From the NCBI GenBank assembly GCA_934045905.1, contig OW203767.1, positions 29,324,520 through 29,388,519 of the forward strand: a DNA stretch of 64,000 bases, given 5' to 3'. This DNA comes from Leuctra nigra. Lineage: Eukaryota > Arthropoda > Insecta > Plecoptera > Leuctridae. Under the pieces are notes generated by a model. That model saw only the letters and a list, made by a program, of their open reading frames with translations. It did no database searches and was not told the origin of the DNA. The position numbers were made by a program, and so were the translations under genes. Below are positions 1 to 64,000 of the stretch, piece by piece (within the stretch, counting starts at the first letter, position 1; the number at the start of each line of letters is the position of its first letter).

Positions 1-39
1 CCAGCTGTGATTAGGTTTCAATAATTAATCGAGTAATAA

Positions 40-789
40 CTAGGAAAACGCTCAGTGTAACGCGTTGATGAGCGAGCATGGGTACGTGCAAATTCTCCAA
101 CAGGAAATGCGTACACAACGCACATAAAACATACATCCCATTTTGAATTGAAATATGAGCAACTCAATCAACATAAAAGTACCTATATGCTTTTCAAAGA
201 AACTTGAAAATAGCATCTAAGCACCCTGGACCCTTATTTAATATCCATTTAGGCTTTGACTTCAGTGGTGGACTGGCATTGTTCTCCTAGTCCAAGGCTA
301 GTCCCGCAATGTTATTGATATAGCTATGACCTGGACTTCAAATGACCGTACTAGTGGTTTGTGATATTAAATAGAGTCCTGGTATATAAAGTAAATCAGA
401 TTCAATTCAATTGGCACTGGAAAACATTCATTTCGATACTTCATTCTAACAGCTATTTAAAATGTCAATAAGTTGAAAATTTGTAAAATGAGAGACAATT
501 TTGGTCTTAATGACCATGCAAAATATGAGTTTGATCGGATTTATCGAAGACCATATTTATTTTTCAACCTATCAGGAGATGTTTATTTAAATTTTAACCA
601 ATGAATGGATTTCAAAAAAATTAGGGTCTGCAACGCCCAGAGAATGTCCGAACACGTTTGCAAAATTTCAGCTCGATCGAAGAAAAACTCTTATCTGTAT
701 ATTCTCAGGTAGCAGAAAAAAAACAAAAAACAAAAAACAGAGGTCCGTGCCAAATGAGCCAAAAGGAGACGCTCGCTTCGCTCGCTCAA
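40..789 (-). mobile_element. Helitron/Helentron-like non-autonomous element (copy H1)
   Basis: Read on the minus strand it begins with TTGAGCGAGCG, followed by a T-rich stretch, and ends with a CGCTC/GAGCG mini-hairpin around AACGCGTT and the terminus TTTTCCTAG, then T. The same two ends recur at 13373-14313, 36636-39389, 56377-59318 and 59365-60264, with unrelated flanks outside them. A CTAG 3' end shortly after a hairpin and no target duplication are Helitron traits. The 5' end lacks the canonical TC, and an inverted TGAGCGAGC / GCTCGCTCA pair sits asymmetrically near the two ends, which is more like Helentrons. No protein is encoded. Confidence 0.6.
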
Positions 790-2197
790 TGACATTGAAC
801 TAATGATCTTGAAGACCAAAGGCTGGCAATTATTGATACTTCATTCAACATGCAATAAGATAACCGGGCTATATAGGAAGTTATATCCGGTGTTACAGTT
901 TCAAAGTTATCAAGTTGGTTTTATTCTCCAACACTACAGTAAATTAATAATACACATTTAAGATAACAATATCTTGTGTCAGGGCATACCTTGGAAATTC
1001 TTTTTATTTATTTATTATTTATTTATTAAATATATATTGACAACTGGGCCGAGGCCCCACAAGTGCAATATAATATAGGTATACCTATTCATTTATACAA
1101 AACAATACAAACACAACTTAAAACTAAGACATCACAGGATCAGCACCAATTGGTTCCATGTCAAACAAACATAGGATCCTATAGTGTTTGAAAACAACTC
1201 GGATAAGTTATTAATATGTTGGGTAAACGATAACATGAATATTTAAAAAAAATAAAGGACTTTATTTTAATTGTACTACTCAGAATAATTAAAGTGTGAT
1301 GCAGATAATCATAATCACAACGTTGACCTGAGATACACACGAGATCTCGCGTTTCCCGATTCTTTACCTCAAATAGTTGCGAAGTTACAGCAAGTTTATT
1401 AAAACACTTTTTGTACTTCCTCAATTTTCACAAATTGAATTGAATTTTACACCGACCATTTACTTTTACTCTCTTCATCTACATCTTTGTCATCTTCTTT
1501 TTTACTAATTGTTTCCTTTTTCGTCTCCTTCTTCATCATTTACCCTCTAAAAAGCAATTAGTTATGTTCATATATCTAATATTTGAATTTATTTTAAGTT
1601 TGTGTTTTAAATTATTATAATTGCTTAAAGTCCACTTAGAATAAGCAGTGCTTAGCAGAGTACTGCACGAAATGATTTCACGAATTTTCAGTGCAAAAAT
1701 GTTTAAACAATATTATTGCTTGTAAGATCTAATCCTTTTAGGTGGGAAGGTGCTTGACAGGCCTTTTACAAGTTTCAGTTTTTGTACGGTTGATGAGTAC
1801 AAATAATGTACTAGATGCAATGATAGTATCTCAATAAAATAATTGTAATATTAAGTTTGTATTCACTTCACAATCTCAATAAATATCAGAACCTAAATAA
1901 CTTTATGTAACACCGGGAATTTAAAAATGTTCATAAAATACTTCTATAACTTGTACGAACTAGTTAAAATTATCAGAAAAAAGAACAGAATCTTAGACCA
2001 GAGATGTAAAATGGCCGCGACCGTATTTAAATGTCTCTATGCTGGGCTTGCTTCGGTTTTTAAATGTCTCTGTAACTCAGAGGTAAAAGGTCCGATGTCC
2101 ATTCTCCATTCTTGAGTTGAGCTCGAAAATCAGTAATTCTGTCTTCAACAAATCATATTTGTAATGAGTAGATAATCTTACTTATAGTTACCCAGTT
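790..2197. other. Unassigned AT-rich sequence
   Basis: No coding region with supportable exon structure is visible. Only short open frames occur on both strands. A (TTTA)n-rich patch lies near 1003-1030. Confidence 0.5.
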
Positions 2198-2206
2198 CTG
2201 TCTGTC

Positions 2207-2248
<42 letters not shown>

Positions 2249-2294
2249 TGTGTGTGTGTGCGTGTGGGTGTGTGTGTCTGTGTGTGTGTGTGTA
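2198..2294. repeat. (TG)n microsatellite
   Basis: Nearly pure TG dinucleotide repeat, preceded by a short TCTG run and interrupted by a few G and C changes. Confidence 0.95.
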
Positions 2295-4106
2295 TGTCAG
2301 GAACGGTTGCGCGCTTCGATTTGACATTGGTATTTATTGAAAACTATAACTAAGATGGTGGCGTTACATTGCCAAACATGTCTAAAATTACGTCTTCTGC
2401 TTTTTGTGAATAAAGAAATAACCAAAACTTACCTAAGACGCACACTTTATGCTTTTGTATTTGTAACAAATCTACTCTAATGTATAATTACTGTCAAATC
2501 AATTACTTTACATAGAAAACGTCATGCCGACAACTTCGTTCAAACTGACATATTCAAATTTTCTTCTCTCTGAGTTATACATGGGCCGTGAACCTGAATA
2601 GTGAATACCAACAAACCAAAGCCGATTGAATTGAACATTTGTAATATATTTTATTTTGTTAAATATGTACTTTTCCATCGTTTCTTATTAGTGGTGTCAT
2701 GTTACTTAAGGAATGTGCCTATTGATACTGTTTTTAGCATCAATGTTTAGTTTTTACAATATACCTATCATGTGAAGCCGAATATAGCACCGTGAAGAAT
2801 GTGCTCTCATTGGTTGACAGCTGTCACGTGACCGTACATACCTCTCTGCTATTCGGTCATAATAAAAAAAGCAGATGGGGTAAACTTGATAGTTTGTCCG
2901 TGTTTTAGAAGTAGAAGGTCGGAAGTCCATTTCAATTATTCTTGAGTTGAGCTAATAAACCAGGTTTTCCGACTTCATCAAATCATAATTTTGTAAAGGG
3001 GACATGAGTCATTAGAATATAATATAACATAATAGAATATAATATAATCATATTAACAGTTTAGGAATAAACTGTACTTTAGTAATAAGATATTAAGAAA
3101 ATACACATGTGGATTTTCCAGTGGCTGAAATAGTCAGCTGTTGTAGCATCAAGTTTCAGTTCAGTGAAATGATCAGATTCTAATCTATTAAAATGAACAT
3201 TTATAATGAAGAATTTCATCTACAGTTCTAATGGGTGATCGGTAATTATTTGATTGAATGCGTTGGGGTAATGTAAGAGAATATTTCAATACAGCTGTAC
3301 TTATTGACATCAGTCAAATAGTAATTGGAGGAGCTTGATTATATCATTCCAAAAGGGTGCAACGGAAAATTGAGAAAATGTTTTTCCACCCTTCTACCTC
3401 GGAGAGACAGATATAATGAAACCCAACCCCCACACACTAAGTTATCCTTCTTTCTGGGATAGCAAACCTCTATGTATCATGAATCGACACAATTCAAAAA
3501 GGCTGGCGTTTTTTTCTTATTTTGTTTTACTTTGTAAACTCATTTGAAATGGCTTTTCCATAATAGTTATGGTTAAATTACTTTCCTTCGTAACTCATTT
3601 TCGTATTCTGTTGGGCATTTTAGTCATGCTAACGACGTTATGTGTGTAGTGTATTATAACTATAAAGTTATCAACAACGCACACTCTGCTGCCAAATATC
3701 TCAACTCATGCTAATTTACGCATACCCCACTGGTGCGCATTGGTCATGTTTTACATGACGGGTTGAGGTTGACGGGGACGGCATGACGGGTTGACGGGTA
3801 CATGATGTTGAGCTCGAAAATCAGTAATTCTGTCTTCAACAAATCATATTTGTAATGAGTAGATAATTGTGTAAGAAAGTACTTGAATATAACTGAATTT
3901 GTTGACATCAGTTAAATGGCAATTGACACCTAGAGTATGTTACATCATTCCAAAAGCGTGCTACGCAGAATAAAGAAATTTACTTTGGGCCTTCTCTCAA
4001 AATATTTGAGACAATTGCCCTGTGTTGTCGGCGCCGTGAGTATGAATGGCCGTGTTATTGTAGATAAACATTGAATCACTCGCCAGCTATCACAGAGTTA
4101 ATTGTA
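2295..4106. repeat. Unassigned sequence with a dispersed repeat of about 65 bp
   Basis: A stretch starting at GTTGAGCTCGAAAATCAGTA occurs at about 2114-2178 and again at 3808-3870, and a diverged version lies at 2945-2998. A small GACGGGTTGA-type direct repeat lies at 3757-3802. No gene is recognisable here. Confidence 0.5.
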
Positions 4107-4480
4107 CCCATAAAAAAACACTCCATGTAAAAATACCAGCCAAGTCTTTTCAACTCGAAAAAAATCTAAGAAATCTAAAAATTCAGCACTGAAAAGTAGT
4201 GATATCAAAAAATGGGCCAAGTCAAAACTTAATTTAAAAAAAATATATATACTTGGCGCATCGTGTATAATATAAACAGTATAGAATGTGCCAAAAATCA
4301 AATGTACCTGAATAAATATACTATACATATTATAGTAATGCCCTTAGAAACGATACGCCAAGTATAATTTGGTTTTTAACATTAAGTTTTGACTTGGCCC
4401 ATTTTTTGATATCACTATACTTTTCAGTGCTGAATTTTTAGATTCCTTACATTTTTTTCGAGTTAAAGAGATTGAACTTT
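4107..4480. mobile_element. Foldback MITE (palindromic module, degenerate copy)
   Basis: Long inverted arms: the left arm begins CCCATAAAAAAACACTCCAT and contains CAGCACTGAAAAG, TGATATCAAAAAATG and CTTGGCGCATCG. The right arm carries the reverse complement of the same words (CGATACGCCAAGTAT, TTTTTTGATATCA, CTTTTCAGTGCTG) but decays near 4480. It is the same module that forms one end of the composite elements described at 25050-28710. Confidence 0.75.
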
Positions 4481-4856
4481 TCACAGACTTAGAATTGATT
4501 GGTTGGACGGTTAAACATAGTCAGTGCACGCACAGAAAGAGAAAGTACCATAAGAGTCTCATGGTGACAGGAGTTATTCTATTATTGTTACTTTTATTTC
4601 ATGCCTTGTTTTCGCAATAACTTCAGTATGTTGTCGTAGCTGCTGATTCCAAGTGCATTGCTTTATCATTTAATATTAATCACTCTGTATTATTCATCAA
4701 GAAAGCCATTAGGCTGGTATTCATATCGTGGAAATGATTATATGCTTTTAGTCCTCAAGAAGCAGCACGAAGTTCAATATCTCATAATTGCTTGGGTAAT
4801 TATAACAAGATGACATATTTCCTATATTATTTTCTAAAGTGCAAAAGCAGGAGGAG

Positions 4857-4979
4857 CTATAAATCACGCCAGTGTGCAGGTGGTGATTATAAACAGTATC
4901 AATAAAAGCTATGTGAAAACTGCACACAGAAGCAACAAGTAGAAGTCAACTGACATGAAAATCATCGCTGTTATTCTGT
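4857..4979 (+). promoter_or_regulatory. Possible promoter and tiny first exon (MKIIAVIL)
   Basis: A TATA-like CTATAAAT at about 4859 is followed, about 95 bp on, by an ATG at 4955 that encodes M-K-I-I-A-V-I-L and meets a good donor, T|GTAAGT, at 4979/4980. The peptide looks like the start of a signal peptide. The exon ends in phase 1, so it does not fit the phase-0 exon at 14660. It could join a weak acceptor just before 8218 in frame, or belong to a lost gene. It may be chance. Confidence 0.25.
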
Positions 4980-5010
4980 GTAAGTATCACTGAATCCTAG
5001 TCGGCAATTC

Positions 5011-5534
5011 CAGTGTTGGGTAGGAACGGAACGGAACGAAATAGTTCCGTTCCTAGGAACTAGTTCCTTTTCTTAGGAACTATGTAACGTCTTAGTTCCT
5101 TTTTTCTAGGGAGGAACTATGGAACGGTTTAGTTCCTTTTTTTGAGGAACTGTAACGATTTTTGCTAAGTTCCTTTTTTTAAGCTTGACTGTACTTTTAC
5201 TCCGAAAAACTGCACTCGTCTAGAAGCCACATATTATTTGGTTAATTCTGTCAGAAATCAGATGTCCCTCTAGCTATTTGGCATCTAAAAATAATCTGCT
5301 GTGATACAGTGATTCAATTTTTAATTTGCAGATTGCATGTTTTAATGTTCCAATTAAAATTACAAATGTCTTTAAAAAGGAACTAAAAGGAACTAAGTTC
5401 CTTTTATAAAGGAACTAGGATCGGAATAGTTCCTTTCATTATTGAAGGAACTAGAACTGGAACTAGTTCCTTTTTTCGGCGAGGAACTTGGAACTGGAAC
5501 TAGTTCCTGTTCAAAAGGAACTTACCCAACACTG
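5011..5534. mobile_element. hAT-type MITE with GGAAC/GTTCC interior
   Basis: Terminal inverted repeats CAGTGTTGGGTA and TACCCAACACTG are flanked by an exact 8-bp target duplication GGCAATTC (5003-5010 and 5535-5542), the size typical of hAT transposition. The interior is dominated by the palindromic word GGAACTAGTTCC and its variants in both orientations, with an AT-rich centre. No transposase is present. Confidence 0.92.
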
Positions 5535-6313
5535 GGCAATTCTCACACAACTGTATCGTAAAAAGAATTGGGAGAATTGAATGAAAGCACACTTTGACAA
5601 TATAATCATCTAAACATTTTCGGCATACTGGATAATCTAATGGATTAATCTAAACAAACCTTTAAAACATATGTTTCTGGTAAAGGTTTAACAAATAATA
5701 CACATTAATAATCATTAATTTTATTAACAAAATATGAACAAACAAATAAATACAAATAAAACTAAATAAAAATGTCCGTATAATTATTTTATATTTCTAA
5801 TTGTATTATTATTCTGTGTGCTTTTGGGCAACCGAATTTTCGGCGGAGTCTAGTAATATAGATCCCCTTACAAAAACACTCCATGTAAAAATATAAGACA
5901 AGTCTTTTCAAGTTTTCAACTATAAAAAAAATATAAGAAATCTAAAAATTCAGCACTGAAAAGTGGTGATATCAAAAAATGGGCAAAGTCAAAACTTAAT
6001 TTTAATAACCAAAATATACTTGGCGAATCGTGCATATACCTTGATATAGACGTATAGGCCAGATGTGAAATATACATAAATAAAATCTACCTACAATACA
6101 TATAATATACCTATATTGCCCGAAAAAATGATGCGCCAAGTATATATTAGCTATATTTATTATATAGTATATTTATAATATATTATATTATATATATATA
6201 TCTCGAGGAAAATCTTTTCTCATTGCAGTTGGTATTTATTTACATCTACCTATCTGAGGTTATCAGCGAAAACCATATTTCACATATATATATATATATA
6301 TATATAAGTAATA
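5535..6313. mobile_element. AT-rich spacer with a truncated foldback module
   Basis: From about 5863 to 6150 the foldback module recurs (AACACTCCATGTAAAAATA, CAGCACTGAAAAGTGG, CTTGGCGAATCG; then GATGCGCCAAGTATA), but the right arm is missing beyond 6150. The remainder is AT-rich, with a (TA)n run at 6283-6304. Confidence 0.65.
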
Positions 6314-7141
6314 TACCGGGTGGCGCAAAAAAATCACCCTGATTGAGAGGTCACTATATCGAAACTAATATAGATAAGATACTGAAATTTGTACACATAT
6401 TAGAAAACATACCAAAATTTTATATGTGCAAGTTTCAAAAACATTACTATTGTAGGAAAAAGTTACAGCTGTTCAAACTTGGTTGTCAAAAAATTGATTA
6501 TAAGGAGCTCAAATAGGGCGCTTCCAGAAAACTTCCAATGACTGGGAGGCTGTGTCTTCAAAACTACGGACGATATCAAGCTGAAAATTTCAAATTATAT
6601 TGAACACAATGTTAGATCGATTGTGTAAAAATTTCAATCAATTTGAATGAATGGAATGAAAGTTATGGAATCTTGAAGCTGAGCTTGAACACAGAATAGC
6701 GGGGGAAAAATCACTTTTATAACGTGTGTAATAAAAGTTTAGAAATAATCTACATATTCTGATTTTACGCTCAATTTCAAGATTCCATAATTTTCTTTCC
6801 ATTTATTCAAATTGATTAAAATTTTTACACAATCGATCTCAACATATTATCAATATAATTCGAAATTTCCAGCTTGATACCGTACGTTGTTTTTAAGAAA
6901 CAGCGTCCCGGCCATTGGAAGTTTTCTGAACGCGCGCTATTTGAGCTCCGTATAAAGAATTTTTTGACAACCAAATTTGAACAGCTGTAGCTTTTTTCCT
7001 ACAATAGTAATGTTTTTAAAACTTGCACATATTACATTTTGGTATGTTTTCTAATACCTGTACTAATTTCAGAATCCTATATATAATAGTTTCGATATAG
7101 TGACCTCTCAAACAGGGTGATTTTTTTTGCGCCACCCGGTA
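6314..7141. mobile_element. Tc1/mariner-like foldback MITE
   Basis: The ends TACCGGGTGGCGCAAAA and TTTTGCGCCACCCGGTA are inverted copies, and each arm extends several hundred bases, for example the CACCCTGATTGAGAGGTCAC arm against GTGACCTCTCAAACAGGGTG. The flanks are compatible with a TA target. Half copies lie at 11886-12326 and 51976-52235. Non-coding. Confidence 0.8.
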
Positions 7142-7483
7142 TATAGTAGTAAGTACGATTTTACCAAGTTGGCTCAGTGTACAACCCTCTATAAATGCCC
7201 TTAGAAAGGGCATGGCCCGGTGGATGACCGGGTTAGATCCCATTGACAACATTGTTTTAGCACGTTCAGGATTTCCCTCAGATGCAAATTTTGAGAAGGT
7301 TTACCTACTCTGCTAAGGAACAGTGAAATATGAATATATTATATGAGTCCACTTTCCTGTCATTGAATCCATCCGCCATTGAATTACTTATCTAATCGTT
7401 ATTGACAAAATTACAAACAGCAATTAAGTTTGGTAGGTATCATAAAGTATGATATGAAGGGATGTGTGTTGTGAAAAATATCC

Positions 7484-7555
7484 GACCGAACCGGGGCTCG
7501 AACCCGGGACCTCTCACTTGCCGGGCGAGAGCTCTACCAACTGAGCTACCCGATC
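7484..7555 (-). tRNA. tRNA-like sequence, anticodon GGC (probably a pseudogene or SINE head)
   Basis: The minus strand folds as a complete cloverleaf: acceptor GATCGGG with TTCGGTC (three G-U pairs), D-arm GCTC-AGTTGGTA-GAGC, anticodon stem CTCGC/GTGAG with loop CCGGCAA, and T-arm CCGGG-TTCGAGC-CCCGG. Both Pol III boxes are good: A box TAGCTCAGTTG and B box GGTTCGAGCCC. Position 33 is C instead of the near-universal U, and a GGC (Ala) anticodon is not expected in an animal, so I doubt it is a working tRNA. Confidence 0.55.
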
Positions 7556-7659
7556 GGACTCATCCTGACACCATGGAAGTTTTCCACAGAAACCTACATT
7601 CTTATCATAAAGTATATCACGATTCAATGATACTGACTCTAATAGAGTCTTTAATAGAG

Positions 7660-7852
7660 TCTTTAAAAAAGCGATGCGCCAAGTCCTTTTTAAAGTATTT
7701 CTCTGTTCTTTACGTTTTTTATTTCAAGGTACGATTAAATATTTGGACATTTTAATGACTCGGCTCCTTTCTTGATATCACTCCTTTTCAGTGCAGATTT
7801 TTTTAATTTCCTCTATTTTTTTTAGTTGACAGAGTCTTGGCTGCCCTTTTTA
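7660..7852. mobile_element. Half of a foldback module
   Basis: Contains GCGATGCGCCAAGTCCTTTT, TTGATATCACTCCTTTTCAG and GAGTCTTGGCTG in the order of the right arm of the foldback modules, with no left arm. Confidence 0.7.
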
Positions 7853-8209
7853 CGCGTAGTTTATTTTCTGGGATAACTATTTACTCCGACTTTTCTTTAT
7901 CTGGTTCTCTACCTAATTTTTTTAAATTTTCTGGACCTTAAAATGAAAAAACTCACATTGCAAGGAAACATTTTAGTTTTAATCTAAGATCCTATACACT
8001 CCACCATTGTGAATTGTAATTGATTCAATTACATCAGTGTTGTGGTTTCCAAGGTTCTTAGATTCTAGGACTTCTGTATCTACATTATTTTAAGTGATGT
8101 TTTATGGTACATTCAAGTATCGCAGCAAATCAAACTTAGTATAGGTACTCGAATGAGCATGCAACAAAGTCAGTCAGCATTTTTTCTCATTATGTAAGTG
8201 AGTGAGTGA

Positions 8210-8302
8210 ATGTTCGCAGGCATGAGTGAGACAAGGATAGTGAATGTTCCTGACATGAGTGAGACAAGGATTGTGAATGATCCAGGCGTGAGTGAGACAA
8301 GG
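8210..8302 (+). repeat. 33-bp tandem repeat directly upstream of the DUF1091 start, open in frame
   Basis: Two and a half copies of a 33-bp unit (ATGAGTGAGACAAGGAT...) precede the ATG at 8303. They are in frame with it and would encode MSETRIVN-type repeats. The upstream ATGs at 8210, 8222 and 8255 would bury the signal peptide, so I read the stretch as 5' UTR. It could instead be an alternative N-terminal extension. Confidence 0.6.
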
Positions 8303-8392
8303 ATGAAGACAGCTCCGTGGCTATTGCCTCTCATCTCCATCTTGGTCTGCGTCTCAGCACATGACTTTCCCCGACCAGAGTACAATGCCAAG
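8303..8392 (+). CDS. DUF1091 (ML-like) secreted protein, exon 1: signal peptide
   Basis: First coding exon of a four-exon gene (8303-8392, 14660-14821, 17931-18086, 19401-19556), 187 residues in all, every junction in phase 0. This exon encodes 30 residues, starting MKTAPWLLPLISILVCVSA, a textbook signal peptide with cleavage likely after VSA, then HDFPRPEYNAK. The start was chosen because it gives the signal peptide. The donor is AAG|GTAATGG at 8392/8393. Oddly, the last 18 exonic bases and the following 25 intronic bases form the unit of a 65-copy tandem array, so the true donor is the first of many equal ones. Only this first donor keeps the frame into exon 2 without added residues. The family, known mainly from insects, is secreted; ligand and role are unknown. 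Confidence 0.85.
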
Positions 8393-11178
8393 GTAATGGA
8401 AGAGAGTATGATAAAGACCAGAGTACAATGCCAAGGTAATGGAAGAGAGTATGATAAAGACCAGAGTACAATGCCAAGGTAATGGAAGAGAGTATGATAA
8501 AGACCAGAGTACAATGCCAAGGTAATGGAAGAGAGTATGATAAAGACCAGAGTACAATGCCAAGGTAATGGAAGAGAGTATGATAAAGACCAGAGTACAA
8601 TGCCAAGGTAATGGAAGAGAGTATGATAAAGACCAGAGTACAATGCCAAGGTAATGGAAGAGAGTATGATAAAGACCAGAGTACAATGCCAAGGTAATGG
8701 AAGAGAGTATGATAAAGACCAGAGTACAATGCCGAGGTAATAGTAGAGAGTATGATAAAGACTAGAGTACAATGCCAAGGTAATGGAAGAGAGTTTGATA
8801 AAGACCAGAGCACAATGCCAAGGTAATGGAAGAGAGTATGATAAAGACCAGAGCACAATGCCAAGGTAATGGAAGAGAGTATGATAAAGACCAGAGAACA
8901 ATGCCAAGGTAATGGAAGAGAGTATGATAAAGACCAGAGCACAATGCCAAGGTAATGGAAGAGAGTATGATAAAAACCAGAGCACAATGCCAAGGTAATG
9001 GAAGAGAGTATGATAAAGACCAGAGCACAATGCCAAGGTAATGGAAGAGAGTATGATAAAGACCAGAGCACAATGCCAAGGTAATGGAAGAGAGTATGAT
9101 AAAGACCAGAGTACAATGCCAAAGTAATGGAAGAGAGTATAATAAAGACTAGAGTACAATGCCAAAGTAATGGAAGAGGGTATGATAAAGACCAGAGTAC
9201 AATGCCAAGGTAATGAAAGAGAGTATGATAAAGACCAGAGTACAATGCCAAGGTAATGGAAGAGAGTATGATAAAGACCAGAGTACAATGCCAAGGTAAT
9301 GGAAGAGAGTATGATAAACACCAGAGCACAATGCCAAGGTAATGGGTGAGAGTATGATAAAGACCAGAGTACAATGCCAAGGTAATGGAAGAGATTATGA
9401 TAAAGACCAGAGTACAATGCCAAGGTAATGGAAGAGAGTATGATAAAGACCAGAGCACAATGCCAAGGTAATGGAAGAGAGTATGATAAAGACCAGAGCA
9501 CAATGCCAAGGTAATGGAAGAGAGTATGATAAAGACCAGAGCACAATGCCAAGGTAATGGAAGAGAGTATGATAAAGACCAGAGCACAATGCCAAGGTAA
9601 TGGAAGAGAGTATGATAAAGACCAGAGCACAATGCCAAGGTAATGGAAGAGAGTATGATAAAGACCAGAGCACAATGGTTCAATGCCAAGGTAATGGAAG
9701 AGAGTATAATAAAGACCAGAGCACAATGCCAAGGTAATGGAAGAGAGTATGATAAAGACCAGAGCACAATGCCAAGGTAATGGAAGAGAGTATGATAAAG
9801 ACCAGAGCACAATGCCAAGGTAATGGAAGAGAGTATGATAAAGACCAGAGCACAATGGTACAATGCCAAGGTAATGGAAGAGGGTATGATAAAGACCAAA
9901 GCACAATGCCAAGGTAATGGAAGAGAGAATGATAAAGACCAGAGTACAATGCCAAGGTAATGGAAGAGAGTATGATAAAGACCAGAGTACAATGCCAAGG
10001 TTATGGAAGAGAGTATGATAAAGACCAGAGTACAATGCCAAGGTAATGGAAGAGAGTATGATAAACTCCAGAGTACAATGCCAAGGTAATGGAAGAGAGT
10101 ATGATATAGACCAGAGTACAATGCCAAGGTAATGGAAGAGAGTATGATAAAGACCAGAGTACAATGCCAAGGTAATGGAAGAGAGTATGATAAAGACCAG
10201 AGTACAATGCCAAGGTAATGGAAGAGAGTATGATAAAGACCAGAGTACAATGCCAAGGTAATGGAAGAGAGTATGATAAAGACCAGAGTACAATGCCAAG
10301 GTAATGGAAGAGAGTATGATAAAGACCAGAGTACAATGCCAAGGTAATGGAAGAGAGTATGATAAAGACCAGAGTACAATGCCAAGGTAATGGAAGAGAG
10401 TATGATAAAGACCAGAGTACAATGCCGAGGTAATAGTAAAGAGTATGATAAAGACTAGAGTACAATGCCAAGGTAATGGAAGAGAGTTTGATAAAGACCA
10501 GAGCACAATGCCAAGGTAATGGAAGAGAGTATGATAAAGACCAGAGCACAATGCCAAGGTAATGGAAGAGAGTATGATAAAGACCAGAGTACAATGCCAA
10601 GGTAATGGAAGAGAGTATGATAAAGACCAGAGTACAATGCCAAGGTAATGGAAGAGAGTATGATAAAGACCAGAGCACAATGCCAAGGTAATAGAAGAGA
10701 GTATGATAAAGACCAGAGTACAATGCCAAGGTAATGGAAGAGAGTATGGTAAAGACCAGAGTACAATGCCAAGGTAATGGAAGAGAGTATGATAAAGACC
10801 AGAGCACAATGCCAAGGTAATGGAAGAGAGTATGATAAAGACCAGAGCACAATGCCAAGGTAATGGAAGAGAGTATGATAAAGACCAGAGAACAATGCCA
10901 AGGTAATGGAAGAGAGTATGATAAAGACCAGAGCACAATGCCAAGGTAATGGAAGAGAGTATGATAAAGACCAGAGCACAAAGCCAAGGTAATGGAAGAG
11001 AGTATGATAAAGACCAGAGCACAATGCCAAGGTAATGGAAGAGAGTATGATAAAGACCAGAGTACAATGCCAAGGTAATGGAAGAGAGTATGATAAAGAC
11101 CAGAGTACAATGCCAAGGTAATGGAAGAGAGTATGTTAAAGACCAGAGTACAATGCCAAGGTAATGGAAGAGAGTATT
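8375..11178 (+). repeat. 43-bp minisatellite repeating an exon end and splice donor (65 donors)
   Basis: The unit runs from GTAATGGAAGAGAGTATGAT to ACCAGAGTACAATGCCAAG, 43 bp. GTAATGG starts at 8393 and last at 11161; the distance equals 64 units plus two 8-bp insertions near 9677 and 9857, so 65 donor positions exist. Most are AAG|GTAATG. Variants include AAA|GTAATG (near 9120 and 9164) and GTTATG (near 9999). Shared rare variants (CCGAGGTAATAG at 8731 and 10424) show segmental duplication of tens of units. The array lies in intron 1 of the DUF1091 gene and starts inside exon 1. Confidence 0.97.
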
Positions 11179-11464
11179 AGGGTAGAGCAATTGATCGATC
11201 GATATTTACAAACATATTTTTTTCTTGAAATTACAAGTTCAAAATCATTTCGACTATTTTTAAGTATAACCGACTAATTTAAAAGTCGACAGGACTCGCA
11301 GAAAATTTTGATTCTGATGTAAACAAAAATCCTAGAAATGCATGAAAATGCATTAGCTCTGCGTTGTACGTGACATTTGTGACATTTAATCGTGTGTTGC
11401 ATGTTGCATATACTGCTGTGAAGTAAGTTATTTTAATTCAAATATTGAAAACCACAAAAAACCA
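11179..11464. other. Unassigned intronic sequence
   Basis: AT-rich sequence after the minisatellite, with no recognisable gene or repeat apart from ATCGATCGAT near 11194. Confidence 0.5.
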
Positions 11465-11755
11465 TAAAAAGGCGGTCCCTACTATTTTCTTAACGGCTTG
11501 ACCGATTGTTTTCACAATTTAACAGCATAGAGATAAAGATTAAATCTGTGTCTCCAGTAATCAAAAAAAAAAAAAAACTTTTTACGGAGGTGCTAACATG
11601 GGCATTATATGAGTCTTTTTGCACATGTGCCCTGAAAAAACTAAACAAAATATAAAACTTTGGGGCCACTAGAGACATAGATCTACTCTTTATCTTGTGA
11701 AAATTTGAAGACAATCGGTAAAGCCGTTTAGAAAAAAGTAGGGGCCGCCTTTTTG
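11465..11755. mobile_element. Small TIR element (MITE)
   Basis: Inverted ends: AAAAAGGCGGTCCCTACTAT on the left and AGTAGGGGCCGCCTTTTT on the right, continuing inward as TTAACGGCTTGACCGATTGT against ACAATCGGTAAAGCCGTTTA. There is no coding potential beyond short frames. I could not define a target duplication. Confidence 0.7.
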
Positions 11756-11885
11756 TGCTTCATAAAACATGGATTTAATCAAGTATCTCACTCAAGTATG
11801 TGAGCTCTGGTTTCTTTGATATTACAAGAAATTGTCAGGAAATTTGTACTTTGAATAAGTGTTCATTCAGTGTTGAATACGGACA

Positions 11886-12326
11886 ATACCGGATGGCGCA
11901 AAAAAATCACCCTGATTGAGAGGTCACTATATCGAAACTATCATAGATAGGATTCTGAAATTTGTACACATACTAGAAAACATACCAAAATTTAATATGT
12001 GCAAGTTTCAAAAACAAAACTATTGTAGGAAAAAAGTTACAGCTGTTCAAATTTGGTTGTTAAAAAATTGATTATACGGAGCTCAAATAGCGCGCGTCGA
12101 GAAAACTTCCAATGGCCGGTACGATGTTTCTTCAAAACTATACGTATGATATCAAGCTGAAAATTTTAAATTATATTGAAAATAGATTAAGATCGATTGT
12201 GTGAAAATTTCAATCAATATCAATATATGGAACGAAATTATTGAATCTTAAAGTTGAGCGTGAAAACAATTAATACTTAGTGAGAAAATGATCACCTTCA
12301 TACCGTGTGTAATATAAGTTTAGAAA
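11886..12326 (+). mobile_element. Half copy of the mariner-like MITE
   Basis: Starts TACCGGATGGCGCAAAAAAA and follows the left arm of the element at 6314 (CACCCTGATTGAGAGGTCAC, GGAGCTCAAATAGCGCGC), then stops matching near 12326 without the second terminus. Confidence 0.75.
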
Positions 12327-12477
12327 AACACTAGCAGTGAACCGTAAGCTTGACGCTTTATTATAGAGATGAATATGCGATTTGGATGCAATTGTCCAAA
12401 AAGAATCAAGACAATTTGCTGTCACTATTCCCATTTCTAATGTCACACTATTAATTAAACCCGTTTTCCATGGTCGC

Positions 12478-13233
12478 GTTTTTTCGCCGCAGCGCGATGT
12501 TTTGCCGCCGAGTTGGTCTCTCAGCCAATCAGCGCTCGAATCGCAGCAACGCGTGACGTCACGCGAATCGCCGCTGAAAGTTGATCCAACTTCAATAACC
12601 AACGCGACGAGTTTTTGACGCTGCGTTGTGCGCGTGCGCGGTTGCCGTTGAACCACCGCGGCACTAAGAGGGTAGTTGGTCGGAACTTTACTGGGTAGTA
12701 AAGTTTAGTTGGGTAGTAACTTTACAAAAGTAACTATAGTTACCTGTAACTATAGTGTCTTTCTGGGTAACTTTTGGGTTAACTAGTTACTTATCATCCA
12801 CAGTAACTTCGTGAGTAACTAAGTTATAATTACTAGAGTTAGAGTAACTTGTAACTTAATTTTCGTTACTTTTAAAGTTACTTTTGGGTGAAATATTAAT
12901 TTGACCAATATAATATTTTGGTGGAATTTCAGTCTTCAAACTCCCTATCTTTCTCTTGAGAGAAGATCCAAACTCAAGATTTATTTTAATTAACATTTCT
13001 ATTAGGCGCATAATATTGAAAATTTGAAAAGTAACTTTAAAGTATCTTAAAAATAAAAGTAACTAACACTGTTTGGTAACTACTTAGTTCTTTTCAAATC
13101 AAGTAATTATCAGTAACTTCTTTCCTTTTGAGATCAGGTAACTTACAGAGTAGCTGGTTCCTTTTTACAAGTAACTTACCCAACTCCATGGTCGGAAATA
13201 CCATGGCGCGGCGGCGAAACATCGCGATCATGG
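12478..13233. mobile_element. GC-rich TIR element containing a nested hAT-like repeat
   Basis: Imperfect inverted ends: CCATGGTCGCGTTTTTTCGC on the left and GCGGCGAAACATCGCGATCA on the right. Between about 12703 and 13185 lies a second element with ends AGTTGGGTAGTAACTT and AAGTAACTTACCCAACT whose interior is made of AGTAACTT/AAGTTACT words. That arrangement matches the hAT-type MITEs at 5011, 18751 and 20468, but I found no clear 8-bp duplication here. The outer part contains TGACGTCA at 12556. Confidence 0.6.
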
Positions 13234-13372
13234 AAGAAGGGCTTTAAGAGGCTAACGGAAGCGAACGGGAATCGCAGCATTCGTCAGAGCGTTTTTTGGA
13301 AATTTTGTCTTCCCACTTAATAATTTTAAAAAAATCAAATAGTAACGACCCATATCAGCCTAATAGACTAAA

Positions 13373-14313
13373 CTAGGAATCGCTCTGTGTATAACTTGTT
13401 GATGAGCGAGCACCGACACGCGCAACATCGCCAATCGAGCACGATCCATTCAATCAAAGATAACTAACTATACATCAGTACTGATTTTCATCGATTTTCA
13501 ACTCGAAAGTTGATTTTCAACTTTCCAAAAACATTCTGGAAAAAATTAATAACAGATCAATCTACCATGAATTTGATAGGTAGTACTTCTCCCTCAAAAT
13601 CTGTGTGAATAGATATTCAAAACACTTAAAATAGAAATGAGTCTGTAAATTCTTGACCGATTGGGCTAGAAATTTGTTAAATATGAGATGTGCAACGCGA
13701 CATTGTGGTATCTAGTCGTAACTTTGCTTCTAACATAACTGTGAAACACGATCCATAATCAAAACAAAATAATACCTATGTAGGTGTAAATACTTACACA
13801 CAATAAACATCCCTTATGAATTGCAATATAACCCACACTTGCCCTCTCAATCAACAAGAATATGCTTTTTATGGAAGCTCAGAATAGACTATAGACTTTT
13901 TTTACATAAATAAAACAATCCAGAAAGCAGTGGAATTTCCCGATACCCATAAATTCTGAGAGTTCAAACATTGAAAAATGTCAATAAGATGCATAAGTTA
14001 TATAATGATTGGGCTGAAAACTTGTAAAATAGGAGAAAATGGTAGTCTGAATGTCCATGCAAAATGTGAACTTAATCGGAACATTTTGATTTTCGACAAA
14101 TCAGGAGGTATTCTAATTTTTTAACCAATCGGAGGGCAGCTCTTAAAAGCTATACATGATTAAGTTAGAATGATTTTTTTATGTGTGAAAAATTTCAGCT
14201 CGATCGGAAGAAAATTGTGGCCTGTGCCGTCGGTCCAATTAACACAAAAACACAAAAAAAACAGAGAAAGTGTCCATAAGTGCAGAATGAAGACGCTCGC
14301 TACGCTCGCTCAA
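13373..14313 (-). mobile_element. Helitron/Helentron-like element (copy H2)
   Basis: Complete copy of about 940 bp on the minus strand: start TTGAGCGAGCGTAGCGAGCG, internal CGATCGAGCTGAAATTTTTC, end GAGCGATTCCTAG then T. It corresponds over its whole length to 59365-60264 on the other strand. Confidence 0.7.
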
Positions 14314-14315
14314 TA

Positions 14316-14508
14316 ATGCCGCACACTGGAGTTCGTTATGACCTCTGCCCTCTGGTACGACCTCAAAGAGTTAAATACGATATTTTTTTGTAAAAATATA
14401 TAAAATAATCGTATGTAACACTTTGAGGTAGTAAAAATATCTAAAATAATCGTATTTAACACTTCGAGGTCGCACCAGAGGTCATAATGAACTCCAGTGT
14501 GCGGCATT
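14316..14508. mobile_element. Short foldback MITE
   Basis: Near-perfect inverted ends AATGCCGCACACTGGAGTTC and GAACTCCAGTGTGCGGCATT, continuing inward with GACCTCTG/CAGAGGTC. The interior is an AT-rich repeat with two copies of AAAATAATCGTAT. Confidence 0.8.
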
Positions 14509-14659
14509 GTTTAGTCTATTAGGCTGTTATGGGTCGTTACTATCTGATTTTTTTAAATTATTTAGTGGGAAGAAAAAATTTCAAAAAAACGCTCTGACAA
14601 ACCATGCGATTCTCGTTCGCTTCCGTTTGCCTTAAGATTATTGTTAATGTATTTTCCAG

Positions 14660-14821
14660 GCGACTTATCTCGTCTCCGGAGTCTCCATAAAGGCGGACAA
14701 AGTCAACTCCGAGTATCTCGACCCGTCATTGACCAACTTCTCTGTGGTTCCAAAAGCAGGCGAACAGAGTGGCTTCGAAATCACATTTGTGTACCTCAAG
14801 GATCTGCCTGAGGACACTGAG
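14660..14821 (+). CDS. DUF1091 (ML-like) secreted protein, exon 2
   Basis: 54 codons in phase 0 between acceptor TTTTCCAG|GCG and donor GAG|GTACAT. They encode residues 31-84, from ATYLVSGVSIKADKV to FVYLKDLPEDTE. The frame is fixed because it joins exon 1 and exon 3 in phase 0, and it is the only one with the alternating polar/hydrophobic pattern of a beta-sandwich. DUF1091 proteins share this first block of strands before the first conserved cysteine. The acceptor lies immediately after a transposon arm (14641). Confidence 0.85.
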
Positions 14822-15107
14822 GTACATGATGACGTCATGAAGTGGGAAGGGAACATTTCGTTCGCACTTTATGTTTGATGTACAAGCGAATTACGCGATT
14901 ACGCGAATCTCGTTTGCCTTCGTACGAGTTTGCTTATACGTATTTCAAAAGGAAATTTAGACCATTTCTATTCCATTAGGAAATACATTTTGGCATACTG
15001 ACATTTTATTTAAAACTAATTCTTTGCCCTCGAATATTTTATATTTTATTGCAAGTTTTTGCAGATTTCTTTCTTGCAGTTGTAATGCCTTCAGCGATTG
15101 CTTAGAA
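14822..15107. other. Intron 2, unassigned part
   Basis: GTACAT donor side of the intron. The patch at 14883-14935 repeats words of the foldback arm (TCTCGTTTGCCTTCG). Nothing else is recognisable. Confidence 0.5.
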
Positions 15108-15581
15108 CAGGGGTCGGCAACCCGCGGCTTGATGGTTCTTAAATGGTCCTTGATAGTTAAAAAAAATACCTGGAATCGAAAATTTATAAAATTCGACAAA
15201 AAGCGCCCTTCGGGGCAACAATTAGAAGGTTATTAAATTGAGTTAACGTTATTTTAGAGTCCTAGAATCACTTTTAAGTGTTTAAAATCCTAAAAAACGC
15301 CCTGCGGGGCAACAATTGGAAAGGTTATTTGATTCAGTTTGTTAATTTTTAGAGTTGCAGAATCACTTTTAAATTCTTGAAATTCTGAAAAACGCCCTGC
15401 GGGGCAACAACTGGGGGACAACGACTGGGGGGCTTCGTCAAAATATCAAAATATACTGGTAATTAAATTTTTTATTTTCGGTGTATTATATTTGATTGCC
15501 TCTACTGCGGCTCCCATTATTATCTAATTTATGAATTTTCGGGAAATTGGCTCCTTCACCAAATAAGGTTGCCGACCCCTG
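15108..15581. mobile_element. hAT-type MITE with CAGGGGTCGGCAACC ends
   Basis: Inverted ends CAGGGGTCGGCAACC and GGTTGCCGACCCCTG are bounded by an exact 8-bp target duplication GCTTAGAA (15100-15107 and 15582-15589). The interior holds three diverged tandem units of about 110 bp, each with GCCCT(G/T)CGGGGCAACAA. The ends resemble widespread Charlie-like hAT families. No transposase. Confidence 0.92.
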
Positions 15582-15589
15582 GCTTAGAA

Positions 15590-16699
15590 GCTAGTAGGTA
15601 CATTTAGTTGTGCCTATATTGTTCAGTCAGTTAATGTGCCTCCTGCAACTGTGTTCCTAAATGTGCCACATCTGTCAGCAATGTGAACTGGTGCGGCTAG
15701 GTACTCAGTCGGGGACTCGGGTCGTAGATACGTGAGGCAGACAAAAGTCATACAAGTTATAACAATGAAGTGAGGACTGGTAGAAATAGGTGCATCAATA
15801 TACGTAAATACACATCTGAATAGGTAACAAAACCCACGTCTCGTGGTCTATTAACCCAGCCTCCACCGTACAATGAAATGGCGAACAGAATGTTAAGAAA
15901 CTAAAAGTGAAATTGTTTGTACATAAGAAAAGCAATGAGACATGGCTCTGAAGTGAGTGAAGTTACTAATTAAATTGAACAATGCAAGAACCAAGGATAG
16001 ATAATGAAATAATAAAGTGAGGCAAATTTAAGCCAGACTTACCGATCTCTTTCTTCTCGAGAAACTACACACTATGTCAAAATAGGCTAGTGGTGACCTT
16101 GTCGGGGTCAGCACACATTTAATCTAATATTCCTCATACTCTTTCTACAACATCGAACAGTACAAATAATAATACGTTCCTAACGCGACAGAAAATAATA
16201 CATAAGGTTAGAATTTGATTTGACAAGCCAAAAGAGAAAACGTGCTACAATCGGAGTCGTCCAGACAGTTTGGACGGACTAACTAGGGCCGGATCAGGAC
16301 GCCTAGCACAAAGAACCACCAGGGCACGTACTCACGTATATTTCACCAACATCATGCAAAGGCTGCCTAAAGAGACATACCTAAGCTCTGCACAGGATTA
16401 AGGAAGGAAACACTGTAGAAATAAACTATGCAAACTCCTACGACAGTAGAAGAAAAGCCAGAGGGGCACGAGGTCAACGTTAAATTTTACAAATACCCCG
16501 AGTATAATGTGCCGTGGTAGATCCTCTGTGTCCGTCCTCCCTGCTGGTCAACTCCGAAAGAGGTCGAGATAGGGACCTCGATTTACCAGCAAGACAATAA
16601 CAAATACGTCACCATGGAACATTCTACCCCTGCGGCGATTCCGCCCCCTCATCTGAACAGCAATAACAGGAGTCAGAGCGGCCGTGAGCGACCTTGAAC
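15590..16699. other. Intron 2, unassigned sequence
   Basis: More GC-rich than its surroundings from about 16200 to 16699, possibly a decayed element that hosts the TRIM at 16700. I see no open frame with family similarity. Confidence 0.4.
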
Positions 16700-17797
16700 T
16701 GTTATGTCTAGGGGACTACAACAATACTTAAATTAAACACAAATATATTTCAACACGTTTATTGATTAAATACACAAAAATACAATGAGCTCGCATCGGG
16801 GCAACCTCCCGCGATGCTCGCTTGTATCGGACTGGCGAAACCCTTCTTTTCTTCTCTCTAGCATCCAGCCAGCCAAACGACCGGAGGCCCACCTGCCCTG
16901 ACATTGCTGACAATTACTGCCGCTTGGCAGATCACACTCTTGGCCAAAGTTACATCATTTACTCAGGGAGAACATCAACTGATCTAACTCTACACCATCT
17001 TCACACTTTAACAATTGCGCCTACATTCATACATGATACAACAAAAGTAACTATCACACACTCAAACACTCGTTAGGGTGGCTATCCTAACATTCTCCCC
17101 CCCCCCCCCCCCCCCTTAAACGCGGCGTTGCGACCTAGCGACGCTGCGTACATGGCGCCCGGCGTCGCGGCATCCGTGCGTCCTGGCGCCGCTGAGTACT
17201 TGGGACCTGGCGGCGCTGCGTACTTGGGCCCCGAAGCGGCGTCCGTGCCACCCGGCGTCGCGGCGTTCATGCTTCCTGGCGACGCTGCGTACTTGGGCCC
17301 CGAAGCCATTTGTTCCCCGAAGATCCATTTCACGATGACAGAACAAACACTTGCACCAATGATAAAAACACGATAAAAAAATTATTTTGGACGAGCCCCC
17401 AATTGTTATGTCTAGGGGACTACAACAATACTTAAATTAAACACAAATATATTTCAACACGTTTATTGATTAAGATACAAAAATGCAATGAGCTAGCATC
17501 GGGGCAACCGCCCTCGATGCTCGCTTGTATCGGACTGGCGAAACCCTTCTTTGCTTCTCTCTTGCATCCAATCAGCCAAACGACCGGAGGCCCACCTGCC
17601 CTGACATTGCTGACAATTTCTGCCGCTTGGCAAATCACAATCTTGGCCAAAGTTACATTCTTTACTCAGGGGGAACATCAACTAATCTAACTCTACACCA
17701 TATTCACACTTTAACAATTACGCCTACATTCTTACATGATACAACAATAGTAACTATCACACACTCATATACACTCGTTAGGGTGGCTATCCTAACA
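16700..17797 (-). mobile_element. TRIM (miniature LTR retrotransposon) on the minus strand
   Basis: Two direct repeats of about 393 bp (16700-17092 and 17404-17797) start TGTTATGTCTAGGGG and end GGTGGCTATCCTAACA, with GAAC flanking on both sides as a probable 4-bp target duplication. Read on the minus strand, the 5' LTR is followed after 2 nt by TGGGGGCTCGTCC (17401-17389), which matches a tRNA-Pro primer-binding site, and a purine run (17115-17093) precedes the 3' LTR. The internal part is only 311 bp, so no gag or pol fits. It carries a small sense frame with repeated GPKYAA peptides that ends inside the LTR at 17082. Confidence 0.9.
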
Positions 17798-17930
17798 GAA
17801 CTATCGATGATTTCGATCGAGATAGCGATCTCTCGGCGTACCGAGTAACAATTACAAACATGATGAGCTCATGATAACGACTGGCGTGAAAAAACAAACT
17901 TTACAAAATACTGTATTTCCTGATGTCCAG

Positions 17931-18086
17931 GTAATTGTTAAGGACTTTGACAAGGCCCCGAATGGAAACTATACAGAGAGTTTCAATGACGGCCCATTCC
18001 ATTACTGCCAATTCCTGAAGGAGAGCGAAGTCGTCATGCAGAGCTTTCTCAAGGCGTCTAACTTCACTGATTGTCCACCGAAGAAG
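17931..18086 (+). CDS. DUF1091 (ML-like) secreted protein, exon 3
   Basis: 52 codons in phase 0 from acceptor GATGTCCAG|GTA to donor AAG|GTGAGT. They encode residues 85-136 and include the family-typical first cysteine block GPFHYCQFLK and the second, SNFTDCPPKK. In the DUF1091 family these two cysteines and the following G-Y form the recognisable signature, and a disulfide between them is likely. Asn-X-Thr sequons at NYT and NFT suggest glycosylation of a secreted protein. Confidence 0.87.
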
Positions 18087-18750
18087 GTGAGTTAGAAGAA
18101 TATACCATCTCAGCAGAGAAAGATAAAAGTGAAATACATGTTTGTATGAAAATATTATTGAGCTCCTCTCCTGAAATTTTAAATAATATGAGGATATCTA
18201 AAACTCGTGATATCTAAAACTTAAATTATTTAATGCAATCTAAACATTCAAAACAAAAAAACTAAATTCCATTTTTAGGAATATTCCTAATTGTGTCATT
18301 ATTGAATAAGATATCGCCAATAAGTCAGTCAACCTCGAAGAACATTTAAATTGACACAATTGAGTATTGCTCCGTCATCAAGTTCTCTCAAATTCAATGA
18401 AAATCACCTCAAACAGTAGTATTGGAAAATATGTTTCTATGTAAAACTATGCAACAGTCCCAGTAACACTCAAATCACTTCCAAAATTGTTTGAGATGAA
18501 TTGAGGTGTTTTTCCTTGATTTTTAATAAATTTTGATGACTGCGCGACACTCAATTGTGTCAAATAAAATGTTCTTCGAGGTTGACTTGCTTATTCGGCG
18601 ATATCTTATACAAAAATGACACAATTATGCTAAAATTTGGTATATAATGCTTTAAAATTGTCACACAAATGAACTATGTGCTCTAGAAACTCACATCTCT
18701 ACTATAACCCGTTTGTCCTAAGTCCCCCCTCCTAAACCATACCTCGCCTC
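18087..18750. other. Intron 3, unassigned part with an internal inverted repeat
   Basis: The stretch at about 18300-18610 holds inverted similar segments (AAGATATCGCC and GGCGATATCTTA; TCAACCTCGAAGAACATTT and AATGTTCTTCGAGGTTGAC), so a foldback element lies in the intron. No gene. Confidence 0.55.
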
Positions 18751-19366
18751 CAGGGATGGGCAAGATACTTAAAAAAAGTATCTTAGATACAAGATACAAG
18801 ATACTTGATTATTTGCTCTCAAGATACAAGATACAAGATACTTTCATTTAAGAGTTTCTTAAGATACAAGATACTATAGTATCTTGAAGATACTTAAGAT
18901 ACAAGATACTTCAAAACAAAAGGAAAATTAAGAGTCGGGAAAAAAATATGAGTCAATTCATAATTTTTTAAACTCTTTTCGGTGATAACATAGTCATACC
19001 AATTATTTATTTTTAACTACCAAAGAAACAAATACAAATTAAAGAACTTCTTCAGAAAGTCCACAGGAGATTGAGATCTCAGGGTATGCTTGCCCAGACA
19101 CCTAATGTGCCGTTCTCAGAAAATCGTCTATAATGGAGTTTCAGGTATTTGTTTGCAAAAATATTGGGAATATTTTGACAATTTTTAGTTTAAAAGTATC
19201 TTAAGTATCTTGGAAAAATAAGATACTCAAGATACTTTTAAAATGTATCTTAGATACTATCATAAGATACTTTACTAAAAAGTATCTAAGATACAGATAC
19301 TAAGATACTATTGTATCTCAAGATACGTATCTAAGATACTTGTATCTTAGATACTGCCCATCCCTG
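18751..19366. mobile_element. hAT-type MITE with AAGATACTT interior
   Basis: The ends CAGGGATGGGCAAGATAC and GATACTGCCCATCCCTG are inverted, and the 8-bp target duplication CTCGCCTC is exact (18743-18750 and 19367-19374). The flanks of the interior are dense arrays of AAGATAC/GTATCTT in both orientations around an AT-rich core. It sits in intron 3, ending 34 bp before the exon 4 acceptor. Confidence 0.94.
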
Positions 19367-19400
19367 CTCGCCTCATGTTTCAAGTCTCTACATGTTTCAG

Positions 19401-19556
19401 GGCACTTACGTCGTGTCCAAGTGGGTTCTGGACGAGAGTAAGTTTCCTAGAGAGATTCCCATTGGATGGAGAGCCAGAGCTGAGTTTACATTCCAACATA
19501 ACAACACAGTGATCCTGCAGTTTGAATATGTCGTCGAGGTCATCAAACCTGCTTGA
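19401..19556 (+). CDS. DUF1091 (ML-like) secreted protein, exon 4 and stop
   Basis: 51 codons plus TGA in phase 0 after acceptor CATGTTTCAG. They encode residues 137-187 from GTYVVSKWVLDESKF through PREIPIGWRARAEFTF to the C-terminus VVEVIKPA. The G-Y...P..IP.G pattern after the CP of exon 3 is the DUF1091 signature. The total of 187 residues fits the family's usual length. An AATAAA lies 80 bp after the stop. Confidence 0.87.
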   Translation, partial: GTYVVSKWVLDESKFPREIPIGWRARAEFTFQHNNTVILQFEYVVEVIKPA

Positions 19557-19635
19557 TCAGACGGCCATCTTGAATCACGTCACACTTGAGTTGTGATGTC
19601 GCACCTTAATGAAGACTCTGTTCAAATAATCTGCA

Positions 19636-19641
19636 AATAAA
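19636..19641 (+). terminator. Poly(A) signal of the DUF1091 gene
   Basis: AATAAA 80 bp downstream of the stop. A second AAATAAATTG lies near 19659. Confidence 0.75.
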
Positions 19642-19902
19642 CATTCATGATTGTATCTTCAAATAAATTGCAATTATTTAAAATGTAATCACTGTGTCTG
19701 AAAATCATATTCAGCTCCTTTTACTGAGATTCCTACTTTACAAAACCAACTTTCAGTTTAATGTAAACCAATAAAAACACAATCTTGTAAAAATACAGCC
19801 AAGCATCTCTCTCCACAGTTAAATGGTATTAGATCTAAAATGAGGGCCATAAGCAAATATTGTAATATTTTACCACCAATATTTCGTGAAATTATTTCGC
19901 CA

Positions 19903-20293
19903 GTTAAGACGGCTGGGTAGTGAGTTTGACCTTGAAGAGTTTTTAATCGATTTTTATCAATATCTTTTTCCAGTGTAATTGTTAACAAAATAGGGCTATG
20001 GACGTGAATTCAGAACAGTACAATGAAAATAATTTCATAGCTTGGAATAAGTTATCAGTTTTATTTTGTCCAGCAGGCGTTTAGAACCCGAAAATGTAGT
20101 AATTTTCGGGTTCTAAACGCCTGCTGGACAAAATAAATCTAATAACTTATTCCAAGCTATGAAATTATTTTCATTGAACTGTTCTGAATTTACGTTCATA
20201 GCCTTATTTTGTTAACAATTACATTGGTAAAAGATATTGATAAAAATCGATTAAAAAACTCTTCAAGGTCAAACTCACTACCCAGCCGTCTTA
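19903..20293. repeat. Long inverted repeat, arms about 190 bp, 7-nt loop
   Basis: Left arm from GACGGCTGGGTAGTGAGTTT to CCCGAAAAT, right arm from ATTTTCGGG to AAACTCACTACCCAGCCGTC, with few mismatches and a centre at 20098. Transcripts would fold into a long hairpin. Related single-arm sequence occurs at about 32262-32350. Confidence 0.9.
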
Positions 20294-20467
20294 AGCCGCC
20301 AAGCGGTAACATTTGTACCTGAATCGGTATGAAATTTATCTCTACATGACAAATATAGACTAATAAACGAAAGTTTAAATAAAATAAGTCATGTACAGTG
20401 GTGGAAGAATGTAGGTATAGCCTTCAAGATATCGTGATGCAACTTGGCAGTTCATTGGGGTTTGTTG

Positions 20468-21263
20468 TAGGGATGGAGCGAACTTGGATTTTGATATCGA
20501 CTATCGATATCATTTATATTGATATATATCGATATATCGATACTTCGATATATCGATACTTCGATATATCGATACTTCGATATATCGATACTTCGATATA
20601 TCGATACTTCGATATATCGATACTTCGATATATCGATATATTGTAATATTGAAATATCGGAATATCGAAATATCGATATATTGAAATATCGAAGTATCGA
20701 TATATCGATATATCGATATATTGAAATATCGAAATATCGAAATATTGATATGGAAATAATATTTAGATGTATAGGTATGGAAATATTGATATATCGTATG
20801 AATGTATTAAATTGCTCCTAAAACTGCTAGGAATTTCAAAAGAAAATGTAAAAAGAAATAACACAGCCGTTCCAAAATATAGGGTCACCGTCCAGATAAG
20901 AAAGAAAATGTGAATAATCTGAGAAATTGTCCATAAATCTTGTAAACGCTGCACTGAGTGCAAATATGAATTATTTTGCCATAGTAGGTATAAACTTCAA
21001 TTAAGAAGATAATTGTATCATGCCGTAAGGCTTTAATATATCGATATTTCAATATATCGATATTTTAATATTTCGATATTTCAATATATCGATATTTCGA
21101 TATTTCAATATTTCAATATATTGATATTTCAATATTTCAATATATCGATATATCGATATTTCGATATTTCAATATATCGATATTCAATATATTCAGGTAT
21201 CGATACTGTGATATTTTTTTGATATCGATATATATCGATATAACGATATTTTCTCCATCCCTA
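20468..21263. mobile_element. hAT-type MITE with (ATCGATAT)n interior
   Basis: Ends TAGGGATGGAG and CTCCATCCCTA with exact 8-bp target duplication GTTTGTTG (20460-20467 and 21264-21271). Both flanks of the interior are near-satellite arrays of ATCGATAT/TTCGATAT words (20498-20755 and 21035-21245), and the centre (20760-21030) is unique AT-rich DNA. Open frames across the array are artefacts of the repeat. Confidence 0.93.
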
Positions 21264-21439
21264 GTTTGTTGGGTTGCATTCGCAAGGGGTAAATCTCCCC
21301 AACCCCCTTCTCCACGGGAATCTCGACGTTGAAGTTGATAGACTGGTCTGAGTTGTTTTGGTTCCCTAATTAATTGTTATTGTCAATGACACAACTTATC
21401 AATAATTTACATCTCTGTGATCCTCAGACATTATACAAT

Positions 21440-21640
21440 CTCAGAAAAAACACTCCGTGTAAAAAAGGCAGCCAAGTCTATTTACTTTAAAAAAATCAAC
21501 ACCGAAAAGGAGTGATATCAAAAAAGGAGCCAAGTCAATGACATTTCCAAATATTTAATCGTATCTTTGAAATAAAAGTATAAACACCGAGAAATACTTT
21601 ACAAAAGGACTTGGCGCATCGTTTTTTTAAAGACATGTTT
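21440..21640. mobile_element. Half of a foldback module
   Basis: CAGAAAAAACACTCCGTGTA, CAGCCAAGTC, TGATATCAAAAAAGGAGCC and CTTGGCGCATCG in left-arm order. No right arm follows. Confidence 0.75.
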
Positions 21641-33131: not shown

Positions 33132-34808
33132 CATTATTATTAATAATAATAATAAGTTTTATTGCTCTACAAATTGTATATATACAGGTGGCAGAGATAC
33201 TATCAACTAAAGTTATATTAAGACAATTGAAATGACATAATTATTAATAATAAATATAAACTAAGATACATCGAGGAACAATCTCATCTCCGCGAGTGTT
33301 TCCGGTAACGTTGAAAAACTTAGTTCGTTCCACTCTTGAAATCCAATATCGGCGTGTGAGTTTCGTGCCGCATCTAATTTCACGTTTCTTCTTCTTATCT
33401 TAAATGAGTGATCTTTTCTTCCTACATAATCGGGTTTCTTAATTCTTCGAGACAGATCCTTCCATGCTTCCACTCCAGTGAAGGCTCTGTAAATGTTGCA
33501 GAGCCTTGCTTTTCTTCTCCTATCTTGAAGCGATTCCCAACCCAAGTTCTTTATCATGTCTGAAACACTCTCTGGAACTTGCCTCATGGTCAAAGTCAAT
33601 TCATTTCTTCCCTTTCTACCCTTCTTTGTCTTCACTACTTCCCACTTCCTTCTTCTCATCTTTCCTGTCACTCTTCTCGCAGCCTTTCTCTGAACACTTT
33701 CCACAGCCTTTACTTGTCCTATTTTGTACGGGTCCCAAATTGACCCAGCATAATCAAGAATTGGCCTTATCAATGTCTTGTAAGCCATATTCTTCACACA
33801 TTGCGCTGTGCCTTGCAAATTTCTCATAACAAACGACAATTGCCGCAATCCCTTATTTGACACATAACTTATCTGCTCACCCCAATTCAACCTCTTATCA
33901 AACACTATTCCTAAATATTTACAACTCTCTACATTCTCAATCTTTGATACATCCATCCAATAACTTTCTCTCTGTTCCTCATTCTTTCTTGAAAATCGAA
34001 CAAAATGACATTTATTTGCATTAATTGCCATCTTATTCTGCCTGGCCCAATCAATAACTTTATTAACGTCACTCTGAATTAGGTCTGTCTCAACAGATGA
34101 ACCGTAAATGACAACATCATCAGCAAAAAGTCGACTATTTGTTAACATGCCTCCAACTAAATCATTAATGAAAATGATGAATAGAAGTGGACCCAACACA
34201 CTACCCTGTGGGACACCTGAGGTAACTTCTACTTCATTCGACAAATCAGAGCCCACTCTAACTCTTTGCGTTCTCCCCCACAGGAATGTGGCAACCCAAC
34301 ATACAATTCCATCACACAAACCAGATACTTTCAATTTTTCTATTAGCTTTTGATGAGGTACTTTATCAAAAGCTTTTTCAAAATCAATAAAAATACAATC
34401 TGTATCAATTCTTTTGTCTAAATTATCTAACAAATCTTGTGTGAAACCTACAAGTTGAGATTCACACGAATGCCCATGTCTAAAGCCATGCTGTTGTGGT
34501 GCAAACCATTTCGAGCCCTCCAGAAACTCTCTCATATGATTTGCCAGAACACTCTCCATTAATTTGCAGACTACAGACGTTAGACTTATTGGCCTATAAT
34601 TCTTTGCTTCACTTCTTGCACCACTCTTAAAAATAGGAACAACAATTGCTTTTCTCCACTCCTGAGGTACAACATTGTTGTTAAATGAATTCCTAAACAG
34701 GTGCTCAAGAAATGGCACAACACTTCTACCCGCTAATTTCAAAATATCTGTAGTAATTCCATCAGAACCAGGTGCCTTTCCATTCTTAAGAGAAGTTAAA
34801 ACTTTCCA
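33132..34808 (-). mobile_element. CR1/Jockey-like non-LTR retrotransposon, 5'-truncated
   Basis: Minus-strand element. Its reverse transcriptase frame stops at 33261, then a short 3' UTR runs into a (TTA)n-type tail at 33132-33161, as in CR1-like families. Motifs in order: NGKAPGSDGI, YRPISLTSVVCK, FIDFEKAFDKVPH (catalytic Asp), SGVPQGSVLGPLLF, FADDVVIY (catalytic Asp pair) and YLGIVFD, then a C-terminal tail. The endonuclease and the start of the RT are missing, and similarity begins at about 34808 with KVLTSLKNGK, so it is a dead-on-arrival insertion. The frame itself has no internal stop, which points to a young copy. It inserted within an FABP-like exon 1. Confidence 0.92.
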
Positions 34809-35345
34809 TATATTATTATATATTTTATTATGAATTTTAAAACACATATATAACACATATACACAGGATACATATTATTATACATGCGTTTACTGGCAGT
34901 GGGAATAGAGCGAAGCCCCGTAACAACATGTGCCCCACTGCCAGCTTGAGCAAAAAGTCACAGATACATTAAAAACACATTAAAAAGACAACCATAAAGA
35001 TAAATTAAATTTATACTTATCAAGAATAAATAACAAAATCGTGCGTGAGCACTCGTCGATAAAAACTATTGTTGACTATTTAAAATTCGCAGCCGTAAAT
35101 TTACTGGAAGAGATGGGTGAGTATGTTAATCTGCAAGTGATAACACGAGTATCAGCATTTGTTATTCGTATAAATAATTATCTTCGTCCTTACAAAAAGG
35201 AGAATCGCGACCAATGTAGGCAAAGCGCAGAGTGACTGCAATTACCGTTAAACTAGTTGACGTAATTAACCCAGCAACAGCTGCGACATCAGCACTACCT
35301 AGTGGCGTGATGTGAAGATAGATCATTATGAGAGAATAGGCTTGG
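34809..35345. other. Unassigned sequence with an 11-bp-stem hairpin
   Basis: CTGGCAGTGGG (34893-34903) and CCCACTGCCAG (34934-34944) form a perfect stem. The rest has no recognisable coding content. I cannot find the remainder of the interrupted FABP exon here. Confidence 0.5.
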
Positions 35346-35545
35346 NNNNNNNNNNNNNNNNNNNNNNNNNNNNNNNNNNNNNNNNNNNNNNNNNNNNNNN
35401 NNNNNNNNNNNNNNNNNNNNNNNNNNNNNNNNNNNNNNNNNNNNNNNNNNNNNNNNNNNNNNNNNNNNNNNNNNNNNNNNNNNNNNNNNNNNNNNNNNNN
35501 NNNNNNNNNNNNNNNNNNNNNNNNNNNNNNNNNNNNNNNNNNNNN
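35346..35545. other. Assembly gap (200 N)
   Basis: Exactly 200 N, most likely a scaffold gap of arbitrary size. Missing FABP paralogue exons could be in it. Confidence 1.
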
Positions 35546-35610
35546 CGAGGTTTTGCGCGTGTCCGTGCTCGCTCATCAACGCGTTACACTGAGCGTTTTC
35601 CTAGTTACTT
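35546..35610 (+). mobile_element. Helentron-like 3' end fragment
   Basis: CGAGGTTTTGCGCGTGTCCG, CTCGCTCATCAACGCGTTAC and the end TTTTCCTAG then T. The rest of the copy is lost in the gap. Confidence 0.75.
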
Positions 35611-36635
35611 ACTTTGTTACTTCCACATTCAAGCCATTCATGGCTTTGTGGACCAGGGTGTATTATTTTGTAAAGTGTATTTATCTTGTGTATTTATTTC
35701 AATAAAAAAAATGTATTTAAAATGAATAGATATTATGCAATTATGCAATAATTACCAGGTGATTATTATTGGATAGGGAAATAGTATTACCTATCCCTTT
35801 TTGCTAATTAATGAACTATGTGTTGCTATTAGTTGATAGAAAGAAAATAATTAGTAGTACGCGTGAATTCGACATTTAAATTTGAAGTATCCCGTATTTC
35901 ATATCAAGCGTGCGAATTGAAGACATGTGCAAGTCTCGAAATCAGTTAGGCTGCGGAGTTGGAAAATCTCACTCGGAAGTCTATACGAATTCGAGACTTG
36001 GATAGGTCTCGAAATCAGTTAGGCTACGGAGTTGCTAAATGCGACTACGAAGTCTATACGAATTCGAGACCTGTGTCTCGAATTCAGTTAGCCTACGGAA
36101 ATACGCGGCCCGGCATTTGCCGGCCCATGGCCACCCGGTAGTTACGCCACTGCTTACGACTATTAGCATAAAGTAATGCTTACTATGCTATTAGAAGCAT
36201 TGCGTAGCATAGCAGTAACACAGCGTCATATATCGTTTAGATTCTCATTATTGACTATTGTTCTTGGTTAGACGTCACATATCAAATGCAGATACCAACA
36301 AAACCTTCCCAACTTCTACTATACAACGTCAAAATAAAAACGAAAATTAAAATCAATGATCAAATCAGCTTCCTAAATTTTGAAAATAATCTAGTTCAAG
36401 CCACAGACAAAGCGTTAGTTAATTTACCGTATTTATTATATATAATTTAATGTATACCTCAGTTAATTAGAAAGTTCGATTGCGTGTACGATACCTTTAG
36501 CATTACAAATGTATTTAGTTCTTACATTTGCTGATAAAAATAGCTTAAAATAACTAGTTTTTGGATATGAATCTGATATTAATAATTTATTATCCTTAAA
36601 AGTCAGCCACACTATTGGAAACAGATAAGTTGTAA
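35611..36635. repeat. Unassigned sequence with a tandem repeat of about 70 bp
   Basis: TCTCGAAATCAGTTAGGCT begins at 35934 and 36007, and a third diverged copy begins at 36076 (TCTCGAATTCAGTTAGCCT). The units include GAAGTCTATACGAATTCGAG. The rest is unassigned AT-rich DNA. Confidence 0.65.
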
Positions 36636-37282
36636 TTAAGCGAGCGGAGCGAGCGTCTCCACTTGACTCTTGCGGCACTTTCTCTGTGTGTGTGTGTGTT
36701 TGTTTTTTTTTTGTTTTTTTTGCTGGTTCAACCCACGTCGCACCGGTCAACGTATCGATCTGAAATTTTGCACACACCTTCATCTCATACTAACTTAGAC
36801 CTGTATAGTTTTTGAGAAAGATCCGTCCATAAATAAAAAAAAAAACATGTTTTCCCATATAAATAGCATTGTAGGTTCGAGGAGTCCGTTGCGGCCGCTC
36901 GATGCGCCCCATTCAAAACAGCTCGGAAGCAAGCAGCTGCCTATCTATTTTATTGTTAGAATAACGTTTTACGGTATGATATATAGTTATAGCAATACCT
37001 GCTAGGTTATACTTAGGTTTTATATTATTTTCTTGAAGAAGATGTAATTAATGTAGGTATAGGTTATTATAAGAGTTTTAACATGCAGTCTTACTTTAAA
37101 TCCTTTTAAAGGTTGAGCTAATTATTTGTAGACCGGCAAGTCTGCTTGATTGTAGACACAGTTTGGTTAGTAGTTAATTGAAATTAATTTTATAAAATAT
37201 TTTATTTATTTAGTCGATATGTTTCTTATAGATCCAACGAGTTAGGTTTATGTTAGGTAAGCAATGTGTTAGGTAAGCTCTA

Positions 37283-38613
37283 CATAAAAAAAACACTTCG
37301 TGTAAAAATACCAGCCAAGTCTCTTCAACTAAAAAAAAATTGAAGAAATCTAAAAATTCAGCACTGAAATGTAGTGATATGAAAAATGGCCAAGTCAAAA
37401 CTTTCAAAAAATACTTGGCGCATCGTGCATATAAATAGTATAGAAGTAGGCCGGAAATCAAATATACTCATCTATACATATAATATATCTATAATCCCCT
37501 AAAAAACGATGCGCCAAGTATTTTTTGAAAGTTTTGACTTGGCCATTTTTCATATCACTACATTTCAGTGCTGAATTTTTAGATTTCTTCAATTTTTTTT
37601 TTAGTTGAAGAGACTTGGCTGGTATTTTTACACGAAGTGTTTTTTTTATGGGGATATCACTCCTTTTTTCAGTTTATTCTTACAACTTGTAACATATATT
37701 GTGTCACCAAAGACTATAATTCCTTTAAAAAATACGCCTTTGTGATTTGATTGTTAAGAAAAATTGTGCTTGTTACTATGTATATGCTGTAAATAATATG
37801 CTATGATGAAGTATAGCGAAAGTTTCGTTCCAATTGGTCCAGCCCTTCTCGAGCTATGGCATCACTTCCGGTTTTCAAAATGGCGGTTGACATCACTGCC
37901 ACCTAAAATTTGTATCTATAAATGTTATGTAACATTATAAGCCTTCTGATTATGTAGTTATTGTTCTAAGAGATGATTTTTGTTAGATTTTGCATTTTTA
38001 TGACGTCATTTCCGGTTTTGGTAATAGTACATTTCTATTTCGACTATTGATATTTTATAAAGAAGTCCGTCTGAATCGTTTGGCGCTAGTTTCGTCCCGA
38101 TAGGTTAATCCTTTTTTGAGATATGACGTCACTTCCGGTTTCAAAATGGCGGCACAAAAAATTTGTAAGGGCAAGGTACCATCAGACGCCAAAAGTGCAC
38201 ATGTGGTAAAAATTTTAGGTTGATCGGCTCAGCCGTTTAGGCTGTGGCGGTGATAGCAACGTTTCCTGATATCATCATCATCATCATCATCATCATCAGA
38301 ATCAGAAAGTGGTGTAATTTTACGTATTTCACGGCCCTCTAGCTCGCAAATGGCATAACCTGTTGTTCCCGAATTTGGTATAAGTAGTGGGGTACTTATA
38401 CGTAGTAGTAGTGGGGTTAGTAGCTCGAAATTAAGATATTTCGCAACAATGTGAGATTTTCCAATTTTAAGATCCAGTAGGCCGAAAATGCCATGTTGTT
38501 GCTTACAGTAAAAGTGTTTGGTCTGCTCCTCAGTTTATTAGGCATTTACGGTATGTTGAGTGAGTGTGAGTGTACAGTACGACTTGGCTGGGTGGAGCGA
38601 CCGCTCCACTAGA
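37283..38613 (-). mobile_element. Composite non-autonomous element, copy C
   Basis: On the minus strand it starts TCTAG plus the GTGGAGCG hairpin, has CCGGAAGTGACGTCA-type motifs (+ strand near 37861, 38000 and 38125) and ends with a foldback module (37283-37640). The related copies at 48600 and 61550 give an empty site, AAGCTCTTT(T/A)A, showing insertion with no or at most 1-2 bp duplicated. A (TCA)n run lies at 38273-38300. Confidence 0.85.
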
Positions 38614-38805
38614 TTAAACGGAACGGTCTGTTTGGATAATATTTCTTAAATTAGGTTTGCTCATATTAGCACTTAGATAATGGTCTATTTTGTGGATTGA
38701 ATCTATGTATTTTTATTTTGTATTAATCCATAATACCTAAATATTCCAATAAATACACATGAGTGTAGTGTTACTTGCAATGAGAAGCAAATTCATTTTT
38801 TTAAT

Positions 38806-39266
38806 AGATTAGATTAGATTAGATTATTAGGGTTTAATGGCGCGTCAACGACGAGGTTATATTGCGCACATTAATTGTTATATTTAATTTTGTTGATCAT
38901 AATTGGAGGGCAAGGGGAGGGGGTCGACCTAACGGGCCCGATCCGGGGGAGTCCAGCACTAGTGGGAAGGCCAGGCCGGAATGGGGACGGACCGGGGGGT
39001 GTGAGGATTCGGGCCGGCTGAACCCGATTTCAGTGGGATCAAAATCTCGAGGGGGGAGGCCGGCCCGAGGGGACCGCAAATTCAAGGGAGGGCATGGTTA
39101 GGCCGACCCTGGCTGCTCTTGGTCTGGGCCTCACCACTGATCTGTCCGGCATGGGTAACCCTTACACATGAGCATATGCTCGCCGGCGTAGCTGCAATGG
39201 ATCATTGGCCAACGCAAACCCCACCACCGCGCTAAGGTGGCAGCCATCGGTGTTTTTTTTTTTTTT
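38806..39266 (-). mobile_element. GC-rich short retroposon nested in H3
   Basis: Absent from the related copy at 48226-48870. On the minus strand it is GC-rich and ends CGCGCCATTAAACCCTAATA followed by an (ATCTA)n tail (38808-38832), like the 3' end of a LINE or LINE-derived SINE. Open frames in the GC-rich part look incidental. Confidence 0.55.
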
Positions 39267-39604
39267 AATATAATTTAATGGATCGTGCTTCTAGATTTCA
39301 ATTGTTTTACGTATATTATTGATTATGGTTCGAGGTGTTGCACGTATCCGTGCTCGCTTATCAACGTGTTACACAGAGCGTTTTCCTAGTTATATAATTA
39401 TATCACGATACATTTTTCAAGTGCACTTGTGATTTCTCGGCCCCCGAACCGATAGTGAATGAATCATTGTAATTATACACTCTGATAGTCTATTATGTCA
39501 TTGAGTAATGACAACATTTGACTTATGTCTCCAAAGTTCAGTGCTCGAAGGTTACATGCTGGTTCTCCTCCACCCCCACCCCCGCCCCTCACCGACACGG
39601 AGGG

Positions 39605-39672
39605 TATAAATACAAGCTGCTGATATATGCCTCGCTCATTTCATCTTCACATCGATCAGACATCATATCATC
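39605..39672 (+). promoter_or_regulatory. TATA box and 5' UTR of the FABP gene
   Basis: TATAAATA at 39605-39612. A TCATTTC initiator-like site about 30 bp downstream would give a 5' UTR of some 35 nt before the ATG at 39673. A C-rich tract (39570-39592) lies just upstream. Confidence 0.75.
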
Positions 39673-39754
39673 ATGGTCAATGTATCGGCATTCGCCGGCA
39701 AACAGTACAAGTTGGATTCCAGCACCAACTTCGATGAGTACATGAAAGCGCTGG
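39673..39754 (+). CDS. fabp: Fatty-acid-binding protein (FABP/CRABP family), exon 1
   Basis: Intact three-exon gene: exon 1 39673-39754 (phase 1 end), exon 2 44003-44277 (phase 0 end), then a 51-nt terminal exon. The product is 135 residues, the normal FABP length: a cytosolic ten-stranded beta-barrel that carries fatty acids or retinoids. Exon 1 encodes residues 1-27 plus the first base of G28: MVNVSAFAGKQYKLDSSTNF then DEYMKALG. The F.G.(Y/W)KL.SS.NFDEYMKALG block is the family signature (beta-A and helix 1). Donor G|GTAAGT. The phase-1 intron in the L-G codon is at the position of the first intron of vertebrate FABP genes. Confidence 0.95.
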
Positions 39755-41223
39755 GTAAGTCTAGCTCATTATTATTTAATTCCCATACGCGGCTGTTTCT
39801 CTTGATATTTGTTTTATACTCCACTGCGATACGCGCTTCGCTGCTCATGTTGTTATCTCTGTGATTTCATTATTGTGTTGCATAGCAAAATGAGATTTGA
39901 AATTAAAATATTGCAATGCCTATAATATCCCGTGAAGATAATCTTATCGTAGTCAAGATAAGGAGTAGTTGCTATGGCAGGATAGAATGTAATAATAGTT
40001 TTGAGCTATGTGCAATCCTCACGTCCTGACATTTTACCCTTGCCGCTAGACCATCAAGTCGAAGTTATACTTTTCTAGTAGAAAAACCACAATTATTTGA
40101 TTAAATGTAGTTCTTTCCGACTGAAGTTCTTCCGTGGTTTTCCTCAGTCCCGAGGAAAATTCTAGAATCTTCATTTGTACCTAATGGGACTGACCTTCAT
40201 TCGTCATTCCAGTTATCTTCAGTTCATAATCTTTCAAATACTCAAAATATATAGGTTCGACTTTCGAGTCACTATAGATGCCTTATTTATTTTTTATTTA
40301 CATTTCTGAATAATTATTGAATTAGTGTCCTACGTAATGTAAGTATTGGTCTACTTTTTCCAAAACAATTGTCAATAATCTCGATATTCCATGACCTTTG
40401 TACATAAACAATGAGAGTCTATAAGGTATAGAGTCCGATACCAAACTATACATGGAATTCAAGTCCACATTCTTAGCATCAATCACACAACTACAATAGA
40501 TGATTCGATTTAGAAAGAAAATAAAAATGTTTACTTACCTAACATCTGCAATTCAAAATGTTTTAAACATATCAATTCAATGATGTTTATTTTACGCAAC
40601 GTTTACAAATGTTTACTTTGTACCAGCTAATTTGAGGCAGTGGTGCGTATCAGAATTTAGTCAAATTAACCTTGGTCTCTTTTCTGGACCACAATATTAT
40701 TCGCTTTAAACTCTTTCCTAATTCGACGATTTTTTTTTATCAGGACATTCATGCTATGGCTGGATGACAATTAATTAACTTTGTACTACAAACACATTTT
40801 GATGAAATAGAATATTATTTTAACAACACAGCCCAGGATTAAATGCAATTAATTCCGCTGCAATTGTATAAAGTGGTTAAACCTCTTTGTCCGTGTTCTG
40901 CTGTGGAATAACTCTAATTAGCACACACGCATGTCTATCCTGGCGCAATGGCAACGCATGACGGCATTAACAACATTATCGGCGCCGACGTAGGATTTAT
41001 TCATTAGAGGGATGAATATTTTCCAACGCAAGCTCGGCGATCCGTGTTGCTTTCCCGAGGGAAGAAGCTCGTCAGCGATCTCGAAACTCAAAGGAATGGG
41101 GATTATTTAAGGGCCTATTTGCCAACACCCGACAAGGTGTGAAGCGAATTCACTGGAGTTTTTCAGTCGTTAACAGATGCGACGTTTCTCGGTAGCTCAG
41201 TCTCAATGCTATTCAATAGTTCG
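39755..41223. other. FABP intron 1, unassigned part
   Basis: AT-rich intronic sequence with no recognised element or exon. Confidence 0.6.
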
Positions 41224-41625
41224 CAAAGTCACGCGACGATTTTAAAAAATAGTATGCGAGGTCAGACGCGACGTTCTTTTTAAGTTTGCAAGGTTAGACG
41301 CGACGTTTCTTTTAAATGGTTTCAAAGTCAGACGCGACGTTTCTTTTAAATGGTTTTAAAGTCAGACGCGACGTTTCTTTTAAATGGTTTTAAAGTCAGA
41401 CGCGACTTTTCTTTTAAATGTTTCAAAGTCAGACGCGACGTTTCTTTTAAATGTTTCAAAGTCAGACGCGACGTTAATTTTAAATGGTTTCAAATTGAGA
41501 CGCGAAGTTTCTTTTAAATGGTTTCAAAGTCAGACGCGAAGTTTCTTTTAAATGGTTTCAAAGTCAGACGCGAAGTTTATTTTAAATGGTTTCAATGTCA
41601 GACGCGACGTTTCTTTTAATTATTT
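41224..41625 (+). repeat. 34-bp tandem array (about 12 copies) in FABP intron 1
   Basis: The unit is AAGTCAGACGCGACGTTTCT followed by TTTAAATGGTTTCA. Copies differ by point changes (GACGCGAAG, GACTTTT) and 1-bp length changes, so this is an older array than the 74-bp one that follows. Confidence 0.93.
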
Positions 41626-41912
41626 TGGAAGGGATCCCGTAATTTTTTGAAAATCAAAAGCGGATCCCGTTTGACCGATCAACTTAACATGGTCGGGACT
41701 AACATTGTGGGTATTCTTGACAATTTTCATAAAAATGTGTCGTTATCTTCAACAGTTATTGACATTTTACGGACATTTTATACGTGCATGCATTACGAAT
41801 TGGCTCGCTCATCAACAAGTAACACGGAGTTAGTGACACCCTGGAATGAAAGGTCGAGGCGAAATGTTCTGTTGTGTTGACATTGCTCTCTAACTTGTAT
41901 TTATTTCGCTGT
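41626..41912. other. FABP intron 1 spacer
   Basis: Contains a degenerate GGCTCGCTCATCAACAAGTAA near 41801, similar to Helentron-like 3' ends. Nothing else seen. Confidence 0.45.
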
Positions 41913-43399
41913 GAGTCACCTCATGGTCTGGCTTGTTCGCTGCTGTGTCAAGGGAGCATTAGGGATGATGGCGGGGGAGGGGCAGTGAGACGCCTCATGG
42001 TCTGGCTTGTTCGCTGCTGTGTCAAGGGAGCATTAGGGATGATGGCGGGGGAGGGGCAGTGAGACGCCTCATGGTCTGGCTTGTTCGCTGCTGTGTCAAG
42101 GGAGCATTAGGGATGATGGCGGGGGAGGGGCAGTGAGACGCCTCATGGTCTGGCTTGTTCGCTGCTGTGTCAAGGGAGCATTAGGGATGATGGCGGGGGA
42201 GGGGCAGTGAGACGCCTCATGGTCTGGCTTGTTCGCTGCTGTGTCAAGGGAGCATTAGGGATGATGGCGGGGGAGGGGCAGTGAGACGCCTCATGGTCTG
42301 GCTTGTTCGCTGCTGTGTCAAGGGAGCATTAGGGATGATGGCGGGGGAGGGGCAGTGAGACGCCTCATGGTCTGGCTTGTTCGCTGCTGTGTCAAGGGAG
42401 CATTAGGGATGATGGCGGGGGAGGGGCAGTGAGACGCCTCATGGTCTGGCTTGTTCGCTGCTGTGTCAAGGGAGCATTAGGGATGATGGCGGGGGAGGGG
42501 CAGTGAGACGCCTCATGGTCTGGCTTGTTCGCTGCTGTGTCAAGGGAGCATTAGGGATGATGGCGGGGGAGGGGCAGTGAGACGCCTCATGGTCTGGCTT
42601 GTTCGCTGCTGTGTCAAGGGAGCATTAGGGATGATGGCGGGGGAGGGGCAGTGAGACGCCTCATGGTCTGGCTTGTTCGCTGCTGTGTCAAGGGAGCATT
42701 AGGGATGATGGCGGGGGAGGGGCAGTGAGACGCCTCATGGTCTGGCTTGTTCGCTGCTGTGTCAAGGGAGCATTAGGGATGATGGCGGGGGAGGGGCAGT
42801 GAGACGCCTCATGGTCTGGCTTGTTCGCTGCTGTGTCAAGGGAGCATTAGGGATGATGGCGGGGGAGGGGCAGTGAGACGCCTCATGGTCTGGCTTGTTC
42901 GCTGCTGTGTCAAGGGAGCATTAGGGATGATGGCGGGGGAGGGGCAGTGAGACGCCTCATGGTCTGGCTTGTTCGCTGCTGTGTCAAGGGAGCATTAGGG
43001 ATGATGGCGGGGGAGGGGCAGTGAGACACCTCATGGTCTGGCTTGTTCGCTGCTGTGTCAAGGGAGCATTAGGGATGATGGCGGGGGAGGGGCAGTGAGA
43101 CGCCTCATGGTCTGGCTTGTTCGCTGCTGTGTCAAGGGAGCATTAGGGATGATGGCGGGGGAGGGGCAGTGAGACGCCTCATGGTCTGGCTTGTTCGCTG
43201 CTGTGTCAAGGGAGCATTAGGGATGATGGCGGGGGAGGGGCAGTGAGACGCCTCATGGTCTGGCTTGTTCGCTGCTGTGTCAAGGGAGCATTAGGGATGA
43301 TGGCGGGGGAGGGGCAGTGAGACGCCTCATGGTCTGGCTTGTTCGCTGCTGTGTCAAGGGAGCATTAGGGATGATGGCGGGGAGGGGCAGTGAGACGCC
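41913..43399 (+). repeat. 74-bp G-rich tandem array, 20 copies, in FABP intron 1
   Basis: The unit is GAGACGCCTCATGGTCTGGC, TTGTTCGCTGCTGTGTCAAG, GGAGCATTAGGGATGATGGC, GGGGGAGGGGCAGT. The spacing is exactly 74 bp except the last unit (73). The copies are practically identical, with only the first unit (GAGTCACC) and one GACACC variant differing. Each unit carries GGGA...GGG...GGGGGAGGGG on the sense strand, with quadruplex potential in the nascent RNA. Confidence 0.97.
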
Positions 43400-43870
43400 G
43401 ACAAGGTATTGCCAATCAATAGTCCGGCTTTATTCCTGTCATCACGCCGTCGACAGAAACACGGGGATTTCTTATGACGAATAGGAATGGGAAGTAATTT
43501 GATAACTCACGCCTTGGACAGCGTATTCGATTCACTTTTCTGTCAAAAAGTAGTCAAAAGACAAAAATTATGATTTGTTAAAGAATCATCTTGTGAGACT
43601 AAAATTAATACATGCACGTCCATAATATTGTGTTGATGAAGTGACAAATGAATTTATGAGCATTCCCAATTTGTAGGGCAAATTTCCCTCATTGTCTATA
43701 AACACACATACTGTCGATACATACTATCGAAAACTCAAAATCGCAAAAGTATGGTTCAAAATTCATAATGACATAATCTAGCGCTCTGTCCATAGTATAT
43801 TTTTTACAGTTCCCGAGTCCAAAGAACTCGCCAATCCTAGGATGATAGCCAATGTTCAACACTGTCTCCC

Positions 43871-43960
43871 GCCACGTTGCCACATGTACTCCATCCTCTC
43901 TCTCTCTGTCACAGGCGTGGTTCTGCTGACGCGCAAGATGGGCAACACTGTCTCATGAAA
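43871..43960 (+). pseudogene. Duplicated FABP exon 2 acceptor: poison pseudo-exon
   Basis: A 90-bp unit starting GCCACGTTGCCACATGTACT occurs at 43871 and 43961. It contains the polypyrimidine tract, the CACAG acceptor and the first codons of exon 2. In the upstream copy the exon part (from 43915) reads GVVLLTRKMGNTVS and then TGA (43956-43958). Use of this acceptor would truncate the protein. No donor follows within the copy. Confidence 0.85.
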
Positions 43961-44002
43961 GCCACGTTGCCACATGTACTCCACCCTCTCTCTCTGTCAC
44001 AG

Positions 44003-44277
44003 GCGTGGGTCTGGTGACGCGCAAGATGGGCAACGCTGTCAGCCCCGTCATCGAGCTGCTCGTCAACGGCGCCGAGTATACTCTCAAGTCGTCGTCGACC
44101 TTCAAGAACACGGCGACGACGTTCAAGATGGGCCAGGAGATCGACGTGGAGACGGCCGACGGCAGGAGGGCGAAGACGACGTTCACGACCAATGGGAACA
44201 AGTTGTTCGAGTTGGAGAAGAGCGGCGACAAGGAGGCGGCCATCACGAGGGCGTTCAGCGACACGGAAGTCAAGATG
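44003..44277 (+). CDS. fabp: Fatty-acid-binding protein, exon 2
   Basis: 275 nt between TCTGTCACAG|GC and ATG|GTGAGT, encoding residues 28-119: VGLVTRKMGNAVSPVIELLV, then the strands TLKSSSTFKNT, TTFKMGQEIDVETADGRR and KTTFTTNGNKLFE, and AAITRAFSDTEVKM. All are hallmark FABP blocks. Arg110 in ITRAF corresponds to the inner carboxylate-binding Arg of the family. Codon use is GC-rich compared with the surroundings, as expected for a well-expressed gene. The equivalent of one vertebrate intron is absent, so this is a merged middle exon. Confidence 0.96.
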
Positions 44278-44748
44278 GTGAGTGTTCACGTCATCCGGAA
44301 GACTATTCTATAGAATGTTTTCCCAATTCCATTTTGATGGAATCCGGTTACGGCTTTAACATTGCATGGAATCGAATTCCAGTGGAATTGGGAATTTAAA
44401 AGTCTAGTCGCATTGCCCCAGAATTATTTTTTGTAATTCATGAGATTTACGTTTTGAAACCATATACGTTTTCATCGTAAAAAGGTTGAAGGCTAAGCGA
44501 AAAGTTGCAACGCGCAAATGGTTTCAAAACGTGAAACCCAAGAATTGCCCAACTGAGAACTTATGTGAATTTTAGGAACACTAAAAGGTAAAATTTTTGA
44601 ATTTTCCAATTTGAATTATTTCTCGACTTATTAGAATCGTGAACATACGATCATTGTAGAAATAACAAAATATCTCTGAACGCTTAGGGTGCAAAGCGTT
44701 CACTTTCCTCTGAAGAGGCCAAACAAAGCGTAAATCATTCATTTGCAT
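44278..44748. other. FABP intron 2, unique part
   Basis: Unique AT-rich intron between the exon 2 donor and the start of the 143-bp array. No exon-like segment seen. Confidence 0.6.
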
Positions 44749-44810
44749 CATGAGAAATAACATGACGTGACTTGTGCGATTGTCTTGACGATGTTCTTCT
44801 GTTTCCTCAG

Positions 44811-44861
44811 ACCCTGACTGTGGACGACATCGTCTGCACTCGCATCTACAAGGCCGTCTAG
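44811..44861 (+). CDS. fabp: Fatty-acid-binding protein, terminal exon (first of 21 copies)
   Basis: After TTTCCTCAG the exon reads TLTVDDIVCTRIYKAV and TAG, phase 0 from exon 2, giving residues 120-135. It supplies the last beta-strand with Arg130-x-Tyr132, the pair that binds the ligand carboxylate in FABPs, so one copy is needed for function. A transcript using this first copy would carry the other 20 copies as about 2.9 kb of 3' UTR, because the only poly(A) signal is at 47834. Any of the 21 copies would make the same protein, apart from copies 10 and 16. Which copy is used cannot be told from sequence. Confidence 0.93.
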   Translation, partial: TLTVDDIVCTRIYKAV

Positions 44862-47670
44862 ATCTGCACCGTCGCCAGTAGACTGCGACACCATGAGAAA
44901 TAACATGACGTGACTTGTGCGATTGTCTTGACGATGTTCTTCTGTTTCCTCAGACCCTGACTGTGGACGACATCGTCTGCACTCGCATCTACAAGGCCGT
45001 CTAGATCTGCACCGTCGCCAGTAGACTGGGACACCATGAGAAATAACATGACGTGACTTGTGCGATTGTCTTGACAATGTTCTTCTGTTTCCTCAGACCC
45101 TGACTGTGGACGACATCGTCTGCACTCGCATCTACAAGGCCGTCTAGATCTGCACCGTCGCCAGTAGACTGCGACACCATGAGAAATAACATGACGAGAC
45201 TTGTGCGATTGTCTTGACGATGTTCTTCTGTTTCCTCAGACCCTGACTGTGGACGACATCGTCTGCACTCGCATCTACAAGGCCGTCTAGATCTGCACCG
45301 TCGCCAGTAGACTGGGACACCATGAGAAATAACATGACGTGACTTGTGCGATTGTCTTGACAATGTTCTTCTGTTTCCTCAGACCCTGACTGTGGACGAC
45401 ATCGTCTGCACTCGCATCTACAAGGCCGTCTAGATCTGCACCGTCGCCAGTAGACTGGGACACCATGAGAAATAACATGACGTGACTTGTGCGATTGTCT
45501 TGACAATGTTCTTCTGTTTCCTCAGACCCTGACTGTGGACGACATCGTCTGCACTCGCATCTACAAGGCCGTCTAGATCTGCACCGTCGCCAGTAGACTG
45601 GGACACCATGAGAAATAACATGACGTGACTTGTGCGATTGTCTTGACGATGTTCTTCTGTTTCCTCAGACCCTGACTGTGGACGACATCGTCTGCACTCG
45701 CATCTACAAGGCCGTCTAGATCTGCACCGTCGCCAGTAGACTGCGACACCATGAGAAATAACATGACGTGACTTGTGCGATTGTCTTGACGATGTTCTTC
45801 TGTTTCCTCAGACCCTGACTGTGGACGACATCGTCTGCACTCGCATCTACAAGGCCGTCTAGATCTGCACCGTCGCCAGTAGACTGCTACACCATGAGAA
45901 ATAACATGACGTGACTTGTGCGATTGTCTTGACAATGTTCTTCTGTTTCCTCAGACCCTGACTGTGGACGACATCGTCTGCACTCGCATCTACAAGGCCG
46001 TCTAGATCTGCACCGTCGCCAGTAGACTGGGACATCATGAGAAATAACATGACGTGACTTGTGCGATTGTCTTGACGATGTTCTTCTGTTTCCTCAGACC
46101 CTGACTGTGGACGACTTCGTCTGCACTCGCATCTACAAGGCCGTCTAGATCTGCACCGTCGCCAGTAGACTGGGACATCATGAGAAATAACATGACGTGA
46201 CTTGTGCGATTGTCTTGACGATGTTCTTCTGTTTCCTCAGACCCTGACTGTGGACGACATCGTCTGCACTCGCATCTACAAGGCCGTCTAGATCTGCACC
46301 GTCGCCAGTAGACTGCGACACCATGAGAAATAACATGACGTGACTTGTGCGATTGTCTTGACGATGTTCTTCTGTTTCCTCAGACCCTGACTGTGGACGA
46401 CATCGTCTGCACTCGCATCTACAAGGCCGTCTAGATCTGCACCGTCGCCAGTAGACTGGGACATCATGAGAAATAACATGACGTGACTTGTGCGATTGTC
46501 TTGACGATGTTCTTCTGTTTCCTCAGACCCTGACTGTGGACGACATCGTCTGCACTCGCATCTACAAGGCCGTCTAGATCTGCACCGTCGCCAGTAGACT
46601 GGGACATCATGAGAAATAACATGACGTGACTTGTGCGATTGTCTTGACGATGTTCTTCTGTTTCCTCAGACCCTGACTGTGGACGACATCGTCTGCACTC
46701 GCATCTACAAGGCCGTCTAGATCTGCACCGTCGCCAGTAGACTGCGACACCATGAGAAATAACATGACGTGACTTGTGCGATTGTCTTGACGATGTTCTT
46801 CTGTTTCCTCAGACCCTGACTGTGGACGATATCGTCTGCACTCGCATCTACAAGGCCGTCTAGATCTGCACCGTCGCCAGTAGACTGGGACATCATGAGA
46901 AATAACATGACGTGACTTGTGCGATTGTCTTGACGATGTTCTTCTGTTTCCTCAGACCCTGACTGTGGACGACATCGTCTGCACTCGCATCTACATGGCC
47001 GTCTAGATCTGCACCGTCGCCAGTAGACTGGGACATCATGAGAAATAACATGACGTGACTTGTGCGATTGTCTTGACGATGTTCTTCTGTTTCCTCAGAC
47101 CCTGACTGTGGACGACATCGTCTGCACTCGCATCTACAAGGCCGTCTAGATCTGCACCGTCGCCAGTAGACTGCGACACCATGAGAAATAACATGACGTG
47201 ACTTGTGCGATTGTCTTGACGATGTTCTTCTGTTTCCTCAGACCCTGACTGTGGACGACATCGTCTGCACTCGCATCTACAAGGCCGTCTAGATCTGCAC
47301 CGTCGCCAGTAGACTGGGACATCATGAGAAATAACATGACGTGACTTGTGCGATTGTCTTGACGATGTTCTTCTGTTTCCTCAGACCCTGACTGTGGACG
47401 ACATCGTCTGCACTCGCATCTACAAGGCCGTCTAGATCTGCACCGTCGCCAGTAGACTGGGACATCATGAGAAATAACATGACGTGACTTGTGCGATTGT
47501 CTTGACAATGTTCTTCTGTTTCCTCAGACCCTGACTGTGGACGACATCGTCTGCACTCGCATCTACAAGGCCGTCTAGATCTGCACCGTCGCCAGTAGAC
47601 TGCGACACCATGAGAAATAACATGACGTGACTTGTGCGATTGTCTTGACAATGTTCTTCTGTTTCCTCAG

Positions 47671-47721
47671 ACCCTGACTGTGGACGACATCGTCTGCACT
47701 CGCATCTACAAGGCCGTCTAG
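47671..47721 (+). CDS. fabp: Fatty-acid-binding protein, terminal exon (last copy, with unique 3' UTR)
   Basis: Same 16 residues and TAG as the first copy. It is the only copy followed by unique sequence (diverging from CCGTTGCCAAACC on) and, 113 bp later, by AATAAA, so it is probably the ancestral terminal exon from which the array grew upstream. Splicing from 44277 to here gives a compact mRNA of ordinary FABP size. Confidence 0.93.
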   Translation, partial: TLTVDDIVCTRIYKAV

Positions 47722-47833
47722 ATCTGCACCGTTGCCAAACCTCTCATTGTCATCCTGCAGGACCATGTGATAGTCAATTGTTATCTGTTACATTTGGCAC
47801 CATTTCAAAATTATAAATACACGTCTTCTTGTG

Positions 47834-47839
47834 AATAAA
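47834..47839 (+). terminator. fabp: Poly(A) signal of the FABP gene
   Basis: AATAAA, the first one downstream of exon 2 in a plausible place. None occurs in the 143-bp units. Confidence 0.8.
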
Positions 47840-48225
47840 TATTATTTGTGATGTTACAAAAACTATGCTTTCTTTGCTCCAGCCTTCACTTTTTCCGCTG
47901 CTGATTAAATGACTTATCATCTTTGTGATTGATGAAATTAAACATTGAAGCCAGAGGTTACATCTTTTGTTGCCTGCACAATGTTCGATTATAGCCTTCA
48001 AATGAAAATGCATTTTAATTTATGGTGACTTGCAAATTGTATTGTTGCACATCATGTAGAGTAATTTAAAATATGTTCGCACTAATTCTATTGCATAATA
48101 ATTAATGAAACAATACAATATTCCGAATTCGTAAAGTACGTATAGAATTAACTGAAAATTCAATAATTAAGAAAATAAGATCTGTAAGTTTCAAATTTGT
48201 GAACAAAGCGATTAATTTAAATAAT
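47840..48225. other. Unassigned intergenic sequence
   Basis: AT-rich DNA. No gene or repeat recognised. Confidence 0.5.
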
Positions 48226-48870
48226 GTTAGGTATAATGTGTAACGCGTTGATAAGCGAGCACGGATACGTGCAAAACCTCGAACCATAATTCCTTAAAAG
48301 CCGGCAATAATATACCTAAAACAACTGAAATCTAGAAGCACGATCCACTAAATTATATAAAAAATAGCTGAATTTGCTTCTCATTGCAAGTTATTGCAAC
48401 AGTTATTGCAAGTCATTGCAACATGATACACACTCATGTGTATTTATTTCAGTATTTAGGTACGTAGGTATTATGGAATTATTATAAATAAAAAATACAG
48501 AGATTCAAACCACAAAATAGGCCATTATCTAAGTGCTAATATGAGCAAACATAATTTAAGAAACATTATCCAAACAGTTACTTGCCGTTCCGTATAAAAG
48601 AGCTTATTTCTTCTAGCACATTGCTTACCTAACACAAACCTAACACATTGTATCTGATACAAATGAAATAAATATTTCATAAACATAATTTCAATTATCA
48701 ACCAACCAATCTCTTTCTACAATCAAGCAGACATTTCATCGGTCCACAAATAATTTGCTCAGCCTTTGAAAAGATTGGAAGTAAGACTGCATGTTAAAAC
48801 TCTCATAAACAATAAATACCTACTATTAACTACATCTTCAAAAATAATAAAATAAACCCTAACCATAACG
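48226..48870 (-). mobile_element. Helentron-like element fragment (copy H4)
   Basis: GTAACGCGTTGATAAGCGAG, GCACGGATACGTGCAAAACC and the body match copy H3 on the other strand but without H3's nested insertions. The far 5' end is missing. Confidence 0.65.
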
Positions 48871-48976
48871 GTGTACCGGCGTAATACCTAACGCTACCTT
48901 GGCGTATCACCTAAAGACTACATATCACGCCCCTCCCCTTACCAGAAATAGTGGAATTTCAAGAGGAGAAGAAAGT

Positions 48977-49236
48977 ACGGAACAGGTTGGGTGAGTGGTT
49001 AACGCTCTGGGTTCGATTCCCGCGGCCGTCCTTCCTGACTGGGGGTTTTTCATGGTATTCCCTCAGTCGACAGGCAAATGCTGGGAAGGTACCCTACTAA
49101 TAGGACACGACCGCCTCCTTCCCACCTTCCATCCTTTCCTACTCTTCACCATCATCTCCCAATCGTCATCATAATCATTCATCCGTCGCCATTAGCCTCG
49201 CTGCAAAACAGTGCGACGTTAAGCCCCAGACAAAAA
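48977..49236 (+). mobile_element. tRNA-headed SINE with 13-bp target duplication
   Basis: Flanked by an exact 13-bp direct repeat AGGAGAAGAAAGT (48964-48976 and 49237-49249). The head carries a B-box-like GGGTTCGATTCCCG. The body includes CCTGACTGGGGGTTTTTCAT, CTGGGAAGGTACCC and CCGCCTCCTTCCCACC, and the tail is GACGTTAAGCCCCAGAC plus A-rich sequence. A second copy lies inverted at 52301-52513 and a diverged one at 23426-23545. Confidence 0.88.
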
Positions 49237-49249
49237 AGGAGAAGAAAGT

Positions 49250-49701
49250 GACTCATAATAGTGAGTCGCTTAGGTTCGCTTATATTACAAATACCCGGCT
49301 TATGACAAATAATATGCTATTTGTTAACTATGTACTTTTCATATTTGTAATACTATTGAATTTCAGTCACAAACTTGATATTTTAAATAAGATCCCCTAA
49401 AAGATCTCCGCAATTGTTTGTCAATATTCGGTTCTATTGATGATATTTGTAATATTTATTACAAAATTAATATTAAATTATATACAATATTTATAACAGA
49501 TATCATTGATTGAACAAGTGTACTTCATTAGAAGTGTACTAATGATATTTTGATCGTACAATGATAGCTGTCAATTTTGTTTCCAAGGCTCTCTTGAAGA
49601 GCTATTTGCATAATAGAAACAATAAAACAACTGAGGGGGTGTCGTCTCGCAATGACATGGATTTTGATTTAGAAATTGCAATATCTTCTTATTATCAAAC
49701 A
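49250..49701. other. Unassigned intergenic sequence
   Basis: AT-rich. No gene recognised. Confidence 0.5.
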
Positions 49702-51945
49702 TCTAGTGGAGCGGTCGCTCCACCCAGCCAAGTCGTACTATACACTCACAGTCACTCAACATACCGTAAATGCCTAATAAACTGAGGAGCAGACCAAACA
49801 CTTTTACTGTAAGCAACAACATGGCATTTTCGGCCTACTGGATCTCAAAATTGGTAAATCTCACATTGTTGCGAAATATCTTAATTTCGAGCTATGGCCC
49901 ACCCCACTACATATACCAAATTTGGGAACAATAGGTTATGCCATTTGCGCGCTAGAGGACCGAGAAAACAGTGAAATTACACCACTTTCTGATTCTGAAG
50001 ATGATGATGATTCTGATGATATCACGAAACGTCGCTATCACCGCCACAGCCTAAACGGCTGAACCGATCGACCTGAAATTTTTACCACATGTGCACTTTT
50101 GGCGTCTGAGGTGCCTTTTTATAAAACCAACCGGAAGCCGCCATTTTGAAACCGGAAGTGACATCATAACTCAAAAACGTCTGGACCGATTAGAACGAAA
50201 TTAGCGCCATTCGATTTAGATGGTCATCTATATGAAGTATCAATAAAAAAAATATTATTTTCTTATTTTCTAAACCGGAAGTGACGTCATAAATACGCAA
50301 TATTTAACTTATTTCAACAAATTATACTTAAAATACGTACATAATTAACTTACATTGTAACATAGACAATACAATTTATATATTCAAGGTAGCAGTGTTC
50401 TCGGCCGCCATTCCTGAAACCGGAAGTGACGTCATATATCTAAAACGCCTGTACCGATTGCAACTGAACTAGCTCCTGCGTATTCATTCTGCTATTTATT
50501 TGAAAAATCAATTGTGAAAAATGAATAAATAAATTAATGGTACCGGAAATGGCGGCAGGAACCACTAAATGAAACCGGAAGTGACGTCATATATTACAAA
50601 CGGCATGACCGATTTTACGGAAATATAGGGATTAGGAATTCAGATGGTCGTTCATGAAGGTATCAACTAGATAAAACTAGATTGTTTTCTTATTACCTAT
50701 ACCGGAATTCGGCCGCTATTTCAAAACCGGAAGTGACGTCATGTATCGAAAACGGCTGGATCGATTATAACGAAACTTAAGCTATTCTTCTTGGATAATC
50801 ATTTTCATCTTATACCAAACGCAACTTTTCATAGTAACCAAATCGGTTGAGGCGTATTTTTTTAAAGAAATTAGTCCCTGCTCGGACATGTGCTACAAGC
50901 TGTATGAATAAACTAACAAAAGAAGTGATATCCCAGAAAAAACACTCCGTGTAAAAATACCAGCCAAGTCTCTTTAACTATAAAAAAAAATAGAAGAAAT
51001 CTAAAAATTCAGCACTGAAAAGGAGTGATATCAAAAAAGGAGCCAAGTCAACGAATTTTCCAAATTTTAATCGTACCATTGAAATAAAAATATCAACCCC
51101 CGAGAAATACTTAAAAAAAGGACTTGGCGCATCGTTTTTTTAAAGACATTTTTCTATTCTTAAGCTTAAGCCACTCACATACTACGTAGTTCAGAAATGC
51201 CTAGAAAAATTGGGACAAAACTTTCAAATTAAATATTGAACATTCTGTAAAATATTTTAAATTTAAATATAAGTACGCAAAGAAACATAGCATTGTCTTA
51301 CAAGCAATAAACAGCAACATTTTATACCAAAAAAATTCATAAATTACATAACGTATTACTTTAGATAAAAATCTAGTCAGTAATTATTTGAGCAGCATGG
51401 CTCAGTGCACTAGTCACTTATACAAATCTCATTGACGGCCTTCTTGTAATGAGCGCTTTCGCTATTTCCCTCAGTCACGATATTGAGAAGTATGATTGAT
51501 TAATATGACCCTAGAAATAGTGGCAATAACGAATAGACTAGGCCGCTTCCGTTTATTCGTTATTCGTTTATCCGTTTATTTCCTCTGAATATTGACAAAA
51601 TACCAAAACTGCCAGTAGGTAAGAGTACTAGTTATATTAAAACGTAGTATGATTCGTCGATAATGAATGTGATATACTCAGGAAAATATACTTGTAGAGT
51701 TCTTCCTATACTTTTAGGATAGAAAAGTGTCTTTAAAAAAACGATGCGCCAAGTCCTTTTTTTAAGTATTTCTCGGGGGTTGATATTTTTATTTCAATGG
51801 TACGATTAAAATTTGGAAAGTTCGTTGACTTGGCTCCTTTTTTGATATCACTCCTTTTCAGTGCTGAATTTTTAGATTTCTTCTATTTTTTTTTATAGTT
51901 AAAGAGACTTGGCTGGTATTTTTACACGGAGTGTTTTTTCTGGGA
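49702..51945 (+). mobile_element. Composite non-autonomous element, copy D (long form)
   Basis: TCTAG plus the GTGGAGCG-GT-CGCTCCAC hairpin at the start. CCGGAAGTGACGTCA-type motifs occur at 50152 (ACATCA variant), 50275, 50420, 50575 and 50727. The long foldback module at about 50933-51945 ends ACACGGAGTGTTTTTTCTGG. Nearly identical to copy A (25050-27387) in opposite orientation. Confidence 0.87.
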
Positions 51946-51975
51946 TTTTATAATACTAGAGTAAAAAATAGATAC

Positions 51976-52235
51976 CTACCGGGTGGTGCAAAAAAATCCC
52001 CCTGTTTGTGAGGTCACTCCGACAAAACAGATAAAAAGCTGAAACTTTCACACTTAATAGAAAGCAGATGCAAATGTAATGTGTGCAATTTTCAGAAATC
52101 ACTACATCAAAACTATTAAAGGTAGGGTACTATTAAATGTTTACCTAATTGTAGAAAACATACCAACATTTAATATGTGCAAGTTTCAAACATTTTTGTT
52201 GAATAGGAAAAAGTTAGACGTTCTTGAAGCTACAG
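51976..52235 (+). mobile_element. Partial mariner-like MITE
   Basis: TACCGGGTGGTGCAAAAAAA, then a diverged left arm (GAGGTCACT, AACATTTAATATGTGCAAGT). No right end. Confidence 0.65.
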
Positions 52236-52300
52236 TTGAAAAACAGAATAAACCAGAAAATTGACTTGTTATATGAAGTTACTTGGTGGGAATGGATGAT

Positions 52301-52513
52301 TTTTTTTGTCTGGGGCTTAACGTCGCACTGTTTTGCAGCGAGGCTAATGGCGACGGATGAATGATTATGTTGATGATTGGGAGATGATGGTGAAGAGTAG
52401 GAAAGGATGGAAGGTGGGAAGGAGGCGGTCGTGGCCAATAAGTAGGGTACCTTCCCAGCATTTGCCTTTCGACTGAGGGAAAACCACGAAAAACCCCCAG
52501 TCAGGAAGGACGG
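52301..52513 (-). mobile_element. SINE copy, 5'-truncated
   Basis: Starts with the poly-T complement of the tail and GTCTGGGGCTTAACGTCGCA, and follows the body of the SINE at 48977 to CCCCAGTCAGGAAGGACGG. The tRNA-like head is missing. Confidence 0.85.
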
Positions 52514-52826
52514 CATTTTGGCATTGACTTGACGGCACCGATTTTGCTGCAAACTATACCTACAACTAGCATTGGCAGATTATGCATTAGTGGTAGTTGG
52601 AATAAATAATTCAGAACATGCGGTTTAATAAAATTAATATTCTTTTGTATTTACTTGTTTCATTATTGAATATAGCAGCCGCTTTAGTATTAAGAGATAT
52701 TGCAATTCGAAGTGGGGTGAAATATGGTAAGTTGGTATCTATTAATCGTAGCGTGCGCCTGCGCATTATCCACCGCGGCACGGCGCGCGAAACGTAAACC
52801 GTCTGGGTGAGACTTTAACTTCTAAA
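52514..52826. other. Unassigned sequence
   Basis: Contains a GC-rich patch (52748-52790, GCGCCTGCGCATTATC and GCACGGCGCGCG). No gene recognised. Confidence 0.45.
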
Positions 52827-54960
52827 CCCATGAATTTTCAAAAAGCAAACGTGTCAATTTTCATCGGATCGACCCCGGAAAAAAGCATCGAGACTACCAT
52901 TTTACGTCCGATTTTAAGTCGTTTTTGTTTTGATGTGTGTTTGCGAGAAAATTGGTCAAATTTGAAATGAACCTGTTTTCCTCCAAAAATAAATGCTTCG
53001 AAAATTATTTCAAAAAGACGACCAGTACGAAAGACGCGGAAAAATGTGCAGATTACGATGGGTGCCTTTTGGAATTGAAAGGAATGAAAATGAGACAAGT
53101 TTTCCACCTGGAAAAGTAATTAAGTTAGAAAAACGGCTAAATTCGTGTGAACACGTGACATTTCGACAAGTATCCAAAGAAAACATTTGATCCTGAAGAC
53201 ATTTGCGATAGGTACAGTCTATTTGCGATGTAATTTAACGAAATTAAGGGATTTAAACGCATTTTTTACTAGATCAACAGATCGGAGATCAAGACGGAGG
53301 ACGGCCAGTAGGGGTAACTAAGGATTATTTCCTCAAAATCGTTATGTTGCATACTCTGTCAAATTTTGGGGTAAAGACCTAAATTTCCAAAATCTGACTT
53401 GTTTTTTTTCGTAGATTTCGAAGACGGTGACGGCGATTGAAAATTTCAAAATGGCGACCAAAAAAACGATGTCAAAAGTTTATTTTGGCTATTTGAGAAA
53501 GAAATTTAGAGAAAATTATAAAACAGAGTACCGAATATGTCGAGAAATTACGTGAAAAAAATTTAAAAAAATACTAGAAAATTTAAGTGCTCGATTTAAA
53601 AAAAATATAACATTTTCCGTCTCAAAATTTGGTCAAATTTTTGAGTTGCCGCGTCCACAGACAATTTATTCTCTTTCTATAGACCTAGACAAAGAATTTG
53701 CACCGAGCGGAATTTAAATATTTCATCCACAGGCCGTGATTAACGCGGTTATCGACCATCAAGCAAGATGAATTTTGGATGCCACTCCATTTGACGCTTT
53801 TGGTACTTTTACGAGACGAAATGAATATTTTGAACATGTAATCAGTTAGAGGGGACTATGGGGAATCGAAAAGAGAACACCAGAGCTCGGTAGCTCTTTT
53901 CGTCTGTATGTGGTAGCGTAAAAAAGATTCCCGCCAAATTTATTGTCCATAAGATCCAATGCATAAGGTTTTCCAGAAAAGCAAAAGTGACAATTTTCAT
54001 CGTATCGACCCCGGAAAAAAGCATCGGGACGGCCATTTTACGGCCGATTATTTTGTCTTTTTGTTTTCACGTGCGTTTGCGAGAAAATGGGGAAATTTTG
54101 AATTGAACTTGTTTTCCTACAAATGCTTCAAAAATTATTTAAAAAAAAACTCAGTAGCTTGAAAGACGCAGACAAATGTGCAGAGTACGATGGGTGCCTT
54201 TTGGAGTGGAAAGGAATGACAATTAGACAAGTAAGTTCCCCACCTGTAAAAGTCATAGAAAAACGGACAAATTCGTGTGAAACGTGGCATTTTTGACAGG
54301 ACTCCATAGGAGAATAGTTGTTGATCCTGAATACATTTGCGATAGGTACAGTCTATTTGCGATGTAATTTAACCAAATTGAGGGATTTAAACGCTTTTTT
54401 ACTAGATCAACAGATCGGAGATCAAGACGAAGGACGGCTAGAAGGGTGTACCTCAGAATTATTTCCTCAAAATCGTTATGTTGCATTCTATAAAATTTTG
54501 GGTTAGAGACCTGAATTTCCAAAATCTGACTCGATTTTTTTTCGTGATTTCGAATCCGGAGACCGCGATTCAAAATCTCAAATTGGCGGCCAAAAAAACT
54601 ATGTTAAAAGTTTATTTCGGCAATTTGAAACAGAAATGTAGATAAAATTTAAAAAAACTGAGTACCTATGACGTGAAATTACGTGGAAAAAAATTATTAG
54701 AAAATGTAAGTGCTCGATTTTTAAAAAAAGTCAACATTTTTTCGTCTCAAAATTAGGCAACAAATTTTAGTTACCGCGTCCACAGACCATTCGTTCTCTT
54801 TTTTTACTGTTCAAAACAAATTGCAAAAATCAGAATCTGATTCCTTTCCATTGGTAGGTTTGTATTTGATTCTCTTTCTTTAGCCCTAGACAAAGGATGT
54901 TTACGCGTTTTAATGCGGTTATCGCCCAAAAAGCAAGTGGAATGTTGGATGTCACTCCAT
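52827..54960 (+). repeat. Two tandem diverged copies of a unit of about 1.1 kb
   Basis: ATCGACCCCGGAAAAAAGCA occurs at 52869 and, as TATCGACCCCGGAAAAAAGC, at 54003. Downstream words repeat in order (GCGATAGGTACAGTCTATTT; ACTAGATCAACAGATCGGAG; AAAATCGTTATGTTGCAT; CATTTGACGCTTTTGGTAC). Both copies are broken by stops. Probably a decayed transposon or a segmental duplication; I see no known domain. Confidence 0.8.
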
Positions 54961-55640
54961 TTGACGCTTTTGGTACCTCGTCTAGGTACCTTGAGGATAG
55001 GTTTGAGACCCCTCTTCGATACTAATAATTATAATAGCCATCACATATCACACATGTATCGACATGATCGTCAAGCGGACACCAAGTAAATACATCAAGG
55101 ATATGTAAATTATATCATAGCGAACTGGTATCACAATGGTAGTCAATGGCTATCTTCTAGGTATCTTGAGGATAGGTTTGAGCCACCTTTTCGATACTTG
55201 TAATAGCCATTACGTATCATACATGTATCGACAGGATCGTCAAGCGGACACCAAGAAAATACATCAAGGATATGTAAATTATATCATAGCGAACTGGTAT
55301 CACAATAGCAGTCAATGGCTATCTTCTATGTACCTTGAGAGTGTTACGTATCACTTTCATATCTGGGTGGTATCCATTGGTAGTCACTTGTAACTTGTAA
55401 GATACCTTCAGGATACGTATACAATACGAAGTGGCTATGATAGCCTGGACGTATCATTAAGTGATACCATAGAGGAAAGAACCTCTATGGTGATACCACG
55501 GGGATACTAGCAAAGACGTGCCCGTAATTTTCGAAGGATACTAGTGGATACCTTGCGATACCATATAAATACTAGTGAAAAGGCCTATGATACTATGCTG
55601 ATACCAGTTGGATATCACTTTGATACGTCTTATTTCTATA
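54961..55640. repeat. Repeat-rich segment with a 167-bp direct duplication
   Basis: ATCGTCAAGCGGACACCAAG occurs at 55068 and 55235 within a 167-bp unit (GGATATGTAAATTATATCAT, GCGAACTGGTATCACAAT). The flanks are dense in GGTATC/GATACC words, similar in style to the hAT-type MITE interiors, but I could not find termini. Confidence 0.65.
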
Positions 55641-56376
55641 CGAGAAGTATCGAAATGATTGTTTTCCATCTGCACAATTGAATCCGTTTTGCTGTATGTA
55701 CCAAAGTATATAGATTGCCATTCTTAAGGTACTATCATACACTAAATTTTATGAAAAAAAAATATTACTAATGTCAAATTATCTATAATTATTAGGCTCA
55801 CTATTCCTATTAACAAATTTGTTACAACTCCACTAAATTTTTTTTTAATAATTAATTTGTGAGGAAGGCGTACACTATTTTGTGGTTCTTGGGCAAAGTT
55901 TAAATGCTCATTTCTCAAAACATCAATCATGGAAATAATTGCAACTTTAAAAAAATAAAATAAATACTTCTAGTTGAGCGATTTTGATACTCTCTTTTTT
56001 AAAATAATTATAATTTTATAAACCAGGGTATGAACCACCATCACTGTTATTGCATTGTTGGATAATTTTTAATATAATATTATTGTATAATAATTTTTAA
56101 TTAAAAAAAATTAAATTTGAACTTAGTTAATTGTTGTATGAAAACTAATAGTCCCACATTCTTTCTAGAGGTTCATACCCTAAGTTACTTCATTATAAAC
56201 AATTAAAAAAATATTTGAATAATCTATCTTCATTCCTGTTATTGTTATGATTTTTTAAAAATGGGTCTATTTTTCCATTGTTAAAATTTTTCAACAATGC
56301 ATATGAAAAGATAAAAAAAAATAAAAAAATTATATTTCTATTCTGTACATATGAGTACCATAATTTTTAAAAATTA
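55641..56376. other. Unassigned AT-rich sequence
   Basis: Very AT-rich. No gene or repeat family recognised. Confidence 0.5.
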
Positions 56377-59318
56377 TTGAGCGAGCGTAGCGAGCGTCTC
56401 TATTCTGCACTTTTGGACACTTTCTCTGTTTTTTTTGTGTGTGTTTTTTTGTGTGTTTGGACCGACGGCACAGGCCACAATTTTCATTCGATCGAGCTGA
56501 AATTTTGCACACATACTAATATCATTCTAACTTAATCATGTAAAGTTTTTGAGAGCTGTCATTTGATTGGTTCAAAAATAAAATTATCTCCCGATTGGTC
56601 GAAAATCAAAATCTTCCGATTAAGTTCATATTTTGCATGAACATTAAGTCTATTATTTTCTCATATTTTACAAGTTTTCAGCCCAATCATTAGATAACTT
56701 ATGCACTTATTGACATTTTCAATGTTTGTAACTGTCAGAATTGATGGTGTATCGGGAAATTCCACCGCTTTCCGGATTGTTTTATTTATGTACCAAAGTG
56801 TATTTGTATTTGTATTTATAGATTTTATCTAGTGGAGCGGTCGCTCCACGCCTGCCAAGTCGTACGGCGCGTGCACACTCTCATATAAAGGCTGGACAAA
56901 CCCACTTTTACTGTAAGCATCAAAGTGGCATTTTCGGCCTACTGGATCTTAAAATTGAAAAATCTCACATTGTTGCGATATATCTTAATTTCGAGCTATG
57001 GCCCACCCTACAACATATACCAAATTTGGGAACAATAGGTTACGCCCTTTGCGCGTTAGAGGGCCGTGAAAACAGTGTTTTAGGGCGGTTTTCATAATAA
57101 TAATAATCTCAGTAGTAGTAGTAGTAGTCTCCTGGAATTCAAATCCGGTAACATGGCCACAGCCAAAACGGCTGAACCGATTGATCTCACATTTTTACCA
57201 CGTGTGCACTTTTGGCGTCTGATTTAACCTTCACCCCATTAATTTTTTGTGCCGCCATTTTGAAACCGGAAGTGACGTCATATCTCGACAACGGCTATAC
57301 CGATCGGAACGAAATTTGCGCCAAACGATTCAGACGGTAAACTATATGGATTATCAATAGCAACAGACTATAATTTATGTTAACGAAACCGGAAATGACG
57401 TCATGAAATTTGAAATACATCGATTGGCATTTCGGCAACAAATTTGATCCGATTATTTTGTTATTTATGTAACGTATGTACTTTTGATATCTCATTTGAC
57501 TTATTATAAAACCAACCGGAAGCCGCCATTTTGAAACCGGAAGTGACATCATATGTCAATAACGGCTAAATAGATTTGAACGAAACCAGCGCTAAACAAT
57601 TTAGACGGTCAACTTTATCTATTATCATCAATAATATTTGCAGTTTCCCATACCGAAACCGGAAATGACGTCACACATTTTAAAAATCTCACAAATTTAC
57701 ATTTTGATACAATAAATATACTATTTGAGACAGCTTATAATAAAATGTAATCATGTTTAAATTATAATTCAAGGAGTCAGTGATTTCAGCAGCCATTTTG
57801 AAACAGGAAGTAACGTCATATCTTGAAAATTGGTTGACTGATCGGTATGAAACTACCGCCAAACGATTCGGAAGGTCATCTCTATGAAATAGGAACAGTC
57901 ACACTAGAAATTTCCTATTTATAAGACCGGAAATTACATCATTCAAATTTAAAAATTATTATAATCCACTCCTATATAATGAATACATATTCAGAAAACT
58001 TACAATGATACACATCATTTATAGATATACATTCTTTGTGGCAGTGCAGTAAGTTCAGCAGCCATTTTGAAAACCGAAGTGTTGCCATATCTCGGAACTC
58101 GGTTAACTGATAGGAATGAAACCTTTGCTATGCTTCATGAAAGATCATTTAAAGCAAATATATAGTACCATACGCAGATTTTCATTAGTAAACCAAATTG
58201 TCAATGGCGACTATTTTTAATGGATTTAGTAATTGTTCAATTGACGTCACAAGTTCTAAGAATAAACTAAAAAAAGGAGTGATATCCCCATAAAAAACAC
58301 TCCGTGTAAAAATACCAGCCAAGTCTCTAAAACTAAAAAAAATTATGAAATCTAAAAAATTCTGCACTGAAAAGTAGTGATATCAAAAAATGGTCCAAGT
58401 CAAAACTTTATTTGAAAATCAAAAAATACTTGGCGCATCTTTTTTTTAGGGCATAATATGTATACTACATGTATTATGTATATTTGATGTATATTTTCTA
58501 TCTGGTCTATACTTCTAAACTATGTATACACGATGCGCCAAGTATTTTTTGATATTCAAATAAAGTTTTGACTTGGACCATTTTTTGATATCACTACTTT
58601 TCAGTGCAGAATTTTTTAGATTTCATAATTTTTTTTAGTTGTAGAGACTTGGCTGGTATTTTTACACGGAGTGTTTTTTATGGGGATTTAGCTTACTAAG
58701 CCAGTAACATTACAGATACACTTGTTACCAACAGCACATATATTATACACTTAGAAAACATCATCAACTGATTGTCGCTTTATCCACACAATACAATGAG
58801 CTTTAAATGAACATACATGTTTTTCATTTCTAATGTCTACAGGTAACCTGTCATAAATTTTGCTGAGTTTCAATGAAAAACATATACTTGTTGACTGTGT
58901 GGAATATAATACAATTCATAAGGGATGCATATTATATTATGTATAAGTATGACTTCATTTTTTTTCTTTAATATTGATCGTGTTTCACAGTTATATTAGA
59001 AGCAACGTTTTGACTAGATGTAAAATCTCATATTTACACATTATTCCAGCCCAATCGGTAAAAAATGTATACTTATTTCTACTATAAGTGTTTTGAATAT
59101 CTGTTCACAGAGATTGATGGAGAAGTACCTATCAAATTTATGGCACATTGTCCTGTTATTAAATGTTTCCAGAACGTTTATGGAAAGTTGCTATAAAAAT
59201 CATGTAACGATGTATAGTTAGTTATCTTTGATTGAAAAGATGGATCGTGCTCGATTGGCGATGTTGCGCGGGTCGGTGCTCGCTCATCAACGCGTTACAC
59301 AGAGCGTTTTCCTAGTGA
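56377..59318 (+). mobile_element. Helitron/Helentron-like element (copy H5) split by composite element E
   Basis: Starts TTGAGCGAGCGTAGCGAGCG. Its body resumes after 58687 (GAGTTTCAATGAAAAACATA, TTGTTGACTGTGTGG) and it ends CTCATCAACGCGTTACACAG...TTTTCCTAG then T. Copy H6, which follows directly, shows the uninterrupted order. Confidence 0.7.
56828..58687 (+). mobile_element. Composite non-autonomous element, copy E
   Basis: TCTAG plus hairpin GTGGAGCGGTCGCTCCAC, then seven degenerate units with CCGGAA(G/A)TGACGTCA-type motifs (near 57266, 57389, 57537, 57658, 57808, 57926, 58075), several mutated. It ends with a compact foldback module (58283-58687). The interior units are about 120-150 bp. 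Confidence 0.85.
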
Positions 59319-59364
59319 CCTTTCCTTAAAAAATGTGGACTTTTGGGGTCTAGTGTATGATTAC

Positions 59365-60264
59365 TGAGCGAGCGTAGCGAGCGTCTCCATTCTGCACTTT
59401 TGGAGACTTTCTCTTTTTTTCTCTTTTTTTGGTGTGTTTTTATTTTTGTGTGTTTGGACCGACGGCACAGGCCACAATTTTCTTTCGATCGAGCTGAAAT
59501 TTTGCATACATACTAATATCATTCTAACTTAATCGTATATAGTTTTTGAGAGCTGCCCCTTGATTGGTTCAAAAATGAAAATACCTCCCGATTGGTCGAA
59601 AATCAAAATATTCCGATTAAGTTCATATTTTGCATGTGTATTAAGACTACCATTTTCTCTTATTTTACAAGTTTTCAGCCCAATCATAAGATTAATTATT
59701 CACTTATTGAAACTTTTCAATGTTTGCAACTGTCAGAATTGATGGTATCCGGAAATTCCACCGCTTTCTTTATTGTTTTATTATGTACCAAAGTTTAGAG
59801 ATAGCTATTCGGAGTTTCAACGGAAAAAATATTCTTGTTGACTGTGTGGATTATAGCAATTCATAAGGGATTTATATTATTATAAGTATGCCTACAATGT
59901 TTTTGTTTTTTAATATTGATCTTGTTTCACAGTTATGTTAGAAGCAACGTTTTGACTAGACAGCACATGTAAAATCTCATATTTTACATATTTCCAGCCC
60001 AATCGGTCAAAAATGTACATACTTATTTCTACTTTAAGTGTTTTGAATATCTGTTCCTGGAGATTGATGGAGAAGTACCTATCAAATTCATGGTACATTG
60101 ACCTGTTATTAAATGTTTCCAGAACTTTTATGGAAAGTTGCGATGAAAATCAGTAATGATGTGCCTGTAATAAGTTATCTTTGATTAAATGGATCGTGCT
60201 TGATTGGCGATGTAGCGCGTGTCGGTGCTCGCTAATCAACGCGTTACACAGAGCGTTTTCCTAG
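59365..60264 (+). mobile_element. Helitron/Helentron-like element (copy H6), complete
   Basis: About 900 bp from CTGAGCGAGCGTAGCGAGCG to TCAACGCGTTACACAGAGCG TTTTCCTAG then T. No inverted terminal repeats at the very ends, no coding capacity. Best reference copy in the window. Confidence 0.72.
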
Positions 60265-60368
60265 TTATAAACTAAATAGAAAACAGATACTTTTATGAAA
60301 TATGATTTTTACTGAATCCCTCAGTTAGGTGAATGTTAATAAATACCAACTGCAATGTGAAAAGATTT

Positions 60369-60440
60369 TCCTCGAGTGGGACTCGAACCCACGACCTTCC
60401 GATATCCAGTCAGATGCTCTACCAGCTGAGCTATCGAGGC
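60369..60440 (-). tRNA. tRNA-like sequence, anticodon loop CTGGATA (probably a pseudogene)
   Basis: Minus-strand cloverleaf: acceptor GCCTCGA/TCGAGGA (6 of 7 pairs), D-arm GCTC-AGCTGGTA-GAGC, anticodon stem TCTGA/TCGGA, T-arm GTGGG-TTCGAGT-CCCAC. The formal anticodon is GGA (Ser), but it lacks the long variable arm of tRNA-Ser and the first acceptor pair is broken, so a functional serine tRNA is unlikely. Confidence 0.5.
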
Positions 60441-60544
60441 AGTTCACAGTTACTTTTTATAACAGTTATTTTATTAAGATACTTTTATGTTCATTGAGTG
60501 GATCGATGTATAAGTTTCTGTGCATTTGGTACGGAATTCCTGCT

Positions 60545-60788
60545 GGACATTTTTGACGCACTTGCTTGCTTATCAACGCGTTATTATGATCGTTTTCCTG
60601 GTTTAAAAAAAATACTTTTCTATTGTTCAAATTTAATATATGAAAGACAAATATTTAGAGGTAAACAGCGTTAAAAACACATGTATCTACTTGATACTGC
60701 AGGTTATAACTGCACTAAACACTAATATAATAGGTACACACTAATTACACTATTTAAGTTCCAGTTCTTAGTTTGGATATTATTTAAT
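60545..60788. other. Helentron-like 3' end remnant and unassigned sequence
   Basis: GCTTATCAACGCGTTATTAT and CGTTTTCCTGGT (60568-60602) are a mutated copy of the CTAG end. Nothing else recognised. Confidence 0.45.
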
Positions 60789-61031
60789 GAAAAACTTCAT
60801 TGAACTTTTACAAACTATTTTATTATTTATAAATGCAATATTTCGTCTACTTTCAGCAAACTTCATCTCTTAAATTTCTTAAATTTAGCTTTTGTTTTTG
60901 TAAAAATTGTTTCCTACAACCATCAATCTGTTGTTAAATGTCAAATGCCTGATGAAGTTTGCTGAAAGTAGACGAAATATTGCATTTATAAATAATAAAA
61001 TAGTTTGTGAAAGTCCAATGAAGTTTTTCAC
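60789..61031. repeat. Inverted repeat, arms about 80 bp
   Basis: Left arm AACTTCATTGAACTTTTACA...CTACTTTCAGCAAACTTCAT, right arm ATGAAGTTTGCTGAAAGTAG...CAATGAAGTTT, around a unique centre of about 80 bp. Confidence 0.85.
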
Positions 61032-61547
61032 TAATAACACTAATAAAACAGTTTGTGTTTACTAGGTCTAGGATGTTTAGGACATATTCTTTTTTAGTTT
61101 TTTGTTCAGACACGTCTAAACATGACACATAAATATGTTTCATGTGTTCCTGATTTAAAAAATAAGTATTTCATTTTGCCTAAAAATGACTTTTTCTCGA
61201 TATTTTTAAAAGAATTTAGTCATTTTCTTGCTATATTAAGGTATTTTTGTCCTTCTTTAAATTATTGGGGAAAATAATATTGTATGCTTGTTGCAAGTTA
61301 CAACAATTGTATGAATTTTGGTCTTGACTACAATTCATAAAATCTCCATCCACCATTTGGATGGCCATCAACAATTGCCACTTGATACATTGACACATTC
61401 ATACAATAATTTAAGTTAATTTTAATATATTTCTTGAAGTCCAACTCAGCTAAACCGATAAATCGAATAATATGTGGGCGAATATTAGATAACTTAAAAT
61501 TTCAATGGTCCTTTATCGGGATTTGTGGTCCTTTTTTAAAGAGCTTA
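61032..61547. other. Unassigned intergenic sequence
   Basis: No gene or repeat family recognised. Confidence 0.5.
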
Positions 61548-62185
61548 CCTAACACATTGCTTACCTAACATAAACCTAACTCGTTGGATCTATAAGAAAC
61601 ATATCGACTAAATAAATAAAATATTTTATAAAATTAATTTCAATTAACAACTAACCAAACTGTTTCTACAATCAAGCAGACTTGCCGGTCTACAAATAAT
61701 TAGCTCAACCTTTAAAAGGATTTAAAGTAAGACTGCATGTTAAAACTCTTATAATAACCTATACCTACATTAATTACATCTTCTTCAAGAAAATAATATA
61801 AAACCTAAGTATAACCTAGCAGGTATTGCTATAACTATATATCATACCGTAAAACGTATTCTAACAATAAAATAGATAGACAGCTGCTTGCTTCCGAGCT
61901 GTTTTGAATGGGGCGCATCGAGCGGCCGCAACGGACTCCTCGAACCTACAATGCTATTTATATGGGAAAACATGATTTTTTTTTATTTATGGACGGATCT
62001 TTCTCAAAAACTATACAGGTCTAAGTTAGTATGAGATGAAGGTGTGTGCAAAATTTCAGATCGATACGTTGACCGGTGCGACGTGGGTTGAACCAGCAAA
62101 AAAAAAAAAAAAAACAAACAAACAAACACACACACAGAGAAAGTGCCGCAAGAGTCAAGTGGAGACGCTCGCTCCGCTCGCTTAA
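61548..62185 (-). mobile_element. Helentron-like element fragment (copy H7)
   Basis: On the minus strand starts TTAAGCGAGCGGAGCGAGCG and follows H3 (36636 onward) closely for about 640 bp to GTGTTAGGTAAGCTCTTTAA, then stops. Its order across the site where composite C inserted in H3 is uninterrupted as far as it goes. Confidence 0.7.
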
Positions 62186-62690
62186 TAATGATGGGTTATA
62201 AGAAAATTGGGGAAAAATGGGAAAGAGGTTTATTACAATAGGTACTGAGAGCATTGGCGTCCACATGGGAGGGGGTGGGGGGGGGGGCGAAAGGAACGTT
62301 AGCCCTTCCCCTGGAATTCTCCAAAGATCGATAAATTACAGAAAATATTGGAAAAAATTAATTGCATTATGTTTTGTTGTGGAACTTTTTGAGGAAAGTG
62401 CTTTGCCCCTCACTTCTGATATTTGATTTTTTTGCTAATTTATGAATGATTGTATGTTCATGATTCTAAAAAAGCTGAAAAATATTACTCAAATCGGAAG
62501 AAAATTAAATGTTAAGCTTTTATTTCTCTCTTCCAAAATGCACCAAAACGCTCGGAATGAGTTCAAATTTACCAAAATGTTGCCATCTTGTACGAAACAA
62601 ATTTTACATAAACTAAATGTATATAAATTGCAAAACTAATACTTTGTAGTCACTACGTTTCGTTGCTATAACAAGCTGGGACTGAAAACT
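62186..62690. other. Unassigned sequence
   Basis: A G-run at 62269-62289 and otherwise AT-rich DNA. No gene recognised. Confidence 0.5.
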
Positions 62691-63105
62691 AGACGACGAT
62701 ATGATACTTGAAGCATGGAGCTACTTGAAGTGACTGGCAAAGGAGACTGGACCGTTGTTTCAAGGAATGCACGACAGAGGTCTCTACATTGTGCGGCACT
62801 AGCGTTCTCTACATTCACTCTACGGAACTGCATGACAACTCGGCCGCCATATTGAAATATTCCAGTCGAAATTAAACATCCATCATGAATGGACGGTGCT
62901 TTAACTCGGTGTGTGGTTCATTTACGTGTGATATTTAATGTTTTTAGTGTTTTAGAAGCTAATTCTGGTGTTTAATCAATTAGATATTGTGTACAAATGT
63001 GTGTTCAAGTGAAATCATGCCAGATATGTTTGTAAAATCAGTGATTTTAATGAGAAACGGTTCATGATTTGCTTGACGGATAGACCAAACTTCCTTTTAA
63101 ATCAG
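62691..63105 (+). promoter_or_regulatory. Probable promoter and 5' UTR exon of the gene at 63375
   Basis: The sequence changes to a less AT-rich composition with CTCGGCCGCCATATTG at about 62840 (a YY1-like site on the reverse strand) and ends at a donor ATCAG|GTAAAA (63105/63106). An acceptor TTTTACAATTTCAG at 63353 would join it to the coding exon. The transcription start cannot be placed. Confidence 0.4.
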
Positions 63106-63374
63106 GTAAAATGAATGTAATTCTAGTGTATTTAGAATAAAACTAGTATGTAACATAGAATATTCGTATTCTGTAGCATTCGTGCACTATATTGACTGTA
63201 ACTTGCTTGGAGAATAAGTAATATTAACTCGTTTTGTTGGTGCTTGCAATGACAGGTGTCAGATTAAAGGACATGCATGGATAAACAATGGTAACCTAGT
63301 TTGTTTATAAATAAGGGGTTAAACTTGTACCAACCTTATTTTTACAATTTCAGTGTACGACAGTCCTCTGAACG

Positions 63375-64000
63375 ATGTTCAACTTTATGAAGAAAGGTGG
63401 CCCAGAGAGGGAGGAAAAAGAGAAGCGAAAGAAGGAGAAGAAAGAACGGAAAGATTCACAGAAACCCAGTCGCAGTAGCATGACAGCGGAAGAGTTGCTG
63501 CGACTGGATGAAGTTCGTCGCTCGTTGAAGATCCGTGTGCGTCGTAAAGACAAGGAGAAGTTGCCGAGTGGGATAACGGCGGATTATTCGGCTACGTTCT
63601 TCGCGAGCTTGAACCAGGACGGTCCTGATCACGCCGGTGGATCGTCGAGTTATCTCTCTCGAGCTCCTTCGAGTCCGTCTCCTTCCGGGAGCTCGTGGCA
63701 TCGGACCGGGGACAACCTCACACAGTCCGACAGCAGTGAAGCTAGTCTCACCTCTTTCACCAACCCTCCCCAACGCTCTCTACCCCCTCTCCCCCCTCGG
63801 CCGCCGGCCAGGGGCATCCTCAAAGTCAAACCGAGTCCTGCCAACTCGGAGAATGCTCAGGACAACTCCGACTCCATCGTATTGGTACGGAATACTTTAC
63901 AAAACGAAGTCATCACCTATCAGAACGTACCGAAGGCGAACAACGGGTTTCGAATGTCGCTAAGTCGTACCAGCCCCGCGGATTCGAGTCGTGCAAGTGA
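63375..64000 (+). CDS. Basic, Ser/Pro-rich protein, N-terminal part (runs off window)
   Basis: Open for 208 codons from ATG 63375 to the window end with no stop. An acceptor lies 21 nt upstream of the ATG (63353/63354). The N-terminus MFNFMKKGGPEREEKEKRKK is followed by more Lys/Glu up to residue 26. Next comes a probable helix TAEELLRLDEVRRSLKIR (residues 37-54) with a basic extension, LPSGITADYSATFFASL (63-79), a Ser-rich linker, and a proline-rich SH3-type stretch LPPLPPRPPARGILK (136-150). No catalytic domain is seen in this part. The style is that of a cytoskeletal or signalling scaffold, but I do not recognise the family. High GC and codon regularity support real coding. Confidence 0.8.
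   Translation, partial: MFNFMKKGGPEREEKEKRKKEKKERKDSQKPSRSSMTAEELLRLDEVRRSLKIRVRRKDKEKLPSGITADYSATFFASLNQDGPDHAGGSSSYLSRAPSSPSPSGSSWHRTGDNLTQSDSSEASLTSFTNPPQRSLPPLPPRPPARGILKVKPSPANSENAQDNSDSIVLVRNTLQNEVITYQNVPKANNGFRMSLSRTSPADSSRAS

Follow-up and report, generated by a model that had tools for sequence, protein, structure and literature searches.

Background

Minisatellite-like repeats lying over intron-exon boundaries, termed "mirages", have been described in amphioxus for Adh3 and the globins BflGb6 and BflGb9, with PGBD5 and troponin C named beside them in the available parts of the two sources (PMC3087553; PMC3902484). According to the portion of the first source at hand, these mirages reportedly leave regular splicing undisturbed (Adh3, globins; PMC3087553). 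The array described here lies in a fatty-acid-binding protein (FABP) gene of an insect and shares with the amphioxus repeats, as far as the same portion describes them, the boundary-spanning units, the splice signals present in many units, the homogenised interior and the distinct end units (PMC3087553). Its unit of 143 bp is also close in length to the 150-160 bp of BflGb6; however, the BflGb6 unit is given there as the 3' end of an intron joined to an incomplete exon, and two haplotypes contain 6 and 3 units (PMC3087553), whereas the FABP unit contains the whole terminal coding exon with its stop codon, repeated 21 times.

Two further systems are comparable in part. The 3' variable regions of Drosophila pip and PGRP-LC are mutually exclusive terminal exon clusters, and the FABP array resembles them in placing tandem terminal exons downstream of a common part; in the accessible sections of that source, homologous exons or clusters are picked exclusively, whereas 18 of the 21 FABP exons are identical and share one AATAAA (PMC9013439). 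Tandem units bearing a splice signal are likewise found in the intronic VNTR of human ABCA7, where the unit starts with a splice donor and repeat length alters splicing, but these are 25-bp, donor-first units in a human disease gene and no exon is copied, as stated in the available text (PMC5954066). In the literature searched, with most subscription journals outside its scope, no array of whole identical terminal exons was found, and mirages were found for amphioxus only and in no insect; the part of PMC2812944 that was available describes no comparable case.

FABP gene and anatomy of the array

The window, i.e., the whole stretch of 64,000 nucleotides that was analysed (C6, 29324520-29388519), is located on a 39.2-Mb contig of a 536-Mb genome and contains a three-exon FABP gene on its + strand, with the ATG at 39673. 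The second FABP intron may be absent in insects, as in this gene. The spliced product of 135 residues matched Pfam PF00061 (58.5 bits, cut-off 23) and PF14651 (38.5 bits, cut-off 25.4), it also matched solved FABPs (5gge_A, 149.5 bits, residues 6-135), and membership of the family was borne out across the whole protein. Identity to relatives was 50-73% among the 120 matches listed of 174, and the named ones were nearly all insect. The Laodelphax FABP matched at 68% at most, which makes that species an unlikely source. An FABP filed under Gregarina sp., a gregarine, shares 70% identity with the window FABP, possibly by host contamination of that dataset. Four exons are usual in FABP genes, and the available part of PMC2949604 lists the desert locust as departing from this rule.

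The features of the gene are as follows (window positions, strand, description):

39605..39611, +, TATAAAT resembling a TATA box, ahead of the FABP gene, read in the sequence, candidate promoter element
39673..39754, +, coding part of FABP exon 1 (27 codons and 1 base), by homology of the spliced protein
39755, +, exon 1 donor GT
41261..41619, +, 34-bp minisatellite in intron 1, 10.7 copies (Tandem Repeats Finder)
41911..43399, +, 74-bp minisatellite in intron 1, 20.1 copies, 99% matches (Tandem Repeats Finder)
43871..43958, +, 88-bp duplicate of the exon-2 acceptor and exon 2 start, within the tandem pair 43871-44040
44003..44277, +, FABP exon 2, by protein homology
44278..44283, +, donor for the exon-3 copies, ATG/GTGAGT, 8 of 9 consensus matches
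44749..47737, +, 143-bp array, 20.9 copies (Tandem Repeats Finder); full units hold an acceptor, the whole terminal coding exon and 30 bp past the stop
44811..44861, +, exon 3, first copy (TLTVDDIVCTRIYKAV, then stop); next copies at 143-bp steps
47671..47721, +, exon 3, last copy (copy 21), nearest the poly(A) signal, predicted to be the main copy
47834..47839, +, AATAAA poly(A) signal, the sole AATAAA between the donor and 47950

The units of the 74-bp minisatellite include a donor-like GTGAGA. For the 143-bp array, Tandem Repeats Finder gave a period of 143, 20.9 copies, 98% matches and a score of 5782, in agreement with the 21 copies at exact 143-bp spacing from 44749 that an earlier note on this DNA had described; the end placed there at 47733 was corrected to 47737, the last copy being partial (129 of 143 bp). 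Each full unit is composed of 62 bp of intron end, 51 bp of exon and 30 bp after the stop, in the order branch-like TTGAC, pyrimidine tract, CAG, 16 codons, TAG and 30 bases. The A of TTGAC sits 22 bases ahead of the last intron base, and we take the motif, by its consensus, to be a putative branch site. Exon-3 copies begin at 44811 + 143n (n = 0-20) and all translate as TLTVDD(I/F)VCTRIY(K/M)AV followed by the stop; the C-terminal Arg-x-Tyr of FABPs, here a putative ligand-binding motif, is thus present as TRIY in 21 of 21 copies. The tract and CAG were likewise retrieved in every copy, as noted earlier, the 28 bases up to and including CAG occurring in two forms one base apart (15 and 6 copies). 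Relative to the consensus, copy 21 has 13 deviating positions, and 12 of these fall within the 3' part of the copy.

A genome search with the 143-bp unit returned at least 21 matches, every one inside the window array, and a pattern laid over the unit-to-unit junction, used to trace the origin of the joining bases, matched only the 20 junctions in the window. The count of 21 derives from one assembly. With tandem units that straddle an intron-exon boundary, pyrimidine tract and CAG in all of them, an interior homogenised in trimer blocks (see below) and a distinct end unit (copy 21), the array is a boundary-spanning minisatellite of the mirage kind, enlarged to a complete terminal exon. Because the unit takes in that complete exon, each copy ends the protein. 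A long translated repeat was dismissed for exon 3, as every copy stops at TAG and 143 is not a multiple of 3, and the long antisense frames across the array were set aside as a consequence of repetition.

Splice and poly(A) signals

All copies follow a single donor GT at 44278, directly after the end of exon 2 at 44277. In a crude pyrimidine count the 21 acceptors were equal in strength, and 42 of the 3585 + strand AGs of the window, these 21 included, scored at least as high. The best donor within the 143-bp unit reached 6 of 9 consensus matches vs 8 of 9 at 44278; serial inclusion of several copies is improbable with in-unit donors of this quality, the joining of copies to each other appears unlikely, and one copy would be taken per transcript.

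Thirteen poly(A) hexamers were scanned for and none was located within the array; AATAAA follows the last copy only, as the earlier note had described. TATAAA and AATACA stand directly ahead of this AATAAA at 47834, and the exon of the last copy starts 163 bp ahead of it. From the first copy to the last, the predicted intron 2 lengthens from 533 bp to 3393 bp; the 3' UTR would lie between about 133 and 2993 nt if cleavage is assumed 15 bases past the signal.

By the usual definition, alternative last exons each have their own poly(A) signal. Here, the array is devoid of all 13 hexamers and AATAAA occurs only at 47834; an alternative terminal exon cluster is further contradicted by the identity of 18 of the 21 exons and the presence of just two single-residue variants. 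Regulated mutually exclusive exons were consequently rejected, the copies being nearly identical and served by one AATAAA.

Variation among copies, growth and selection

The three exons that depart from the common sequence belong to copy 10 (exon at 46098; I>F), copy 15 (exon at 46813; silent) and copy 16 (exon at 46956; K>M). The 16 codons and TAG claimed for each copy were recovered, while the two substituted copies had to be raised to three. Eight variable positions were found in the units when the 3' part of the last copy was set aside, and copy types are set by three unit positions (42, 138 and 143), from which a regular block structure emerges:

45750..47465, +, copies 8-19 as four 429-bp trimers with a common diagnostic-base pattern except one base in the first trimer

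The trimer types run (GCC, AGT, GGT), then (GCC, GGT, GGT) three times. The mean number of differing positions was 1.24 at lag 3 vs 1.95 at lag 1 and 2.11 at lag 2, a similarity matched by 41 of 20000 permutations, or, with a correction for the choice of lag (1-6), by 185 of 20000. Divergence per site amounted to 1.3% among copies 1-20 and to 0.6% for the 18 same-phase trimer pairs. Unequal exchange of several units at a time, the process that we infer here, leaves just such a pattern in threes, and the pattern bears out the proposal of the earlier note that a minisatellite containing the exon was homogenised by unequal crossover. The single-copy changes, including the three in the exon, presumably arose later.

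The same variants bear on a possible assembly artefact, in which a locus of one or few copies would have been expanded during assembly. Near-identical tandem repeats are error-prone, and a 200-N gap is located 4 kb upstream of the gene; on the other hand, private and phased variants form a regular pattern across the copies, no N occurs from 39600 to 47900, the contig spans 39.2 Mb, and sister genes carry arrays of other units (see below). The phasing argues against trivial assembly duplication while being compatible with a wrong copy number. We give such an artefact very little credence, although the exact number of copies may still be wrong.

The exon copies contain two replacement changes vs one silent change, with opportunities of 115:38, and variable sites are distributed as 3 of 51 within the exon vs 5 of 92 outside it (P = 1.0). 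Neither the replacement/silent ratio nor the comparison of variable sites supports purifying selection on the copies, which agrees with the earlier verdict that such selection was unclear; no selection on the exon copies was detectable, in a test that the small number of changes makes weak both ways. Moreover, the chance of a critical change, defined as a hit to the acceptor AG or the branch site or as a stop gained or lost, was 0.056 per random change. As the number of random changes rises from 8 to 14, the probability of no critical change accordingly falls from 0.63 to 0.45, or from 0.34 to 0.15 with pyrimidine-to-purine changes in the tract also counted. Since unbroken copies are unsurprising in a young array, the 21 intact acceptors are no evidence of function, and the intact splice sites fit youth alone.

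Boundary repeats in sister genes and choice of copy

A genome search with the protein revealed an FABP gene cluster at C6 29.18-29.37 Mb, consisting of eight three-exon FABP genes (A-G and I, the window gene) and one relic, the latter with a repeat of its own:

32752..33117, +, relic with a 155-bp unit, 2.4 copies, containing a piece of FABP exon 1 (MLTAFSGKRYNLESST) with CCAGCA runs

The exon-2 acceptor is repeated in three of the seven sister genes, with 10 copies in C, 3 in D and 10 in F, and is present twice in gene I. In paralog C (G000:C6:29250327-29251000; L030), 70-bp units across the acceptor occur in 10 copies (9.6), eight of them with the AG in register; two of the nine upstream copies read CAAG instead of CAGG, which shifts the AG by one base, and both also yield a premature stop when read at the displaced AG. 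The three boundary copies of paralog D, spaced 129 and 143 bp, were missed by Tandem Repeats Finder. Paralog F (G000:C6:29286569-29287822; L033, L016) contains 129-bp units in 10 copies (9.7) with 99% matches; its unit equals 43 codons and stays open, resulting in a 567-aa frame.

Use of an upstream acceptor leads to a premature stop in 9 of 9 upstream copies of C, 2 of 2 of D and in the single one at exon 2 of gene I, where the duplicated acceptor (exon start 43915) gives GVVLLTRKMGNTVS and then a stop. In F all nine upstream acceptors keep the reading open and in frame while adding 43 codons per unit, and their use, to judge by the reading frame, would produce an FABP carrying a repeated insert. 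Because upstream acceptors give stops, C, D and I must, if these genes work, rely on the acceptor closest to the donor, and across the exon-2 arrays all copies but that one are presumably unproductive. Under exon definition it is the acceptor nearest the downstream donor that is productive. Applied by analogy to exon 3, this points to the last copy, which lies closest to the poly(A) signal, as the probable main choice.

The opposite choice, first-come splicing, would take the first copy by default and leave a 3' UTR of about 3 kb composed of 20 unused exon and acceptor copies. It would profit from the shortest intron (533 vs 3393 bp), from the earliest transcription of that copy and from the equal crude strength of the 21 acceptors, yet its terminal exon of about 3 kb would enclose 20 equal competing acceptors, and upstream copies cannot be productive in C, in D or at exon 2 of gene I. 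Regular splicing in the amphioxus precedent, as given in the available part of PMC3087553, also speaks against it, and overall we regard use of the first copy as unlikely, albeit with some real chance of being right.

In contrast to the exon-2 arrays, any exon-3 copy completes the protein; other exon-3 choices thus cost little, and the array could reach 21 copies. The repeat units vary in length and extent among the genes. Three of these, C, D and E, share the peptide encoded by exon 3 but have 10, 3 and 1 exon-2 boundary copies, respectively; both observations suggest rapid turnover of the arrays. The earlier statement that the array is unlike known ones holds in part only, as amphioxus mirages and the arrays of its own gene cluster resemble it; the exon-2 arrays of the sister genes are closer to the amphioxus kind than the exon-3 array is.

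Whether selection might keep the array as a functional rheostat, its acceptors setting 3' UTR length in 143-nt steps or serving as a back-up, can be weighed against the same cluster. All 21 copies are splice-competent by sequence and a UTR range of 133 to about 2993 nt would be possible. Intact copies are, however, unsurprising at such a young age, no selection signal was detected, block amplification together with the nearby arrays accounts for the repeat without a function, and a search within 3 kb retrieved just one exon-3 acceptor in each of the seven other three-exon paralogs. A rheostat is hence considered highly improbable, and the functions proposed in the earlier note (stepped 3' UTR, splicing back-up) are not needed to explain the array.

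Distribution of arrays relative to acceptors

Fifteen acceptors were checked for extra copies and acceptor A2 by Tandem Repeats Finder. As the window gene had prompted the question, tests were also performed without it. With the window gene included, repeats were present at 5 of 16 acceptors vs 0 of 16 donors (P 0.04) and vs 253 of 2738 random positions (P 0.013), the random draw leaving out FABP exon surroundings and the 143-bp array; compared with GC-rich random positions (84 of 489), P was 0.18. Circular shifting placed 4 of 16 acceptors in arrays of period >=50 (mean 0.97, reached in 270 of 20000 shifts). Without the window gene, 2 of 14 acceptors lay in such arrays, a count equalled or exceeded in 2689 of 20000 shifts (mean 0.65), and repeated acceptors vs donors were 3 of 14 vs 0 of 14 (P 0.22). 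The recurrence of boundary repeats in the FABP cluster is therefore a fact, while their enrichment at acceptors is without support once the window gene is omitted.

For a second gene family, 30 stretches of 1100 bases around P450 match starts, taken irrespective of exon boundaries, were hand-picked from the first 44 of 98 matches. Arrays of period >=50 were present at 1 of 30 P450 starts vs 3 of 8 FABP exon-2 starts (window gene included; P 0.024), and the sole P450 array (L065) is coding, its units keeping the frame of the P450 exon. This repeat (G000:C4:30656048-30657147, bases 1-548) has a 54-bp (18-codon) unit (LDSNRISSGSDEKTLHSF) with 98% matches and extends beyond the fetched stretch, to which its 10.1 copies refer. 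The dispersed FABP-like loci L038 and L039 also contain arrays, none of them at the matched exon.

Proposed origin and consequences

Taken together, we propose, with a probability of roughly 0.6, that the array is a young mirage minisatellite that is tolerated as any copy completes the protein, with the last copy providing the main product and no function needed. A 143-bp segment running from the 3' end of intron 2 through the whole of coding exon 3 and 30 bp into the 3' UTR would have been duplicated in tandem, and the array would then have grown as several units at a time were exchanged unequally. This growth could be tolerated by virtue of the anatomy described above, each copy supplying an acceptor, the last 16 codons and a stop, while poor in-unit donors would restrict every transcript to one copy. 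Use of the last copy would give a terminal exon of normal size, the other 20 being removed as intron; use of earlier copies would alter the length of the 3' UTR and nothing else, except that copies 10 and 16 would each exchange a single amino acid. The array is most likely without a function of its own.

A more far-reaching alternative is a copy-number-variable splicing switch, in which all or many acceptors are used, the mRNAs form a ladder of 143-nt steps in the 3' UTR and the output follows allele length. We consider it improbable. If true, boundary minisatellites, which recur at exon 1 (the relic), at exon 2 (four genes) and at exon 3 (one gene), would supply new intron-exon structures, among them gene F with its 129-bp (43-codon) in-frame units.

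Returning to the tolerated minisatellite, the locus would show a whole terminal exon multiplying almost unseen by selection at the protein level, and it extends boundary-spanning minisatellites from amphioxus to an insect gene cluster. With one donor, 21 near-identical acceptors at fixed steps and one AATAAA, it is also a natural experiment in acceptor choice, which the sister genes with 10, 3 and 10 boundary copies before an internal exon extend.

Other features of the window

A repeated frame (TEEQTKHFYCKQQHGIFGLLDLKIGKSH...) is present in three copies at 38232-38534 (- strand), 49781-50059 (+ strand) and 56822-57094 (+ strand), the third being diverged; a homologue search with the second copy (49781-50059) returned none. 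The assembly gap upstream of the FABP gene consists of 200 N at 35346-35545, about 4 kb from it. On the minus strand, 33264-34874 contains a reverse transcriptase frame of 537 aa (PF00078) with identities of at most 49% among the 120 relatives listed. At 8373-11177, a 43-bp minisatellite of about 65 copies is accompanied by long minus-strand open frames, which are probably mechanical.
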